Below, piece after piece: positions 1 through 64,000 of a stretch of 64,000 bases of DNA. Below the pieces are notes generated by a model. It was not told where the DNA came from and did not search any database. It saw only the letters and a program-made list of their open reading frames with translations. The DNA comes from Swingsia samuiensis. Its GTDB lineage: Bacteria; Pseudomonadota; Alphaproteobacteria; Acetobacterales; Acetobacteraceae. Positions within the stretch are counted from its first letter, which is position 1; each line of letters begins with the position of its first letter. The stretch is from positions 277,501-341,500 of the forward strand of contig NZ_CP038141.1 in the NCBI RefSeq assembly GCF_006542355.1, read 5' to 3'. The position numbers and the translations under genes are program-made.

Positions 1-29
1 ACAATATCGCCTAAAAACAGAATTCTCAA
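1..29 (-). CDS. YmdB-family metallophosphoesterase, 5' end only
   Basis: Only the first nine codons and part of a tenth are inside the window. Read on the minus strand from a TTG at 29-27 they give MRILFLGDIV (with TTG read as Met), the characteristic N-terminus of the TIGR00282/YmdB metallophosphoesterases, whose Asp in the GD pair is a metal ligand. An AAAGG motif lies about eight bases before the TTG, which supports the start. Position directly downstream of fau on the same strand is a common alphaproteobacterial order (family knowledge). The gene is cut by the window edge, so nothing can be said about its catalytic core. Confidence 0.7.
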
Positions 30-60
30 TCTGGAACCTTTCAACAAACCATTACGTCTA

Positions 61-606
61 TTATTTAACCTGTATCGTTTCCCGTTCTGTAATAATTACC
101 GATAGAGGAATATCGTATTCGTCTATCGGCACACTATTTACTTCCTGAAAAGAAAAACCGTAGCCTACTGTCATAACATTCGATTGTGTCAAAGTCCGGT
201 CGTAATAACCGCCTCCGTAACCCAAACGATACCCTTTGCGGTCAAACGCCAAAAACGGAACTAATACGACATCCGGTTGCATCACACGCCCTTCTGGGTA
301 TTGCGTTCCATACAGACCATCTAACATTTTTGAATTTTTGGTCCATTGCCTGAAAATCAGCGGAAAGCCCTTCTTGGGGGTTTCAGGCAAAACGACAATT
401 TTTCCCATCTCTTCCAATTGAGAAATCAACCAACGCAAATCAATTTCTTCTGGAAGAGGCCAAACTGCTGCAATAATCTGGAAATCATACACCAACAACG
501 ATTGAATAAGCCGCTGTAATAAAGCTTGCTCGCTCTCAAGAGAAAACATTTGCTTTCTCTTAACGGCCATAACTTTTCGTAAATCTTTTTTTGGGGAAAG
601 TATCAT
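61..606 (-). CDS. fau: 5-formyltetrahydrofolate cyclo-ligase
   Basis: A cytosolic enzyme that uses ATP to convert 5-formyl-THF to 5,10-methenyl-THF, returning a dead-end folate to one-carbon metabolism. The 181-aa product has the normal family length. The N-terminal basic segment (KKDLRKVMAVKRKQ) resembles the nucleotide-binding start of the family, and the C-terminal third carries the diagnostic RLGYGGGYYDRTL motif. The ATG at 606 lies about 16 bases beyond the 3' end of the predicted 6S RNA on the same strand, the widespread ssrS-fau arrangement, so fau is probably expressed by read-through from the 6S transcript. Confidence 0.93.
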   Translation of the reverse strand: MILSPKKDLRKVMAVKRKQMFSLESEQALLQRLIQSLLVYDFQIIAAVWPLPEEIDLRWLISQLEEMGKIVVLPETPKKGFPLIFRQWTKNSKMLDGLYGTQYPEGRVMQPDVVLVPFLAFDRKGYRLGYGGGYYDRTLTQSNVMTVGYGFSFQEVNSVPIDEYDIPLSVIITERETIQVK

Positions 607-621
607 TTAACAAATCAATAA

Positions 622-780
622 AATGGAGCCACCAAAGCCGTTGGTTTGTTCAGCCCTCCTAGACCTGCAAGTGCAGGTGGGCGCCGGTTAACATGACCAC
701 GGCCACGACAGAGCCAGCTCCCTAAGGAATGCTTATCGGCCCGGGGGTTGATATACCTGACGCACCAGGCAGCTCCATCT
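622..780 (-). ncRNA. ssrS: 6S RNA, RNA polymerase holoenzyme regulator
   Basis: The 210-bp gap between zapA and fau has no ORF but is strongly structured. The ends pair: on the minus strand 778-769 (TGGAGCTGCC) pairs with 633-624 (GGTGGCTCCA), nearly perfectly with one G-U, closing an RNA of about 157 nt. An apical hairpin with arms ACCTGCA and TGCAGGT sits around 665-680, and the middle is GC-rich and able to form the second arm of a long irregular hairpin. zapA - ssrS - fau is the classical 6S RNA locus in proteobacteria. 6S RNA mimics an open promoter and sequesters the sigma-70 holoenzyme in stationary phase. Exact ends are estimated from the closing stem. Confidence 0.8.
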
Positions 781-815
781 TCATATTAGCAAAGCGCGCA
801 CGTTAATCAATATGA

Positions 816-1160
816 TTAATTTTCACTCTCAATTTGTTGCGCTAAAAGTTCAGCTTTGTTCGCTAGATTTGACAGTCTGTCATTATTTTTAGCAGAGGCT
901 TGCAACGCTTTTTGAGCCGTTTCAACGGTCTTCATCACTTCATCTGAAAGTGGTTTATTTTTCAACTCATAGATTTCATCTGCCATGAGCAAAGCTGCCA
1001 TCACCAGCGTTTTAGATTCGCTCGTAACCCCGCCAAAGTTACGGGCCTTTTGCAGCCAACCTTCAACCTGACGCACCATAGCGTATAAATGGTGCTCCTC
1101 TCCGTCTTGGCAGCCTACATTATAAACATACCCATTTAACCGTATGGAAACTTGCCCCAT
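816..1160 (-). CDS. zapA: cell division protein ZapA
   Basis: ZapA binds and bundles FtsZ filaments at the division ring. The start chosen is the ATG at 1160, which gives MGQVSIRLNGYVYNVGCQDGEE, the typical ZapA N-terminus (V-x-I-x-G-x-x-Y), and is preceded by AGGAAAGG. A longer reading frame to 1256 adds 32 residues without family likeness and runs into the neighbouring gene. The 114-aa product then has a C-terminal helical segment (residues ~65-114) expected to form the dimerising coiled coil. It follows a small coiled-coil gene by four bases, and 6S RNA plus fau lie downstream. Confidence 0.9.
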   Translation of the reverse strand: MGQVSIRLNGYVYNVGCQDGEEHHLYAMVRQVEGWLQKARNFGGVTSESKTLVMAALLMADEIYELKNKPLSDEVMKTVETAQKALQASAKNNDRLSNLANKAELLAQQIESEN

Positions 1161-1164
1161 CGAA

Positions 1165-1428
1165 TTACCTTTCCTGTGGTTCAACCACGTTACGGATACG
1201 AACACACAAAGCATCAATTCCTGCGGCAAGCGCTGAAATTTCTGGCAAAGAAACAACTTCGTTTGCTACATCTTGTTTCTTCTTGGCTTCCTGCTTCTGT
1301 AACGCAACAGTAACCCGAATTAAGGCTTCCTCAAGACGATCTATCGTTTTATTATCAGACACCAGCCCTACATCTTTATTCAAAGCGCCTACGTCTCCCA
1401 TGTCATTATACACTGACGAAAAAGCCAA
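1165..1428 (-). CDS. small coiled-coil protein upstream of zapA (DUF4164-like)
   Basis: An 87-aa acidic, leucine-rich protein. Residues ~22-55 (NKTIDRLEEALIRVTVALQK and the lysine/glutamate-rich stretch after it) look like a helical coiled coil, followed by a second helix around residues 63-80. There is no signal peptide or membrane segment. Small coiled-coil proteins of this kind commonly sit directly before zapA in alphaproteobacteria, and the four-base spacing suggests translational coupling and a role near the division ring (inference). The family name is a guess from size and position. Its 5' end overlaps the divergent ORF that starts at 1400. Confidence 0.7.
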   Translation of the reverse strand: MAFSSVYNDMGDVGALNKDVGLVSDNKTIDRLEEALIRVTVALQKQEAKKKQDVANEVVSLPEISALAAGIDALCVRIRNVVEPQER

Positions 1429-1870
1429 TACTTCCCTAACGCATAATATTCAACAGCAAAGACCGGAACATCTCTTTGCGTCAAGAAATAATCCAAGACA
1501 GATTTTCTGTATTTCGAATTTGTCTGAAAAAATATGGCTTTATAATAATATAACTCACTCAGAATTCTTACTCATCTCTCCTCTTAATGCGGGAGCAAGC
1601 TTTGGTATTCCATGGTGGCTATCCGTTACGCAGGAGCATAAACACCACTCCATCCTCGACTGCGGCTCTTCTGCAGCCCTAGCCCATATCGCTCTCAGTG
1701 AAGGAATCGGTTTCGTCGTTTGCTTCGCTGCCTCAAAACAGATTAGATCTTTACAAACAGATCATAATTTTCGAACACGAATCTTAACATCACGACCTCC
1801 TTCCCAACCGATCAGCCCTCAAACGTCTACTTGTCCGTCCTCATTCAAGAAAGCCTCCTCACGACCATGA
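1400..1870 (+). CDS. hypothetical protein coupled to a TenI-like gene
   Basis: I do not recognise this 156-aa product. The strongest coding-like segment is the middle (residues ~60-115), containing LNAGASFGIPWW and LDCGSSAALAHIALSEGIGF, with the alternating small/hydrophobic pattern of an alpha/beta fold. The start is uncertain. ATG 1400 is the first usable one but lies inside the start of the divergent gene at 1428, and no good ribosome site precedes it; an internal TTG near 1517 is possible. The stop overlaps the next gene's start as ATGA (1867-1870), which supports both being real and co-translated. Confidence 0.55.
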   Translation: MSLYTDEKANTSLTHNIQQQRPEHLFASRNNPRQIFCISNLSEKIWLYNNITHSEFLLISPLNAGASFGIPWWLSVTQEHKHHSILDCGSSAALAHIALSEGIGFVVCFAASKQIRSLQTDHNFRTRILTSRPPSQPISPQTSTCPSSFKKASSRP

Positions 1871-2442
1871 CAGCATTTGACCTATATCCAACTTTACCGC
1901 TCCATTATGAAATTAAAGATGCGTTAAAATTTTTACCTCCTCTTCTCTCATCTCCAAATGTCTCTGCCTTAAGATTGTCTTTTTCAACGCCACTAACGGA
2001 GGATCATTTCTTTCAATTACGAGATATTCTTCACCAAAATGATGTCGCCTTAATTCTTGATATTGGTGAAAATAAAAGCCCATCCATTCCGCCCTACATT
2101 TATAAAAGCCTTGACGGCCTCCATTCGTCTCTTGCTCAAAATATACAGCATCTTCGCAAAACAACCCCGGAAAATATACAACTCGGTTGTTTTTGCCATA
2201 CACGCGATGAAGCTATGCAGGCGGGGGAATCTGGAGCCGACTATATTTCTTTTGGGTTAAATAATTTGGATTTAATCAAATGGTGGGGAAGTGTAATGGA
2301 GCTCCCCACAGTTGCCGAGGCAATCACGTCAACGAAAGATGCAATCAATGCAAAAACTGCCCAAGCTGACTTTCTATCTTTTGCATTAGAGTTTGACGGA
2401 AAAGATACAGATAAACTGTCCCATATCCTTTCCGCCACCTAA
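1867..2442 (+). CDS. TenI/ThiE-like thiamine-phosphate-synthase-fold protein
   Basis: A 191-aa protein with the layout of a TIM-barrel ThiE/TenI protein. A conserved stretch around residues 110-130 (LGCFCHTRDEAMQAGESG followed by ADYISFG) matches the family pattern hG-x-S-x-H-s-x-x-E-A...GADY-h-x-FG. The typical ThiE substrate motifs are weaker than in bona fide synthases, so it may be a TenI-like paralogue. The start at 1867 is chosen because ATGA couples it to the preceding ORF; an upstream start at 1831 would only add residues overlapping that gene. It ends exactly where the convergent fasciclin gene ends (2442/2443). No other thiamine gene is nearby. Confidence 0.65.
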   Translation: MTAFDLYPTLPLHYEIKDALKFLPPLLSSPNVSALRLSFSTPLTEDHFFQLRDILHQNDVALILDIGENKSPSIPPYIYKSLDGLHSSLAQNIQHLRKTTPENIQLGCFCHTRDEAMQAGESGADYISFGLNNLDLIKWWGSVMELPTVAEAITSTKDAINAKTAQADFLSFALEFDGKDTDKLSHILSAT

Positions 2443-3153
2443 TTATTTCACGTGAGAGATAGGTAACAATGCACCTTGAGTGAAATATAGAACACCATTC
2501 GATTGAGGGAACGAATGCCCCCAAAGCTTCGATACTTGACCCGCAGGGTTATTTAAAAACAACTCGCCTGTCTGTGGGTCTTCATGAACACTCAAAACCG
2601 TTCCGTACAGGGTTTTTAGCCCTACTCCCTGTCCCTTTCTACGAGCAATCGCTTTTCTAAGGGCTTTTTCATCCCATTTTCCTGAAACGATTGTATAACC
2701 AAGAATAGAAGTAAGTTGCCCTTTCATTGCTGGCGTCATCAAGCCACCGCGCCACCGAGCAGACATATCTTCCATGGCTTTATTCGGAATAGCAAAAACG
2801 GTAATCGGGCCAGGGCCTGTAATCCACGGCACCAAACCAGTATATTTTAATGCCGCAAAATAATCTGCCAACTCAACAGATGCACCAATATTTTCATCTA
2901 ATGGACGATCTTCGTAAGAAGGACTTGGTGGACGATGATAAGCAACAATCGTGTTCGGTTCACCGTTTTTAGACGGCGTATAAGCTTGAGTCACCGTATC
3001 TGGCATATACCGCATTTTTGTACTGCTATGCGTCTCAAAACTATCTTGATAATTATGTGACCAGTCCGTCCCGTGCCAATCTGACTTATGGCAGGCGGCT
3101 AACGCAAGCCCCAACAAGAGCCCGCTTCCCAATCTAAGATGTTTACTAGACAT
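2443..3153 (-). CDS. fasciclin-domain lipoprotein
   Basis: Predicted outer-envelope lipoprotein of 236 aa. The start at 3153 gives a short classical lipoprotein signal (MSSKHLRLGSGLLLGLALAAC) with the acylated Cys at residue 21. Longer starts at 3195 or 3282 only add an unlikely N-terminal tail. After a polar linker (residues ~22-80) comes one FAS1/fasciclin domain (~88-232) with the expected core segments: GPITVFAIPNKAM, LGYTIVSGKW, TLYGTVLSV and NGVLYFTQGALLPI. FAS1 domains mediate adhesion or protein contacts, and the specific partner is unknown. It lies downstream of another lipoprotein gene on the same strand and may share its transcript. Confidence 0.8.
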   Translation of the reverse strand: MSSKHLRLGSGLLLGLALAACHKSDWHGTDWSHNYQDSFETHSSTKMRYMPDTVTQAYTPSKNGEPNTIVAYHRPPSPSYEDRPLDENIGASVELADYFAALKYTGLVPWITGPGPITVFAIPNKAMEDMSARWRGGLMTPAMKGQLTSILGYTIVSGKWDEKALRKAIARRKGQGVGLKTLYGTVLSVHEDPQTGELFLNNPAGQVSKLWGHSFPQSNGVLYFTQGALLPISHVK

Positions 3154-3254
3154 CACATTCCGGAAAGAAGATGAAAAAGCGAATCGCTGAGGCATGTTTC
3201 GTTTTACCGCCCTAAATAAAATAAGATGTGTTCTTTGACCTAAAGGGAATGCAT

Positions 3255-3713
3255 TCAGCACCCATTCCCTCTCATAGTCCACCCAATTACACGATCATTC
3301 ACAAGCTCAAAAGTAGTTTGACAGCTTGTATTATAGTATGTGGGAGGAATTCCGCCACTCCATCCCATACCGGGGCCACCACCCCAGCCCCAGCCGGGAC
3401 CTCCTCCCCAGCCCCAACCAGGACCACCGCCCCAGCCGTAACTATCCCAACCATACCCCATCCCGATGCTACCCGGAGAATACTGAGTTTCGTTATCAAT
3501 ATATGCTAAGAAAGAGTGTCCTTGCGCTTGATAGCTTTTTGAAGGAACTCCAAACTCGCGCACAATATCGACCTCACTTTTCCCAACCATCGAATTGAGA
3601 ACTTGCTTTTGCTGCACGGTCGGAATGTCACATGCAGACAATGTCAAAAAAGACATTAGAAACAACAACTGCGTCTTCTTTGCTAACGTCATCTGATGCT
3701 TTAAAAATGTCAC
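3255..3713 (-). CDS. Gly/Trp-repeat lipoprotein
   Basis: A 152-aa predicted lipoprotein: hydrophobic segment then LTLSAC, with Cys28 as the acylation site. The GTG at 3713 is preferred because GGAGAG lies seven bases upstream; a TTG at 3716 and an ATG at 3692 are alternatives. Residues ~40-78 (LNSMVGKSEVDIVREFGVPS and on) resemble the SmpA/OmlA-type motif found in small outer-membrane lipoproteins. Residues 95-118 are three copies of GGGPG(W/M)GW. The C-terminal part ends with two Cys (131, 152) that could form a disulfide. Function unknown. Confidence 0.75.
   Translation of the reverse strand: MTFLKHQMTLAKKTQLLFLMSFLTLSACDIPTVQQKQVLNSMVGKSEVDIVREFGVPSKSYQAQGHSFLAYIDNETQYSPGSIGMGYGWDSYGWGGGPGWGWGGGPGWGWGGGPGMGWSGGIPPTYYNTSCQTTFELVNDRVIGWTMRGNGC
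3360..3431 (-). repeat. 24-bp tandem repeat inside a lipoprotein gene
   Basis: Three in-frame 24-bp units encode GGGPGWGW, GGGPGWGW and GGGPGMGW. The units keep the reading frame, so slippage here would change copy number without breaking the gene. Confidence 0.8.
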
Positions 3714-3787
3714 CAATCAACTCTCCAAACGAAGATAGAGCAAATTACTATCACCAATAGATTATTCTTTTGTAAATCTCTTATTGC

Positions 3788-4783
3788 TTAAAGTAACCAC
3801 AAAACATCTCGAATTGATGGCGCTCCTGTGGCCAACATCACCAAGCGGTCAAACCCCAAAGCGATGCCAGAGCATGGAGGGAGTGCCTCTAAAGATTTCA
3901 AAAAAGCTTCGTCTAAGGGCCAATCCTGATCAGAATGGATCCTTAATCGATGCGCGCGATCTTTTTCAAAACGCTCTTTTTGTTCTTGAGAATCTGTTAA
4001 TTCTTCAAACGCATTCGCTAACTCTATTCCACCAATATAAAGTTCAAAACGAAGCGCCACACGAGAATCAGTTGGATCTTTCTTTGATAACGCAGCCTGT
4101 TCAACCGGCCAGTGCGTTAAAAAAGTTGGCTTCTCTCGTCCAATACGCGGCTCAATACGCTCTAATAAGAGACGAAAAAACAGCTCCTCCCATGTTTCAC
4201 CTGTTCTTAATCTGATTCCAGCCTGCTTCGCGAGCACATCGGCATCCCCATCTGTTGCAAGGATATCCAATCCCACATAACGCAAAAATGCATCTTGTAC
4301 GGTTACGCGTTCAAAAGGAGCATCCAAACTAATCCACTGCCCCTCTCGATAAACACGTTCAGGAAGCAATGCCTTAACAAACGCCTCTGTTTCTTCCATC
4401 AAACCATCAAGATTTACATAAGGCGCATACCACTCCAGCATTGTAAATTCTGGCGCATGAGTATTGCTTGCCTCTCCGTTGCGCCACACCCGGGCCAACT
4501 GATAAATTGGCAATTTCGTTGCAGCTACAATGCGTTTCATCGCAAATTCTGGGCTGGTATGTAAAAACCGGGGTTCATGACGGCCATCCGGTGTTTCCAG
4601 TTCCGTCTTAAAGCACCGAAGATGTACTTCTTCCCCCGGCGTGCTCACAGCATAGGGGGTCTCAACCTCTGTGTACCCACGCTGATCAAAAAATGAACGC
4701 GTTGCTCGCATCATATGAGCGCGTTGCTGCAAAAGCGGCAGGCGATCAGCAATTAATTTTGTATCAAACGATATCTGAGCCAT
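3788..4783 (-). CDS. epmA: EF-P--(R)-beta-lysine ligase
   Basis: EpmA (GenX/PoxA) is a truncated class II lysyl-tRNA-synthetase paralogue that attaches (R)-beta-lysine to a conserved lysine of elongation factor P. The 331-aa product lacks the tRNA anticodon-binding domain and has class II motifs: the FFDQRGYTEVETP motif-1 region, LHTSPEFAMKRIV, VWRNGEASNTHAPEFTMLEWY (motif 2), and ALGFDRLVML near the C-terminus (motif 3). The start is the ATG at 4783 (MAQISFD), where homology begins; 30 upstream codons are unlikely. It is divergent from epmB, 54 bp away, and efp follows epmB, so all three genes of the modification pathway are together. Confidence 0.93.
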   Translation of the reverse strand: MAQISFDTKLIADRLPLLQQRAHMMRATRSFFDQRGYTEVETPYAVSTPGEEVHLRCFKTELETPDGRHEPRFLHTSPEFAMKRIVAATKLPIYQLARVWRNGEASNTHAPEFTMLEWYAPYVNLDGLMEETEAFVKALLPERVYREGQWISLDAPFERVTVQDAFLRYVGLDILATDGDADVLAKQAGIRLRTGETWEELFFRLLLERIEPRIGREKPTFLTHWPVEQAALSKKDPTDSRVALRFELYIGGIELANAFEELTDSQEQKERFEKDRAHRLRIHSDQDWPLDEAFLKSLEALPPCSGIALGFDRLVMLATGAPSIRDVLWLL

Positions 4784-4837
4784 ATAAATCAAAACATCCT
4801 GTTGCCTTAAAAGGCATACCAGCGTTAGAGCGTCTGT

Positions 4838-5893
4838 ATGCAGGATACGGCTAAAAACACGATAAAGCGACACGTCTTACGCACAACGTCAGATCTTATT
4901 GACGCAGGCTTAGTCCCAGCATCATCGCGTGATCACCTTGAAGCTGTGAGTAAACATTATGCCACTGCTATCCCACCCGCCTTTCATGATCTGATATCCA
5001 CACCGGATGATCCGATCGGAAAACAGGTTATCCCAAGTGTTTATGAACTCGAGACACAACCTCACGAGACCATTGACCCTATCGGAGATGAAGCCCTCTC
5101 ACCCGTTAAAGGAATTGTGCACCGATATGAAGATCGGGCACTCTTAAAGCCGCTTCTTATTTGCCCGCTTTATTGCCGTTTTTGTTTCCGCCGCGAGCAT
5201 GTCGGACCAGATGGCGGCCTTCTCACAGAAGCTGAACTTCAAAGTGCCTTTGATTGGATCCGATCTCATAACGCCATCCGGGAAATTATCCTTACCGGTG
5301 GCGACCCTCTGATGCTCGCACCACGGCGTTTATCGCATATCGTACAAACCTTATCAGCCATTCCCCATATTGAAACGATTCGTATCCACTCACGTGTGCC
5401 TGTCGCTTCTCCTGAACGCATAACTCCAGAACTTCTGGATGCTCTTGAAACAGATCGCTCTATGTGGGTCGTTGCTCACATAAATCACGCACGAGAAATC
5501 ACCCCTCACGCACAAACAGCGATCCGCTCCATTCTCGCACGCGCCATTCCGGTTCTCTCACAATCCGTTCTCTTACGCGGCGTGAATGATACAATCCAAG
5601 ACCTAGAGACCCTTCTTAGAACTCTTGTAAAAATACGTATAAAACCTTATTATTTGCATCATCTTGATGCTGCTCCCGGAACAAGCCATTTCCATGTTCC
5701 GATTGAAGAAGGAAAAGCTCTCTTAGCCAACCTCAGAGGAAGAGTAACAGGGCTCGCTTGGCCCACTTACGTTTTAGATATCCCTGGGGGCAAGGGGAAA
5801 GTGCCCATCGGTCCTGACTATCTTTTACCCAAACAGAACCATGAAAAAAACAGAGTCAAATCCCCAAAAGGAGATATTTCTGACTTTGTCTAG
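4838..5893 (+). CDS. epmB: EF-P lysine 2,3-aminomutase
   Basis: A radical-SAM, PLP-dependent enzyme that converts L-lysine to (R)-beta-lysine for EpmA. In the 351-aa product the cluster motif CPLYCRFC gives Cys109, Cys113 and Cys116 (CX3CX2C). The SAM-binding segment ILTGGDPLML and the C-terminal PGGKGK segment, which holds the PLP lysine in this family, are present. The length fits EpmB rather than catabolic lysine aminomutases (~420 aa), and the neighbouring epmA and efp settle the role. The first ATG, in the epmA-epmB gap, is taken as start. Confidence 0.92.
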   Translation: MQDTAKNTIKRHVLRTTSDLIDAGLVPASSRDHLEAVSKHYATAIPPAFHDLISTPDDPIGKQVIPSVYELETQPHETIDPIGDEALSPVKGIVHRYEDRALLKPLLICPLYCRFCFRREHVGPDGGLLTEAELQSAFDWIRSHNAIREIILTGGDPLMLAPRRLSHIVQTLSAIPHIETIRIHSRVPVASPERITPELLDALETDRSMWVVAHINHAREITPHAQTAIRSILARAIPVLSQSVLLRGVNDTIQDLETLLRTLVKIRIKPYYLHHLDAAPGTSHFHVPIEEGKALLANLRGRVTGLAWPTYVLDIPGGKGKVPIGPDYLLPKQNHEKNRVKSPKGDISDFV

Positions 5894-5976
5894 CTTGCCG
5901 AAATCCCCTTAGCAGCGCTAGAAACCCATTAAGACATCACACACTGTTCTTTATTTTTTAAATCAGGAAGCCCTAA

Positions 5977-6543
5977 ATGAAACAACAAGCCAATCTTATT
6001 CGCGCAGGCCAAGTTCTTGAACATGATGGCCGTCGTTGGACCGTTCTAAAACAACAGATCATTACTCCCGGGAAAGGTGGTGCGTTCATTCAGGTTGAAA
6101 TGCGTGACCTTAAGACTGGGAACAAAACCAATGAACGCTGGAGAACAGCAGACAGCGTTGAACGCCTGATCACAGAAGATAAAGACTACACCTATTCTTA
6201 CATGGATGGCGATAACATCGTTCTGATGGACCCTGAAACATTCGAACAGGTTATTCTGCCTTCAGATATCCTTGGTGACCAGCTTCCATTCCTGCAAGAC
6301 AATATGGAATTAAGTGTGAAATTGGTTGAAGGTGATGCTGTTGGTGTTTCTCTTCCACCTCAAGTAACACTTGAAATTGCAGAAGCTGACCCCGTTGTTA
6401 AAGGCCAAACAGCTTCTTCTTCCTATAAGCCTGCACTGCTTTCCAACGGTGTTAAAACACTTGTTCCTCCTTTTATTGAAGCTGGTGAACGCATCGTCGT
6501 TCGGACCGAAGATGCTTCTTATGTCGAACGCGCCAAGGACTAA
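5977..6543 (+). CDS. efp: translation elongation factor P
   Basis: EF-P enters the ribosomal E site and rescues stalling at polyproline. The 188-aa product has the three beta-barrel domains expected. The domain I loop ITPGKGGAF contains Lys33, the position beta-lysylated by EpmA, which agrees with the adjacent epmA and epmB. An AGGAAG motif lies about nine bases before the ATG. The next gene (inositol-phosphatase family) starts three bases after the stop, so they are co-transcribed; this efp-suhB pairing is seen in other alphaproteobacteria. Confidence 0.96.
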   Translation: MKQQANLIRAGQVLEHDGRRWTVLKQQIITPGKGGAFIQVEMRDLKTGNKTNERWRTADSVERLITEDKDYTYSYMDGDNIVLMDPETFEQVILPSDILGDQLPFLQDNMELSVKLVEGDAVGVSLPPQVTLEIAEADPVVKGQTASSSYKPALLSNGVKTLVPPFIEAGERIVVRTEDASYVERAKD

Positions 6544-6546
6544 GTA

Positions 6547-7374
6547 ATGCGCCTTTCCCCGCATATGGCCGTTATGCAAAATGCTGCACAAAAGGCGGCT
6601 CGCCGCCTTTTGCGTGATTTTACAGAGGTCGAACAACTTCAGGTTAGCATTAAAGGCCCGGGGGACTTCGTCTCTCAGGCTGATATGCGTGCTGAATCTA
6701 TCATTCGTGAAGAACTCGCTCGAGCACGTCCTGGATATGCCTTCCTCATGGAAGAAAGTGGAAGCTCCGGTGGAGAAAACTGGACTTGGCGATGGATTGT
6801 TGATCCATTAGATGGCACCAGCAACTTCCTCCACGGCATTCCACACTGGGCCATTTCAATTGGATTGCAACGCCGCCATACCGATGGTTCTGTCGAACTG
6901 GTTTCCGGCCTTGTTTATAACCCTGTCTCCAATGAAATGTTCTGGGCCGAAAAAGGCATTGGCGCCTTCTTAAATGAACGTCGCCTCCGCGTTTCTGCTC
7001 GCCGCAATATGAACGAAGCCGTTTTCGCTACCGGCATTCCTTTTGCAAAAGTACCGAGCCATCAACGCATGCCTTTTGCACGCGTGCTTGGCGCTCTTAT
7101 GCCGCAAGTCGCAGGGATACGCCGCTTTGGCGCCGCAGCTCTTGACTTGGCTTGGGTTGCCGCAGGGCGATATGAAGGTTATTGGGAATTTGGCATCAAA
7201 CCATGGGATTGTGCCGCAGGTTTGGTTATCGTTCGAGAAGCTGGCGGACACGCCACAGATCCGGACGGTAAGGAAATCCACGACCTACCAGATGACGTTA
7301 ACGTTGTCGCAGGTAATGCAAACCTTCACTCTCCTCTTCGTTCTCTTGTTCACGAAGCTCTTAACCGCGAATAA
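6547..7374 (+). CDS. suhB: inositol monophosphatase family protein
   Basis: A Mg-dependent sugar/inositol phosphatase of the FIG superfamily, 275 aa. Metal-binding motifs are intact: EESG at residues 69-72, DPLDGTSNF at 86-94, and the second-half motif KPWDCAAGLVIVREAGG. SuhB proteins can act as inositol-1-phosphatase and, in E. coli, also in rRNA antitermination. Sequence alone does not say which applies here, so the symbol is a best match. It follows efp by three bases and is followed by a hairpin, so it probably ends the operon. Confidence 0.85.
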   Translation: MRLSPHMAVMQNAAQKAARRLLRDFTEVEQLQVSIKGPGDFVSQADMRAESIIREELARARPGYAFLMEESGSSGGENWTWRWIVDPLDGTSNFLHGIPHWAISIGLQRRHTDGSVELVSGLVYNPVSNEMFWAEKGIGAFLNERRLRVSARRNMNEAVFATGIPFAKVPSHQRMPFARVLGALMPQVAGIRRFGAAALDLAWVAAGRYEGYWEFGIKPWDCAAGLVIVREAGGHATDPDGKEIHDLPDDVNVVAGNANLHSPLRSLVHEALNRE

Positions 7375-7386
7375 TTAACAGATTAT

Positions 7387-7417
7387 GTCCTCTTGCCCAT
7401 TGCGAGAGGACCAATCT
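7387..7417 (+). terminator. hairpin after efp-suhB, possible terminator
   Basis: A 10-bp stem with one G-T pair (7387-7396 with 7402-7411) and a five-base loop is followed by CAATCTTTT, a weak T-tract. It lies 13 bp after the suhB stop and before the next gene's ribosome site. Confidence 0.45.
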
Positions 7418-7439
7418 TTTGGATAGGATCGTTCTTACA

Positions 7440-8204
7440 ATGACACAGCAGATCCTTTACCCCCTCTCCCTTGCAGCTCTATTAACCTGCTTCTCAGCCG
7501 CTCCTGCGCTTGCTCAAGTGAGCAGCAACCTCGATAATCTGCCCAAAGGGACCTCTACCGAGCCGGCTAAGCATACTACATCAAAAAAATCTCATACTTC
7601 GACGTCACATAAAACGACGCATCATTCAGGCTCAGCCACGCCTCATGCGTCACATTCAACACCGACGCCCGCTAAAGAGCAGCACAACTCACCATCGTCT
7701 CAAAAAAGACAACCTATTCCTTCTGTCCCACAGGCTCCACCGCCTCCTGTTGTCATCCCACCGCCATTTGTGCCGGTACAGATCCACCCTCCCGTACCGC
7801 CCGAAAATATTAAAGCTGTTGCGAATGCTCAAACGCATGTCATTCAGATTCCAGATGACAAGCTGCGTGTTACTTTTTCATCCGAAAGTTCAGACTTCAA
7901 CGACGCAGCTATAAAAGCCATCCAAAATTATGGGGCCACCTTAAAAGAAGAACCTGAAAAGCGTATTATCCTTGTCGCTTATGCTACGCTGCCGGGGGAT
8001 GATATCTCCATGCCTCGTAGAATTGCGCTTGCCCGCGCTTTAGCCCTTCGCTCTATTCTTATTCAAAGTGGCATTGCCACCACGCGCATTTATCCTCGCG
8101 CTATGGGACGGCCAACGCCAGGGGATACCAACCCTCCTGATCGAGTAGAAGTCTTTACCGAAAGCAATCCTTCTCCCTCAGCTCCTGAGCATTCCTCTCC
8201 ATAA
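7440..8204 (+). CDS. secreted OmpA-like domain protein
   Basis: A 254-aa exported protein. ATG 7440 (preceded by AGGA) gives a clear Sec signal peptide, YPLSLAALLTCFSAAPALAQ, with cleavage likely after ALA. Residues ~30-125 are a low-complexity linker rich in Ser, Thr, His, Lys and Pro, suited to crossing the periplasm. Residues ~135-240 resemble an OmpA C-terminal domain (FSSESSDFNDAAIKAI, RIALARALALRSILIQSGI, ATTRIYPRAMGRP), although the peptidoglycan-binding Asp/Arg pair is not as clear as in the MotB-like gene two places downstream. The three genes 7440-10374 look like one operon. Confidence 0.75.
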   Translation: MTQQILYPLSLAALLTCFSAAPALAQVSSNLDNLPKGTSTEPAKHTTSKKSHTSTSHKTTHHSGSATPHASHSTPTPAKEQHNSPSSQKRQPIPSVPQAPPPPVVIPPPFVPVQIHPPVPPENIKAVANAQTHVIQIPDDKLRVTFSSESSDFNDAAIKAIQNYGATLKEEPEKRIILVAYATLPGDDISMPRRIALARALALRSILIQSGIATTRIYPRAMGRPTPGDTNPPDRVEVFTESNPSPSAPEHSSP

Positions 8205-8223
8205 TATCCCAAGGTATAACGCT

Positions 8224-9363
8224 GTGACACGTCCCACCACATTCCTACTTCGTATGGGTGTCTTTTTAGCAGCCGTTGCTCTTATTGCAGCCTCTATGGC
8301 TACAACACTTCTTCACGCCTTTAATGCCAATCCTAAACTCGATGTGGTTATTATTGGTGTCTTATGCCTTGGAATTATTTGGAATCTACGCGTTGTTCAG
8401 CGGCTCATGCCTGAAGTCAAATGGGTTGAAACGCTCAAACAATCTCGCCCCGGTCTAAGCACCCCAAAACCGCCACGCTTGCTTGCCCCAATGGCAAGCA
8501 TGTTGGCAGCCCGCAACCGTACAGACCGTTTATCTCTTTCGCCTCAAACCACTCAAGCCATGCTGGACAGCTTGTCCTCACGGCTTGATGAAAGCCGGGA
8601 AATTTCCCGGTATATGACCCAACTTCTTATATTTCTTGGACTGCTGGGGACATTTTATGGGCTGCTTCTTACCGTAAGTTCCATTGCCTCCGTCATCGGT
8701 GGGATGTCGGCAGGTAATGGTGATCTGGATCTGATGTTTAATCAGTTAAAAACAGGTCTTGCTGGCCCCTTAGCCGGAATGTCTACAGCCTTTTCAGGCT
8801 CCATGTTCGGGCTGGCAGGAGCATTGGTCCTTGGGTTTTTAGATCTAACCGCCGGACAAGCTCAAACACGCTTCTTTAACGAACTCGAAGAATGGCTTGC
8901 AGGGCTTACGCGTGTCAGCGCAGGAATGGCTATTGATCATGATGGCGCCCCCATTCCAGCGTATGTACAAGCTTTATTGGAACAAACGGCTGAAAATCTG
9001 GAAACACTCCAAAATGCTGTTTCACGAAGTGAAGAAGCCCGAGTTAGAGAAGTTCAACTTCTGGATACATTGCAAGAACGCCTCCGTAGCCTGACTGATC
9101 TGATGCAAAACAATCAACAGATCATGGCAGGATCGGTCGAAACACAAAAAACGCTTGCGCAACTTCTTTCACAAATGACTGATTCTGGACAACCGGGCTC
9201 ACAGGGAACATCTCTTCTTCGTATTGAAAGCTATTTGGCACGGCTTGTGGAAGATGTGCAAAAGGGCCGTGCTCAGACAACAGGTGAGATCAGAAATGAC
9301 TTACGACTGCTTGCTCGAACCATCGCCGCCTCATCCAACACTGCATCTTCTAACGGACAATAA
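8224..9363 (+). CDS. MotA/TolQ/ExbB-type channel protein
   Basis: An inner-membrane protein of 379 aa with GTG start. Two hydrophobic helices lie at ~10-30 and ~38-55, a cytoplasmic stretch at ~56-135, then the two conserved channel helices at ~137-162 (LLIFLGLLGTFYGLLLTVSS) and ~182-205 (AGPLAGMSTAFSGSMFGLAG). The GL-x-GTF and AL-x-T-hhG-type patterns define the MotA/ExbB family. The C-terminal ~160 residues are a charged coiled coil. It is followed after nine bases by a MotB/OmpA-like gene, so the pair is expected to form a proton-driven stator-like unit. No flagellar gene is in the window, so a flagellar role cannot be assumed. Confidence 0.8.
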   Translation: MTRPTTFLLRMGVFLAAVALIAASMATTLLHAFNANPKLDVVIIGVLCLGIIWNLRVVQRLMPEVKWVETLKQSRPGLSTPKPPRLLAPMASMLAARNRTDRLSLSPQTTQAMLDSLSSRLDESREISRYMTQLLIFLGLLGTFYGLLLTVSSIASVIGGMSAGNGDLDLMFNQLKTGLAGPLAGMSTAFSGSMFGLAGALVLGFLDLTAGQAQTRFFNELEEWLAGLTRVSAGMAIDHDGAPIPAYVQALLEQTAENLETLQNAVSRSEEARVREVQLLDTLQERLRSLTDLMQNNQQIMAGSVETQKTLAQLLSQMTDSGQPGSQGTSLLRIESYLARLVEDVQKGRAQTTGEIRNDLRLLARTIAASSNTASSNGQ

Positions 9364-9372
9364 GGCTTCGCC

Positions 9373-10374
9373 ATGGCCCGCCGCAAACGTCACTCCCATA
9401 ATAGCCTTGATGCGTGGCCCGGATATGTGGACGCACTGTCGACACTACTCATGGTCGTTACGTTTGTTTTATTAGTCTTTGTGATTGGGCAACAATTTTT
9501 ATCCATTTCTTTAGCTCGGCGAGAGAAAGCTATGGATACACTACAAAAACAGATTGCCGAGCTGTCTCATACCTTATCGATGACAGAAGATAAAAACCGG
9601 GCTCTTTCTTCAAGTGTTTCAAATTTAACGCAAGAAAAACAACATAATGAAAGCCTGTTAAAAGCTCTTTCGGAACAGATATCTTCTCTTAATGGGCAAG
9701 TTCAATCTAAAGATCAGGCGCTTGCTGCATCCGATAGTAAAAACCAAGATCAAAATAATAAAATCTCTGATCTACAAAACCAAATCCAAGAACTAACCAA
9801 GCAATTACAAGCGATTAGCAATGCTTTGGAGCTTGAAAAAAAGAATGAGCAAACAAAAGATACGCAAATCCAAGATTTGGGTAACAAACTTAATATTGCA
9901 CTTGCCAACAAAGTTAACCAACTTCAACGCTATCGCTCTGAGTTTTTTGGCCGCCTTCGAGACATTTTGAAAAACCAAAAAGGCGTCAATATCGTTGGTG
10001 ATCGATTTATCTTTCAATCTGAAATTCTTTTTCCTCAAGGGAGTGCTGATCTCACCCCTGAAGGTAAGAATGAAATCACCACCCTAGCCAAGACATTTAA
10101 ACAAGTAGCGCAAACCATTCCTCAGGATGTTCCCTGGATTTTACGAGTTGATGGCCATGCGGATAAACAACCTATACACACGGCTTTTTCTAGCAATTGG
10201 GAGCTTTCGTCTGAGCGGGCCATTACCGTTGTAAAGCTTCTTATTTCCCAAGGGGTCGATCCCAAAAGGCTCGCGGCAACAGGTTTTGCAGATTATCAGC
10301 CTCTTGAAACCGCTAACACTCCAGAGGCTTATGCGCGTAACCGTCGAATCGAATTTCGGTTAACGGACCGATAG
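9373..10374 (+). CDS. MotB-like peptidoglycan-binding OmpA protein
   Basis: A 333-aa protein: one N-terminal membrane helix (~21-42), a coiled coil of about 130 residues rich in Gln/Asn/Lys (~45-175), and a C-terminal OmpA domain (~205-333). Asp20, just ahead of the helix (YVDALSTLLMVV), matches the proton-carrying Asp of MotB. The OmpA domain is well kept: DGHADKQPI, SNWELSSERAITVVKLL, GFADYQPL and NRRIEFRL include the diaminopimelate-binding Asp and Arg. It forms a pair with the MotA-like gene before it and would anchor that complex to peptidoglycan. Length and coiled coil exceed classical MotB. Confidence 0.82.
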   Translation: MARRKRHSHNSLDAWPGYVDALSTLLMVVTFVLLVFVIGQQFLSISLARREKAMDTLQKQIAELSHTLSMTEDKNRALSSSVSNLTQEKQHNESLLKALSEQISSLNGQVQSKDQALAASDSKNQDQNNKISDLQNQIQELTKQLQAISNALELEKKNEQTKDTQIQDLGNKLNIALANKVNQLQRYRSEFFGRLRDILKNQKGVNIVGDRFIFQSEILFPQGSADLTPEGKNEITTLAKTFKQVAQTIPQDVPWILRVDGHADKQPIHTAFSSNWELSSERAITVVKLLISQGVDPKRLAATGFADYQPLETANTPEAYARNRRIEFRLTDR

Positions 10375-10459
10375 AATTCTTGGCTTATTTTTTCTAAAAT
10401 CATCTCTGCGATACGCAGATATGCTGACATTCTCATAATAATCTCGTATGTAGTCACAC

Positions 10460-12262
10460 ATGACCAATACCCCGCTCTCTCTTATTCGCAATTTCTCGAT
10501 CATTGCTCATATTGATCACGGAAAATCCACGCTCGCTGATAGGCTCATACAAGCCTGTGGAGCTTTAACCGAGCGTGAAATGAAAGCTCAAGTTCTCGAT
10601 TCTATGGAGCTTGAGCAAGAGCGCGGGATCACGATTAAAGCCCAGACCGTTCGCCTCACTTACCCAGCCAAAGATGGCAAAGTATATGTCTTGAACCTTA
10701 TGGATACGCCAGGCCATGTTGACTTCGCTTATGAAGTCAGCCGTTCTCTGGCTGCGTGTGAAGGCTCTTTGCTGGTGGTCGATGCATCTCAAGGGGTAGA
10801 AGCACAGACATTAGCGAACGTTTATCAGGCCATTGATGCCAACCATGAAATTGTTCCTGTTTTAAACAAGATTGATCTCCCCGCGGCTGAACCAGAACGT
10901 GTAAGAGCTCAGATTGAAGATGTCGTCGGCATTCCTGCCGATGATGCTGTAGAGATCAGCGCAAAAACGGGCTTAAATATTGAGGGCGTTCTTGAGGCAC
11001 TGGTTCAACGCCTCCCTGCTCCTAAAGGTGAAAGAGACGCTCCTCTTCAAGCTCTTCTCGTTGATAGCTGGTATGACCCATATCTCGGGGTGATTATTCT
11101 TATCCGCGTGATGAACGGAACTGTTAAGCGTGGAGATCGTATCCGGATGATGCAAACTGGATCAACCTACCATGTTGATCAAGTTGGTGTCTTTTTACCA
11201 AAAATGACTTCCGTTGATGAGCTAGGCCCGGGCGAAATGGGCTACATCAACGCCGCTATCAAAACTGTTGCGGACGTTGCTGTCGGCGATACCGTCACAC
11301 TTGATCGGAAACCTGCTGAAAAAGCCCTTCCAGGATTTAAACCATCCATTCCTGTTGTCTGGTGCGGACTCTTCCCTATTGATGCTGATGATTTTGACAA
11401 GCTTCGTGATAGTTTAGGGAAGCTTCGTCTCAATGACGCATCGTTCCACTTTGAAGCTGAGAGTTCAGCCGCCCTTGGTTTTGGATTCCGTTGCGGTTTC
11501 TTAGGCCTATTGCACCTTGAAATTATTCAAGAGCGTCTCTCCCGCGAATTTAATCTGGATCTTATCGCAACAGCACCTTCTGTTGTGTACCGTATGACGC
11601 TCACAAACGGCGAAGAAGAAGAACTGCATAACCCAGCGGATATGCCAGAAACTGCTCAAATCGCTAAAATTGAAGAACCTTGGATTAAAGCCACGATCAT
11701 GGTTCAAGATGAGTATCTTGGAGCTGTTTTAACGCTTTGTTCTGAGCGTCGTGGTGTGCAGGTTGATCTTACATATGTCGGCAACCGTGCTATGGCCGTT
11801 TATCGCCTTCCTTTAAATGAAGTTGTTTTCGATTTTTATGATCGGTTAAAGTCTCTCACACGAGGCTATGCATCATTTGACTATCAAGTCGATGGGTATG
11901 AGGAAAGCGACCTCGTTCGTATTTCCATTCTCGTCAACCATGAACCTGTCGATGCTCTTGCTTTCGTCGCTCACCGCAGTGTAGCTGAAACACGTGGCCG
12001 TTCTATTTGTAGCAAACTGAAAGATTTGATCCCTAAACAGCTCTTTAAAATTGCTATTCAAGCTGCCATTGGTTCAAAAGTTATAGCGCGAGAAACAATT
12101 GGCGCACTTTCAAAAGATGTTACGGCCAAATGTTACGGTGGTGATATTTCACGTAAGCGGAAACTTCTTGATAAACAAAAAGAAGGTAAGAAGCGTATGC
12201 GCCAATTTGGTAAGGTAGAGATTCCGCAAAGTGCATTCCTCGCTGCGCTAAAGATGGATTAA
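10460..12262 (+). CDS. lepA: elongation factor 4 (LepA)
   Basis: A ribosome-associated GTPase of 600 aa, the usual LepA length, thought to back-translocate or assist stalled ribosomes. The G1 motif AHIDHGKST (about residues 14-22), the G3 motif DTPGHVDF, and NKID for base recognition are intact. The C-terminal LepA-specific domain is present ([17 protein letters not shown]). An 85-bp spacer containing a small hairpin (10405-10419, TCTGCG and CGCAGA arms) separates it from the MotB-like gene. The following glycosyltransferase gene starts six bases later. Confidence 0.97.
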
Positions 12263-12268
12263 TCTTTT

Positions 12269-13693
12269 ATGATGAAAACAGCCGCCCTCTTATTTGTTCG
12301 TAATAACGCCAACAATATAGGATGGTGGCTGGCCCATCATATTGCACTCGGCTTCTCAACTCTTATCATTTGTGATGATCACTCTACGGATGGAACGTGG
12401 GACATCCTGTTAAATGCAAAACCTTTTTATGATCTGCGCCTTTTTCGCTCCAATCCCAACATAGAGAATATTACAGAGCGACAATTATTTTTCCAAAAAG
12501 AGGCCGTAGAGACAGGGAAAAATGAATTCGATTGGATGATTTTTCTTGCCAGCGATGAGTATCTAGATTTTAGCAATGATCTTACACTTGAAACATTTTT
12601 AGAACCACATAAAGAAAATAATATTATCCCTATTAATTGGTGCCTTTTTGGATCAAATGGACAGATAACCCCGTCCCCTCTCTCTCCTATTGAAACATTT
12701 ACGTATCACGCTCCATTAGAGCATCATGACCATCGTATTGCGCGTTATTTCATTAACCCTACGGTGCAAAATACCCCTCCCTTTCCAGACCCATTTACGC
12801 ATATAGACCAACCAGCAGACTGGTCGCATGCGCGTATCTTACACTTTGCGGCCGGTGATAAGACAAGCTTCTTTCAACACTGCACAGATGCCGCTCCAGC
12901 AGAAGCCTGGAAGCACTTTGACCGTAATGATATTCACGATGTCACGCCACACCGTTGGTTGAAGACAGCCCGCAACGTTGGAGCAACCATTACTCAAGCC
13001 AATTTAGCCGATTTATACTGGCGCCTGCATCAAATCAGTAAAGACCAAGACGAAAATGCTTTACACGCTTTAGGGCTTTCTCCGCTTATCTTTAATGATG
13101 ACGGTCCTAATACGGCTCCTCCCAGCTTCCAGTTTTTCTCACTCGAAACCCCTTATGATCTCCTTTGGGATGCAAACAAAAACGAGCTGATTTCACCTAA
13201 TATTACGTCTGACACACCGTCGAACTCCCATAAACTCATATTAGCGCTGGAGAATAATAGTCCTAGTCCGCATTTCAGTATCATTCTGTCAAAAGACATT
13301 ATCCCGTCTACGTATATTCACTTTGATCAGATCCCGTCGCTTCTTAATATTATCCCTGTGAAAGTTCTCGTAAAAGAACAAGAAATAATTTGCGCCATTA
13401 CAGGAAAAAATATTCAATTTAATAATAACGATATTATCTTCCATGTCCTAAATACATCTGATGACCTGTCAAATAGACTCACCCCTTTTATTCCTTTTAT
13501 ACAGGGCGGTCACACCCTGTCTTCTTTATTACGCGGGATAGAGCGCTCTCTTGCTCCAAATGCAACGGCACTCGGATATGCTATTGCTACTCTTCCTCAA
13601 GAAGATCTCAAACGTCTCACAGCACTTTTCCCAGGTCTCATTCCTGTCGGATTACAACCAGCTTATTCCATCTCAGATAAAGCAGATTCATAA
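12269..13693 (+). CDS. family 2-like glycosyltransferase, orphan
   Basis: A 474-aa protein. The first ~120 residues have a GT-A nucleotide-sugar fold: RNNANNIGWWLAHHIALGF, then CDDHSTDGTWDIL as the first Asp motif, and FLASDEYLDF in the position of the DxD-type metal site. The remaining ~350 residues are not recognised; a WSHARILHFAA stretch around 190-200 recalls GT92/DUF-type transferases. No export signal is seen. It begins six bases after lepA with no strong ribosome site, and its 3' end overlaps the convergent heme oxygenase by 31 bp. Sugar and acceptor cannot be told. Confidence 0.65.
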   Translation: MMKTAALLFVRNNANNIGWWLAHHIALGFSTLIICDDHSTDGTWDILLNAKPFYDLRLFRSNPNIENITERQLFFQKEAVETGKNEFDWMIFLASDEYLDFSNDLTLETFLEPHKENNIIPINWCLFGSNGQITPSPLSPIETFTYHAPLEHHDHRIARYFINPTVQNTPPFPDPFTHIDQPADWSHARILHFAAGDKTSFFQHCTDAAPAEAWKHFDRNDIHDVTPHRWLKTARNVGATITQANLADLYWRLHQISKDQDENALHALGLSPLIFNDDGPNTAPPSFQFFSLETPYDLLWDANKNELISPNITSDTPSNSHKLILALENNSPSPHFSIILSKDIIPSTYIHFDQIPSLLNIIPVKVLVKEQEIICAITGKNIQFNNNDIIFHVLNTSDDLSNRLTPFIPFIQGGHTLSSLLRGIERSLAPNATALGYAIATLPQEDLKRLTALFPGLIPVGLQPAYSISDKADS

Positions 13694-14208
13694 AACAGCT
13701 CAAAAACAGCACGTGCGCCTGCTATAACATCATCCTGAAACGCCTCACCTTTATCGACCATCTGCGTTTGAATTTCAGACAAAAGCCTTGACCAGCTTCC
13801 TTTTTTTTGAGGCGCAGACAGGTAGGACGAAGGAAATCCGGCTCCCAAGCGAGATGATAAAAACTTTGCTCCTAAACGCGAACCATCAATAACATATAAC
13901 CCACCAAGCGCCGCCCCTTCTTCTGTGCGACGCGCCCACCCCAAAGTCGGAGGGAAATCTGATTGTAAGGAAGCAAGATCGTGCCGTAATAACTCAGATC
14001 GACCTTCCCATTCAGGTAAATTCTGAAAAGATTTAAGCCAGTTTTCAACCAATGGTAATACTTTAGCATGAGCTTTCAAAAAGCTAATATATGATATTTT
14101 ACTCTCTAAATTATAATGAGAAAACGCCTCATCAACACGTTCATGTGCAGCTCTGGTTGTAACTCTTAAGCGAGTTAACGCTTCATTTTTATGCTCTATT
14201 AAATTCAC
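13663..14208 (-). CDS. biliverdin-producing heme oxygenase
   Basis: A 181-aa helical protein of the HemO/BphO type, which opens haem to biliverdin, CO and iron. The N-terminal motif LRVTTRAAHERVDEAF carries His22, the expected axial haem ligand, and YVIDGSRLGAKFLSSRLG matches the distal-helix GxxLG motif. Phytochrome-linked BphO genes usually sit beside a phytochrome and iron-uptake HemO beside haem receptors; neither is found here, so iron scavenging from haem is only a guess. The last 31 bp overlap the convergent glycosyltransferase gene. Confidence 0.75.
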   Translation of the reverse strand: MNLIEHKNEALTRLRVTTRAAHERVDEAFSHYNLESKISYISFLKAHAKVLPLVENWLKSFQNLPEWEGRSELLRHDLASLQSDFPPTLGWARRTEEGAALGGLYVIDGSRLGAKFLSSRLGAGFPSSYLSAPQKKGSWSRLLSEIQTQMVDKGEAFQDDVIAGARAVFELFYESALSEME

Positions 14209-14325
14209 TTAAATATTTCCTCATTTAGCAACTGCTCTAACATAATTTCGTATTATTTTTTTATACCTACAGATCTCTTTTATCTTAGACCTTCCATAAG
14301 ATATTTTTATACGGAGTTTTAAAGC

Positions 14326-16404
14326 GTGAGTGCCTCTCTTCCTCCCAAACGTACACACCGCACTCGTAAAATTATTATAAAAATATTCGGTATTTTCAGT
14401 ATTGCGCTCTTTATTCTCATTCTTGTCTGGCAATGGGATTGGTTCGTTCCCCTCATTAACCGAAAAGCCTCTGCCGCTCTAGGGCGAGATGTCAGTATTT
14501 CTCATTTACATGTTTCCTTAGGATTGCGAACTGCTATCACAGTTGATGATCTGAAAGTCGCTCAGCCTAAAGAATTTGAAAGTGAGAAAACCGATTTTGC
14601 TTCAGCTCGCTCCATCACGGTAAGCGTTGACGTCTGGCGGTATTTAACAGGAAAAGGTCTTTCTCTCACCGACATTCGACTGGATACACCAAAAGCAGAC
14701 ATTGTTTCCCGTCTCAATGGCCAAAATAACTACTCCTTTGGAAGCGATCACGCCTCCAGTCAAAAGAGTTCATCTTCTTCAACGTCATCCCTGCCTGACA
14801 TTGGCAACATTGAAATACAAAATGCAGATATCCGTTTAGCTTTAGCCAAGCTGAAAACAGATATGCATGTGTTTATTCACACCACTCCTCCCCAAAAATC
14901 AAACGATGGTAGTTTAGTCGTTGACGCAAAGGGGCTCTATGCTCGTCAGCCCATTACAGGACATATAGTCGGGGGAGCCCTTCTCTCACTCACTCATCCT
15001 GATAAACCATACCCTATTGATGGACGGCTTTCTAATGGCCCCACTTATATAACCTTAAAAGGGACTGTGGATGACCCTTTACATTTCAAAGGCACCAAAC
15101 TTGCCTTGCATATGGCCGGCCCAGATATGGCCCTCCTATATGCCCTAACTGGCATCCCTATTCCTCATACGCCGTCTTATAGCATTACGGGAAACCTTGG
15201 TTATTCCAGCAATGCTATTTTATTTCAAAACTTTGTAGGTCGGTTAGGCTCATCAGATCTTAACGGCAATATTAGTGTCAAACCCGATTTAAAGCCGCCA
15301 TTTGTAAATGCAAACCTACATTCACACCTTGTTAATTTAGATGATCTTGCCGGCTTCATTGGTGCAAAACCAAGTAAAAACACCAAAGCTGTTCCTCCCA
15401 GCAAAAATATTTTGCCGGATCAAAAAATTAACGTTCCCAAATTAAATAGTATCAATGCTCATCTCACATATCATGGAGATCATATTCAAAATAAAAGCTT
15501 ACCTTTGGATAACATTGATACCGCTTTTGAAATTAAAGACGGATCCATCAACCTAGATCATCTTAATTTTGCCGTGGGGGCGGGTAAAATTACATCTCAA
15601 GCCACGTTTCAGCCCACAACACATCAAGAATTCAATACCCATTTCCGGCTAAACGTCTCTCAATTCCCTCTCTCGCGCATCATGCCATCAACGGCGATGT
15701 TTAAAGGCCATGGTGTTATTGGTGGACACGTTACCCTTACCTCAAGAGGAAACTCGGTCGCCAGCCTCGTGGCAAATGGTGACGGTGGTATCACTCTCGT
15801 GCTAGATCAAGGCGGGAATGTTACAGCACTTCTGCCAGATCTATTAGGCCTGAAATTGGGATCTGCCGTTCTTTCTGCATTGAACATCCCTAACCGATCC
15901 GAACTTTCCTGCCTCGTAGCTGACATGCCTTTGCAGCGTGGAATTTTAAATACTCATTCCCTGCTCATTCAAACAGACACAACACGCACAACGGGTAAAG
16001 GGAGCGTAAACTTTCGAAACGATACAATCGATTATTCCGTCACAACACGTTCGGTCCACCCTCAAATTTTATCCTTACCGGGCGCTATTAATATTACAGG
16101 CCCTATCGCAAATCCTACTGTTTTGCCAGGAGCAGAAATTATTGGCCGTACAGCTGCTGCTATTGGATTAGGTATCCTTTTCCCTCCAGCCGCTCTTATC
16201 CCAACAATTCAATTAGGAGTTGGGAAAGGCTCTTCTTGTGAACGGGCCATAACGGAAGCGAATGTTCACCCTGCTGCCGGTATCCCTGCTGGGAACAACA
16301 CAACCCACATGAGCGGAACCCCTGGAGCAGATAACAATCATGCTACACATCTTTCACCGTCTCAAATTCGTCACCTTTGGTCAAAAAAGTTACATCACCA
16401 CTAA
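14326..16404 (+). CDS. AsmA family protein
   Basis: A 692-aa envelope protein. The GTG start at 14326 has ACGGAG about ten bases before it. A basic N-terminus (residues 1-24) is followed by one membrane helix (~25-44), and the rest is periplasmic. AsmA hallmarks are NRKASAALGRDVSISHLHVSLG right after the helix and, towards the C-terminus (~480-620), KGHGVIGGHVTL, LDQGGNVTALLPDLLGLKLG and the TDTTRTTGKGSVNF stretch. AsmA-like proteins are long beta-taco bridges linked to phospholipid transport between membranes. No operon partner is apparent, and the purine permease follows after 86 bp. Confidence 0.85.
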   Translation: MSASLPPKRTHRTRKIIIKIFGIFSIALFILILVWQWDWFVPLINRKASAALGRDVSISHLHVSLGLRTAITVDDLKVAQPKEFESEKTDFASARSITVSVDVWRYLTGKGLSLTDIRLDTPKADIVSRLNGQNNYSFGSDHASSQKSSSSSTSSLPDIGNIEIQNADIRLALAKLKTDMHVFIHTTPPQKSNDGSLVVDAKGLYARQPITGHIVGGALLSLTHPDKPYPIDGRLSNGPTYITLKGTVDDPLHFKGTKLALHMAGPDMALLYALTGIPIPHTPSYSITGNLGYSSNAILFQNFVGRLGSSDLNGNISVKPDLKPPFVNANLHSHLVNLDDLAGFIGAKPSKNTKAVPPSKNILPDQKINVPKLNSINAHLTYHGDHIQNKSLPLDNIDTAFEIKDGSINLDHLNFAVGAGKITSQATFQPTTHQEFNTHFRLNVSQFPLSRIMPSTAMFKGHGVIGGHVTLTSRGNSVASLVANGDGGITLVLDQGGNVTALLPDLLGLKLGSAVLSALNIPNRSELSCLVADMPLQRGILNTHSLLIQTDTTRTTGKGSVNFRNDTIDYSVTTRSVHPQILSLPGAINITGPIANPTVLPGAEIIGRTAAAIGLGILFPPAALIPTIQLGVGKGSSCERAITEANVHPAAGIPAGNNTTHMSGTPGADNNHATHLSPSQIRHLWSKKLHHH

Positions 16405-16490
16405 AAAAAACGCATCTTCTGGTATGGCGGGAAAGCCTTTTTAGACTATAGCTGAGAAAAAATATTCTTTCCCGTCGGAGTGCCCGATCG

Positions 16491-17822
16491 TTGTTATCTG
16501 CTCTCGACCGCTGGTTTAGTATTTCCGCCCGCGGGTCTACTTTCTTTCGTGAAATTATAGCCGGATTAACTGTATTCGGCTCCATGGCTTATATCGTTGC
16601 CGTTAATCCTGCCATCCTATCAGCTGCAGGGTTAGACCGTCATGATATGGTGATGACAACAATTGCAGGAGCCGTTGCAGGCACATTACTGATGGCTCTT
16701 TGGGCTCGCCTGCCGATTGCCCTCGCCCCTGCAATGAGCAGCAACGTATTATTTTCACAAGTTGTCGTTCAACAAGCACATGTTAATCCACGCACCGCTT
16801 TTACTGTTGTTTTCTTTAGTGGGATTTTGTTTACCTCTTTATCCTTAAGTTCTATCCGTCAGAAAATTATTCAAGGTTTCCCGCCCACAATTATTCTGGG
16901 CATTCAGGTTGCTCTAGGCGCATTCATCGCACGAATTGGCCTTATAACAGGCGGAATTGCAACGCCTTCTCCTGATGGGCTTTCTTTTGGTTCTTTGCAT
17001 GACCCACGTGTTATTCTCAGTTTGGCAGGCATCATTCTCTGTGCCATTCTGATCGTTCTTAGAGTACCTGCAGGATTATTTTTAACACTTATATCCATCA
17101 CATTCGCAGGGTTATTTATCACTAAAAATCACGCTTATATTACAACCGTGCCAAACTCCATGATGGACTGGCCTCACTACCCAAGCCATTTATTTCTTCC
17201 CTTTGATTTTCAAGGTTTTTTTTCACATTTAGGCCTTCTTGTTCCAATTACACTCTATTTTCTTATTAGTGATTTTTTTGATGCGTCATCGACACTTATC
17301 GGGATCACTAACCGAGCGAATCTGGCCGATTCCTCAGATAAACTCACTCTCGATTATAGAGCGTTTGCCTCTGATGGGACTGCCAGCATTATCGGTGCTT
17401 GCTTAGGCACGTGTACTGTATCAGCCTATATTGAAAGCCTTGTCGGGGTTGAGGCTGGGGGACGTACCGGGCTTAGTTCATGCGTTGTCGCAATCCTTTT
17501 TGCCATCACAGCAATATTTTGGCCTATCATTACAGCCGTCCCCGCCGTCGCAACAGCGCCTGTACTCGTAATCGTTGGGTTAAGTATGCTCAACAATTTA
17601 CACCTCATTTCTCCCAAAAACTCAGATGCGCTCCCTCCCCTCACGATGCTCCTCATCGCCAGTGTAACCGGAAACTTTATGTTGAGTTTATCTTGCGGTT
17701 TATTCCTTTATACGGGACTGGCTATTGCCTTGCGGGAGTTCAAAAAATTAAGCATTATCGTCATCAGCCTTGATCTTCTTTTCCTTTTTTATATGTTCCT
17801 TCAAATGCATATTGAGCATTAA
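16491..17822 (+). CDS. NCS2-family purine permease (AzgA/PbuG type)
   Basis: A 443-aa polytopic inner-membrane transporter for hypoxanthine/adenine/guanine-type bases with proton symport. The TTG at 16491 is chosen because it gives LDRWFSISARGSTFFREIIA, the typical AzgA-type start, with GGAG about 12 bases upstream. Family signatures are GLTVFGSMAYIVAVNPAILS, PIALAPAMSSN, and the C-terminal TCTVSAYIESLVGVEAGGRTG, which holds the substrate-binding Glu. About 12-14 membrane helices are expected. Exact substrate is not determinable from sequence. Confidence 0.85.
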   Translation: MLSALDRWFSISARGSTFFREIIAGLTVFGSMAYIVAVNPAILSAAGLDRHDMVMTTIAGAVAGTLLMALWARLPIALAPAMSSNVLFSQVVVQQAHVNPRTAFTVVFFSGILFTSLSLSSIRQKIIQGFPPTIILGIQVALGAFIARIGLITGGIATPSPDGLSFGSLHDPRVILSLAGIILCAILIVLRVPAGLFLTLISITFAGLFITKNHAYITTVPNSMMDWPHYPSHLFLPFDFQGFFSHLGLLVPITLYFLISDFFDASSTLIGITNRANLADSSDKLTLDYRAFASDGTASIIGACLGTCTVSAYIESLVGVEAGGRTGLSSCVVAILFAITAIFWPIITAVPAVATAPVLVIVGLSMLNNLHLISPKNSDALPPLTMLLIASVTGNFMLSLSCGLFLYTGLAIALREFKKLSIIVISLDLLFLFYMFLQMHIEH

Positions 17823-17863
17823 TTTTTAATCTTTCTTTTACTTTAATAGGTCATACTCACAAC

Positions 17864-18628
17864 ATGACCTCTGCACCCCATATCTTTATTGCTACTCCTT
17901 GTTTTAACAGCTCTGTCACTTTGCCATACATGCATTCTCTGATTGCCTGTATGGCCGAAGCATCTCAACACAACATTAAGCTGACCTTATCGACACTAGG
18001 GAGTGATGCTCTTATCACACGAGCACGCAATACTCTCCTGCATCAGTTCATGACAATGACAGACGCAAGCCATATTCTCTTCATAGATAGTGATATTGGT
18101 TTCGAGTTCTCCGATATTCTTGCGCTTCTTGCAGCACAAAAACCCATCATCGGTGGAGCATATCCTCTCAAAAACCATTACTGGGATGATGAGACAACTC
18201 ACCGTATCCAACAAGGTGAACCCGCTCAAACAGCCAGTTTACGGTACGTGGGTGATAATAACAGCCTCAATCATGAAAATGCCTCAACCAACCATGTGGT
18301 AGAAGTTCCCTATATTGGAACAGGCTTTATGCTGTTATCACGAGACGCTATTCAAAAATTAATTGTCGCCTATCCCCAAACACAATACTCTAGAATTGAT
18401 GCGAAACAGACAGGGCATACGGCCGCGACACACGCCAAAGCTTTCGCTTTATTTGATTGCATCATTCACCCTACAACTCAAACATACCTGTCAGAAGACT
18501 TTGCTTTCTGCCATCGCTGGGCCTCTCTCGGCGGCAAGATTTGGTTACATCGCGGTTTTAATCTATCCCATACAGGGAACACCACATTTTTTGGTCAGCT
18601 CAATAACCGTCTTACCAAAAAATTATAG
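17864..18628 (+). CDS. GT-A-fold glycosyltransferase-like protein
   Basis: A 254-aa soluble protein starting IFIATPCFNSSVTLPYMHSL, with ARNTLLHQFM and HILFIDSDIGFEFSDILALL. The DSD triplet is in the position of the DxD metal site of GT-A glycosyltransferases. Short proteins of this pattern occur both in bacterial chromosomes and in phage genomes. Later motifs, GTGFMLLSRDAI and SEDFAFCHRW, are consistent with the acceptor half. It stands alone between a purine permease and tusA, with no polysaccharide genes nearby, so the substrate is unknown. Confidence 0.65.
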   Translation: MTSAPHIFIATPCFNSSVTLPYMHSLIACMAEASQHNIKLTLSTLGSDALITRARNTLLHQFMTMTDASHILFIDSDIGFEFSDILALLAAQKPIIGGAYPLKNHYWDDETTHRIQQGEPAQTASLRYVGDNNSLNHENASTNHVVEVPYIGTGFMLLSRDAIQKLIVAYPQTQYSRIDAKQTGHTAATHAKAFALFDCIIHPTTQTYLSEDFAFCHRWASLGGKIWLHRGFNLSHTGNTTFFGQLNNRLTKKL

Positions 18629-18656
18629 CGACAAAATAATTCTACAGTCCTATAAT
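18628..18656 (+). promoter_or_regulatory. predicted sigma-70-type promoter of tusA
   Basis: A perfect TATAAT at 18651-18656 is preceded, after 17 bases, by GCGACA (four of six matches to TTGACA) at 18628-18633. The predicted start is near 18663, about 28 bases before the tusA ATG. Confidence 0.45.
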
Positions 18657-18690
18657 TAGCTTATGTTTAAAAAACTTCTTTCATAACGCA

Positions 18691-18924
18691 ATGAGTGACT
18701 TAAAAGAGACTTTTCTCGACTTGAAAGGGCTAATCTGTCCTATTCCTGTTTTAAAAACAAATCGTGCTTTACGTGATATAGAATCTGGTGATCGGCTTCG
18801 TGTTTTAACGACTGACCGTGCTTCTGTCGCAGATTTCCAATCTTTTTGTCGGGAAACAGGCCACTCTCTAATCGCTTTTACCGAAAATTCTGGTGTCTTT
18901 TCTTTTATTATTCGCAAAAAATAA
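18691..18924 (+). CDS. tusA: sulfur carrier protein TusA
   Basis: A 77-aa sulfurtransferase-family protein that relays persulfide sulfur for tRNA 2-thiouridine and other thio-cofactors. The diagnostic LICPIPVLK motif places the catalytic Cys at residue 16 (CPxP). The rest matches the two-layer alpha/beta fold: GDRLRVLTTDRASVADFQSFCRE and a C-terminal SFIIRKK strand. It is monocistronic by appearance: a good promoter upstream and a hairpin with a T-rich tail downstream. The actual partner (TusE, MoeB-type or cysteine desulfurase) is not in the window. Confidence 0.9.
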   Translation: MSDLKETFLDLKGLICPIPVLKTNRALRDIESGDRLRVLTTDRASVADFQSFCRETGHSLIAFTENSGVFSFIIRKK

Positions 18925-18929
18925 CCCCC

Positions 18930-18958
18930 ACTCTTTTGAAAAAATTAAGAGTTTCTTT
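18930..18958 (+). terminator. tusA terminator
   Basis: Stem ACTCTT (18930-18935) with AAGAGT (18947-18952), then TTCTTT. An outer pairing of CCCCCA (18925-18930) with TGGGGG near 18963 could form a competing larger hairpin. Confidence 0.5.
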
Positions 18959-19042
18959 CCATTGGGGGGTGGAAAAAGGTTTAGTCTCCCTGTAATCCAA
19001 TCCGTTGGTTACGTTATTCCCTAAGTATCTTGAGACGCCTCT

Positions 19043-19294
19043 ATGCCTAAACCAATTGAAGCCATGTCTTTCGAAGATGCTCTTTCTGAACTCGAGCAAA
19101 TCGTTCGGGGCTTAGAAGGTGGGCAAATGAAATTGGAAGATGCCATCTCAGCTTATGAGCGAGGAGCTGCATTGCGTAAGCATTGTGATGCCAAACTTGG
19201 GGAAGCGGAAATGCGTGTGCGTGCAATCGTACAAAAAGATGATGAAACGATAGGGACAGAACCTCTTGATTCTAGCGGAGAAAAAGCTCAATGA
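19043..19294 (+). CDS. xseB: exodeoxyribonuclease VII small subunit
   Basis: An 83-aa helical protein that assembles with XseA to degrade single-stranded DNA. It starts MPKPIEAMSFEDALSELEQI, then EGGQMKLEDAISAYERG and KHCDAKLGEAEMRV, the full XseB pattern. It overlaps ispA by ATGA (19291-19294), the conserved xseB-ispA-dxs order of many proteobacteria, so the four genes to 22922 form one transcript. xseA is not in the window. Confidence 0.93.
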   Translation: MPKPIEAMSFEDALSELEQIVRGLEGGQMKLEDAISAYERGAALRKHCDAKLGEAEMRVRAIVQKDDETIGTEPLDSSGEKAQ

Positions 19295-20196
19295 GCCCCA
19301 ATAATCATTCTTCTGCTCTAAAAGAGTCCCTTTCGCACGCGTGCTCCGACATAGAACAAACCATTGATTCCCTTTTGCCAATGGTTCCCGGAGATGATGC
19401 CATTCTCCTCGAAGCCATGCGTTATGCAGCTCTAGGAGGAGGCAAACGCCTTCGTGGTTTTCTTGCCGTAGAAGTCGCCTCTCTCTTTGGTGCTTCCAGA
19501 CAATCAGCGCTCCGCGTCGCTGCTTCTGTTGAATTCCTGCATGCATACTCCCTCGTCCATGATGACTTGCCATCAATGGATGATGATGATCTCCGTCGTG
19601 GACGCCCTTCAACACACCGTCAATTTAATGAAGCCATCGCCATTCTGGCCGGTGATGCGCTTCAAACGAGTGCGTTCGAAGTCCTGCTCGATCCTGAGAC
19701 TCATTCAGATCCGCTTATCAGAGCTAATTTAGCTCTCGCCCTTGCTAAAGCTTCTGGCTCAGCAGGAATGGTTGGTGGACAAGTGATTGATATTCAAGGG
19801 GAAGGTCGTGCACTCCCTCTTAATGAAGTTCGTCGCCTCCATGCTATGAAAACAGGAGCTCTTATCCGCTACTCCGCAGAGGCAGGCGCCATTCTCGCAG
19901 GAGTAACAGATGAACGCCGTGACGCTATTATCTCCTATGGAAACAACCTAGGCACTGCATTCCAAGTAGCCGATGATGTTCTCGACTCAACAGCGAGTGC
20001 CGAAGAACTTGGTAAAACAGCTGGAAAAGATGAAGCCAACGGCAAATCAACTTATGTATCATTACTCGGCATTGATGGCGCTAAAGCCGAAGCGCGTCGC
20101 TTAAGTGAACAAGCGCGCGACGCACTTTCCTCTTTTAATGAAAAAGCCAACACCCTCAGAGCGCTTGCCGATTACGTTGTGGAGCGCAGGAACTAA
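19291..20196 (+). CDS. ispA: short-chain polyprenyl (farnesyl/geranyl) diphosphate synthase
   Basis: A cytosolic trans-prenyltransferase, 301 aa, adding IPP units to DMAPP to give C15 (or C20) diphosphate for ubiquinone, undecaprenol and hopanoids. First Asp-rich motif: [11 protein letters not shown] at about residues 90-100. Second: FQVADDVLD near 224-232. GGKRLRGFL and [15 protein letters not shown] complete the family set. It is coupled to xseB upstream and followed four bases later by dxs, so precursor supply and chain elongation are co-expressed. Confidence 0.93.
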
Positions 20197-20200
20197 TTTC

Positions 20201-22174
20201 ATGAGTGACTCAAATTCAAAAATCCCTACATACGGTCAATATCCAATTCTGGACCGCGTCACTCTTCCCTCTGATATGCGAAATCTTTCCGTAGATCAGC
20301 TGAAACAACTCGCTCACGAACTCAGATCCGAAACTGTTGACGCTGTTTCCACAACGGGAGGACACCTTGGTGCTTCTCTAGGAGTGGTTGAGCTTACTGT
20401 TGCTCTTCATGCCGTTTTTAACACTCCCGATGACCGGATTATCTGGGATGTTGGCCATCAGGCTTATCCTCACAAAATTCTAACGGGCCGTCGTGATCGT
20501 ATTCGTACATTACGGCAACCTCACGGACTATCTGGCTTTACCCGCCGCTCAGAAAGTGAATATGACCCGTTTGGTGCTGCTCACTCCTCTACATCTATCT
20601 CGGCAGGCTTAGGAATGGCCGTCGCGCACCATCTGCGCGCTGAAGAAGACCCTAGCTATCATGAACGTAACGTAATCGCCGTTATTGGTGATGGTTCGAT
20701 CTCCGCAGGCATGGCCTACGAAGCTATGAACAATGCTGCGGTAGCAGGCCCTGGAGCAAACCGACTGATTGTTGTTTTAAATGACAATGAAATGTCAATT
20801 GCTCCACCGGTTGGCTCTATGTCCAACTATCTTTCTAGGCTGATGACATCTCGCCAATTCTTCAATCTTAGAGACTTAGCTGGTAAGTTTGCCAAACGTC
20901 TACCCGGCAAATTTGAACGGACCGCTAAGCGCGCTGAAGAATATGCTCGTAGCATGATTACGGGTGGCACTCTCTTTGAAGAGCTTGGTTTTTATTATAT
21001 AGGTCCCGTCGATGGCCATGATATGAACCAGCTAGTGCCTATCTTACGCAACCTTAGAGACGCAGAAGATCAAGGCCCTATCCTCCTTCACATCATCACA
21101 GAAAAAGGCCGTGGCTATAAGCCTGCGGAATCTGCTGGTGACAAATATCATGCTGTAAGCAAGTTTAATGTCGCTACAGGTGAGCAGAAAAAAGCACCTG
21201 CTGGCCCAGCAAGCTACACATCTGTTTTTGGCCGTGAATTAATGAGACGCGCAAAAACAGATGATAAACTTGTTACCATTACAGCAGCTATGCCGTCTGG
21301 GACAGGTTTACACGATTTCGCAAAAACTTATCCTGATCGCTTCTTTGACGTTGGGATTGCAGAGCAACATGCGGTTACCTTTGCAGCAGGCATTGCCTCT
21401 GAAGGTCTGCGCCCCATTTGCGCTATTTACTCAACCTTTTTACAACGCGCTTATGACCAAGTTGTACATGACGTTGCTTTACAAAACCTTCCGGTCCGTT
21501 TTGCCATTGATCGTGCAGGGCTAGTCGGAGCCGACGGAGCAACGCACGCTGGTTCGTTTGACCTGAACTACCTCTGTTGCCTTCCCAACATGGTTGTTAT
21601 GGCCCCTGCAGATGAAGTTGAGCTTCTTCACGCCACTGCAACAGCGTGTGAGTATGACGCCGGCCCTATTGCCTTCCGCTACCCTCGTGGAAGCGGCATT
21701 GGCCTAGAACTACCAGAAGCAGGCGAAGTTCTTGAAATTGGAAAAGGACGTATCGTTCAAGAACCGCAATCTCCTTCAAAAGAAAAAGAAGGCGTTGCTA
21801 TTCTCTCTTTAGGCCCTCGCCTGCAAGAAGCACTTCGTGCAGCAGGTCAACTCACAGCACAAGGCATCCCTGTTACTGTTGCAGATGCACGCTTTGCCAA
21901 ACCAATCGATACAGATCTAGTCGAAAAGCTGGCTCAACAGCATGAAGTCTTTATCACGTTGGAAGAAGGTGCCATTGGGGGCTTCAGCAGTCTTGTTGTG
22001 CAGCACTTAGCAGATACAGGATTGCTGGATCAGGTAAAGTTCCGCCCCATGGCTTTCCCTGATAAATACATCGACCACAACACGCCTGAGGTTCAGTATG
22101 ATGAAGCCGGCCTAACGGCTCCTCATATTGTAAAAACAGCGAAGGCTGCCCTTAGCCAATCTTCTCAGAAGTAA
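20201..22174 (+). CDS. dxs: 1-deoxy-D-xylulose-5-phosphate synthase
   Basis: A thiamine-diphosphate enzyme that condenses pyruvate and glyceraldehyde-3-phosphate, the first step of the MEP isoprenoid pathway. The start is the ATG at 20201 ([20 protein letters not shown]); a longer frame to 20105 only overlaps ispA. The product is 657 aa. The ThDP-binding motif [28 protein letters not shown], the transketolase-type [16 protein letters not shown] and the C-terminal [11 protein letters not shown] are present. It is part of the xseB-ispA-dxs-tlyA operon. Confidence 0.96.
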
Positions 22175-22181
22175 CTTTTTC

Positions 22182-22922
22182 ATGGCAAAACGCCGCGCAG
22201 ACCAGCTCCTCGTTGATCGGGGGCTGGTTGAAAGCCGAACACGCGCTCAGGCCCTCATTATGGCGGGCTTAGCTTTTTCTGGTGATCGTAAAATTGCAAA
22301 AGCTGGTGATCAATTAAAAGAAGACGCTCCCCTATCTCTAAAAGGCCAAGATCATCCTTGGGTATCTCGCGGGGGGTTAAAACTGATCCATGGGATTGAG
22401 CATTTTCAGCTTGATCCAACAGATCGAATTGCTATCGACGTAGGTGCCTCTACGGGCGGATTTACAGACGTATTACTCACCCACGGTGCACGCAAAGTAT
22501 ATGCTGTTGATGTAGGGCACGGGCAGCTTGCTTGGAAAATACGCTCAGATGAACGCGTCGTGGTTATGGAAAAGACAAATGCACGCGCCCTAACGGCAGA
22601 GCAAATTCCTGAATTAGCTGATATCGTTGTCTGTGATGCCAGCTTTATTAGTTTAAAAACAGTTCTACCCGCAGCCCTCGCACTAACATCCCCAAGGGCT
22701 TGGGTAATTGCGTTGATTAAGCCCCAGTTCGAAGCCGGTCGATCCGAGGTTGGCGCGAAAGGCGTGGTTAGAGATGCGGCAGTCCATGAACGCGTCTGCC
22801 ATGAAATTCAGGAATGGTTTTCCGCTCTCCCAGATTGGGAAGTATTAGGTATTGAGCCAAGCCCCATCACAGGGCCTGAAGGCAACCGTGAATTCCTGAT
22901 TGCCGCCCGGCGTAAAAACTAA
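22182..22922 (+). CDS. tlyA: TlyA-family rRNA 2'-O-methyltransferase (S4 + FtsJ)
   Basis: A 246-aa protein with an N-terminal S4 RNA-binding domain (residues ~1-65, RRADQLLVDRGLVESRTRAQ) and a C-terminal FtsJ-type SAM methyltransferase (~80-240) with DVGASTGGFTDVLL as the SAM loop. In mycobacteria TlyA methylates 16S and 23S rRNA; the older name hemolysin is historical. It begins seven bases after dxs, a common alphaproteobacterial neighbour. The convergent DUF1348 gene ends four bases away, with no terminator-like hairpin between. Confidence 0.88.
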   Translation: MAKRRADQLLVDRGLVESRTRAQALIMAGLAFSGDRKIAKAGDQLKEDAPLSLKGQDHPWVSRGGLKLIHGIEHFQLDPTDRIAIDVGASTGGFTDVLLTHGARKVYAVDVGHGQLAWKIRSDERVVVMEKTNARALTAEQIPELADIVVCDASFISLKTVLPAALALTSPRAWVIALIKPQFEAGRSEVGAKGVVRDAAVHERVCHEIQEWFSALPDWEVLGIEPSPITGPEGNREFLIAARRKN

Positions 22923-22926
22923 AGTG

Positions 22927-23394
22927 TTATAATCCTAGATCCGTTAACCCCGGATGGTCACTCGGTCTCACATGCCCTTGCCATAAAAAGAGGCGGTCTC
23001 TTGATTCTATTGACACATCGTTAATACTTGCATGGCGTTCCTCCATGAGACCTTCCGCATTAAATTGCCAGTTTTCATTCCCATAAGATCGCCACCAACG
23101 CCCGTTTACGTCGTGCCATTCATAAGCAAAACGCACTGCGATACGATGATCCTGAAACGACCATAGCTCTTTAATAAGTTTATACGATTTTTCCTGCTCC
23201 CACTTTTGCATCAAAAAATGAATTATTGCAGAATGGCCCTGTAAAAAATGGCTCCTGTTCCTCCAGCGGCTATCCTGCGTATAGGCTTGAGCAATCTGCT
23301 GCGGGACTTGCTGATTCCATAAATCTTCAGCGGCTCTTACCTTTGCTTGTGCTGCTTCTAAATCAAAAGGCGGTATCAGTTTTTGATCGCTCAT
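22927..23394 (-). CDS. DUF1348 NTF2-like protein
   Basis: A 155-aa soluble protein with the DUF1348 pattern: FDLEAAQAKVRAAEDLWNQ, SRWRNRSHFLQGHSAI, FQDHRIAVRFAYEWHD and GRWWRSYGNENWQFN, followed by MEERHASINDVSI. It is a cone-shaped NTF2/SnoaL-like fold. Members are often found in stress-related or oxidoreductase neighbourhoods, but no reaction is assigned. It is convergent with tlyA and divergent from rlmN, and nothing nearby gives a functional hint. Confidence 0.85.
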   Translation of the reverse strand: MSDQKLIPPFDLEAAQAKVRAAEDLWNQQVPQQIAQAYTQDSRWRNRSHFLQGHSAIIHFLMQKWEQEKSYKLIKELWSFQDHRIAVRFAYEWHDVNGRWWRSYGNENWQFNAEGLMEERHASINDVSIESRDRLFLWQGHVRPSDHPGLTDLGL

Positions 23395-23480
23395 AAAATT
23401 ACCCTCAAAAATAGATGATTATTATAAAATCCAATATATTTTCATAATAATCCTACCATCACTTAATTTTCCTTGGAAAT

Positions 23481-24725
23481 GTGATCCTTCTCCGTGCTAT
23501 GGCTCCGCGCGCCATGACCGTGCTCAAACATCCCGACACTCCCCCACGTATCAACTCAATTGAAGCTGATTCGCTTAATACTCAAGAACGTGAGCGTATC
23601 CACGCGAAATCCGCGTTATTTGCTCCTCCGGAAGCCAAGCTGGCTGATGGCCGGCGTGATCTTGTCGGCCTATCCCGTGAAGAGCTGACAGAACTTCTGG
23701 TTGACATTGGAGAGAAGCCTTTCCGGGCCAAACAACTTTGGCACTGGATTTATCATCAAGGGGCCACTGACTTCTCGAAGATGAGCACAATTGCCAAGCC
23801 TCTTCAAACAAAGCTTGCAGAACATTTCATTGTCGGCCGCCCCAGCACAACACTGGAACAAACATCCGTCGACGAAACACGCAAATTCCTTTTCCGCTTC
23901 CGGGATGATCAGGAAGCAGAAACCGTTTATATCCCCGATCGTCGCGAAGACCGTGGGGCGGTGTGTATTTCATCACAAGTGGGCTGCACGCTTTCCTGTA
24001 CCTTTTGCCATACGGGAACGCAAAAGCTCGTTCGCAATTTAGGATCGGCTGAAATTGTCGGGCAATTCATGGCCGCACGTGACAGCTATAACGAATGGCC
24101 AAGCCCCACGGGGGATACTCCTCGCCTTCTCTCCACAATCGTGTTGATGGGCATGGGCGAACCTCTCTATAATTATGAGAACGTTGCCAAGGCCATGCGC
24201 ATCATCATGGATGGTGATGGTATTGCCCTCTCCCGGCGCAGAATTACCCTCTCTACCTCAGGCGTTGTTCCTATGATGGATCGCTGTGGAGATGAACTTG
24301 GCATTAACCTTGCCATCTCCCTCCATGCTGTCACCAATGAGCTACGGGATAAGATTGTCCCTCTCAACCGTAAGTACCCTATCGAAGAACTGATGGCGGC
24401 CTGTAAGCGTTACCCGGCTGCTTCCAACTCTCGGCGCATTACCTTTGAGTACATTATGCTTCGTGATGTGAATGATAGCGAAGCCGATGCACGCGAACTC
24501 GTCCGGTTGATTAAAGATTTGCCCGCCAAAGTGAACCTTATCCCCTTCAATCCTTGGCCTGGTTCTGACTTCCGTCCATCCACAAAAGAGCAACTCGCAA
24601 AGTTTGCCAAAATTGTTATGGACGCTGGGTTTTCTTCACCTATTCGTACACCACGAGGGCGAGATATTCTGGCTGCATGCGGACAACTCAAAACCGAAAG
24701 CGAGCGCCAGCGTAAAAGTCTATAA
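23481..24725 (+). CDS. rlmN: dual-specificity 23S rRNA/tRNA adenine-C2 methyltransferase
   Basis: A radical-SAM enzyme that makes m2A2503 in 23S rRNA and m2A37 in some tRNAs. In the 414-aa frame the Fe-S motif GCTLSCTFC provides Cys169, Cys173 and Cys176, and the catalytic C-terminal Cys is Cys400 (ILAACGQL). The N-terminal HhH-like domain (DIGEKPFRAKQLWHWIYHQG) is intact. The start is uncertain: GTG 23481 is the longest, but the first ~50 residues are not conserved-looking and later starts would serve. A terminator follows at 24747. Confidence 0.93.
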   Translation: MILLRAMAPRAMTVLKHPDTPPRINSIEADSLNTQERERIHAKSALFAPPEAKLADGRRDLVGLSREELTELLVDIGEKPFRAKQLWHWIYHQGATDFSKMSTIAKPLQTKLAEHFIVGRPSTTLEQTSVDETRKFLFRFRDDQEAETVYIPDRREDRGAVCISSQVGCTLSCTFCHTGTQKLVRNLGSAEIVGQFMAARDSYNEWPSPTGDTPRLLSTIVLMGMGEPLYNYENVAKAMRIIMDGDGIALSRRRITLSTSGVVPMMDRCGDELGINLAISLHAVTNELRDKIVPLNRKYPIEELMAACKRYPAASNSRRITFEYIMLRDVNDSEADARELVRLIKDLPAKVNLIPFNPWPGSDFRPSTKEQLAKFAKIVMDAGFSSPIRTPRGRDILAACGQLKTESERQRKSL

Positions 24726-24746
24726 GAGCAGACTTTCCTTTCTTTG

Positions 24747-24774
24747 AAAGGGAATGCTACAAGTCCCTTTTTTT
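24747..24774 (+). terminator. rlmN terminator
   Basis: A seven-base stem AAAGGGA (24747-24753) with TCCCTTT (24764-24770) runs into a T-tract to 24774, 22 bp after the rlmN stop and ahead of argG. Confidence 0.6.
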
Positions 24775-24814
24775 ATACCAATAATCGTTCTCTAACTTTT
24801 AAGGATACAAACAC

Positions 24815-26047
24815 ATGAGCACCCATCAGGATGTCAAGAAAGTTGTGCTGGCCTATTCTGGCGGCCTAGACACTTCGGTCATCCTGCGATGGCTGCAAAA
24901 AACATATAACTGTGAAGTGGTAACTTTCACAGCGGATCTGGGCCAAGGTGAAGAATTAGAGCCTGCCCGTAAAAAAGCAGAAATGTTTGGCGTTAAGGAG
25001 ATCTTTGTCGATGATCTACGCGAAACTTTCGTTAAAGACTATGTCTTCCCAATGTTCCGGGCGAACACTGTTTACGAAGGCCAATATCTTCTTGGAACCT
25101 CTATTGCTCGTCCCCTAATCTCCAAGCGTCAGATTGAAATTGCTGAAGCTGTTGGAGCAGATGCCGTTGCACACGGTGCCACAGGAAAAGGGAATGATCA
25201 GGTCCGCTTTGAGCTCAGCTATTATGCTTTAAAGCCTGATGTAAAGGTCATCGCTCCGTGGCGTGAATGGGATTTGACCTCCCGCACTAAACTTTTGGCC
25301 TTTGCTGAAGAAAATCAGATCCCAGTAACCAAAGATAAACGTGGAGAAGCTCCCTTCTCTGTGGATGCGAACCTTCTGCATTCCTCTTCTGAAGGAAAAA
25401 TTCTGGAAAACCCAGCAGAAGCCCCTGATGAAATTGTCTTCCAACGCACAATTTCTCCAGAAGCGGCTCCAGATAAAGCAACTGAAATTAGCATTGATTT
25501 CGTCGAAGGGGACCCTGTAGCAATTAATGGCGTTGCTATGAGCCCCGCCACTCTTCTGGCTCGTCTGAATGAACTTGGACGTGACAACGGAATTGGTCGG
25601 TTAGATATCGTTGAGAACCGATTTGTTGGTATGAAATCCCGTGGTATTTACGAAACACCAGGTGGAACCATTCTGCTTGCCGCTCACCGGGCAATGGAAA
25701 GCATTACACTTGACCGGGAAGCTGCTCACCTTAAAGACAGCATCATGCCACGCTATGCTGAGTTGATTTATAACGGTTTCTGGTTCTCTCCAGAACGCCG
25801 TATGCTGCAAGCTCTTATCGACACAAGCCAACATTCCGTCACAGGCCGTGTCCGTATGAAACTCTATAAAGGCAATGTCGTTTGTGTAGGACGCGAGAGC
25901 CCCAATAGCCTTTATGATGCACGCGTTGTCACCTTTGAAGACGATGAAGGCGCCTATAACCAACAAGACGCTCAAGGCTTTATCAAGCTAAATGCTTTGC
26001 GTCTGCGGATTGGAGGGCAAATTGGCCGACGTGGTGGTGCGCTTTAA
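24815..26047 (+). CDS. argG: argininosuccinate synthase
   Basis: Joins citrulline and aspartate with ATP in arginine synthesis. The 410-aa product has the N-type ATP pyrophosphatase P-loop [10 protein letters not shown] at about residues 11-20, the citrulline/aspartate-binding [13 protein letters not shown], and [14 protein letters not shown]. An AAGGA motif lies about nine bases ahead of ATG 24815, after the rlmN terminator, so it has its own promoter. The FKBP-type gene begins 13 bp downstream and may be co-transcribed, though there is no functional link. Confidence 0.96.
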
Positions 26048-26060
26048 AATGAGGGAATAT

Positions 26061-26561
26061 ATGAAACGTTTATTTCGTCTTACCCCTGCATTAGCTCTTT
26101 GTAGCCTCTTTGCATTGACAGAAACAGGGTGTGCTCATGATCACGACGCACCCGAAATTTCTGCAGATCAATTCATGAAAAAAGTCCAATCTGAGCCGGG
26201 CGTTAAAACTCTTCCAGATGGACTAGCTTATAAAGTGCTTAAGTCTGGCCCCAAGGACGGGGATAGTCCTCACCGTGGATCCACTGTTATGGTGATTTAT
26301 GAAGGACGTCTTCCAGACGGAGGGATCTTCGACAGTTCTGACCAGCATGGTAATGGCACCTATATGGAAATGCCTCTGGATGGACTTGTAGAAGGCTGGC
26401 TTGAAGCTCTTCCTATGATGCACGTTGGAGACGAGTGGATGCTTTACCTTCCACCGAAGCTGGCGTACGGCAATCGTTCTATGGGTATTATTCCTCCAAA
26501 CAGTCCACTGATATTTAAAATTAGACTGCTTGGTGTCAATAACGGCCCTACAGCAAACTAA
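26061..26561 (+). CDS. exported FKBP-type peptidyl-prolyl isomerase
   Basis: A 166-aa periplasmic foldase. ATG 26061 has GAGGG just upstream and gives a signal peptide (MKRLFRLTPALALCSLFALT). The following ETGC could be a lipobox, but Glu at -3 is unusual, so lipidation is doubtful. Residues ~35-65 form a short helical region (ISADQFMKKVQSEPGVKTL) as in Mip/FkpA-like proteins. The FKBP domain (~68-160) has VMVIYEGRLPDGGIFDSS, GLVEGWLEALPMMHVGDEW and LPPKLAYGNRSMG. An earlier start at 26049 is possible. Confidence 0.85.
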   Translation: MKRLFRLTPALALCSLFALTETGCAHDHDAPEISADQFMKKVQSEPGVKTLPDGLAYKVLKSGPKDGDSPHRGSTVMVIYEGRLPDGGIFDSSDQHGNGTYMEMPLDGLVEGWLEALPMMHVGDEWMLYLPPKLAYGNRSMGIIPPNSPLIFKIRLLGVNNGPTAN

Positions 26562-26575
26562 TATAAACTACCCTC

Positions 26576-26613
26576 CCTCCCGAGAGATAAGCCATAGTTA
26601 TTATCTCGGGAGG
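26576..26613. terminator. hairpin between convergent FKBP gene and tdk
   Basis: A perfect ten-base inverted repeat, CCTCCCGAGA (26576-26585) and TCTCGGGAGG (26604-26613), spans the tdk stop codon. There is no T-tract, so it may stop transcription poorly or act as a 3' stabiliser. Confidence 0.4.
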
Positions 26614-27137
26614 CTCCAATGTCGATCACAACGAGCCTGATACATTTCCTGATCCCCTGTTTGCAGTCTCTGACCTGTCTCCAGTATCTTTGCTGTCCAA
26701 GACGCAGGATGGGAGCACACTGAACATTCAGCCTTCAAATGCACAACGTCATCAGCAATACATGATAAGTCCCGTACTACGGAAAAAGGCTTCCTCTGGT
26801 AGTCCGTATCAAGACCAGCGACCGCTATAAATCCTCCAGAATTTTTAAAACTCTCTAACTCAGCAATAATATTCCCCTGATAATAGGGTGCTGTCATAAA
26901 CTGAAACTCATCCAATATAATTTCGGAAGAATAACGCGCTATATCTGGCCATTTTGTAATAGAAAGTGCCTTTTTCTGGATCCCATTTCGACTGGCCAAG
27001 AATGAGCCATCTCGTGTATCAAATACCGGTTTTAATATAAGGGCTTTGGGGTATTCCTCTGCAATAGCAAGCAAATGAGCTGATTTTCCCGAAAACATTG
27101 GCCCAACATACAATTCCAAACGGCCCTTTTTATTCAT
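26601..27137 (-). CDS. tdk: thymidine kinase
   Basis: A type II (TK1-like) thymidine kinase, 178 aa, phosphorylating thymidine for salvage. The P-loop GPMFSGKS is at residues 12-19, the DEFQF Asp/Glu motif follows at the expected spacing, and the C-terminal zinc site is seen as CSVC and ARCDRH. The lid/substrate segment VAGLDTDYQRKPF is conserved. It lies alone on the minus strand between an FKBP gene and a cytochrome gene. The 3' end overlaps a strong hairpin. Confidence 0.9.
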   Translation of the reverse strand: MNKKGRLELYVGPMFSGKSAHLLAIAEEYPKALILKPVFDTRDGSFLASRNGIQKKALSITKWPDIARYSSEIILDEFQFMTAPYYQGNIIAELESFKNSGGFIAVAGLDTDYQRKPFSVVRDLSCIADDVVHLKAECSVCSHPASWTAKILETGQRLQTGDQEMYQARCDRHWSLPR

Positions 27138-27268
27138 AATCTAGCCCTTACAAAAATGCAGTAATCTACCTTCCAGAACAAAAAGTCACGATATAAACAT
27201 ACCCATCACCCTTTTCCCTACAAGGTCTTTATTATAAGATTAAAGTTCAATAAATGGACCTCCTTCCC

Positions 27269-27718
27269 ATGAAACGCTTTCTTCTTTTTCTATGCATCTC
27301 TTTGGCTTGCTGTGGAAAGAAATCTCCGGGGCAGACGGCTTATGGCCCTAACTGCGGAATTTGCCATCATGGTGGAAAAGGTATGCCGGGTGAAATCCCA
27401 CCTCTTGTTGGGCGACTAGATATTATCGCCCAATCCCCTGAAGGGCGGCGCTATCTAGCCGATGTACTCCTCAATGGTTTACATGGACCATTCACAACAC
27501 AAGGCTATACTTATAATTATAGCATGCCTTCTTTTCGTGATCGTTTAAATGATCAGGAAATTTCTGAAATTCTTAATTGGCTTATTTCTCGTGGTGAGAC
27601 TAAACCTTCTCCAATTATTACGCCTCAGGATATTGCCCACGCTCGCCTCCTCTCTGGGGACCCTGCCTTAACCTACAAAGAGCGTCAGAACCTTAACCTC
27701 AAACATCCTCTTCCTTAA
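27269..27718 (+). CDS. monohaem cytochrome c, membrane-anchored or periplasmic
   Basis: A 149-aa exported cytochrome. ATG 27269 gives a signal MKRFLLFLCISLACC; a lipobox-like LACC could lipidate it, but the sequence is not ideal. The haem motif CGICHH places Cys29, Cys32 and His33, and Met86 in YNYSMPSFRDRL is a plausible sixth ligand. The layout (CxxCH near the N-terminus, MPSF late, ISEILNWL helix at the end) is that of class I cytochromes feeding or accepting from periplasmic dehydrogenases. Partner unknown. It runs into trpS 21 bp later. Confidence 0.8.
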   Translation: MKRFLLFLCISLACCGKKSPGQTAYGPNCGICHHGGKGMPGEIPPLVGRLDIIAQSPEGRRYLADVLLNGLHGPFTTQGYTYNYSMPSFRDRLNDQEISEILNWLISRGETKPSPIITPQDIAHARLLSGDPALTYKERQNLNLKHPLP

Positions 27719-27738
27719 CTCTATCAACAGAAGATCTC

Positions 27739-28728
27739 ATGCAACGCGTATTTTCCGGTATTCAGCCTACAGGCATTCCCCATCTTGGTAATTATCTTGG
27801 AGCTATCCGTAACTGGGTGAAACTTCAATCTGACCATGATTGTATCTTTTGCCTTGTCGATATGCATTCCATCACTATGCCATGGTCTCCAGAAGAACTC
27901 CGGCAACAAACGCTTGGATCTGCTGCTTGCCTTCTCGCTGCGGGGATTGAACCAACACGGCTATATAACCAATCCGCTGTCAGCGCACATGCGCGTCTAG
28001 GATGGATTTTCAATTGTGTTGCACGGTTAGGCTGGCTCAACCGCATGACTCAATTTAAAGATAAAGCGGGAAAGAACAGAGAAAATCATTCAGCAGGTCT
28101 GTATGTTTATCCTAACCTCATGGCGGCGGATATTCTCGCTTTTCATGCAACGCGTATTCCTGTTGGTGATGATCAAAAGCAACATATTGAACTTGCCAAT
28201 GATATCGCACAAAAATTCAATCATGATATGGGAGTTGATTTCTTCCCAGAAATCGAAGCATTTATTCCCCCCGCTGCTGCACGCGTTATGAGCTTACGTG
28301 ACGGAAGCAAAAAGATGTCCAAGTCTGATCCGTCAGAACAAAGCCGCATTGTTTTAACCGACACAGCTGATGAAATTGCTCTTAAAATACGGCGCGCCAA
28401 AACCGACCCAGAGCCTTTGCCAAGTGAGATCGATGGTCTGGCTGAAAGGCCAGAGGCACGTAACCTAGTCACAATTTATGCTGCCATGTCAGAAACAACA
28501 CCTGAAGCCATCTTGCAACAATTTGGCGGTGAAGGCTTTGGTCAATTTAAATCTGCTTTAACGGACTTACTTGTCGCCAAGCTGGCTCCAGTGGCGACCG
28601 AAACTCAGCACTTACTCAAAAATAAAGATCATCTTATTTCTGTTCTTCGTACAGGTGCCGAACATGCACGCAGCATTTCTGAACCTATCGTTCAGGAAGC
28701 AGAAAAACTCGTTGGTTTTATTCGCTAA
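27739..28728 (+). CDS. trpS: tryptophanyl-tRNA synthetase
   Basis: A class Ic aminoacyl-tRNA synthetase of 329 aa, the usual bacterial size. The HIGH-type signature is PTGIPHLGN (residues ~10-18) and the KMSKS loop is KKMSKSD (~190-196). Motifs CLVDMHSITMP and VGDDQKQHIELAND bind tryptophan and adenylate. It is 21 bp from the cytochrome gene and convergent with lpxB, with a 13-bp inverted repeat between the two stops. Confidence 0.96.
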   Translation: MQRVFSGIQPTGIPHLGNYLGAIRNWVKLQSDHDCIFCLVDMHSITMPWSPEELRQQTLGSAACLLAAGIEPTRLYNQSAVSAHARLGWIFNCVARLGWLNRMTQFKDKAGKNRENHSAGLYVYPNLMAADILAFHATRIPVGDDQKQHIELANDIAQKFNHDMGVDFFPEIEAFIPPAAARVMSLRDGSKKMSKSDPSEQSRIVLTDTADEIALKIRRAKTDPEPLPSEIDGLAERPEARNLVTIYAAMSETTPEAILQQFGGEGFGQFKSALTDLLVAKLAPVATETQHLLKNKDHLISVLRTGAEHARSISEPIVQEAEKLVGFIR

Positions 28729-28735
28729 ATTTCTC

Positions 28736-28772
28736 CCTCTTGGATGAATGTTATTGCTTTTCATCCAAGAGG
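28736..28772. terminator. hairpin between convergent trpS and lpxB
   Basis: A perfect 13-base inverted repeat (28736-28748 with 28760-28772, loop of 11) begins eight bases after the trpS stop and includes the lpxB 3' end. The downstream tail on the plus strand is T-rich only in part (TCTAAAATTTCTTC). Confidence 0.5.
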
Positions 28773-29980
28773 TCTAAAATTTCTTCTGCAGCAGCATCTG
28801 CTGGAGTTTTATCTCCCCCGGGAGACAGCATTTCTGGCAGTTTACTGAATGCGGTACGCTGCTTTGCGATTTCGTTTTGGTCTTCAAGCAGCTTAATAAC
28901 CACCCCAGCCAGCTTCTGTGGAGTACAGTTTTCCTGAAGCATTTCAGGAACCACTTCCTGCTGGCTTAAAATATTCACCATTGCAACATATGGCACTTTA
29001 ATCATACGGCGGACGATAGCTGCCGTTATTGGATTAACACGATACGTCACCACCATGGGAACATTCCCCATCGCCAGCTCTAAGGTTGATGTCCCAGATT
29101 TGGTTAAAGCACACTGAGCCGCAGCAAACGCATCATGCTTATCGTGAATATCCGTTACAACATAAGGGTGAACATCCCACTTCCGTATCATCTGACGAAT
29201 AGCAGGTGCAATAACTGGAGCAATCGGAATAACAGGGCAAATATCAGGATATTTCTTTTTAAGAATATCCAGCATTTTACGAAAAACTGGTAATAAACGA
29301 GACGCTTCCGAGCGTCGGCTTCCTGGCATGAGAATAACGATTGGAGCGTCTTTAGGAATATCATGCCGCTTACGGAAGCGATCTCCCTCTCCTTGCCTCA
29401 CACCCGATTGTAAAACAGGATGCCCTACAAAGTGGGCTTCTATTCCCCTCTCAGCGAACCATTCTTTCTCAAAAGGCAACAAGCACAAGAGACGGTCCCA
29501 TAGCCCAGGGAACTCTTTTACCCGGTTTTCACGCCAAGCCCACACTTGAGGCGCAACATAATGAACGCGCTTAATTCCAAGATGTTCTATTTTCTGGAGC
29601 AAACGCAGAGCAAAACCGGGGCTATCAATCGTCACGATAAGGTCTGGCTTACGTAATTCGATATCTTGTACGCATTCCAGTAAACGCTGGGAAAGCATTC
29701 TCACCCGTGGCAGAACTTCAACCAGTCCCATCACGGCAAGATCACTCATAGGAAACAGACTTTGAAGCCCTAATGCTCCCATTCGTCCACCGCCAACACC
29801 AGCGAACACCAGCGTTGGGTCTTTAGCAGCCAAAGCGAGCATTAATCGCGCACCAATAACATCTCCACTGGCCTCTCCAGCCAAAATCCAAATCACACGT
29901 CCATGCTGTGGCAAAACATTTTTTTCAGATGTTTCGATCGGTGCACTGGACTGTTTTTTGAATTTAGAGAAGAACTTCAT
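28751..29980 (-). CDS. lpxB: lipid A disaccharide synthase
   Basis: A GT19 glycosyltransferase, 409 aa, joining UDP-2,3-diacylglucosamine and lipid X during lipid A assembly at the inner membrane. Signatures are WILAGEASGDVIGARLM, FAGVGGGRMGALGLQSLFPMSDLAVMG, HYVAPQVWAWRENR, FVGHPVLQ and LMPGSRRSE. The start overlaps the pheT stop by ATGA (29977-29980), so it belongs to the rpmI-rplT-pheS-pheT transcript. That is unusual company, since lpxB normally lies with lpxA-lpxI. The first ~25 residues are a charged, Gln/Lys-rich tail. Confidence 0.94.
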   Translation of the reverse strand: MKFFSKFKKQSSAPIETSEKNVLPQHGRVIWILAGEASGDVIGARLMLALAAKDPTLVFAGVGGGRMGALGLQSLFPMSDLAVMGLVEVLPRVRMLSQRLLECVQDIELRKPDLIVTIDSPGFALRLLQKIEHLGIKRVHYVAPQVWAWRENRVKEFPGLWDRLLCLLPFEKEWFAERGIEAHFVGHPVLQSGVRQGEGDRFRKRHDIPKDAPIVILMPGSRRSEASRLLPVFRKMLDILKKKYPDICPVIPIAPVIAPAIRQMIRKWDVHPYVVTDIHDKHDAFAAAQCALTKSGTSTLELAMGNVPMVVTYRVNPITAAIVRRMIKVPYVAMVNILSQQEVVPEMLQENCTPQKLAGVVIKLLEDQNEIAKQRTAFSKLPEMLSPGGDKTPADAAAEEILDLLDEKQ

Positions 29981-32448
29981 CGACGCAACACAGCTCCTGT
30001 CGCTTTCAGAACAGCGGCCTCAATCGCTTGAGACACCGCTTCAAGGCGCGCATCTGTCAAGCTTTCTGTCTGAGGTTGTAGCGTAACCTCTATTCCGAGA
30101 GATCGGTACCCTTCTGGAAGAGTTTTGCCCTCAAAGATGTCAAACAATCTTACATCCTGAATCAGATTCCGATCTCCAGCACGCACCGCTTTGATAACAG
30201 CTTGTGCCTCAACATCATTCTTTACCAAAAAGGCAAAATCACGGCGTACAGGTTGTAATGTTGACAGAACAATAGACGTTTTACGCTTTGCTTTAGGCAA
30301 CGGCACCTTATCAAGGTACAACTCAAACGCAACAACTGTTCCGCTTAATCCTAGAGTACGAACCACACGTGGATGTAACTCCCCAAAACTGCCTAATACC
30401 AGCTTAGGGCCTTGCGTTACATTCCCCGCACGACCGGGATGATAAAACATCGGAAGATGATCTGTCGTCACTTGTAAGGATGCTTCAGGAACCCCTAAAG
30501 CATTCAACGCAGCGAACAAGTCAGCCTTGGCCTCCCAAATACTCGCATCCTGAGCAGATTTTCCCGGTTCTCTGGCCGTTAAACCGCCCCTCAACCCTGC
30601 TAATCTGAGGTGCTGCCCCTCTCCATCAAAACAAGGACCAAGTTCAAAAAGCGCAGCTTCTCCTGAGAAGCCCAACCCTCTCGCAAGATTGCGGCTTAAA
30701 GCCTTGGCTAAATTAACTAATGGTGTTGGCCGTAACTGATTTAAATCCGTAGCGATTGGATTTAATAAACGCTGGCTTTCTGGAACCTCTCCAAACAACA
30801 CAGCATCATCATATGCGACAAATGAAAAGCCAACGGTCTCCATCAATCCACGTTCAGCACAAACACGCCGCAAGAGTGTGGAGCGTGCTTGTTTGGGCGT
30901 AACAGCCGAAGGAGGAACTAAACTGAGTTGAGGCAATGCGACTGGCTCAACATTATCTAGTCCATAAAGACGAAGAATTTCTTCTATAAGATCATTCTCT
31001 GCCTCCATCCGCTCTACATGCGCAGCAGCTTTCCGAGCAATGACCTCATCAAGAGTAACGCCCTGAGACAGGAACTTTCCAGAAGCAACATCATTCCGCC
31101 AAGAAGGCACTGAAAGCGTTACACTTTCATCATTTTGTTCAACAACCTCAAAGCCTAAATGCTCTAATGAACGAATAGCCTCATCAGGTTGAATTTTTAC
31201 ACCCCCAAGCGTTTCTAACCGTTCAAAACGAAGGGTCGCCGTACGCTCCCATTGAGGCAGAGCCCCCACTTCTGTGACTTCGCTGGCTTCTCCACCACAC
31301 AGTTCTTGGATCATCCCTGTCGCAGCTTCAAGACCATTGCGCACAAGCGCAGGATCAATCCCTCTTTCGTAACGCTGGCGTGCATCCGTATGAACGCCTA
31401 AACGACGCCCTGTTAATGCAATCTTTACAGGATCAAAAAGTGCTGCTTCAATGAAAACATCTGTCGTATTTTCATCTACGCCACTTGATTTCCCGCCGAT
31501 AATTCCCGCTAGAGACTGCACCCCAGCATCATCCACGATAACAAGATCGTCCGTTCCTAGAACATATTCATGATCATCAAGAGCGGTGAAGGTTTCACGT
31601 GCAGCCTGCGTCACGGTCAACACATTCCCAGACAATTTGGCTACATCAAAAACATGGAGAGGTCGTCCCAAATCATATGTTAAATAATTTGTTACGTCGA
31701 CCAAAGCTGAAATCGGCTTTACACCGACAGCCTTCAGCCTTTTCTGAAGCCATTCAGGGCTTGGACCGTTTTTTACCCCGCGAACAATGCGTCCAACGAC
31801 GAAATAACAGCCCTCCTCATCCTTCTTCCATGTAATAGAGGGTTCAAATTTGCCTTCAACAGCCTCCGTCAGAAATGGCTTTAAATGACCAATCCCTGAA
31901 GCGGCAAGATCACGCGCAATGCCGCGGATACTTAAGGCATCCCCTCGGTTAGGTGTAATCGATATTTCTATAACCGGGTCATCTAAATCGGCATAAACCG
32001 CATAAGGCTCTCCAATCGGAGCCGTTGGAGAAAGCTCGGCAATACCACCTGTTTCCTCACCAAGGCCTAACTCTTTAAGTGAGCAGAGCATGCCTCCACT
32101 CTCTTCCCCCCGGATCTTCCCTTTTTTTATCGTGATATCCAGTCCGGGAACATAAGTCCCTGGAGGTGCAAAAATTACATGCAATCCCGCGCGCGCATTG
32201 GGAGCACCACATACAACCTGTAAATCTTCATAACCTGCACCCGCAGCGACACGACATAACTGCAGCCGATCTGCATCTGGATGCGGGTGTGCTTCCTTAA
32301 TTTTTGCAGTCCTGAAACCTGCCAGTTTCTGAGCTGGGTTTTCAACACTCTCAACTTCAAGGCCAATTTTATTAAGACGAGCACAAATCTCATCAAGGGA
32401 GGCCGTAAAGTCCAAATGCTCACGTAGCCAAGACAGAGAAAATTTCAT
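29977..32448 (-). CDS. pheT: phenylalanyl-tRNA synthetase beta subunit
   Basis: The large subunit of the alpha2-beta2 enzyme, 823 aa. The N-terminal tRNA-binding OB fold (residues ~40-150) has HPHPDADRLQLCRV. B3/B4 editing region, B5 and the C-terminal ferredoxin-fold anticodon domain (~730-823, TLQPVRRDFAFLV and SLTDARLEAVSQ) are all present. It starts one base after the pheS stop and ends overlapping lpxB. Confidence 0.96.
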   Translation of the reverse strand: MKFSLSWLREHLDFTASLDEICARLNKIGLEVESVENPAQKLAGFRTAKIKEAHPHPDADRLQLCRVAAGAGYEDLQVVCGAPNARAGLHVIFAPPGTYVPGLDITIKKGKIRGEESGGMLCSLKELGLGEETGGIAELSPTAPIGEPYAVYADLDDPVIEISITPNRGDALSIRGIARDLAASGIGHLKPFLTEAVEGKFEPSITWKKDEEGCYFVVGRIVRGVKNGPSPEWLQKRLKAVGVKPISALVDVTNYLTYDLGRPLHVFDVAKLSGNVLTVTQAARETFTALDDHEYVLGTDDLVIVDDAGVQSLAGIIGGKSSGVDENTTDVFIEAALFDPVKIALTGRRLGVHTDARQRYERGIDPALVRNGLEAATGMIQELCGGEASEVTEVGALPQWERTATLRFERLETLGGVKIQPDEAIRSLEHLGFEVVEQNDESVTLSVPSWRNDVASGKFLSQGVTLDEVIARKAAAHVERMEAENDLIEEILRLYGLDNVEPVALPQLSLVPPSAVTPKQARSTLLRRVCAERGLMETVGFSFVAYDDAVLFGEVPESQRLLNPIATDLNQLRPTPLVNLAKALSRNLARGLGFSGEAALFELGPCFDGEGQHLRLAGLRGGLTAREPGKSAQDASIWEAKADLFAALNALGVPEASLQVTTDHLPMFYHPGRAGNVTQGPKLVLGSFGELHPRVVRTLGLSGTVVAFELYLDKVPLPKAKRKTSIVLSTLQPVRRDFAFLVKNDVEAQAVIKAVRAGDRNLIQDVRLFDIFEGKTLPEGYRSLGIEVTLQPQTESLTDARLEAVSQAIEAAVLKATGAVLRR

Positions 32449-32449
32449 C

Positions 32450-33529
32450 TTAAAATCCCTCCGTCAATGTCGCAGGAGATAGGGCAGAAAATCCGTAATG
32501 CCGTAACCAACGAAGGTCACTTTCGTAAAATGAGCGTAAGTCAGGAATGCCATTTTTTAACATCGCCAAACGTTCAATCCCCATTCCAAAAGCAAATCCT
32601 TGCCATTCTGTTGGATCAATCCCACAATTTGCTAAAACCCGAGGATGAACCATTCCAGAACCCAGAACCTCTAACCAATCCGATCCACCACCTATTTCAC
32701 CTGTCGCTTTTGACCAGCCAATATCCACTTCCATTGAAGGTTCTGTAAAAGGAAAATAAGAGGCTCTAAAACGTACTGGCAAATTCGGTTTATCAAAATA
32801 AACTCTTAAAAATTCAATCAAACAGCCCTTTAGATGACCAAGCGTAATGTGCCGATCAATCACCAAGCCCTCACATTGATGGAACATTGGAGAATGCGTC
32901 GCATCATGGTCCGCACGGTAAGTGCGTCCGGGAGCGATGATACGAATAGGCGGCTTTTGTGTCATCATCGTACGGATTTGCACACCGGACGTCTGGGTTC
33001 GAAGAACGCGTGGCTCTTCCCCTTCTGCTTTCGGTGGCAAATAGAAAGTGTCATGCTCTGTACGAGCAGGATGATGATCCGGCGTATTAAGGGCCGAAAA
33101 GTTATGCCACTGACTTTCAACATCAGGGCCTTCTGCAACAGAAAAACCCATTGATCCGAAAATAGCCGTCATCTCTTCAATGGTTCGGCTAATAGGATGA
33201 ATCGCACCCGCTTTAGTTGAACTAACCGGAAGCGTCACATCAATCCGTTCAGAACTCAGGCGTGCTTGTAAAGCTTCTTCTTCCAGTTCTCGACCGCGCT
33301 CTTCAATAGCTTTTGTCAACTCATCACGAAGGCGGTTTAGTGCTTGGCCTCTTGCTTTTCGCTCTTCTGGCTCAAGCTGGCCTAACTGTTTTAACAAACC
33401 AGTTAATGCACCAGATTTCCCTAATGTTCCTACTCGTATAGCATCCCATTGCACACGATCACGTGCCTCGGAAAGAGCAGTTAGAGTATTATTTTTCAGC
33501 GCGTCGAGATCGTCAGCCATATCGTCCAT
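32450..33529 (-). CDS. pheS: phenylalanyl-tRNA synthetase alpha subunit
   Basis: The catalytic alpha subunit, 359 aa, activating phenylalanine. The N-terminal coiled coil (residues ~1-85) is followed by a class II core: HPISRTIEEMTAIFGSMGF, NTPDHHPARTEHDTFYL, RADHDATHSPMFHQCEGLVID, and GFAFGMGIERLAML (motif 3). Two Met starts (33529 and 33520) are possible, and the second has a slightly better upstream GGA. A strong hairpin sits between rplT and this start. Confidence 0.96.
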   Translation of the reverse strand: MDDMADDLDALKNNTLTALSEARDRVQWDAIRVGTLGKSGALTGLLKQLGQLEPEERKARGQALNRLRDELTKAIEERGRELEEEALQARLSSERIDVTLPVSSTKAGAIHPISRTIEEMTAIFGSMGFSVAEGPDVESQWHNFSALNTPDHHPARTEHDTFYLPPKAEGEEPRVLRTQTSGVQIRTMMTQKPPIRIIAPGRTYRADHDATHSPMFHQCEGLVIDRHITLGHLKGCLIEFLRVYFDKPNLPVRFRASYFPFTEPSMEVDIGWSKATGEIGGGSDWLEVLGSGMVHPRVLANCGIDPTEWQGFAFGMGIERLAMLKNGIPDLRSFYESDLRWLRHYGFSALSPATLTEGF

Positions 33530-33550
33530 CGCTTAACAGCACAAATAGAA

Positions 33551-33582
33551 AGCGGGCTGCCCTGATAACAGAGCAGCCCGCT
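33551..33582 (-). terminator. hairpin between rplT and pheS, terminator or attenuator
   Basis: A ten-base perfect stem (33573-33582 with 33551-33560, loop of 12) is followed on the minus strand by TTCTATTTGTG. It would partly stop transcription leaving rplT. In E. coli the same junction holds the pheM attenuator, but I see no leader peptide with Phe codons here. Confidence 0.55.
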
Positions 33583-33623
33583 GGCTACCAGTCCCTTCAA
33601 AAATTTAAAGGTTCTGATAAAAA

Positions 33624-33980
33624 TTAGCCGAGAGCGGCTTGAGCTTTCTTTACGATCTCTGCGAATGCAGCAGAATCATCAAAAGCTATTGCAGCAAGAA
33701 CCTTACGGTCAATCTGGATTCCAGCTTTATCCAGCCCATTGATAAACTTGCTATATGTCAGACCGTGTTCACGAACTGCCGCATTAATACGTTGAATCCA
33801 CAATGAGCGGAAATCACGCTTTTTGTTACGACGGTCCCGGTATGCATAACGCAGCGCTTTTTCAACGCGCTCCATAGCAATACGATAGTTCGTAGACGAA
33901 CGACCGCGATAACCCTTCGCAAGTTCAAGAACTTTTTTGTGACGGGCGTGCGTCGTTACGCCCCGTTTAACACGTGCCAT
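33624..33980 (-). CDS. rplT: ribosomal protein L20
   Basis: A 118-aa basic large-subunit protein that nucleates 23S assembly and often represses its own operon. The start [21 protein letters not shown] and the middle [42 protein letters not shown] are textbook L20. It follows rpmI by 14 bp. The usual upstream infC (IF3) is not adjacent in this genome. Confidence 0.98.
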
Positions 33981-33994
33981 ATTACCTTATCTCC

Positions 33995-34198
33995 TTACGA
34001 AAGCCCGTAGGGTGCCCACTGCTTAACTGTTTTTGCGTCCATTTCTGTCATGGTTTGAGGACCACGATTAGTACGCTTCATTTTTTTCGGGCGGTTGATA
34101 AGGCCGTGGCGCTTGTTACCCGGTCCACATGTGACTTTGCCTGTAGCGGTAATTTTAAACCGCTTTTTGACCGATGACTTGGTCTTCATCTTGGGCAT
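33995..34198 (-). CDS. rpmI: ribosomal protein L35
   Basis: A 67-aa basic protein starting at ATG 34198 ([20 protein letters not shown]), the standard L35 N-terminus, with GAAGGAGA before it; a start at 34213 adds five unlikely residues. It is the first gene of the transcript. In E. coli infC precedes it, but here there is only an intergenic region and then the divergent glucose dehydrogenase gene. Confidence 0.97.
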
Positions 34199-34511
34199 TT
34201 CGGTCTCCTTCACCGTAAAACGATTAGTCTGACAGTTATCTTACAACGCATCAGATTATACGGCCGGGCATGCCACATTTGGCCCGGACGCGTATGGTGC
34301 GCGATTCTCTACCCTATCTGCCTCTTCAGGCCAAGAACTTTATTTTATAATAAGAGAAATTAATGTTTTGTGTGTTTTTTATTAAAATTTAGTATGATAC
34401 TCACAATGACGTGAGCAACATGACGCTTATGACATCTTGACCCGATGAGCATAATCATGTGTTTTTCAACAGTTCAAGTGCTATATCCGAAATAACAACT
34501 CTAGGGAAATT
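34199..34511. other. 313-bp divergent control region, rpmI / glucose dehydrogenase
   Basis: No ORF or RNA gene is seen. On the minus side it holds the rpmI leader and promoter. A GC-rich inverted repeat, CCGGGC (34264-34269) with GCCCGG (34282-34287), lies just upstream of the rpmI -10. The half nearer glucose dehydrogenase (34340-34400) is AT-rich, with a TATGAT at 34393-34398 as a candidate -10 and only a poor -35 (TTGTGT, 19 bases upstream). GTGAGCAACATGACGCTTATGAC follows without an obvious operator. Confidence 0.5.
34255..34260 (-). promoter_or_regulatory. -10 element of the rpmI-rplT-pheST-lpxB transcript
   Basis: On the minus strand the sequence reads TATAAT exactly, 57 bases before the rpmI start codon. 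No good -35 lies 16-18 bases upstream; instead the GC-rich inverted repeat 34264-34287 occupies that space, so control may act through it. Confidence 0.4.
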
Positions 34512-36932
34512 ATGAGCACTCAATCTCGGTCCGGGCCCTGGACCCTGATTACCGCCGCAATATTTGCTCTTTGCGGAGCGATATTGACTATTGGCGGGAT
34601 CATGTCCGTATCTCACGGTGGCCCTGTTTATTACTTATTCGCCGGCGTTGTCTTCTTGGCAACAGCCCTTCTTGCATGGCTTCGCAACCAAGCAGCTCAG
34701 TGGCTTTTTGCTGCTTTTGCGCTTGTCACAGTTGCATGGGAACTCTCCATTGTCGGTCTTGACTTCTGGAGCCTCGTCCCTCGTTCTGACGTTGTCATTA
34801 TTCTTGGTATCTGGCTATTGCTGCCTTTTGTATCGCGCAGCACTGGTGGTACACGTTCTTCCAGCCTACCTCTGGCTGGTTCTGTTGGTGTAGCGGCCCT
34901 TGTACTTCTAGCCGCAGCGTTTACAGACCCACACGATATCAGCGGAACCCTACCAAATGACATCGTAAACGCTTCTCCTGACAATCCAGAAAACGTGCCT
35001 GACAATGAATGGCATGCCTATGGACGCACAAGTGCAGGTGATCGTTGGTCTCCTCTAAAACAGATCAACTCAACAAACGTTCAGAACCTTAAAGTTGCTT
35101 GGCACATCCATACCAAAGACTTGATGGGTCCGAATGATCCTGGTGAATCCACAAACGAAGCAACACCTATTGAGTTTGATAACACTCTTTATCTTTGCTC
35201 TCTTCACCAGAAGCTTTTTGCAATTGATGCAGCAACAGGTCACGTCAAATGGACGTTTGACCCTCACCTACAAGTCAACCCTGGCTTCCAGCATTTAACG
35301 TGCCGTGGCGTTAGCTTCCATGAGACACCAGCAAATGCTGTTGACAGCAGCGGTCAACCAGCACCAACAGATTGTGCTAAGCGGATCATCCTGCCAGTCA
35401 ACGATGGTCGTCTTGTTGAAGTAAATGCTGAAACAGGTGAAAAATGCACAAGCTTCGGTGATAATGGTGAAGTTAACCTTCGTGAACCTCATCAACCATT
35501 TACTGAGCTCGGTGTTTACGAACCAACCTCTCCTCCAGTTGTCACTGATAAATACATCATTGCCAACAGCGCTGTAAGAGACAACGGTTCGATCAAGCAG
35601 GCATCTGGTGCAACTCGCGCTTTCGATGTTTACACAGGCAAAATGGCTTGGGTGTTTGATGCATCTAACCCTGATCCAAATCAGATGCCAGATGAAAACC
35701 ATCCCGTTTTCCACCCTAACTCACCAAACTCCTGGATCGTATCCGCTTACGACAAGAAGCTAAATCTTGTTTATATTCCAATGGGTGTTGGCACACCTGA
35801 TCAATGGGGTGGCGACCGTACAAAAGAATCTGAACGTTATGCTCCTGGCGTCGTAGCTCTAAATGCTGATACAGGTAAGCTCGCTTGGTTCTACCAGACA
35901 GTTCACCATGACCTTTGGGACATGGACGTTGCTTCACAGCCAAGCCTAGTTGATATTACCCAAAAAGACGGATCTATCGTTCCTGCGATTTACATCCCTA
36001 CAAAAACAGGCGATGTTTTTGCACTTGACCGTCGTACAGGTAAAACAATCGTAGATGCACCTGAAACACCAGTTCCTGGTGGTGCAGCTCCTGGTGACCA
36101 CACCAATCCAACCCAGCCAATGTCTAAGCTGACACTTCGTCCGAAAGATCCTCTTTCAGACAAAGACATTTGGGGTGGCACCATCTTTGACCAAATGTTC
36201 TGTAGCATCTACTTCCATTCGCTACGGTATGAAGGTCCATTCACACCTCCTTCCCTTCAAGGAACACTCGTTTTCCCTGGAGACCTAGGAATGTTTGAAT
36301 GGGGTGGCCTATCAATTGACCCACAACGTCAAATTGCATTTGCCAACCCAATCTCCTTGCCTTTCGTTTCTCGTCTTGTTCCTCGTGGGCCAGAAAACCC
36401 ACTATGGCCAGATAAAAACGCAAAAGCTTCTGGTGGCGAAGGTGGACTACAGCCTAACTACGGTATCCCATATGCTGTTCACCTAGGTGCTTTCCTTGAC
36501 CCCGTATTGTTGAAAATTGGTCTTCCTGTTCCTTGCCGTACTCCACCTTGGGGAATGGTTGCTGGTATCAATCTGCGCACAAACAAAGTTGTTTGGGAAC
36601 ATCGCAACGGTACTCTACGTGACTCTCTCCGTGGTACGGCTTATCCAATTGGGCTCCCAGCAATTAAAGTTGGTATTCCAAGCCTTGGTGGTCCGCTTTC
36701 AACAGCTGGTAACCTTGGGTTCTTGACCTCGACAATGGATTACTACATCCGTGCATATGACCTAACGACAGGGAAAACCCTGTGGCAAGATCGCCTACCT
36801 GCAGGTGCGCAATCAACGCCTATGACATATGCCGTTAATGGTAAGCAGTTCGTTGTTACCTATGCTGGTGGTCATAACTCATTCATGACAAAAATGGGCG
36901 ATGACCTGATCGCTTATACATTGCCAAACTAA
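34512..36932 (+). CDS. gcd: membrane-bound PQQ-dependent glucose dehydrogenase
   Basis: An inner-membrane quinoprotein of 806 aa that oxidises glucose (or related sugars) to gluconolactone in the periplasm and passes electrons to ubiquinone. Residues ~10-135 hold five membrane helices. From ~160 on is the eight-bladed PQQ propeller, opening with EWHAYGRTSAGDRWSPL and continuing through repeated W motifs such as AWFYQTVHHDLWDMDVASQP. The length and five-helix anchor fit mGDH rather than soluble or alcohol dehydrogenases. Codon use here is more polished (GGT, ACA, CGT) than in most neighbours, suggesting high expression. The start ATG has AGGGAAA before it, and a strong terminator follows. Close relatives include inositol dehydrogenases, so substrate is not certain. 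Confidence 0.9.
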   Translation: MSTQSRSGPWTLITAAIFALCGAILTIGGIMSVSHGGPVYYLFAGVVFLATALLAWLRNQAAQWLFAAFALVTVAWELSIVGLDFWSLVPRSDVVIILGIWLLLPFVSRSTGGTRSSSLPLAGSVGVAALVLLAAAFTDPHDISGTLPNDIVNASPDNPENVPDNEWHAYGRTSAGDRWSPLKQINSTNVQNLKVAWHIHTKDLMGPNDPGESTNEATPIEFDNTLYLCSLHQKLFAIDAATGHVKWTFDPHLQVNPGFQHLTCRGVSFHETPANAVDSSGQPAPTDCAKRIILPVNDGRLVEVNAETGEKCTSFGDNGEVNLREPHQPFTELGVYEPTSPPVVTDKYIIANSAVRDNGSIKQASGATRAFDVYTGKMAWVFDASNPDPNQMPDENHPVFHPNSPNSWIVSAYDKKLNLVYIPMGVGTPDQWGGDRTKESERYAPGVVALNADTGKLAWFYQTVHHDLWDMDVASQPSLVDITQKDGSIVPAIYIPTKTGDVFALDRRTGKTIVDAPETPVPGGAAPGDHTNPTQPMSKLTLRPKDPLSDKDIWGGTIFDQMFCSIYFHSLRYEGPFTPPSLQGTLVFPGDLGMFEWGGLSIDPQRQIAFANPISLPFVSRLVPRGPENPLWPDKNAKASGGEGGLQPNYGIPYAVHLGAFLDPVLLKIGLPVPCRTPPWGMVAGINLRTNKVVWEHRNGTLRDSLRGTAYPIGLPAIKVGIPSLGGPLSTAGNLGFLTSTMDYYIRAYDLTTGKTLWQDRLPAGAQSTPMTYAVNGKQFVVTYAGGHNSFMTKMGDDLIAYTLPN

Positions 36933-36954
36933 GCCTAGCTTAGTTCACGCAAGA

Positions 36955-36981
36955 AAGGGCACCGAAAGGTGCCCTTTTTTA
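36955..36981 (+). terminator. gcd terminator
   Basis: A nine-base stem AAGGGCACC / GGTGCCCTT around a GAAA tetraloop (36955-36976), then a run of T to about 36981. Strong intrinsic terminator, 22 bp after the stop. Confidence 0.85.
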
Positions 36982-37024
36982 TTATCTTCATTACAATTGA
37001 TACGGCTCTAATCGAGTAACAGGC

Positions 37025-38179
37025 TTACAAGATCAGCTCTCTCGCAGCACCATAAATATGATAGAGTGAACTTGCCGGCATATAATCAACTAAAGGCTGA
37101 GAGGCTTGATCCAATCGATCGACCCATCCACCAGACAACTTTTCAGGAATATAACACTGAAAGAAAGATTTACTCGCCAACTGTAAGAAATCAATATTTT
37201 GAGTGCTGCTTCCAGCATTATAACGCTGGCACAATAACCGCATCAGCTCGGTTTGAGGCCAGATCCGGGTTGAACGCTCCGATATTACTCCCCTTTCTGT
37301 CATCGCATCAAATACAATGCCTGTCTTTTTATCCGTTCCTTTTTGATAGCCTCTCAAAAAAAGCTTCTCAGCAGCATCATGAATACGGTCATCATTCGAA
37401 GCATTTTGATTGGTTAGTCGGCGATATTCTTCCAGCAACCATGACCATTCAAATAGATGGCCCGGCTCAACACGGTTTTCCCCCCATTCTTCTTGCGAAG
37501 ACCAGTCACTCTTAAAAAACTCCAAGAGCATATCCGATTTTTTACAAATAAAATGTTCTAAGGCGAGTTCCACCAGCTTCTCAGCTTGATCCAAATAAAA
37601 TGGCTCTGATGTCACTTCAAACAAGGCCAAATACGCCTCGAGCAAATGCATATGAGGGTTTTGACTCCGAATAGTGCTTTGCGCTGGAGCCATATCATGA
37701 AAGCCCTTATTCGAGGCTCCAAAAATATGCTGCACTTCCCCTGCTGTCTGACGCGCCGTTTGTTTGTAGTGATTGTTGCCGGTTAAGCGATACGCCCACG
37801 CATAAGCCAGCAAAATAAAAGCATGAGCATATAAATCACGAGTTGTGTTTGAGGGCGTACCATCCGGTGCTAAAGCAAATATCCACCCGGGAAGTCCATC
37901 TCGCTGGTAGTACAACCTCTCTAAAACATCTATGCAGCGAACGGCATTTTCTGAAGCATCATAAATGTTATCTAACGCAGCACGACAATAGGTTACGACT
38001 TGCCGTGCCTGCACCATCAGCCGTAAATGCTCTACATTCACCGCTGAGCCATCCCAATTTAAACGCTCATAATAAAGAAAACGTTTAGAATCAAACCCTT
38101 GATTGGCCCATAAAGGTAATGCTTGTGTTGAGGTCCAGTTATTCCACTCTTTTCCCAACTTTTGATCGATCGAAAACAA
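37025..38179 (-). CDS. AGE-family sugar epimerase/isomerase
   Basis: A 384-aa (alpha/alpha)6-barrel protein of the N-acylglucosamine 2-epimerase / mannose-6-phosphate isomerase-like family. Family segments are YAHAFILLAYAWAYRLTGN, NPHMHLLEAYLALFEVT, VEPGHLFEWSWLLEEY and RIWPQTELMRLLCQR, including the expected catalytic His residues. The start is unclear because no ATG is available: TTG 38179 is preferred because AGAGG lies seven to eight bases before it, and TTG 38197 is the alternative. It follows hldE and gmhB on the same strand, so it may supply or rearrange a sugar phosphate for LPS heptose, but this is inference. Confidence 0.78.
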   Translation of the reverse strand: MFSIDQKLGKEWNNWTSTQALPLWANQGFDSKRFLYYERLNWDGSAVNVEHLRLMVQARQVVTYCRAALDNIYDASENAVRCIDVLERLYYQRDGLPGWIFALAPDGTPSNTTRDLYAHAFILLAYAWAYRLTGNNHYKQTARQTAGEVQHIFGASNKGFHDMAPAQSTIRSQNPHMHLLEAYLALFEVTSEPFYLDQAEKLVELALEHFICKKSDMLLEFFKSDWSSQEEWGENRVEPGHLFEWSWLLEEYRRLTNQNASNDDRIHDAAEKLFLRGYQKGTDKKTGIVFDAMTERGVISERSTRIWPQTELMRLLCQRYNAGSSTQNIDFLQLASKSFFQCYIPEKLSGGWVDRLDQASQPLVDYMPASSLYHIYGAARELIL

Positions 38180-38203
38180 AGCTGAACCTCTATACAAATT
38201 TTA

Positions 38204-39667
38204 TCATGACCGAACTGGCGGAGATTTCATTTTTTTTACGATTGATGTTGTGGAGCGGCCTTGAAGCACATCAACCAAAACAACGGCTCCGCCATAAGAT
38301 TTAACATAATCACCGCCAACAACCTGATCTTCTGTATAATCAGAGCCTTTAACAATAATATCTGGCCGAAGCTCTTTTATAATTTCTAAAGGCGTATCCT
38401 CTTCAAACAAGACGACCAGATCTACATCACGGAGCGCACTCATAACGGCAGCTCGTGCGCCTTCATCCTGTAATGGCCTTTCCTCACCTTTTAAACGCTT
38501 GACCGAGGCATCACTATTTAAGCCAACAATTAATTTATCCCCTTGACGGGCTGCCTGCCTTAACAAGGCCACATGCCCGGGATGCAACAAATCGAAGCAT
38601 CCATTCGTAAAGACGACACGTGCTCCGTGATGGCGCCATTCATTCACAAGCGCACAAGCTTGAGACATTGAGACAACACGTTTGTCTTCTTCGCTTTCAG
38701 ATTGAATAATAGATTCTGCTTTCAAGGCTGCGCTTAGCTCCTCAATAGACACCGTTGCTGTTCCAAGTTTTCCAACAACAATTGACGCAGCACTCGTGGC
38801 AATCACAATCGCTGTTTCTAAATCATAACCGGCAGAAATAACACTCGCAATTGTTGCAACCACTGTGTCCCCTGCACCGGAGACATCATAAACCTCTGAT
38901 TTCCTCACAACAGAATGGGTCACTTTTCCATCCGTCTGAAAAAGGGTCATCCCCTCTTCTGAGCGAGTGACCAAAACATGCCCACCAAACTGCCGCGATG
39001 CTTCCCGCGCAGCCAATTCAATCTCTGCATCTGACTTTAACGGGACACCAACGGTAAGCGCCAACTCGCCACGATTTGGTGTCACAAGCCATGCACCACT
39101 ATACGCAGAAAAGTCCTTCCGTTTAGGATCTACAATAACAGGAATATCCCTTGCCTTGGCAAAGGTAAGGATCCCTTCCAAAACGTCGTCTGTTAGAACG
39201 CCTTTTGCATAATCAGAACAGACGACCACATCGGCATGCTCTATCAATCGATGTGCTGTTTTGATTAATTTATTCTTAATCTCATCAGACAGCGGAGCAA
39301 CATATTCTTCGTCAATACGAACAATCTGCTGGCGGCCACTCAAAACTCTGGTTTTTGTAATCGTCGTCCAATTTGAATCTGTTACCAAGCCTGAAATATC
39401 AAGATTAGAAACTGTAGCCAGCTCTTTTCTTAACGTAGCTGCAGAAACATCATCTCCAACAAGACCAACAAGACAGACATCACACCCAAGGGCGGCAGCA
39501 TTCATAGCAACGTTAGCTGCACCTCCCGGCACCGCATGGCTCTGCTTGCGCAACAACACAGGGACTGGTGCCTCAGGGGAAATTCGATTAACTGCCCCGG
39601 TTACATAGCAATCCAATAACAGATCACCAATAATCACCACTCGGCCAAAGTTAAAATTCTCGATCAT
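38204..39667 (-). CDS. hldE: bifunctional heptose-7-phosphate kinase / heptose-1-phosphate adenylyltransferase
   Basis: Makes ADP-heptose for the LPS inner core. The 487-aa fusion has an N-terminal ribokinase-like kinase (residues ~5-315, starting GDLLLDCYVTGAVNRISPEAP and with the DVSGAGDTVVATIA catalytic loop) and a C-terminal nucleotidyltransferase (~345-487) with TNGCFDLLHPGHVALL (HxGH) and VKGSDYTEDQVVG. It starts six bases after gmhB, so the two act in sequence in one operon. gmhA and hldD are not in the window. Confidence 0.94.
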   Translation of the reverse strand: MIENFNFGRVVIIGDLLLDCYVTGAVNRISPEAPVPVLLRKQSHAVPGGAANVAMNAAALGCDVCLVGLVGDDVSAATLRKELATVSNLDISGLVTDSNWTTITKTRVLSGRQQIVRIDEEYVAPLSDEIKNKLIKTAHRLIEHADVVVCSDYAKGVLTDDVLEGILTFAKARDIPVIVDPKRKDFSAYSGAWLVTPNRGELALTVGVPLKSDAEIELAAREASRQFGGHVLVTRSEEGMTLFQTDGKVTHSVVRKSEVYDVSGAGDTVVATIASVISAGYDLETAIVIATSAASIVVGKLGTATVSIEELSAALKAESIIQSESEEDKRVVSMSQACALVNEWRHHGARVVFTNGCFDLLHPGHVALLRQAARQGDKLIVGLNSDASVKRLKGEERPLQDEGARAAVMSALRDVDLVVLFEEDTPLEIIKELRPDIIVKGSDYTEDQVVGGDYVKSYGGAVVLVDVLQGRSTTSIVKKMKSPPVRS

Positions 39668-39673
39668 AATCTA

Positions 39674-40231
39674 CTAAGTACCTGAACCGACATACGGTTC
39701 AAAAATATGCTGCACAAAACTATATAAATCTGTGCCATCAAAAAGATAACCTCGTATGCCTGCTGCGGCGGCAGCCTGCACGTCTGTTTCTTTATCCCCT
39801 ATTAGGAACGACTGCTGTCGATCTATTCCAAAATCTGAAATAGCGCGCTCAATCATCCCAGGATTGGGCTTTCGATCAAAATGATCTTCTTTAAAACACT
39901 TAATCGTCGCTTCCGGGTGATAGGGGCACATATAAAAAGCATCAATTTGTGCCGACTTCGGGACTAGCTGTCTCTGTAATTCTGCATGAAAATTTTCAAC
40001 ATCTTCAACAGAAAACATTCCACGCGCAACACCTGATTGATTCGTTACTACAATAAGTAAATAACCCTTATCCCTCAAAAATGATAAAGCTTCTTCTACG
40101 CCCTTAATTAATACGAGGTCTTTAACCCGATGAGGATATCCCGTATCAACATTGAGCACCCCATCTCGATCTAAGAAAACGGCTTTTTTACTTGTTAAAA
40201 TATCGCTTTTTTTATCTCTTTTGTATGTCAT
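39674..40231 (-). CDS. gmhB: D-glycero-D-manno-heptose 1,7-bisphosphate phosphatase
   Basis: A HAD-IIIA phosphatase, 185 aa, removing the 7-phosphate between the two HldE steps. The nucleophile motif VFLDRDGVLNVD lies at ~19-30, VVTNQSGVARG follows, and the late loop is KPNPGMIERA...FLIGDKETDVQAAAAAG. The zinc loop begins CPYHPEA, but the two later cysteines of E. coli GmhB (CxC before RKP) are replaced by HFD, a variant known from other proteobacteria. The first gene of the gmhB-hldE-AGE operon. Confidence 0.9.
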   Translation of the reverse strand: MTYKRDKKSDILTSKKAVFLDRDGVLNVDTGYPHRVKDLVLIKGVEEALSFLRDKGYLLIVVTNQSGVARGMFSVEDVENFHAELQRQLVPKSAQIDAFYMCPYHPEATIKCFKEDHFDRKPNPGMIERAISDFGIDRQQSFLIGDKETDVQAAAAAGIRGYLFDGTDLYSFVQHIFEPYVGSGT

Positions 40232-40428
40232 AAAACCTCATATTAACAAAATAAATTACATATTATTTTTATATATCGGCCAACTACAGAGAAGAAATTT
40301 CCTTTTGAAAAGTTCAAAAAATATCTTACTCAATCAAAACATTTTAATAATTGCACATTTTAAACTAAATTATTATCTATGCTTGCTTAAAAGCTTGCTC
40401 CACAGGCTTTTCTTTTGAGGAGTTTAAC

Positions 40429-40716
40429 ATGATTCGTAAAGTTTCCATTGCAGCTTTAGCTATTCTTGCTTTCGGTGGCCAGATTGCTCACGCAAAACAA
40501 CCTTGCCGTGACGCTAAAGGGCGCTTTGCAAAATGTGAAACCGTTAAGAAGCCTAAACACTGCCGTGATGCTAAAGGTAAATTCACAAAATGTGATGTTC
40601 CTAGCGCTTCAACTCAAGAGAAAGCTCCAGTGACAACGGCTCCAGCTCCTGCCAACCCTGCGCCTGCAGCAGCAGCTCCTGCGACAGCGCAACCTGCTGC
40701 GCCTGCAACGCACTAA
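40429..40716 (+). CDS. small exported protein with duplicated CRDAKGxFxKC motif
   Basis: A 95-aa protein, unrecognised. Strong signal peptide (MIRKVSIAALAILAFGGQIAHA), then two copies of an eleven-residue motif, CRDAKGRFAKC (26-36) and CRDAKGKFTKC (45-55), and a C-terminal Ala/Pro-rich tail (~60-95). Each motif has a Cys at both ends, so two small disulfide loops in the periplasm are likely. A GAGGAG ribosome site sits before ATG 40429, and codons are those of well-expressed genes. It is a free-standing gene between an AT-rich upstream region and a good bidirectional terminator. Function unknown. Confidence 0.75.
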   Translation: MIRKVSIAALAILAFGGQIAHAKQPCRDAKGRFAKCETVKKPKHCRDAKGKFTKCDVPSASTQEKAPVTTAPAPANPAPAAAAPATAQPAAPATH

Positions 40717-40722
40717 TATAAT

Positions 40723-40766
40723 AAAAGCTCTGTCAGCCCCTAAAGACTGACAGAGCTTTTTATTTT
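40723..40766. terminator. bidirectional terminator between small secreted protein and sufE
   Basis: A 14-base stem (40723-40736 with 40747-40760, loop of ten) flanked by A-tract on the left and TTTTATTTTTT on the right, as expected for convergent genes. Confidence 0.8.
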
Positions 40767-41201
40767 TTAAACAGATGCACGCTTTTGAATAGCCTGAGCC
40801 ATAGCCTCAACACCATTTCCTCTATTGGCTGAGAGCGCTTTTACCAAACCCATTTCATGCAAAAAAACAGGGTCTGTCTTTAAAATCTCTTCTTTGCTAC
40901 GCCCTGAATAAACACGCAAAAGCAAAGCAACCAAACCTTGTACGATGGTGGCATCCGAAGCCCCAGCAAAATAAAGCTTCCCTTCGCGCTCCTCCGCCTC
41001 AAGCCACACTTGGCTCTGGCACCCTGGTACGCGATGCTGTTCATTTTGCCATTCAAGTGGGAATTCAGGTAATTTTTTACCCATCTCTATAATATACTGA
41101 TACCTTTCCATCCAATCATCAAACATCATCATTTCTGCATTAATATCTTCTATGGCCGCAGCAGCCGTGTCTTCTTGTGGAATAAGAAAAGTATCAGTCA
41201 C
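40767..41201 (-). CDS. sufE: SufE-family cysteine desulfuration protein
   Basis: A 144-aa sulfur acceptor that takes persulfide sulfur from a SufS-type desulfurase for Fe-S cluster assembly. HRVPGCQSQVW carries the catalytic Cys61; earlier FDDWMERYQYIIEMGKKLPE and later GLVALLLRVYSGRSKEEIL are characteristic. Other suf genes are not in the window. It is 14 bp from hslU and shares the minus-strand direction with hslVU. Confidence 0.93.
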   Translation of the reverse strand: MTDTFLIPQEDTAAAAIEDINAEMMMFDDWMERYQYIIEMGKKLPEFPLEWQNEQHRVPGCQSQVWLEAEEREGKLYFAGASDATIVQGLVALLLRVYSGRSKEEILKTDPVFLHEMGLVKALSANRGNGVEAMAQAIQKRASV

Positions 41202-41215
41202 TCTTTTTCCCTTAA

Positions 41216-42535
41216 CTATAAAATGAATCGACTCAAATCGCCTTTTTGAGCAAGCGGCGCTACTCTGTCATGAACATCTTGCGCCGTCACTTTTACAACC
41301 TCTCCTTTACGATCAGATGCTGTAAAAGAAATTTCCTCTAATAGCTTTTCGAGCACTGTCGCAAGACGTCGTGCCCCTATATTTTCAACACGATCATTAA
41401 TATCACTTGCAAGTTCAGCGATAGCATCAACCGCATCATCACCAAACTCCAGCACCACATCCTCAGTTTTCATGAGGCTCACATACTGCTTTAACAGCGA
41501 GTGCTCAGGCTCTAGAAGAATTCGTTTAAGATCATTTTGAGTTAAACCCGACAGTTCAACCCTAATCGGTAAACGTCCCTGTAGTTCTGGCAACAAATCT
41601 GACGGCTTGGCAATGTGAAAAGCACCCGAGGCAATAAACAAAATATGATCCGTTTTAAGTGGCCCATATTTCGTATTAACTGTTGTCCCCTCAATCAGAG
41701 GCAGTAAATCTCTTTGAACCCCTTCCCGAGAAACATCCCCTGTCCTGCTCCCGTTCTCAGATGTAGCGCAGACTTTATCAATCTCATCTAAAAACACGAT
41801 CCCATGATTTTGGGTATGTTCCAGCGCGTCACGCTTTAAAGCCTCGTTATCAAGAAGCTTATCTGCTTCTTCGCGAATAAGCTGTTCACGCGCAGCAGAC
41901 ACTTTCAACTTCTTTGACGATGGGGAGCGGTTCATTAAACCAGACATCATGTCATTAAAGCTGATCACCTGCCCCGGTTGAATACCCGGTATATCGAGCG
42001 AGCCTTTTCCAGCGCCTTGAGGATCAGGAGCAATCTGGATTTCGATCTCTTTTTCTTCTAACGCTCCATCGCGCAACATCTGCCGAAACTTTGCTTTTGT
42101 ATCAGCCGTAGCTTCTTCCCCAGCGAGAACATCTACCAGTCTATTCTCAGCCGCGTCCTTAGCTTTTTCCTGAACATCGTTGCGGCGTATCTCACGCAAC
42201 ATATTCAGTGATACCTCAACAAGATCCCGAACGATGCTATCAACATCCCGGCCAACATAGCCAACTTCTGTAAACTTCGTCGCTTCCACCTTTAAAAATG
42301 GAGATTGTGCAAGCTTAGCTAAACGACGGGCAATCTCTGTTTTACCGCAACCAGTCGGCCCAATCATTAATATATTCTTAGGGACGACTTCTTCGCGCAA
42401 CTCATCAGAAAGCTGCGCCCTCCGCCAACGATTACGCATTGCCACAGCGACCGCACGTTTGGCATCATTCTGGCCAACAATAAAACGATCAAGCTCTGAA
42501 ACAATCTGTCGAGGAGAGAAATTAGGGATCGTCAT
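41216..42535 (-). CDS. hslU: ATP-dependent protease ATPase subunit HslU
   Basis: The AAA+ unfoldase of the HslVU (ClpYQ) protease. The start at 42535 ([22 protein letters not shown]) gives 439 aa; the frame extends six residues further into hslV. Walker A is GPTGCGKT, Walker [12 protein letters not shown], and the I domain (~110-245) is present. The C-terminal tail ends [10 protein letters not shown], the segment that docks in HslV. It starts one base after the hslV stop. Confidence 0.96.
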
Positions 42536-42536
42536 A

Positions 42537-43118
42537 TTATTTACCCTCCTCACCTAATGTTTCAACCGTAACAGAGGCATTCGTATACACACAAATATCG
42601 CCTGCAATTTTCATAGCCCGGCGAGCAATTTCAAGCGCACTCAAGCCATCAACCGTCATCAGAGCGCGCGCCGCAGATAGGGCATAATTCCCACCAGAAC
42701 CGATTGCAATAATTCCATCTTCCGGCTCAAGAACATCACCATTACCTGTAAGCGTAAACGACCGATGTTCATCTGCAACCGCCATCATTGCTTCCAACCG
42801 ACGAAGATACCGATCCGTACGCCAATCCTTTGCAAGTTCAACACATGCACGTTCAAGCTGACCGGGATACCTCTCCAGTTTTGATTCTAAGCGCTCAAGA
42901 AGCGTGAAAGCATCAGCAGTTGCTCCGGCAAACCCTGCCAGAATATTATTCTGAGGCCCTATCCGGCGGACCTTCCTCGCGTTGCCTTTTATAACCGTTT
43001 GTCCGAGTGAAACCTGCCCATCGCCGGCCATGGCAACCTGGCCTCCGCGACGAACGCATAAGATGGTCGTGCCGTGCCAGCCGACCGGATCATACGAATG
43101 ATTTTGATAAGACATCAT
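42537..43118 (-). CDS. hslV: ATP-dependent protease subunit HslV
   Basis: The proteasome-like peptidase, 193 aa. A propeptide of 16 residues ending WHG precedes Thr17 ([10 protein letters not shown]), the N-terminal nucleophile after processing. [21 protein letters not shown] and [19 protein letters not shown] complete the signature. It is directly followed by hslU; together they degrade misfolded and regulatory proteins under heat stress. Confidence 0.96.
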
Positions 43119-43170
43119 ACCATAAATAGGTCTAAAATTTATGCAAACAAGAGGAAATATTATATCATTC

Positions 43171-45105
43171 CTATAGGCTCAAATTGCCAATAGCTCCACT
43201 CAGCTGTTCTTTCGTGAAAGGTTTGGAAAGAAGGGGTATATTCTTGTCTTCAATCTCTATTTTAGTATGCCCACTAATAAAAAGGATTTTTAGAGACGGC
43301 ATACGCTCTTTCAAAATTGCAGCACAAGTCGGGCCATCGTAATCTGGCATCATAATATCCAACACGGCTAGATCAAACCCGTTCTTTAATTGATCTTCCT
43401 GTTTCAGAATATCCGATAAAGACCCTACAGCTACAACGTTGTGCCCTTCTTGTTGAAGGAAGCCCTGCGTAACCAAACGTACTGAAGGATCATCATCAAT
43501 AATTAAAATATTTAAATTCCTATTAGCTAATTCCTTTTCAGGTCCTGACTGTGCACGAGGAGGCGAAAGCCGTACGACCTCATCCCGAATAGCAGCTAAA
43601 ACAACCGTCATTCGCGTACCTGCTCCGGGGGTACTCTCAACAAATATATCTCCAAAACTGCGCTTCAAAAAACCATAAACACTCGAAAGCCCCAAGCCCG
43701 TTCCTTTTCCAACTTCTTTGGTGGTAAAAAAGGGGTCAAAAACACGGGAAATCACATCAGGTGGCATACCCTCGCCCTGATCCTCCACATCAATAGCAAC
43801 AGCATATTCTGTACAGCATTCAGGGGGTAAATCTGTCTGCCCCTGCTTCACCAGCCGAACTGAAATAGAGAGGTCTCCTCCCTTTTTCATGGCATCCCTT
43901 GCATTAATACATAAGTTTAATAATGCCATTTCAAGTTGATCAGCGTCGGACCAAACCTGAGGAATATTATCATCAACAGAGCTTAACTTTAAATGACACT
44001 CTACCGCAGACTTATCTTTCTGACTACTTTTCAAGCTTTGAAGAAGCAAAGCTTCCAGTTCAGATAAAAGCTTTTGTAAAGATACCGGGCCAAGCTGAGA
44101 TTCCTTAGGCCGCCCAAACTGTAGCAGCCGTCGTGTTAGTGTTGCCCCTCGCTGTGCAGAATCCATGGCGTTTTTGACAAGCGCTTGCGCGGTTTCATCC
44201 AGTTCTGCAATATCTTCTAAAAGCTCTAGCGACCCCGAAATTGCAGCTAATAAATTATTAAAGTCATGCGCTATTCCCCCCGCCAACGTTCCGAGAGATT
44301 GTAATTTATCTGATTGTCTTAAATGATTTTCCATTAATACGCGGCTTGTAACATCACGATCCATCGTAACATGCCACCGTTTTTCCAAAACTTCATCTTG
44401 GGGCCATGCAAGAGAGAAACGTGTTAATTCGTGCCACTTCTGAGACGTCTTCCCATCTTCATCGCTCACCGTCTCGGCCACTAAACTCTCTACGTGTCCA
44501 TTCTTCTTGACTACATCTCTCATTCGAGTGACTTCATCGCGCAAGACATCTGGGAAATACGCCAGTTCATCTTCCGAGGCACCGGAGCAATCATGTGCAC
44601 AATTATTCCGAATACTACGCCCATTAGAATCAGAAAACACCAAACGCAAAGGCAAACTATCTATCAAACCACGCAATAATGCCTGCTCTACCCGTAAAGC
44701 TCTTTGTGCTAAAGAATGTTGCGTTACTTCCGCAATAAGGGATCGTAATGTTTCGGAATCCCACGGTTTATGAATATAGGCCTGTATCTGCCCTTGATTG
44801 AGAGCCGATACAACGGCATCCAAATCAGCGTATCCCGTCAGCAGAACACTACGCGCATCTGAAATTTTGCGCGCACGCGTTAAAAGTTGATCTCCAGTCA
44901 AAGCTGGCATTCTTTGATCTGAGATAATTGTTGCGACGTCTGTATGATATTTTAATAAATCTAAAGCCTGTAGAGGATCTGTTGTCGAAATGATCTCATA
45001 CTGATCCTCAAGCAAATCTTCTAAGGCGACGAGAATTTCTTCCTCATCATCTACAAGTAAAACCTTAGGGCGACCATGCTTTATACCATTCAATACTATC
45101 GTCAT
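43171..45105 (-). CDS. hybrid histidine kinase with two intact receivers
   Basis: A 644-aa cytoplasmic signalling protein without membrane helices. Order: receiver 1 (residues ~13-130, phospho-Asp63 in ISDQRMP), a PAS-like region (~145-255), HisKA with H280 in [13 protein letters not shown], HATPase (~370-505, CINARDAM for N-box, [20 protein letters not shown]), and receiver 2 (~524-640, phospho-Asp583 in [10 protein letters not shown], switch SGHT and Lys in SKPF). Both receivers and the kinase look active. It is coupled by ATGA (45102-45105) to the preceding kinase, so the two probably form one phosphorelay. Output is unknown; no DNA-binding regulator is nearby. Confidence 0.85.
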
Positions 45106-46931
45106 TGTGTATATCCGATTGCAACCGGTCCTTCTTCAGTCATACGTACTGGGAGACTTAAACGAAAACATGTCCCGACTCCCTGACCATCAGGCAAATT
45201 CGCATCACTAATCTCAATCATGCCATCGTGTGCTTCCATAACACTATAGGCGATGGTCAGCCCTAACCCGGTTCCAGTTCCAACGGGCTTTGTTGTAAAA
45301 AACGGGTCAAATACACGGCTTCGCAAATGGTCGGGGAGTCCCGCTCCATCATCACTAATTGAAATTTCGTATGAATCGTTATGCAACCGGGAAGCAATAA
45401 CAATTTTTCCTTTTATAACCTTGGGTTGCCCCTCATACCCTTCGTTCATATCAGCAAGAGCATCTGCTGCGTTAGAAATCACATTCATGACCGCTTGATT
45501 CAGAAAAGCAGGCTGACACACCAGTTGATTAGGAGCCTGCAAATCCTTCTCTATAATTATTCCGCCACCTAATTTATGTCCCAATAAAGCGAGGGCTATT
45601 TCAAGCGCATCCGCGACATCTACCGTTTGGAAAGAACTTTCATCCAAATGAGAAAAACGTCGTAAATTCAGAACCAGATTCTGAATACGTTGCAGCCCCA
45701 ACTTCATAGAACCCAACCGCGCAACTCCTTTATCAATGACAGGCTGCGCATCATCAAGATTACTAATTTGTCGTAAACGCTTCAGATTTCGTTCAACTGT
45801 TTCGGCATGAGCAACCGTAAAAGCCAATGGATTATTAATTTCATGGGCAATCCCCGCTACCAGCTCACCAAGAGATGCCATTTTTGCTGTTTGAACAAAT
45901 TTTGACTGCGCTTGAATAAGCTGCTCATTCGTTCGAGCCAATTCCATATTCGCTTGAGCTAAAGCTTCTGCCATTTCTGCTTTGGCGCGGGTCGCTTCCA
46001 AGATAAGAGCACTTTGTTGACGCTCTATTTCCTGCTGTCGAAACTCATCCTGCGCCATCCGACGTTGTGCCAAAGTCCGAATACGCATAGCCAAAGCTTC
46101 AAGCGCAATATCACTGGGGACCAGATCATCAATCCCAGCCTCAAAAAACTCTCCTGAAGACTGCTTACGAAAACGAGACGCTTCTACAATCCCTAAAGTT
46201 CGAAATGGAATCCCCCCAGCATCTAAAATGGCCTGCCGTCTTGCATCCAGTAATCGGCAAAATTTTATATCATCAAACCCACTATTCAACTCCAGAACCA
46301 AACAGTCTGGACTATCAACCCCGCGTAACCAACCACCTTCAATCAAATCTTCTGAACGCTCAATCGATGTCACCGTATGGCCGTCTCGCCAGAGCAACTC
46401 TCCCAAAGAGGCTCCAGAAAGATCGCTATCTAATACGTCTTCGTCTTCTTCTGTTGGGGAGTTAACAATAACAATACGAGAACGACGTAACCTTGCCGCC
46501 TCATCCACCTGCACCACTTCCGGGCCAGCGCGTAACAATGCACGCATCCGTAATACCAGAAGGTCCGGGTGAGCAGACTTCGATATATAAGCATCTGCGC
46601 CACTTTCCAGTCCCTCACGGTCTGCTCCCAAGGGCACATCAGCCGTTAACATCAACAAAGGAATGTTACGTGTTAAAGGTTCCAGACGTAACCGCCGCGC
46701 TAACTGCCCCCCTGTCATTCCAGGAAGCTCAGAGCACACAACGATCAGTTCAGGATCCAAGTCCTCAACGACTCTTAATGTAGATTCTCCACTCTCAATG
46801 CACGTAACAGCAAAGCCTTCTTTCAGAAGAACTCGCCACATTTTTTGTGCATCCTCTTGGTTTGCATCAACCAAAAGTACACGAGCGTTCTCGACCTCAG
46901 AACCAGAGGTTTTTAAATCAAATGACGACAT
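45102..46931 (-). CDS. histidine kinase with degenerate receiver domains
   Basis: A 609-aa cytoplasmic protein; ATG 46931 is used rather than the TTG at 46940. Receiver-like domain 1 (~17-135) keeps Thr97 (LTAD) and Lys118 but has Cys66 where the phospho-Asp should be (LIVVCSELPGM). A second receiver-like region (~150-288) has Glu214 in the same place (LVLELNSG). A coiled coil (~290-350) leads into HisKA with H363 (LVAGIAHEINNPLAF) and a HATPase (~450-600: NVISNAADALAD, DDGAGLP, GTGTGLGLTIAYS). So the kinase looks active while its receivers cannot be phosphorylated in the normal way. ATGA-coupled to the following hybrid kinase. Confidence 0.82.
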   Translation of the reverse strand: MSSFDLKTSGSEVENARVLLVDANQEDAQKMWRVLLKEGFAVTCIESGESTLRVVEDLDPELIVVCSELPGMTGGQLARRLRLEPLTRNIPLLMLTADVPLGADREGLESGADAYISKSAHPDLLVLRMRALLRAGPEVVQVDEAARLRRSRIVIVNSPTEEDEDVLDSDLSGASLGELLWRDGHTVTSIERSEDLIEGGWLRGVDSPDCLVLELNSGFDDIKFCRLLDARRQAILDAGGIPFRTLGIVEASRFRKQSSGEFFEAGIDDLVPSDIALEALAMRIRTLAQRRMAQDEFRQQEIERQQSALILEATRAKAEMAEALAQANMELARTNEQLIQAQSKFVQTAKMASLGELVAGIAHEINNPLAFTVAHAETVERNLKRLRQISNLDDAQPVIDKGVARLGSMKLGLQRIQNLVLNLRRFSHLDESSFQTVDVADALEIALALLGHKLGGGIIIEKDLQAPNQLVCQPAFLNQAVMNVISNAADALADMNEGYEGQPKVIKGKIVIASRLHNDSYEISISDDGAGLPDHLRSRVFDPFFTTKPVGTGTGLGLTIAYSVMEAHDGMIEISDANLPDGQGVGTCFRLSLPVRMTEEGPVAIGYTQ

Positions 46932-47049
46932 ATCTAACAAAGAAGATTTGCATTAAATGTCTCTTCCCGCTAGTGAAAAGTGAGCATTATACCTATTTTT
47001 TGGAAATAATGCTCCCAATTCACATGACCGGACCAGTGGAAAAAACACA

Positions 47050-47460
47050 ATGGACATGCAACCTCCCCGCCATATCACGGAGCGTCTTCAACATATCCGT
47101 AGCGGAGACAACGGACCATTCTCAACGGCTGGACTCATAAAAACAATCATCTGGTCTATATGTTATTTCTTCTTTTATTTTGGGCAGCAGGTTGCTGAGC
47201 TTCTCGCACCTATTTTCCTGATTCTCGGAATTGGTTGGTATTTATTACCTCATATCGTAAGTGCCATTACCACAAGTGCTGCAAGTGCTGATCCACAAGC
47301 TAAAGACATTATGAATCATGTTGCCGGAACTCTTCCAACGCATTTACAAATCGCTGGACATTACGTCACAGCAACATCGCTGATTTTTGACGGGTTTCTA
47401 CTGATGGCTCTCGCAGCAATCGGTGCTACTCTTTCCGCACTAACCGCTCGTCAAATGTAA
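47050..47460 (+). CDS. small membrane protein, unknown
   Basis: A 136-aa protein not recognised. Predicted membrane helices: ~28-52 (IIWSICYFFFYFGQQVAELL), ~53-72 (APIFLILGIGWYLLPHIV) and ~105-130 (ATSLIFDGFLLMALAAIGA). The N-terminal 27 residues are polar, and a GGA lies about nine bases before the first ATG; a second ATG at 47056 is in frame. It is divergent from the kinase pair and overlaps by 21 bp, tail to tail, the zinc-ribbon gene. No functional clue beyond an inner-membrane position. Confidence 0.6.
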   Translation: MDMQPPRHITERLQHIRSGDNGPFSTAGLIKTIIWSICYFFFYFGQQVAELLAPIFLILGIGWYLLPHIVSAITTSAASADPQAKDIMNHVAGTLPTHLQIAGHYVTATSLIFDGFLLMALAAIGATLSALTARQM

Positions 47461-47871
47461 TAATGTTTTAGGAGAAGTTAAGAAACTAAGGCTCGACCAA
47501 AAATCTGTCACTTCTCCCCCCTGTTGCCAATGCCATGCAGCCAGCGCAGCACCGCTTACAAGCATGGCACTCGCTCCCCAAGCTGCCAGCCAGCCTGCAA
47601 CATTTCCATTATTTCCAGATTTTTGGAATAAATAGCCTGTTTTTTTTATATTCTCATTCTGAAACAAATTAATATAATTTGGCTTCGCTCCCCCCTCAGT
47701 TACAGAGGCATGTTTTTTCAAAAGCGTTTGTGGCGCAATAACATTAGCCTCCAATCCCTCTGGCAAAGACCAACTCTCTTTACAATTTGCACATCGTAGA
47801 CGATGGGCTTGTTCTATGACATTTTGGGGAACTTCAAATACGGCGTGGCAATGAGGACATTCTAAACGCAT
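47440..47871 (-). CDS. MJ0042-type zinc-ribbon membrane protein
   Basis: A 143-aa protein starting MRLECPHCHAVFEVPQNVIE with Cys pairs CPHC and CANC about 21 residues apart, the MJ0042 zinc-ribbon; LRCANCKESW is its second half. A single membrane helix follows at ~85-108 (AGWLAAWGASAMLVSGAALAAW). A longer frame to 47907 is possible. Proteins of this kind sit divergently beside ftsE-ftsX in many alphaproteobacteria, as here. Their role is unknown, although position suggests the division or envelope machinery. Confidence 0.78.
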   Translation of the reverse strand: MRLECPHCHAVFEVPQNVIEQAHRLRCANCKESWSLPEGLEANVIAPQTLLKKHASVTEGGAKPNYINLFQNENIKKTGYLFQKSGNNGNVAGWLAAWGASAMLVSGAALAAWHWQQGGEVTDFWSSLSFLTSPKTLLHLTSG

Positions 47872-47989
47872 GAAATTATCTTTCGGATCATTATCAGAAA
47901 TAATCATAAGCTAATCTGGACACCTGCCAGACCTTAAAATATTATTATTAACAGACGATTAATGGCGCCCTATTTGTGATGTTCTTCTA

Positions 47990-48661
47990 ATGATTTCCCT
48001 CCATGATGTTTCCATGAAACCCCCGGGGGTAGGGAAACCTGTCCTACACGGCTTAACATTGCATATTCCGCAAGGAGAGTTTCGTTGGCTCCTTGGGCCT
48101 TCAGGCGCAGGGAAATCAAGCTTTTTAAAACTTTTGACCTTAGGAGCCAAACCCTTTTCTGGCCATATGGAAGTCCTTGGGGTCCCCGTAAGTAGAGCCA
48201 ACAGAAGCACACTTAGAGATTTGCGCCGCCGCATCGGCTTTGTCCCTCAAGATTATCGCCTCATAAGTGAATGGTCTGTTTACGACAACATTGCTTTACC
48301 ACTCCGACTCAAAAACCATAGTGAGCGCAGCATTCGTAAAGAAGTCTTTAATGTTCTTGAGTGGCTCGATGTCGCTACGCATACTTATTCACTTCCCACC
48401 ACTCTTTCCGGTGGAGAACAACAGCGTGTTGCCATTGCGCGTGCTTTGATTAATCGACCCGAGATCCTTCTTGCCGACGAGCCCACAAATGCTCTTGAAG
48501 CAGATCAAGCACGGCATTTACTAACAACGTTCCAAGAACTTATTGACCTTGGCACAACCGTTATCGTCGCAACCCATAACGAATTTTTGGTTCAGGAAGC
48601 CCCGCCGGCTCAAGCCATTATGCTTCGAGACGGAACACTAGATCGGCAGACCGTTTTATGA
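47990..48661 (+). CDS. ftsE: cell division ATP-binding protein FtsE
   Basis: The ABC ATPase that pairs with FtsX to activate peptidoglycan hydrolases at the septum. 223 aa. Walker [11 protein letters not shown]-loop FVPQDYRLI, signature [15 protein letters not shown], Walker B ILLADEP. The ATG at 47990 gives MISLHDVSM. The last codons overlap ftsX by ATGA. Confidence 0.94.
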
Positions 48662-49557
48662 GTAGGCGTATTTCCCCCGGATTACGATCGGGTAGTTTAC
48701 CCATTCTTGCTGCTTTAATGACAATGCTGGGTGGGTTTGCTCTTGCAGGTCTGACGGGCGTACAAACACTTGCATCAGAATGGTTAAAAGCAGCTCAAAG
48801 TGCTGCTACAATTGAAATTCCTAGCGATATTCCTAATTTCTCTGCTCGGAAGACCAAACTCCTTCTATCATTCCAAAATGATCCCAATGTTCTGAAAGTT
48901 GATGAGCTGAGTTCTGAACAAACTCAAGACCTCCTAGCACCATGGCTGGGCAAATCTGAAAACGATAAAAAACCCCTTTTTGGACTTACCCTCCCTAAGG
49001 TTATTATCGTCAGTCACAAGCCGACGGCTCATTTAGAAGGCATATTAAATGAGCTGATCCCTGAAGCCACGTTGCAAGAAGATATGCAGTGGGGAGATCG
49101 ATTAAACCAACTGGGAAATAGCCTTGTCGTCTGTGCATGGTTCACCGTTTTGCTAATCATGATTGTAGCTGTGTTATCTATTGGCATCACCGTGCGTCGA
49201 TCTGTTGCTTCCCAAAAACGTGCAACAGAAATAGTCCATTCGCTTGGCGTGGCAGACTTTACTATTTCCAGTCATATTGCTGGGCATACTGCTATCTTAT
49301 GCTTCCTCGGAAGCCTCACCGGCCTCATCTTCTTGGCTCCCATAACCATTTACATGGCCGAAATTCTTGCACCATTTAGCCAACAGGCTATTATACTTCA
49401 CAATTTCCCACTGTCCTTCAGTGAATGGAAAAACGCCTTAACTTTTCTCCCTTCTATTCTTGTCAAAGAACTTGTTTTTTTACCGATTATCGCCACTCTT
49501 TTAGGCTGGATCACTGCGCAAGGTGTCGTTTTATCATGGCTTCGCCGACTACCTTGA
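48658..49557 (+). CDS. ftsX: cell division protein FtsX
   Basis: A 299-aa four-helix inner-membrane protein of the FtsX/MacB fold: first helix near residues 17-37 (LPILAALMTMLGGFALAGL), then a periplasmic loop to ~160, and three C-terminal helices (~163-185, ~210-240, ~262-290). It overlaps ftsE upstream and the YdcF gene downstream by 22 bp, so the run ftsE-ftsX-ydcF-plsC is one operon. Sequence is diverged outside the helix pattern, and assignment leans on ftsE. Confidence 0.88.
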   Translation: MSRRISPGLRSGSLPILAALMTMLGGFALAGLTGVQTLASEWLKAAQSAATIEIPSDIPNFSARKTKLLLSFQNDPNVLKVDELSSEQTQDLLAPWLGKSENDKKPLFGLTLPKVIIVSHKPTAHLEGILNELIPEATLQEDMQWGDRLNQLGNSLVVCAWFTVLLIMIVAVLSIGITVRRSVASQKRATEIVHSLGVADFTISSHIAGHTAILCFLGSLTGLIFLAPITIYMAEILAPFSQQAIILHNFPLSFSEWKNALTFLPSILVKELVFLPIIATLLGWITAQGVVLSWLRRLP

Positions 49558-50150
49558 AAAAAGGGATATTGAGTATCCTGTTTTTACTGGGCCTTCTATG
49601 GACAGGCGGTTTCGTGTGGTTTGTCGATGATGCAAAACACCCCTCTCCCGTTGCCTCTGTCTGTGATGGCATCGTGGCCCTAACAGGTGGGCAATCTCGT
49701 ATTGATACATCAATCACACTTTTAAAGGGAGGTTATGGGCAACTGCTTCTCATTTCAGGTGTGAGCCGACATGTGACATTAGAACAGTTAACACAGGCAC
49801 AACAGCAGGTCGTTTCTGATAATCTGGCGTCACGTATTACACTCGGCCATCGCGCCACAAGTACAATAGGCAATGCAAACGAAGCTGCTGAATGGGCCTA
49901 TTCTCATCACCTCACAAGCTTACTTGTTGTCACAGCAGGATATCATATGAGACGCGCTATGATTGAGTTACACAGAACAATGCCTGATATTCATTTGGTT
50001 CCTTATGTTGTAATACCTCCCGCACTTAACAATTCTTTCTCTCGCCACACCCTGTTGCTCATGCTCAAAGAGTATTTGAAATTTCTTAGAGCGGAACTTG
50101 GCAGTGTAACGGGGCTGCCAGATGGACGGCAGGGCTTACTTTCCTCCTAA
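49536..50150 (+). CDS. YdcF family (DUF218) protein
   Basis: A 204-aa envelope protein. ATG 49536 gives a basic start and a signal-anchor (ILSILFLLGLLWTGGFVWFV), then the DUF218 core: DGIVALTGGQSRIDTSITLLKGGYGQLLLISGV, ATSTIGNANEAAEWA and SLLVVTAGYHMRRAMIEL. DUF218/SanA-ElyC proteins act in cell-envelope and lipid-carrier processes, with no proven reaction. The longer frame to 49425 would only overlap ftsX. It is followed by plsC 53 bp downstream in the conserved order. Confidence 0.85.
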   Translation: MASPTTLKKGILSILFLLGLLWTGGFVWFVDDAKHPSPVASVCDGIVALTGGQSRIDTSITLLKGGYGQLLLISGVSRHVTLEQLTQAQQQVVSDNLASRITLGHRATSTIGNANEAAEWAYSHHLTSLLVVTAGYHMRRAMIELHRTMPDIHLVPYVVIPPALNNSFSRHTLLLMLKEYLKFLRAELGSVTGLPDGRQGLLSS

Positions 50151-50202
50151 ACATAACTTACTTATCTCCCTCACTTTGCTATTCTTCCGGTGCCATTCCA
50201 TC

Positions 50203-50943
50203 ATGACCAGTTTATTCCGTGGCTTATGTTTCAACCTTTATTTGTTAATTCTTACCCTTACCATGGGACTAGGGGCTCTCCCCATTCGTCTATTAAAGAA
50301 TAAAAGATGGGCTTTATCATACGCCAAACTCTGGTCGAAGGCCGTGTTATATGGTTTCCAGCGCATTTGTTCGGTGCAAATTGAGGTACTTGGACAAGAA
50401 AATATTCCTAAAGGCCCTGTCATTATTGCCTCTCAGCATCAGTCTTTTTTTGATGGTTTTGTCTGGATGAACCTTGTTCCGCTTCCAGCATATATTATTA
50501 AAAAAGAGCTTACAAAAATTCCTCTTGTAGGACCTATGCTTATTCTGTCAGGCATGATCCCTGTGGAACGGAGTGCCGGCTCAAAAGCTTTACGTGACAT
50601 GATTAAAACCACAACCGAAGCGCATGCACAAAACCGACAAATCATTATTTTTCCCGAAGGGACGCGAACTCTTCCTGGGGAACGTCATCCTGTTCAACCA
50701 GGAATTATTGCACTAGCCCGTCAATCCAATGTGCCTATTATTCCTGTGGCCACAAATTCTGGAATATTTTGGGAGCGCAATCCTTGGCGTAAACATTCTG
50801 GTATTCTAAAAGTCGTGATCGGTAGCCCCCTATCATCCACAACCAGCCGCCAAGGCTTTATCAATAATCTGGAAAAGAACTGGGAAACATTGTGTAAGTC
50901 CCACAATCTTCCATTTTATGTTGTGGATAAGTCTGTGGAATGA
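50203..50943 (+). CDS. plsC: 1-acyl-sn-glycerol-3-phosphate acyltransferase
   Basis: A membrane enzyme of 246 aa that acylates lysophosphatidic acid to phosphatidic acid. The catalytic HX4D motif is at His79-Asp84 (QHQSFFDG), and FPEGTR is the second motif, followed by VPIIPVATNSG. A hydrophobic N-terminal helix (residues ~10-30) anchors it. ATG 50203 is chosen because homology begins MTSLFRGLCFNLYLL; 27 upstream codons overlap the previous gene. The last gene of the ftsE operon. Confidence 0.9.
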   Translation: MTSLFRGLCFNLYLLILTLTMGLGALPIRLLKNKRWALSYAKLWSKAVLYGFQRICSVQIEVLGQENIPKGPVIIASQHQSFFDGFVWMNLVPLPAYIIKKELTKIPLVGPMLILSGMIPVERSAGSKALRDMIKTTTEAHAQNRQIIIFPEGTRTLPGERHPVQPGIIALARQSNVPIIPVATNSGIFWERNPWRKHSGILKVVIGSPLSSTTSRQGFINNLEKNWETLCKSHNLPFYVVDKSVE

Positions 50944-51196
50944 CTTTTAAACTCTTGACTATGCTCGTCATGCAAAAAAGAACTCTTATCATCTCTTCAT
51001 ATTACTTTAATAGAAAGGCTCTATTTTAAAATAAATGTTTTTGTTGATTTTCTGCGAATTTTAACAAATTATTTTGTTCCACACCTTCCTAAGATGACTG
51101 CCTTTAGTCATACTTTGATAAAATATTCTTCCTTTGATTACTTTTTTAGTGATTGGGGATAATATTCATCATCTTTACATTAGAGTTGCTTGAGTT

Positions 51197-52282
51197 TTGA
51201 AGAAAATAACCTCTCTCTTTGCCAAAACCATTACTCAACATAGAAAAAAACTGCGTCTTTTTTCTATATGTCTTGTTGCTCTTCTCGGTATTGATACAGC
51301 CGCATGGCTTCTAACAACATCACACTTAAAAAAAGAAACCATTCACTTCCTTAACAATATAGATTCTGACGGATATAATGTTTCATTCTCTCATATAAAT
51401 GCCAAAGGCTGGCCATTCGGAGCATGGGTCGAACTCACAGCCCCACACATCAAACACATACATTCACCTAATATTCCCTTGGATATTGGCTGGCAGGGCG
51501 ACACTGTTCAAATTGGTGGGGCATGGCCAAGCCTGATTACCAGCACATTACATATCCACTTTAATAAACGACACGCTTTACGGTTTATCTCAGGCGACAA
51601 TCAGCTCACTCTTGTTCTGGATACTCTCAATTTAAAATATTCCCGCGCAAATACAGATATTTTATTTAATATACATTCATTGGAAGGTTCTTTTTATAGC
51701 CCTTCTCTTGAGCAACGGTTTTTGTCTCATCACCTCTTCGGACGAATAATCATCCCGTATAATGTAAAGCCCGGCCAAACTCGTGTAGGGGCCAACCTAT
51801 ATGCCTCCAACACACTGCTTCCTATTATAAATAAAACCTCTGTAGAGCTGGAAAACACTCACCTATCTATCGCCCTTAGTGCATCAAATATTGATGCGCC
51901 ACTCTTTAATCCAGATGCTTTTAAACGCCTCTTTATTCAAGATTTTTCAACATCCTTTGCTAACCTCCCCAGTTCCGCACGGATCAAAACTGCCGGGGTG
52001 CTAAGTTATCCCCAATGTAATGGCTCGCTTTTTGTTACCTTACTAAACTGGCAGGCTATGGCTCACAAAGCGTTAACTCTTCCTGTCTTGCAAAGCTCAA
52101 TAAGCCCAGACCTACAAAGTATCATTCAAAAAATGCTTCATACTCAACCATCATACTCTATATCCAATGCTCCTTTAACGGTTGAAATACCTTTGCAAAA
52201 TCACTCTTTCCCCCCTGAAATTATAAATCTTTTCCGTTTAATATCTTCAAAAAAAATTGACGTCTTATATCAACCTGAGTAG
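51197..52282 (+). CDS. DUF2125 domain protein
   Basis: A 361-aa envelope protein with TTG start at 51197, preceded by GAG-rich sequence about ten bases upstream. One membrane helix at ~21-40 (LFSICLVALLGIDTAAWLL) is followed by a periplasmic beta-rich body. GYNVSFSHINAKGWPFGAWVELTAPHI is the pattern of DUF2125, a common alphaproteobacterial family of unknown role. It stands between a 253-bp AT-rich spacer (no gene seen) and the cio operon, and is not clearly part of either neighbour. Confidence 0.8.
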   Translation: MKKITSLFAKTITQHRKKLRLFSICLVALLGIDTAAWLLTTSHLKKETIHFLNNIDSDGYNVSFSHINAKGWPFGAWVELTAPHIKHIHSPNIPLDIGWQGDTVQIGGAWPSLITSTLHIHFNKRHALRFISGDNQLTLVLDTLNLKYSRANTDILFNIHSLEGSFYSPSLEQRFLSHHLFGRIIIPYNVKPGQTRVGANLYASNTLLPIINKTSVELENTHLSIALSASNIDAPLFNPDAFKRLFIQDFSTSFANLPSSARIKTAGVLSYPQCNGSLFVTLLNWQAMAHKALTLPVLQSSISPDLQSIIQKMLHTQPSYSISNAPLTVEIPLQNHSFPPEIINLFRLISSKKIDVLYQPE

Positions 52283-52297
52283 AGAGTAATCAGTTAA

Positions 52298-52315
52298 ATT
52301 TGATATTTATCAAAT
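52298..52315. promoter_or_regulatory. FNR/FixK-type operator upstream of cioAB
   Basis: ATTTGATATTTATCAAAT is a perfect 8-2-8 palindrome, and its core TTGAT-ATTT-ATCAA (52300-52313) is the exact FNR/Anr/FixK consensus. It lies 171 bp before the cioA start and centres at 52306.5. I see no clear -10 at the spacing for class II activation, so whether it activates or represses is open. Confidence 0.7.
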
Positions 52316-52485
52316 GACTGTGATGAACATGGGTGCTCCCATTCATCATTTAAATCCCTCAATATGAAGGTATATTTTCATATATCTTCTTTTCTTCAAA
52401 CCTAAACGGCCTGAACGCAGAACGCAGGAACTTAATTGTTGCCCTTCTCGCTGCGCTCCGTCGTTAAAGCAGAAGGCGCTCCATA

Positions 52486-53904
52486 ATGTTTGGCCTGACG
52501 GCTTTATTTCTCGCGCGTTTTCAATTCGCCTTTACAGTCGGATTCCATATTGTGTTTCCGGCGTTTTCGATTGGACTAGCCGCTTATCTTGCAGTTCTTG
52601 AAGGGTTATGGCTCAAAACTGGCCGTAGCGCTTACCTAGATCTGTTTAAATATTGGTTAAAAATCTTCTCTATCGTGTTTGGTATGGGAGTGGTTTCTGG
52701 CCTTGTGATGTCCTACGAGTTTGGAACCAACTGGTCCCAATTCTCCCAAAAGGCAGGGCCAATCCTTGGGCCCATGCTCGCTTATGAAGTGATGACAGCC
52801 TTCTTCTTGGAAGCTGGTTTCTTAGGCGTCATGATGTTTGGCTTAAACCGTGTTGGTAAGGGCCTACATTTTGCATCAACATGCTTGGTCTCCATCGGAA
52901 CACTCATTTCCATGACGTGGATCCTTGCCTCCAACTCTTGGATGCAAACGCCACGCGGTTACATCATCGATAAAGCAACAGGCCGCTTCCTTCCGGGGGA
53001 TTGGCTGCAGATTATCTTTAACCCATCCTTCCCATATCGTTTGGTTCATATGGGCCTTGCAGCATTCCTATCGGTTGCGTTTGTCGTTGCAGGCGTTGCG
53101 AGCTGGCACTTCTTAAAAGCGCGCCGGGAAGGTCGTCAGGCGTCTGAACAAGTGCGTCTGATGTTTTCCATGGCAATGTGGATGGCAGCGATTGTATCCC
53201 CTATTCAGTTCATAGCGGGAGACACTCAAGGACTAAACACCCTTGAATATCAACCAGCCAAAGTTGCCGCTATGGAAGGCGACTGGGAATCTGAAGGCCG
53301 CGCACCTGAGATCCTGTTTGGTATTCCTGATATGGAACACGAAACAACTCATTACAAAGTGCAGATCCCTTTCCTTGGCTCCCTCATTCTTACTCATAGT
53401 CTTGATGGTAAGGTTCCTGGCCTCAAAGACTACCCGAAAGATATTCGCCCTTATTCACCACTCCTGTTCTTCTCTTTCCGTATCATGGTGGCCTTAGGCT
53501 GCTTGATGATTTTGGTTGGACTGTGGTCTCTATGGCTTCGGTGGAGAGGTCATCTCTACACGAATACTCTTCTGCAACGCCTTCTTATCCTCATGGCACC
53601 TTCTGGTTTCGTTGCATTGCTTTGCGGATGGACGACAACAGAAGTTGGACGACAACCCTATACCGTTTATGGGCTACTCAAAACGGCAGATAGTGTTTCT
53701 CCTATTTCTCTTCCCAATCTCGAAACATCCATGACTGCGTTTGTTATCGTCTATTTCATCATCTTTACGGCTGGAATAGTCGTGCTCCTACGTAGCTTTG
53801 CCCAAGAACCTCATAGCAATGAAGAGGGCCCTTCTGAGCATGAACCTCAGATGGCAGCGGGAACAACGCAAATTTCTCATCATCCACATCATTGGGCGGA
53901 GTAA
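52486..53904 (+). CDS. cioA: cyanide-insensitive bd-type quinol oxidase subunit I
   Basis: A 472-aa subunit holding the haem groups and quinol site of a bd oxidase, which transfers electrons from ubiquinol to oxygen. The N-terminal ARFQFAFTVGFHIVFPAFSIG contains the haem-b595 His; GLVMSYEFGTNW, EAGFLGVMMFG, and AGDTQGLNTLEYQPAKVAAMEGDW are conserved. The Q loop is short, the mark of the CIO branch rather than E. coli CydA. The C-terminal ~40 residues are polar and His-rich. An FNR-like palindrome is upstream; cioB begins seven bases downstream. Confidence 0.93.
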   Translation: MFGLTALFLARFQFAFTVGFHIVFPAFSIGLAAYLAVLEGLWLKTGRSAYLDLFKYWLKIFSIVFGMGVVSGLVMSYEFGTNWSQFSQKAGPILGPMLAYEVMTAFFLEAGFLGVMMFGLNRVGKGLHFASTCLVSIGTLISMTWILASNSWMQTPRGYIIDKATGRFLPGDWLQIIFNPSFPYRLVHMGLAAFLSVAFVVAGVASWHFLKARREGRQASEQVRLMFSMAMWMAAIVSPIQFIAGDTQGLNTLEYQPAKVAAMEGDWESEGRAPEILFGIPDMEHETTHYKVQIPFLGSLILTHSLDGKVPGLKDYPKDIRPYSPLLFFSFRIMVALGCLMILVGLWSLWLRWRGHLYTNTLLQRLLILMAPSGFVALLCGWTTTEVGRQPYTVYGLLKTADSVSPISLPNLETSMTAFVIVYFIIFTAGIVVLLRSFAQEPHSNEEGPSEHEPQMAAGTTQISHHPHHWAE

Positions 53905-53910
53905 GAAATC

Positions 53911-54948
53911 ATGATGGAAACCGCTTCTTCTTGGCTTCCTGTTGTCTGGGCAGTTCTCGCTGCAACGGCAATATTTATCTATGTTATTCTTGATGGCTTT
54001 GATCTGGGAATAGGCATACTCTTTCTAAAAGAACGCGATCATGAAAATCGCAGTGTCATGATGAACACAATCGCTCCGGTTTGGGACGGGAACGAAACGT
54101 GGATGATCTTTGGAGGAGCCGCATTATATGGTGTCTTTCCTGTTGCTTATGGCACCATCTTACCCGCGCTATACTTACCCCTGCTCTTCATGATGCTTGC
54201 GCTTATTCTGCGCGGCGTTTCTTTCGAGTTCCGTTTTAAAATGACCTCTCCCTTTGGCCGTTTCTTCTGGGATACAGCTTTTTGTGGAGGTTCTTTTGTC
54301 GCCGCCTTCATGCAAGGCATTATCCTTGGCACTCTTATCCAAGGTATTCCCATCAAGAATGAAAATAATACTTTTACATTTATTGGCACATCACTGGATT
54401 GGTTGACACCTTTTGCACTCTTCTGTGGGCTAGCGGTCGCTATTGGCTACAGCTTACTCGGTGCTACATGGCTCATCATGCGATGTGAAGGGGCATTGCA
54501 AGAGACAATGCGTCGAGCTGCTTATGGTTTAGGGGCGCTGACACTGCTTGCTATTGCGATTATTTCAGTATGGACACCTCAGCTTCATGCAACATATATG
54601 CAGCGTTGGTTTGAATGGCCACAGATTGCACTCGTTGCTCCTGTTCCTGTAGCTGTGGTTATCGTTTCACTTACCCTCTTCTTAGGCCTACGCAACAAAA
54701 ACTCTGAAATCCTTCCTTTTGTTGCAACGCTTTTGCTTTTCTTCCTGTGCTTTTCAGGATTAGGCATCAATATCTGGCCCTACATCGTACCACCTAGCAT
54801 TACGATTTGGATGGCCTCCTCTCCTCCTGCCAGCCAAGCCTTCCTGCTTTGCGGTGCTATGTTCTTACTACCCGCGATTTCTGCTTATAACATTTATTCC
54901 TATTATGTTTTCCGAGGAAAAGTGACAGCAGACCATCACTATCATTGA
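53911..54948 (+). CDS. cioB: cyanide-insensitive bd-type quinol oxidase subunit II
   Basis: A 345-aa polytopic subunit of the same oxidase with about eight membrane helices. The start ASSWLPVVWAVLAATAIFIYVILDGFDLGIGILFL carries the DGFDLG motif, and NTIAPVWDGNETWMIFGGAALYGVFP is diagnostic of CydB/CioB. It is co-transcribed with cioA and followed 18 bp later by a 51-aa subunit gene. Confidence 0.94.
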   Translation: MMETASSWLPVVWAVLAATAIFIYVILDGFDLGIGILFLKERDHENRSVMMNTIAPVWDGNETWMIFGGAALYGVFPVAYGTILPALYLPLLFMMLALILRGVSFEFRFKMTSPFGRFFWDTAFCGGSFVAAFMQGIILGTLIQGIPIKNENNTFTFIGTSLDWLTPFALFCGLAVAIGYSLLGATWLIMRCEGALQETMRRAAYGLGALTLLAIAIISVWTPQLHATYMQRWFEWPQIALVAPVPVAVVIVSLTLFLGLRNKNSEILPFVATLLLFFLCFSGLGINIWPYIVPPSITIWMASSPPASQAFLLCGAMFLLPAISAYNIYSYYVFRGKVTADHHYH

Positions 54949-54966
54949 TTTTTGGGAGTTCATGTC

Positions 54967-55122
54967 ATGCGTATTGAATATGGCAAACTCAGCCAAAAAA
55001 CAGGCCCTCTCTCTTGGATGAACCGACTGGGATGGTTTGTCCTTCTCTGGCTTGGTGGGGTCTCTGTTGTTGGGATCGGTGCTGAACTCTTGAAAGTTAT
55101 TATTTTTGGTAAACACACCTGA
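54967..55122 (+). CDS. small bd-oxidase subunit, DUF2474
   Basis: A 51-aa protein in the 3' end of the cio operon. GGGAG lies eight bases before ATG 54967. It has a single membrane helix (~22-46, GWFVLLWLGGVSVVGIGAEL) with basic N-terminal flank (MNRLGW), the layout of the DUF2474 proteins that accompany cioAB and act like CydX in stabilising the haem site (family knowledge, not proven here). An overlapping ATG at 54962 is in another frame and less likely. It ends six bases before a strong bidirectional terminator. Confidence 0.8.
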   Translation: MRIEYGKLSQKTGPLSWMNRLGWFVLLWLGGVSVVGIGAELLKVIIFGKHT

Positions 55123-55127
55123 AATAC

Positions 55128-55161
55128 AAAAACCCCCGTCAATGCTTTGACGGGGGTTTTT
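55128..55161. terminator. bidirectional terminator between cio operon and gloB
   Basis: A 14-base stem AAAACCCCCGTCAA (55129-55142) with TTGACGGGGGTTTT (55147-55160), loop TGCT, flanked by A and T tracts. It ends transcription of both converging operons. Confidence 0.9.
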
Positions 55162-55163
55162 GT

Positions 55164-55880
55164 TTAAAAAACATCTTTTTCACGTCTTAACTGAGCAAAT
55201 ATATCAACATTAAGAGCGCGCAAGAAAGGATTTGTCCGCCTTTCCTCGCCTAATGTAACAGGTAATGTTGGCTTCCTTTCTGATAATAATTTTTCAACCT
55301 CTTCTGAACGTCGTTTTAAATCCAAATTATCCGGGTCCACAGACCGGGCGAATTTTATATTCGAACGAGTATATTCATGCCCAGCGCAGACTAACGTTTC
55401 ATCTGGCAAATCATCATATCGATGAAGGCTTCTAAAAAGCTCCTCTGCACTCCCTTCAAGTAACCGTCCACACCCTGCACTAAACAAAACATCACCAGAA
55501 AATAGTGCCGGAACATCCCTAATCACAAAAGAAATATGACCAACCGCGTGCCCTGGTGTCAAAAGAACATCAACCTGATGTTTGCCCAATAAAAAACTCT
55601 CTCCATCACCTAACGAACGATCCAAAGGCGGTAGTAAATCTAAATTCTTTTCTGGACCAAAAATTTTTGCCCCATATCGTTCTTTCAGTTTTTCAGCTCC
55701 CATAGTATGGTCTGAATGATGATGGGTTAGTAAGATTAAATTAAGTTTTTCACCGCCAAGCACTTCCATGATAGGCTCAGCATCACCCGGATCAACAACA
55801 GCGCGTATTCCATCATCCGTTGTCAGTAACCATGCATAATTATCAGTCAAAACACGAACTGGTCTAATATCGATTGCCAT
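55164..55880 (-). CDS. gloB: hydroxyacylglutathione hydrolase (glyoxalase II)
   Basis: A metallo-beta-lactamase-fold enzyme hydrolysing S-lactoylglutathione to lactate. The 238-aa product from ATG 55880 (MAIDIRPVRVLTDNYAWLL) has THHHSDH at residues 52-58 (two-metal site), GHAVGHISFV and SGDVLFSAGCGRLLEG; C-terminal KRRSEEVEKLL and RTNPFLRAL are typical. GGGATTAT is the ribosome site. A 15-residue extension to 55925 would overlap the divergent methyltransferase and is unlikely. Confidence 0.93.
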   Translation of the reverse strand: MAIDIRPVRVLTDNYAWLLTTDDGIRAVVDPGDAEPIMEVLGGEKLNLILLTHHHSDHTMGAEKLKERYGAKIFGPEKNLDLLPPLDRSLGDGESFLLGKHQVDVLLTPGHAVGHISFVIRDVPALFSGDVLFSAGCGRLLEGSAEELFRSLHRYDDLPDETLVCAGHEYTRSNIKFARSVDPDNLDLKRRSEEVEKLLSERKPTLPVTLGEERRTNPFLRALNVDIFAQLRREKDVF

Positions 55881-55913
55881 ATAATCCCTTCTTAATAATT
55901 GTGCGGAACGTTC

Positions 55914-56627
55914 ATGCGAAAACATCTGATTTATAATCAGTTCAAAGATGCAGCGTCATTCTATGACAGTCCTCTTGGTCACCGCACCGCAAATCTCATC
56001 TTCTCTAACCTTACAACGTTACACCCCAAAATTGTATCAGAACATATTCTTGGAATCGGATATCCTGCCCCTTATTTAGCGTCCAATCCGAATTCTATTT
56101 GCGCTCGCATCAACCACGGACAAACCTATAGATCTACCCTTCGTGCGAGCAAAGAATGCTTGATCAGTAGCGAGTGTCTTCCTTTTGATGATTTATCAAT
56201 CGATACCACCCTCGTGATCCATGGTCTGGAATTCAGCCACTCACCGGCTAATTTTTTACGCTCTATCTGGAAAATCATGAAAGATGACGGCGTACTCATC
56301 CTTGTGGTGCCCAATCGGCGCAGTGCTTGGGCGCATAACGATTCTACGCCCTTTGGCCATGGAACCCCTTTTAGCCGCCAACAGTTAAATAACTTACTCA
56401 AACAATGTTTCTTTAGAACAGAAATATATCATAAAGCGCTTATTCTTCCGCCTTCTATCCTTTCAAAAGTTTCGGGAACTTTTGCTGAAAAACTAAACCA
56501 ATTTGCAGTCTACCCCTGCGCTGGTGTACACATTGTCCTCGCGCACAAAAATATTCATGCAGGCATTCCTGCGTTAAAAGAGGAAAAAAACTTCTCCATT
56601 TCACGTCAATTAATTAAATTCGCCTGA
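55914..56627 (+). CDS. SAM-dependent methyltransferase, class I type
   Basis: A 237-aa protein with a weak class I methyltransferase pattern: ILGIGYPAPYL (motif I region), the acidic turn SSECLPFDDLSID, the conserved VIHGLEFSHSPANFLRSIWKIMKDDGVLILVVPNRRSAW stretch (motifs II-III), and a late FFRTEIYHKAL. Divergent methyltransferase/gloB pairs recur in alphaproteobacteria, which helps the call. Substrate unknown. The ATG at 55914 is chosen; a TTG at 55899 is possible. Confidence 0.78.
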   Translation: MRKHLIYNQFKDAASFYDSPLGHRTANLIFSNLTTLHPKIVSEHILGIGYPAPYLASNPNSICARINHGQTYRSTLRASKECLISSECLPFDDLSIDTTLVIHGLEFSHSPANFLRSIWKIMKDDGVLILVVPNRRSAWAHNDSTPFGHGTPFSRQQLNNLLKQCFFRTEIYHKALILPPSILSKVSGTFAEKLNQFAVYPCAGVHIVLAHKNIHAGIPALKEEKNFSISRQLIKFA

Positions 56628-56688
56628 AAAAGGCCTTCTTTGTAACAAATTATTGACGTTAATTTTCTGGGCTCTAAAAGTAGTTGTC

Positions 56689-57366
56689 ATGTCATTAATT
56701 CAATCTTTTAAATTTGTTCTCTCTCCTCCTCACCGTGCAGCACTTCCTTTCATTGCTGCGGGAACGGCCATTGGTTTTTTAGGGAGAATTACCCCTTGGC
56801 GTTTAACGCGCCTCATCGGGAAAGCCGGTTTCGCTTTCAGTGCATTTTCATTTTATTTTTTCCGTGACCCAAAGCGTTACTCCCCTCAAGAAGCGGACCT
56901 TGTTTTGGCTTCTGCTGATGGTCGCGTAACATCTATCGCACTGGTTCCCCCACCTCATTCTTTGGAAATGGGAACAACACCCGTATGGCGTGTTTCAACA
57001 TTTCTTTCTGTTTTAGATGTCCATATCAATCGTATACCTGCAGCTGGGCAAGTTACAAAAATTGTTTACCACACTGGTAAATTTTTGAACGCAAGCCTTG
57101 ATAAAGCTTCAGAACATAATGAACGTAATGAAGTCCGCCTCACTCTTCCAGATGGCCGGAACATTGGGGTTGTTCAAATTGCAGGCCTCATTGCCCGTCG
57201 TATTCTATGTTTTGTGAAGGAAGATGACCGCTTAGAAGCAGGTGAGCGTTTTGGGTTGATACGCTTTGGCTCCAGAACAGATGTTTACCTTCCACCGGGC
57301 GTGGAACCTCTGGTTACCGAAGGTCAAACCATGATCGCTGGCGAAACTATTCTCGCAAAACTCTGA
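56689..57366 (+). CDS. psd: phosphatidylserine decarboxylase
   Basis: Makes phosphatidylethanolamine from phosphatidylserine at the inner membrane. 225 aa, the short alphaproteobacterial type. The start is ATG 56689 (MSLIQSFKFVLSPPHR); 12 upstream codons are not conserved. Signatures are AFSFYFFRDPKR, SADGRVTSI, STFLSVLDVHINRIP and the C-terminal FGSRTDV, where the Ser forms the pyruvoyl group. A TTGACG (56653-56658) with TAAAAG 16 bases on could serve as promoter and would make the mRNA nearly leaderless (weak). pssA follows by seven bases. Confidence 0.92.
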   Translation: MSLIQSFKFVLSPPHRAALPFIAAGTAIGFLGRITPWRLTRLIGKAGFAFSAFSFYFFRDPKRYSPQEADLVLASADGRVTSIALVPPPHSLEMGTTPVWRVSTFLSVLDVHINRIPAAGQVTKIVYHTGKFLNASLDKASEHNERNEVRLTLPDGRNIGVVQIAGLIARRILCFVKEDDRLEAGERFGLIRFGSRTDVYLPPGVEPLVTEGQTMIAGETILAKL

Positions 57367-57373
57367 ACCTATC

Positions 57374-58252
57374 ATGACACATCCCGACAGTACCGGTCTT
57401 CTTCGCTCCGGGAAACGGCGCAAAATAAGACGTAGATTACGTAAAATAGGACGCTCTCCTCGCACACGTGTGCGAGGGCCTTCTTTTAATCGCCTTATCC
57501 CCAATATCCTGACCATGCTTGGCTTATGCTCTGGGCTCAGCAGTATGCGTTTTGCATTAAATCATTATTTTGCACATGCTGCTGTCGCACTCGTTATTGC
57601 CGCGTGTATTGATGGTTTAGATGGACGCATTGCACGGATGTTAAAAGGCACCTCCCGTTTTGGAGCCGAATTCGACAGTCTGTCAGACTTTGTTTGTTTT
57701 GGAGTTGTCCCTCCGTTTATCCTGCTTCTTTGGTGCTTACAAAATGCGGGGCGTTACGCCTTTATTCCATGCATCATGTTTACCGTTTGTATGGCCTTGC
57801 GGTTAGCCCGTTTTAACGCAAGCCTTGATGATGATACCAAACCTGATTATTCAGCCAATTTTTTTACTGGGGTTCCAGCACCAGCGGGAGCGGGTATCGT
57901 TCTTTTCCCAGTTTTTTTAGGCTTGGAAGCGAAACGTCTTCATATAAGCGCTTTATCAAATTTTGCTCATTCACCCTTTCTCGCCAGTACATGTCTGATT
58001 TTAACAGCGTTTTTACTGGTTTCTACCTTCCCCGTTTGGTCTTTTAAAAATTTCAAAGTCCCCTCTCGGTTTGTTCTGCCTCTTATGCTGGGGATTTGCT
58101 TCTTTACTGCTGTCCTTGTTGCTGACCCATGGGGAGCCTTAGCCGCAGCAAGCCTTTTTTACCTAGTACTTTTACCTTTCTCTCGCCTCTCCTACCATCG
58201 TTTAAAAAGAGCGGCTGAAGAAATGTCAGAGGCCGTTGAAGAAACTGCCTAG
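57374..58252 (+). CDS. pssA: phosphatidylserine synthase
   Basis: A CDP-alcohol phosphatidyltransferase of 292 aa making phosphatidylserine from CDP-diacylglycerol and serine. The motif DGLDGRIARMLKGTSRFGAEFDSLSD matches DG-x2-AR-x8-G-x3-D-x3-D. An Arg-rich N-terminus (residues ~12-36) is followed by about eight helices. The psd-pssA pair forms one operon and completes PE synthesis. A good terminator follows. Confidence 0.94.
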   Translation: MTHPDSTGLLRSGKRRKIRRRLRKIGRSPRTRVRGPSFNRLIPNILTMLGLCSGLSSMRFALNHYFAHAAVALVIAACIDGLDGRIARMLKGTSRFGAEFDSLSDFVCFGVVPPFILLLWCLQNAGRYAFIPCIMFTVCMALRLARFNASLDDDTKPDYSANFFTGVPAPAGAGIVLFPVFLGLEAKRLHISALSNFAHSPFLASTCLILTAFLLVSTFPVWSFKNFKVPSRFVLPLMLGICFFTAVLVADPWGALAAASLFYLVLLPFSRLSYHRLKRAAEEMSEAVEETA

Positions 58253-58256
58253 TTAC

Positions 58257-58290
58257 AAAAAAGCCGCTGAAAAATATCAGCGGCTTTTTT
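58257..58290. terminator. terminator after pssA, shared with the ROK kinase
   Basis: Stem AAAAAGCCGCTGA / TCAGCGGCTTTTTT (58258-58270 with 58277-58290) around a six-base AAAATA loop, with A and T tracts both sides. Confidence 0.85.
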
Positions 58291-58312
58291 ATATATAAAT
58301 TTTATTCAAAAA

Positions 58313-59248
58313 TTATTCTGTTACATCCCATAGCCATGCAGCCCCACGAACTCCAGAACTGTCGCCATGCTTATTTTTTACAATAGCGGTATTGCATACA
58401 GGTGTAATTACATTACGGCTTAAGAGAGGTGGTACGCGTTTATAAAGTGTCTCTAAGTTGGACACTCCACCGCCCAAAACAATCACATCCGGATCTAAGA
58501 AGTTAATAACCAAAGAGCATGCACGTGCAAAACGCTCTACATATCGATTCAAGGCATCAATCGCAGCCTGATCTCCATTAGCAGCCGCTTCTTCAATTCC
58601 TGCGGTGTTACGGTTCCCTGCCCCTTTCCAATCTTCAGCCAAAGCAGGCCCACACAAATAGCGTTCCATACAGCCAGAATTACCACAGAAGCACTTACGC
58701 GGTTCTCCATCTCCTGGAATCATCCATGGCAATGGAATATGCCCCCATTCGCCAGCAACATGGTGCCTTCCTTCCATAACACGGCCATTATTAACAATCC
58801 CGGCGCCCATGCCCGTTCCGATAATAACACCAAAAACAGTGGTCGCTCCTTTCCCGGCACCATCCGCCGCTTCAGAAAGAGCAAAGCAATTTGCATCATT
58901 TTCAATACGAACGGGGCGAGACATGGCTGATTCCAAGTCACGTCCGAAAGGATTGTTATTTAACCATGTCGCATTGGCATTTTTAATTAGGCCAGTCTCT
59001 GGAGAAATCGAGCCCGGAATACCAATCCCCAATGTAGACGTTTTTTGTCCGGCAGAAACTCTATGGCTAGAGACAGAACCCAAACGTTGATCAATCTGCG
59101 TTACAAAATCACGAACTGCTTTTACAGCTTCGTCATACACTCCCGGATTAGGAATTCGTTCTCTTAGAACCAATTCACCTACACGATTAAGTGCTGCAAT
59201 CTCGATCTTTGTGCCGCCGAGATCAATACCAAGCCGATAGTCAGCCAT
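58313..59248 (-). CDS. ROK-family sugar kinase (fructokinase/glucokinase type)
   Basis: A 311-aa cytosolic kinase. The ROK start GIDLGGTKIEIAAL is the phosphate-1 loop; ENDANCFALSEA holds the catalytic Asp region; GEWGHIPLPWM with CFCGNSGCMERY is the zinc-binding motif. The HIPLPWM context resembles E. coli Mak (manno(fructo)kinase) more than NagK, so fructose or mannose is likely but not certain. AGGA precedes the ATG. It starts two bases downstream of a possible unannotated small ORF, and lies downstream of the hydrogenase-4-like cluster with which it may be co-transcribed. Confidence 0.87.
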   Translation of the reverse strand: MADYRLGIDLGGTKIEIAALNRVGELVLRERIPNPGVYDEAVKAVRDFVTQIDQRLGSVSSHRVSAGQKTSTLGIGIPGSISPETGLIKNANATWLNNNPFGRDLESAMSRPVRIENDANCFALSEAADGAGKGATTVFGVIIGTGMGAGIVNNGRVMEGRHHVAGEWGHIPLPWMIPGDGEPRKCFCGNSGCMERYLCGPALAEDWKGAGNRNTAGIEEAAANGDQAAIDALNRYVERFARACSLVINFLDPDVIVLGGGVSNLETLYKRVPPLLSRNVITPVCNTAIVKNKHGDSSGVRGAAWLWDVTE

Positions 59249-59249
59249 T

Positions 59250-59399
59250 TCATATCCTGTGTATTCGACGATACCCCCAAAGGAGCATCCCTAAAAAAGA
59301 TAGTGCACTGTATGCGACCGTAAACTTGCGACGGGAAGCCCCCTTCCCGATAAGTTGTAAATTATCAATAACTTCGTTCAGAAACCATCGCTCAAAAAT
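59250..59399 (-). CDS. possible small membrane protein with no standard start codon
   Basis: Between the HyfI-like gene and the ROK kinase the minus strand has an open frame without stops from 59447 to the TGA at 59252-59250. It reads like a real protein: an amphipathic half (FERWFLNEVIDNLQLIGKG), a basic SRRK turn, and one membrane helix (FTVAYSALSFLGMLLWGY) ending RRIHRI. No ATG, GTG or TTG is in frame; the coordinates given use an ATT at 59399, and a CTG at 59381 is another option. The stop lies just before the ROK start. It may be genuine, a decayed gene, or chance. Confidence 0.3.
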   Translation of the reverse strand: MFERWFLNEVIDNLQLIGKGASRRKFTVAYSALSFLGMLLWGYRRIHRI

Positions 59400-59419
59400 G
59401 GCTAATTCTCTAAGAAAAA

Positions 59420-59905
59420 TTAATTCTCTATAATATTCCTTAATCCATTAAGAATTTCGTGAGGTGATGGTGGACACCCGGGAATCATTCTTTTCACCGC
59501 TGTCAATTTATCAAGACCACCCAATGTCGCGTAAGAATTCCCAAATATTCCACCATCAATCGCGCACTGACCAACCGCAATCAAGCTTTTGCCTTGTGGC
59601 ATCGTATTCCACACACGCTCCAACATATTTACACAAGAGCGGCTCATGGCTCCCGTTACTAATAACCAATCCGCTTCCACAGGATCCGTAACCTTTTTAA
59701 AGCCGTATTTTTCAAGAGCAAAAGCACTCCCCGCTAACGTCTCTACTTCCATATGGCAGCCTTCACACCCTCCCGTTTCCAACACATATACATGAACCGT
59801 TTTTTGAGGGATTTTCCCTTTTTCCTCACGTACGGATCGCCAACGAGAGGCGTCAAGAAAAGCGTGTAATATACTGACCGCTCCAGAATGTTTTAAAATA
59901 CTCAC
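59420..59905 (-). CDS. hydrogenase-4/NuoB-like Fe-S small subunit
   Basis: A 161-aa protein of the NADH dehydrogenase 20-kDa / HyfI / HycG family, which holds one proximal [4Fe-4S] cluster next to the active site. All four cysteines are present: ETGGCEGCH gives Cys47 and Cys50, VGQCAIDGG gives Cys114, IPGCPPSP gives Cys144. The N-terminal ~30 residues are extra. It overlaps the large-subunit gene by ATGA. There is no 8Fe-8S ferredoxin gene (HyfH) between the two, as there would be in E. coli. See the large subunit for why this is not likely a hydrogenase. Confidence 0.85.
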   Translation of the reverse strand: MSILKHSGAVSILHAFLDASRWRSVREEKGKIPQKTVHVYVLETGGCEGCHMEVETLAGSAFALEKYGFKKVTDPVEADWLLVTGAMSRSCVNMLERVWNTMPQGKSLIAVGQCAIDGGIFGNSYATLGGLDKLTAVKRMIPGCPPSPHEILNGLRNIIEN

Positions 59906-61341
59906 ATCGCTATTCCCGCAGGAGACAGAGCAAAAGACTGAAGAGCCACAGAAAGCTGTTCAGGCGCCATACCACCTAAAACATTGGGTAAGACAGATAA
60001 AACAGACACAGAAGGATCCCGTGCTTGAAGGGCTCTAATCTTACCATCCTTTAAACGCAACCAATACCATATATCACCACGAGCCCCTTCTGCTGCACCA
60101 ATTCCCTCATCCGTTGCTCTCGAAACTGGCTCATCATCTTGTGTGCCAAAATTCCCTAAAATACGCTGGAGAACAGTTAAAGAATCCCTTATTTCCAACA
60201 CTCTCAAATTATCCCGTGCCGCCGCATCCCCTTGGCTTGAGCCCGTTGAACGTAATGCCTCTAAACGCATCCCAGCCTCTCGCCGACGCACATCCAAATG
60301 ACGCCCACTGGCACGACCGACCAAACCGCCAATGGCAAACTTTGTTGCGAGTTCTGGCCGTAAAACCGCAATCCCCTTCAGACGGGAAGCAAATACAGAC
60401 TGTAGTTCCAAAAGTGCCGATAACCGTGGCTCCAGAACAGCTATGACAGCTTGTGCTAACGGGATAATCTCTACACCTTCCCGCACACCGTCACACGTCA
60501 CAATATCAGTTAAACGCCGTGACCCGAGCAGTTCATAACACACACGAGCTATCCCTTCACGCGCATGGTCACAATGCGTAGCCAACAAGCCTGCATCCAC
60601 TGAACGAGCAGTCCGTGCCAAGTCAAATAAATGAACAGAAATGCGCTCAATCTCAAGTAAGATCATCCAGGCATCACGAATATCAGAGCTAATCTCTCGT
60701 CCTTGTGCCTGAGCCAGAGCACGACAAAAGGCTAATGAATGAGCAACAAACCCACCTGCCGTCATTCTTGATATAAAGGACAACGCTTTCTCTGGAGATT
60801 GACCGACAGCACGAGACAACACACCACGATGCGCTAATCCTGCTTTCATTGTTAGGGTCTGCGCCTTCCCTCTTAATAGATGATAGGAAAGCTCTAACGG
60901 CCCCGACAAGCCACTTTCTTCAGGCTTCAACCGCTCGCCTGCTGGAGACGGAAAAGGCTGGCTCCCTCCAACATTGGGAGTTGTAGATAACGGCCATGTC
61001 TCTTCCCACGCTCCTTCATCTAAGGCAGGGTACCCATCACTTTGGGCATTCATTGCTTCCACACCCCAAAGGTCAAAAGCAACCTTTTCCCCCCAATCCG
61101 CTCCAGCAAACCTTGATGAAGGTGCTAAATACCGCCGATCTTCTATAGGTGTGCTCGCTAAAAGTGGGCGGTCACGCTCCAATAAAAGAATATAAACCCG
61201 CGTTTCATCTGCCCAGCATGAAAGTAGTGGCAAGGTTGACCCCGCTGACACGAGCATTGCCTGCCATTGCGCTGTATCTAATCCATAATGAGAGAGAGAA
61301 ATTCTTTCTCCACTGCGGATAATATCTCCCATCTCTGTCAT
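59902..61341 (-). CDS. HyfG/NuoCD-like large subunit lacking [NiFe] cysteines
   Basis: A 479-aa fusion of a NuoC-like N-terminus (~1-130) and a NuoD/hydrogenase large subunit domain (~150-479). The start is ATG 61341, overlapping the previous gene by ATGA. Where hydrogenases have CxxC before GxxH, this has R-M-T-A-G-G-F-V-A-H (residues 192-201), and the protein ends SFALSPAGIAM where DPCxxC would be. Its five cysteines (42, 206, 257, 268, 283) form no CxxC. Other family residues persist, such as AHSLAFCRAL and ILLEIERISVHLFDL. Hence no Ni-Fe site, as in NuoD and in Ehr complexes. Confidence 0.85.
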   Translation of the reverse strand: MTEMGDIIRSGERISLSHYGLDTAQWQAMLVSAGSTLPLLSCWADETRVYILLLERDRPLLASTPIEDRRYLAPSSRFAGADWGEKVAFDLWGVEAMNAQSDGYPALDEGAWEETWPLSTTPNVGGSQPFPSPAGERLKPEESGLSGPLELSYHLLRGKAQTLTMKAGLAHRGVLSRAVGQSPEKALSFISRMTAGGFVAHSLAFCRALAQAQGREISSDIRDAWMILLEIERISVHLFDLARTARSVDAGLLATHCDHAREGIARVCYELLGSRRLTDIVTCDGVREGVEIIPLAQAVIAVLEPRLSALLELQSVFASRLKGIAVLRPELATKFAIGGLVGRASGRHLDVRRREAGMRLEALRSTGSSQGDAAARDNLRVLEIRDSLTVLQRILGNFGTQDDEPVSRATDEGIGAAEGARGDIWYWLRLKDGKIRALQARDPSVSVLSVLPNVLGGMAPEQLSVALQSFALSPAGIAM

Positions 61342-62432
61342 GGCGTCCAACCTGAGACAGGATGCCAAGCCAGCATAAGTGGCCCACACAAACCAACAAT
61401 GAGCAACAGACTTTCAATCACGGGCACCCAGCCAAACTCTTTATAAGGCCCGGCAGGAAATAAACGGATCGACTTTATTTTCTTTAATTCTGGGATCAAA
61501 CACATAACCATTAGAATTAACAAAAAAGAATTTAAAGAACGCCCAATGGCAATAAGCACACAGAATATTGGCCATGGAGCCATTCCCACTGCTATCATAT
61601 CGTAATTTGTGACTTTTATACGTTGATCTAAAGCGGCTAATGCGAAAGAAACAAAGAGCAGTACGATTAAAGCCGCTCCTTCCCCTACACCTGCGGCAAT
61701 AGCCCCGAGTGCCGTCAAAATAGGAAGAAAAGCTTTACGCCCTTGATGAGGCCCCCACACCGTCATCATCAACGTACCAAAGCCGGCTATTAAAATGAAA
61801 AAATGAACCCAAACATACGAGCTTAAACGCAGCATTAACAGTAGCGCAGCAAAACGTAACCCCGTGTCAAGCAACGTTGCTTCTACACCTGGAAAAGATG
61901 ATGGCCCTAATCCAGCCATCATACATAACCCTACTGTTAACAACACCGATCCAATGGGGGATTGCTCAACAGATAAAAGAGATACACCTAAAATAGCAAT
62001 AATCACGCCACCTAAGCGTAAGCGTGCCATATCCCATATCAACGTCGCTTGCTGAGCTTTGCGCCCCTCACGCCATGCCAGTAAAACAGTCCCTGCAGCA
62101 CATAGAACGATGATCACAAAAGCTGAATGAACATTCATGGCCATCAAGACACAGCCTGTTACCAAGAAAGGCAAAATATATCCCACTCGATCTTGCTGAA
62201 CATTCGGTAAAAGCAAAGGCATGGCCGCTACAATACACGAACAGCAAGCTGCCAAAGCGTCAGACCGCGGGAGTAACCAAGCTGCAATGAACGTGATGAT
62301 GGCGCCTGCAATTGCAAATGTTAAACTACTCGCTTTTTGGCGGCTTTGTGGTGTAATTAACAGCAATAATGCCGCAAGCAATGGCCAGACAGTTACAGCG
62401 AACAATGTAATAATAGGAGCAAATGGATGCAT
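61338..62432 (-). CDS. HyfF-like membrane subunit, shortened antiporter type
   Basis: A 364-aa polytopic protein with about 11-12 helices, in the position of HyfF (proton-channel, NuoN/MrpD-related). The core segment LMMAGLGPSSFPGVEATLLDTGLRFAALLLMLRL aligns to the region where NuoN/HyfF has its PFH-type motif, but that motif is not present and the protein is well short of typical HyfF (about 480-530 aa). Whether it still conducts protons is doubtful. It begins right after the HyfE-like stop and overlaps the large subunit by ATGA. Confidence 0.7.
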   Translation of the reverse strand: MHPFAPIITLFAVTVWPLLAALLLLITPQSRQKASSLTFAIAGAIITFIAAWLLPRSDALAACCSCIVAAMPLLLPNVQQDRVGYILPFLVTGCVLMAMNVHSAFVIIVLCAAGTVLLAWREGRKAQQATLIWDMARLRLGGVIIAILGVSLLSVEQSPIGSVLLTVGLCMMAGLGPSSFPGVEATLLDTGLRFAALLLMLRLSSYVWVHFFILIAGFGTLMMTVWGPHQGRKAFLPILTALGAIAAGVGEGAALIVLLFVSFALAALDQRIKVTNYDMIAVGMAPWPIFCVLIAIGRSLNSFLLILMVMCLIPELKKIKSIRLFPAGPYKEFGWVPVIESLLLIVGLCGPLMLAWHPVSGWTP

Positions 62433-62954
62433 TTACATTTCCTCCACACGTCGCCACGCTAACCGCGGGAGAAGCGTTACTCCCAAGATTGCCAGCACAC
62501 CCCATAAGACGACAGAGACTGTAAAAAGAGCCCAAGAATGTAAAACACAAGCCATAACAATTAGCCCATCAGCCGACATTAATAGGCTTGTAAACTGCAC
62601 GAGGCTCGGCCCAAAAGCGGCACCACACAAACCAATTAACACAAGCCCCGAAGCCAGCACAGGTGCCAAGCCCAAGCTTGCTCCGGCCACACCAAGTGCA
62701 AGCAATAACAACAGAGCTCCAATCACAGGAAGAGCAGCCCCTTTATCTGGTGCATGAGGAGCAAACCGTTTCAACCAAGCCCAAGCCGCAATATTAAAGC
62801 TGATTAGTGCAAGCGATGTCACTAATGCAAATAAGCCATTGCATAATGTTGCTCCTGTAAAAGCAGCCATTACGCCATACAAAGGTAAGCCACGCCCATC
62901 ACGCCCCAGACCGGCTAAAGCTAACAGCAATAATATCCCAAAGCCAACGATCAC
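62433..62954 (-). CDS. HyfE-like membrane subunit
   Basis: A 173-aa membrane protein with a GTG start overlapping the HyfC-like gene (GTGA). About five to six helices, among them IVGFGILLLLALAGLG, GATLCNGLFALVTSLALISFN, ALPVIGALLLLLALGVAGASLG and a C-terminal LHSWALFTVSVVLWGVLAILG. Size and place (between HyfC and HyfF) fit HyfE, a NuoK/MnhC-like subunit, though sequence identity cannot be judged here. Confidence 0.65.
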   Translation of the reverse strand: MIVGFGILLLLALAGLGRDGRGLPLYGVMAAFTGATLCNGLFALVTSLALISFNIAAWAWLKRFAPHAPDKGAALPVIGALLLLLALGVAGASLGLAPVLASGLVLIGLCGAAFGPSLVQFTSLLMSADGLIVMACVLHSWALFTVSVVLWGVLAILGVTLLPRLAWRRVEEM

Positions 62955-63811
62955 GCCGCATACCTTCCGGCTAAAGCCAGCACGAGAGCAACACCTGAGA
63001 ACAAAGCTGTTAAACGCTCACTGCGCTCCTGCCCCGAAATCTTTAAAACCGTTACAAACATCAACATCAGAGCAACACGCCCTAAAAAGCCTGCGGCTCC
63101 TTCAAGCCACCCTCTCCAATCAGCACTTACCGTTCCAATTGAAATGGGTAACGCCAGATCGGATAAGAAAAAGATCCACGCACAATTTAACACATCAACA
63201 GTCGCGTATAGCATTCTTCGTTGATGACGAACGTTAATCTCAGACAACCGTTTCCTAAGGTCGTTCTCTCGCAGAGGAGGACAACAAATGCCCAAAGCCA
63301 ATGCACAGGCGCCTAATGCACCCTCCAGCCCTGGAGATGGCTCAATGTGCAGCACTTGACTTAAGCCCGCTAATCCATTGGCTTCAGGTGCAGCCAGTGC
63401 GATTAAAGCCTCAACTAAACACAATACCAAAATAGCAGGGATAGAACGCCGTATTTCCTCTGGCACATTTGTTCTTCCAAGAAGGAAACGAGCAGACAAG
63501 AGCAAGAGGCCAATTAATAACGGGTCTGCCAAATTGGCAAAATATACTGAAACAATAATACTCGGCAGCACTGCGATAACAACAAGAGCAATCGCTATAC
63601 AAAAAGCAGTCTGAGGTTCAATAGCCTCAGAATACAACGTCCGCCAGAAAGACTTCATGTCTTGAAAAGAAATGACCGCTCCAGAAACGGCCTCGCCATT
63701 CAACCATCGGGGGAAACGCGTCAGTATCCAAACCATAAAAGGGGTTATCAACAAGCAGAAAGCGATTTGAATGACTTCCTGCAGAAAGCCCCAAAGGAAG
63801 CCCAACATCAT
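62951..63811 (-). CDS. HyfC/NuoH-like membrane subunit
   Basis: A 286-aa inner-membrane protein of the NuoH/HyfC/HycD type, which in complex I and hydrogenases connects the Fe-S arm to the proton-translocating subunits. The start is ATG 63811, overlapping the preceding gene by ATGA; a longer frame to 63859 is unlikely. About eight helices are separated by family-like loops: RTNVPEEIRRSIPAILVLCLVEALIAL, and the basic LRENDLRKRLSEINVRHQRR cytoplasmic loop. A little shorter than typical HyfC. Confidence 0.7.
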   Translation of the reverse strand: MMLGFLWGFLQEVIQIAFCLLITPFMVWILTRFPRWLNGEAVSGAVISFQDMKSFWRTLYSEAIEPQTAFCIAIALVVIAVLPSIIVSVYFANLADPLLIGLLLLSARFLLGRTNVPEEIRRSIPAILVLCLVEALIALAAPEANGLAGLSQVLHIEPSPGLEGALGACALALGICCPPLRENDLRKRLSEINVRHQRRMLYATVDVLNCAWIFFLSDLALPISIGTVSADWRGWLEGAAGFLGRVALMLMFVTVLKISGQERSERLTALFSGVALVLALAGRYAA

Positions 63812-64000
63812 GATGCAAATCCAAGAACAGCCAATACGATGGCCAAAAGGAACAACCATATCCCAACGGCCATACGCCGCATATCAGGAAGTTCACCTTT
63901 CCATAATAAAGAAAGAGCGCTTAAACGCTTCCGATTTTCGACAATCAATCGCCTTATGAGCCATGGGAAATTCGGGATCTTCTCAAATATCACGTCATAA
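63808..64000 (-). CDS. membrane protein C-terminus, probably HyfB-like, partial
   Basis: The 3' end of an open frame that continues past the window edge. The visible 64 codons encode a basic, amphipathic stretch (FEKIPNFPWLIRRLIVENRK) and a final membrane helix (MAVGIWLFLLAIVLAVLGF). Its stop overlaps the HyfC-like start by ATGA. In hydrogenase-4 operons HyfB, an antiporter-like subunit, stands directly before HyfC, so this is its most likely identity, but the fragment alone cannot prove it. A GTG at 63993 could make it a small free-standing protein. Confidence 0.55.
   Translation of the reverse strand, partial: YDVIFEKIPNFPWLIRRLIVENRKRLSALSLLWKGELPDMRRMAVGIWLFLLAIVLAVLGFAS

Follow-up and report, generated by a model that had tools for sequence, protein, structure and literature searches.

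The window analysed here (the whole stretch of DNA presented above, 64 kb, G+C 44–47%) carries a perfect inverted repeat ahead of the genes for a bd-type oxidase, putatively of the cyanide-insensitive (CIO) subtype. The question raised by this locus is whether the repeat serves as an operator, for which protein, and in which direction. A sequence-only reading had proposed an FNR/FixK-type site and, with it, oxygen- or redox-responsive switching of the oxidase. Judging from motif, position and conservation, the palindrome is very probably the cioAB operator for the FNR-type regulator of the same genome, whichever direction that regulator takes.

The repeat has an 8-2-8 layout, ATTTGATA-TT-TATCAAAT, with arms that are 100% complementary, and reads ATTTGATATTTATCAAAT as a whole (52298–52315). 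Within it, the core TTGATATTTATCAA (52300–52313) matches the FNR consensus TTGAT-N4-ATCAA exactly, and both features were present as the sequence-only reading had described them. The core starts 17 bases past the stop codon that ends at 52282, and from its first base to the cioA ATG (52486) the distance is 186 bases. The pattern TTGATNNNNATCAA has a single exact match in the window, namely this core at 52300–52313, and eight matches when up to one mismatch is allowed, against 4.08 expected. Three perfect 8-2-8 repeats occur in the window, compared with a simulated mean of 1.23 and a maximum of 5 over 30 simulations; palindromy by itself is unremarkable. The downstream genes were identified, as had been read from the sequence, as subunits I and II of a bd-type oxidase by PF01654 and PF02322, with subunit II also above the cut-off of TIGR00203 (Table 1). 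Subunit I scores far below two bd-I/bd-II equivalog cut-offs and is 82–85% identical to named Gluconobacter loci, for example that of G. oxydans NBRC 14819 (84%). The upstream open reading frame (51197–52282) gave no Pfam match. In addition, a stem of 12 pairs, lacking a T run, was observed just 3' of the palindrome (52320–52349; RNA fold -13.5 kcal/mol, z -3.06, with 2 of 200 shuffles folding as well), and it may serve to terminate the upstream gene or act as a second operator.

Table 1. Features of the cio promoter region and operon, in window coordinates.
Feature	Position	Strand	Evidence
8-2-8 palindrome, proposed FNR/GoxR operator	52298..52315	.	inverted repeat and conserved footprint
Core TTGAT-N4-ATCAA	52300..52313; half-sites 52300-52304, 52309-52313	.	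exact match; half-sites 94% identical in seven motif-selected representatives
Promoter-like hexamer pair, the sole one ahead of cioA; weak candidate	52349..52376	+	one hit; expectation from shuffles 1.2
cioA, bd-type oxidase subunit I, 472 aa	52486..53904	+	ORF; PF01654, E 8.8e-161
cioB, bd-type oxidase subunit II, 345 aa	53911..54948	+	ORF; PF02322, E 6.7e-96; TIGR00203 above cut-off

Across the whole genome (2,193,407 bases, two contigs), 11 exact TTGAT-N4-ATCAA sites were counted, while composition models built from the window expect 6.0 (Markov-1) or 6.8 (Markov-2). A reversed-pattern control returned a single site, which overstates the excess because the composition models expect 6.0–6.8; the count is modestly above chance, and its use as proof of an operator was dropped. 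What exceeds chance is the combination of motif, position and conservation in 23 of 25 genomes. When other promoters were searched for the motif, as the sequence-only reading had proposed, position added some weight: seven exact sites stand no more than 200 bases before an ORF start (L004, among these, also lies within a short doubtful ORF), one lacks a nearby start and three are inside long ORFs. The relaxed pattern TTGAY-N4-RTCAA occurs 18 times in the genome against four times in the reversed control, and real and reversed counts were 12 and 6 (G004), 9 and 2 (G006), and 13 and 3 (G011) in same-genus genomes; the same caution on reversed controls holds for these numbers. Eleven of the 18 relaxed sites lie within 300 bases ahead of a start, one has no start and six fall inside ORFs.

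Shared targets were sought by BLASTP between site neighbourhoods in four genomes, covering 18 of 18 sites in the own genome (G000), 10 of 12 in G004, 8 of 9 in G006 and 12 of 13 in G011, with gene names assigned by eye. Besides cio and fnr, the recurring neighbours were pqqB/pqqC-like genes (G000, G004 and G006, the site lying within the first gene), a rho-like gene (G000 and G004), TonB/ExbD-like genes at differing positions (G000, G004 and G011), a regulator/efflux pair (G004 and G006) and distantly similar transporters; sites that fall within such genes may be coding coincidences. In G004 and G006, both of the same genus, the motif also precedes a PntA-like gene (L167 and L180); a search for this protein in the own genome returned no match, an empty result that is weak evidence. 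Furthermore, two exact sites separated by about 4.6 kb (L005 and L006) each precede a gene for a large protein, and the N-termini of the two proteins appear similar by eye.

Conservation of the cio site was followed by searching for cioA in 41 genomes (the own genome, 24 of the same genus and 16 of the same class) and by examining the promoters of the 25 own and same-genus genomes. TTGAY-N4-RTCAA was found at -186 to -217 of cioA in 23 of these 25, where simulation expects 0.05. The exceptions are G003, with one mismatch, and G007, in which the site is lost. G007 also encodes a second CioA homologue, which shares 70% identity with the query. Among named cio loci, 29 of 80 were examined: seven, from six Gluconobacter genomes and one Neokomagataea MAG, have TTGAT-N4-ATCAA, exact or with a single mismatch, between -192 and -217, and the other 22, G. 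morbifer included, have no site at that threshold. The named-locus and same-genus sets appear to consist in part of the same assemblies and are therefore not independent. As relatedness is a fair objection to such counts, seven chosen representatives were compared in register (21 pairs). The half-sites were 94% identical and the spacer 43%, in rows that were picked with the motif pattern, which favours half-site identity and is passed by 24 of the 25 promoters. Identity was 28% in the 60 bases upstream, 37% in the 60 bases downstream and 27% in the rest of the leader, with the highest downstream similarity between G006 and G010 (45 of 60). On this alignment, the half-sites persist while most of their surroundings drift.

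A single protein with an HTH_Crp_2 domain is encoded in the genome, outside the window (240 aa, G000:C1:933649-934368). It matches PF00027, PF13545 and PF00325 above cut-off, corresponding to a cNMP-binding-like domain and a Crp-type HTH; two further proteins with a cNMP-binding domain (open frames of 490 and 859 aa) are not among the HTH_Crp_2 matches. Cysteines 14, 17, 25 and 113 are present in 25 of 25 own and same-genus orthologues, and we infer that they are the ligands of an iron-sulfur cluster. A fifth cysteine, at position 31, is found in just 21 of 25 and is therefore dispensable. The recognition helix reads E-T-(I/V)-S-R, the FNR-like E..SR, in 24 of the 25, the remaining orthologue being truncated before the helix. 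The lack of any CRP/FNR-family regulator had been named in the sequence-only reading as an outcome that would count against it; given this one regulator with FNR-type cysteines and the conserved site, that objection does not apply. Of its label "FNR/FixK-type", the first half fits better than the second because the cysteines are present. The best NCBIfam match of the regulator is FnrL (NF045989; 135.8 bits, below the curated cut-off of 300), and it scores below the cut-off of the curated Fnr model (228). It aligns over residues 14–221 with an FNR of known structure with the internal cysteine in register, whereas its N-terminal spacing is C-x2-C-x7-C instead of C-x2-C-x5-C, the third cysteine being shifted.

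The regulator gene carries a like site of its own. TTGACTAATATCAA lies at G000:C1:933552-933565 (L094 1501-1514), 97 bases ahead of the regulator ATG, and TTGAY-N4-RTCAA precedes the regulator gene in all 25 own and same-genus genomes (0.035 expected). In the 16 genomes of other acetic-acid genera, which were reached through named loci, a regulator match was found in every case; by alignment, the best match has all four cysteines in each of the 16 and the fifth cysteine in none. An exact self-site within 350 bases upstream of the regulator occurs in 14 of these 16 genomes (0.01 expected), and the other two have one mismatch. In the cio loci examined from the same 16 genomes the site is missing even when one mismatch is allowed; these genomes may hold additional cio copies. 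With a self-site in the other genera and no cio site in the loci examined there, this pattern of presence and absence suggests that the self-site is old and that the cio site is specific to the Gluconobacter line, that is, a later recruitment. It is put forward tentatively, at a confidence falling a little short of half, that FNR gained control of the cio promoter only in the Gluconobacter–Neokomagataea line, where obligate aerobes reused a regulator familiar from anaerobiosis to pick an oxidase by oxygen level.

Taken as an operator for a GoxR/FNR orthologue, the site would bring cio under oxygen or redox control. At low oxygen, the regulator would hold a [4Fe-4S] cluster on C14, C17, C25 and C113; the cluster-bearing protein would dimerise and bind TTGAT-N4-ATCAA, and the bound dimer would change transcription of the quinol oxidase genes cioAB. 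Oxygen would destroy the cluster, upon which the regulator would leave the DNA, and the same protein would also bind the like site at its own promoter. Its binding and its oxygen response are deduced from family membership.

The direction of control is less firmly indicated. Class II promoters set the regulator site at a characteristic spacing from the -10 element; the hexamer at that place reads CTCCCA, and a consensus -10 was not found there. The doubt voiced in the sequence-only reading about the -10, and about possible repression, stands, and the sole promoter-like pair is at chance level. No -10 common to 24 aligned cio promoters was seen by eye. RNA-seq of G. oxydans describes, in the excerpt consulted, lax promoters with a -10 of nAtnnn (PMC5756330), and a missing consensus therefore tells little. 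Within the leader, 52396–52490 folds no better than shuffles (z -0.51), a search of 51000–53000 against Rfam gave no match with E of 1 or below, and a terminator-like scan of 52150–52600 found none. Activation of cio is slightly favoured over repression because, within the intergenic region, the site lies at the end away from cioA.

The opposite direction of the same operator, with site function unchanged, is possible, though less likely than not: at low oxygen the regulator would lower cioAB and pass electrons to another oxidase. Repression would agree with the absence of a consensus -10 at class II distance, with the repression of CIO by Anr in Pseudomonas putida (PMC3621253, in part) and with the low oxygen affinity ascribed to A. 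aceti CIOs in an excerpt of PMC9171043. It is opposed by the location of the site, far upstream in the intergenic region and ahead of the lone promoter-like match. In addition, the same P. putida paper states that the net effect of oxygen limitation there is induction of CIO (PMC3621253), and according to a review cioAB of P. aeruginosa is highly expressed at low oxygen (PMC12491237).

Binding of the site by another protein, with cio responding mainly to acid or a different signal, is improbable. In G. oxydans, acidification of the medium brings a switch from bo3 to the bd-type oxidase (PMC9171043), and a well-folding inverted repeat lies just 3' of the site (52320–52349); but the regulator's own promoter has the same half-sites, a second HTH_Crp_2 protein was not found in the genome, and the two additional cNMP-binding-domain proteins are not among the matches to that domain. 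In view of the takeover in acid, acid control may be added to control by the FNR-type regulator. A chance or neutral palindrome, or one forming part of the upstream gene's terminator, is very improbable: a count near composition expectation and a place 17 bases after a stop codon would suit it, but the conservation of the site in 23 of 25 genomes, amid flanks that have drifted, and the empty terminator-like scan argue against it.

The FNR-type regulator invoked here has its closest known counterpart in G. oxydans 621H. There, GoxR (GOX0974) is described as the sole predicted CRP/FNR-superfamily protein and as an FNR-type iron-sulfur protein that regulates respiratory and redox genes (PMC9429829, PMC7567684). 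The regulator of the present genome is likely a GoxR orthologue: same-genus regulators are 63–76% identical to it, and orthology is drawn from there being one close match per same-genus genome, which in G017 is split into two pieces. The idea of FNR-type control in a bacterium described as strictly aerobic is supported as to site and regulator, and it is not new, GoxR having already been described (PMC9429829). As a GoxR target, cio is not named in the literature listings and abstract beginnings searched, and it may still be published as one; surprise is limited on both accounts.

These results would place oxidase choice in acetic acid bacteria of industrial use under a single oxygen-sensing regulator, with an exact operator that can be altered, and suggest a lineage-specific rewiring that is open to comparison between Gluconobacter and Acetobacter. 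An FNR-type oxygen sensor also acts on a cyanide-insensitive oxidase in P. putida, where Anr represses it (PMC3621253, in part), whereas here FNR-type control of a bd-type oxidase is predicted from sequence. Set beside GoxR and Anr, the regulator is of a kind already described, and the cio site is a well-supported case of it rather than a new system.
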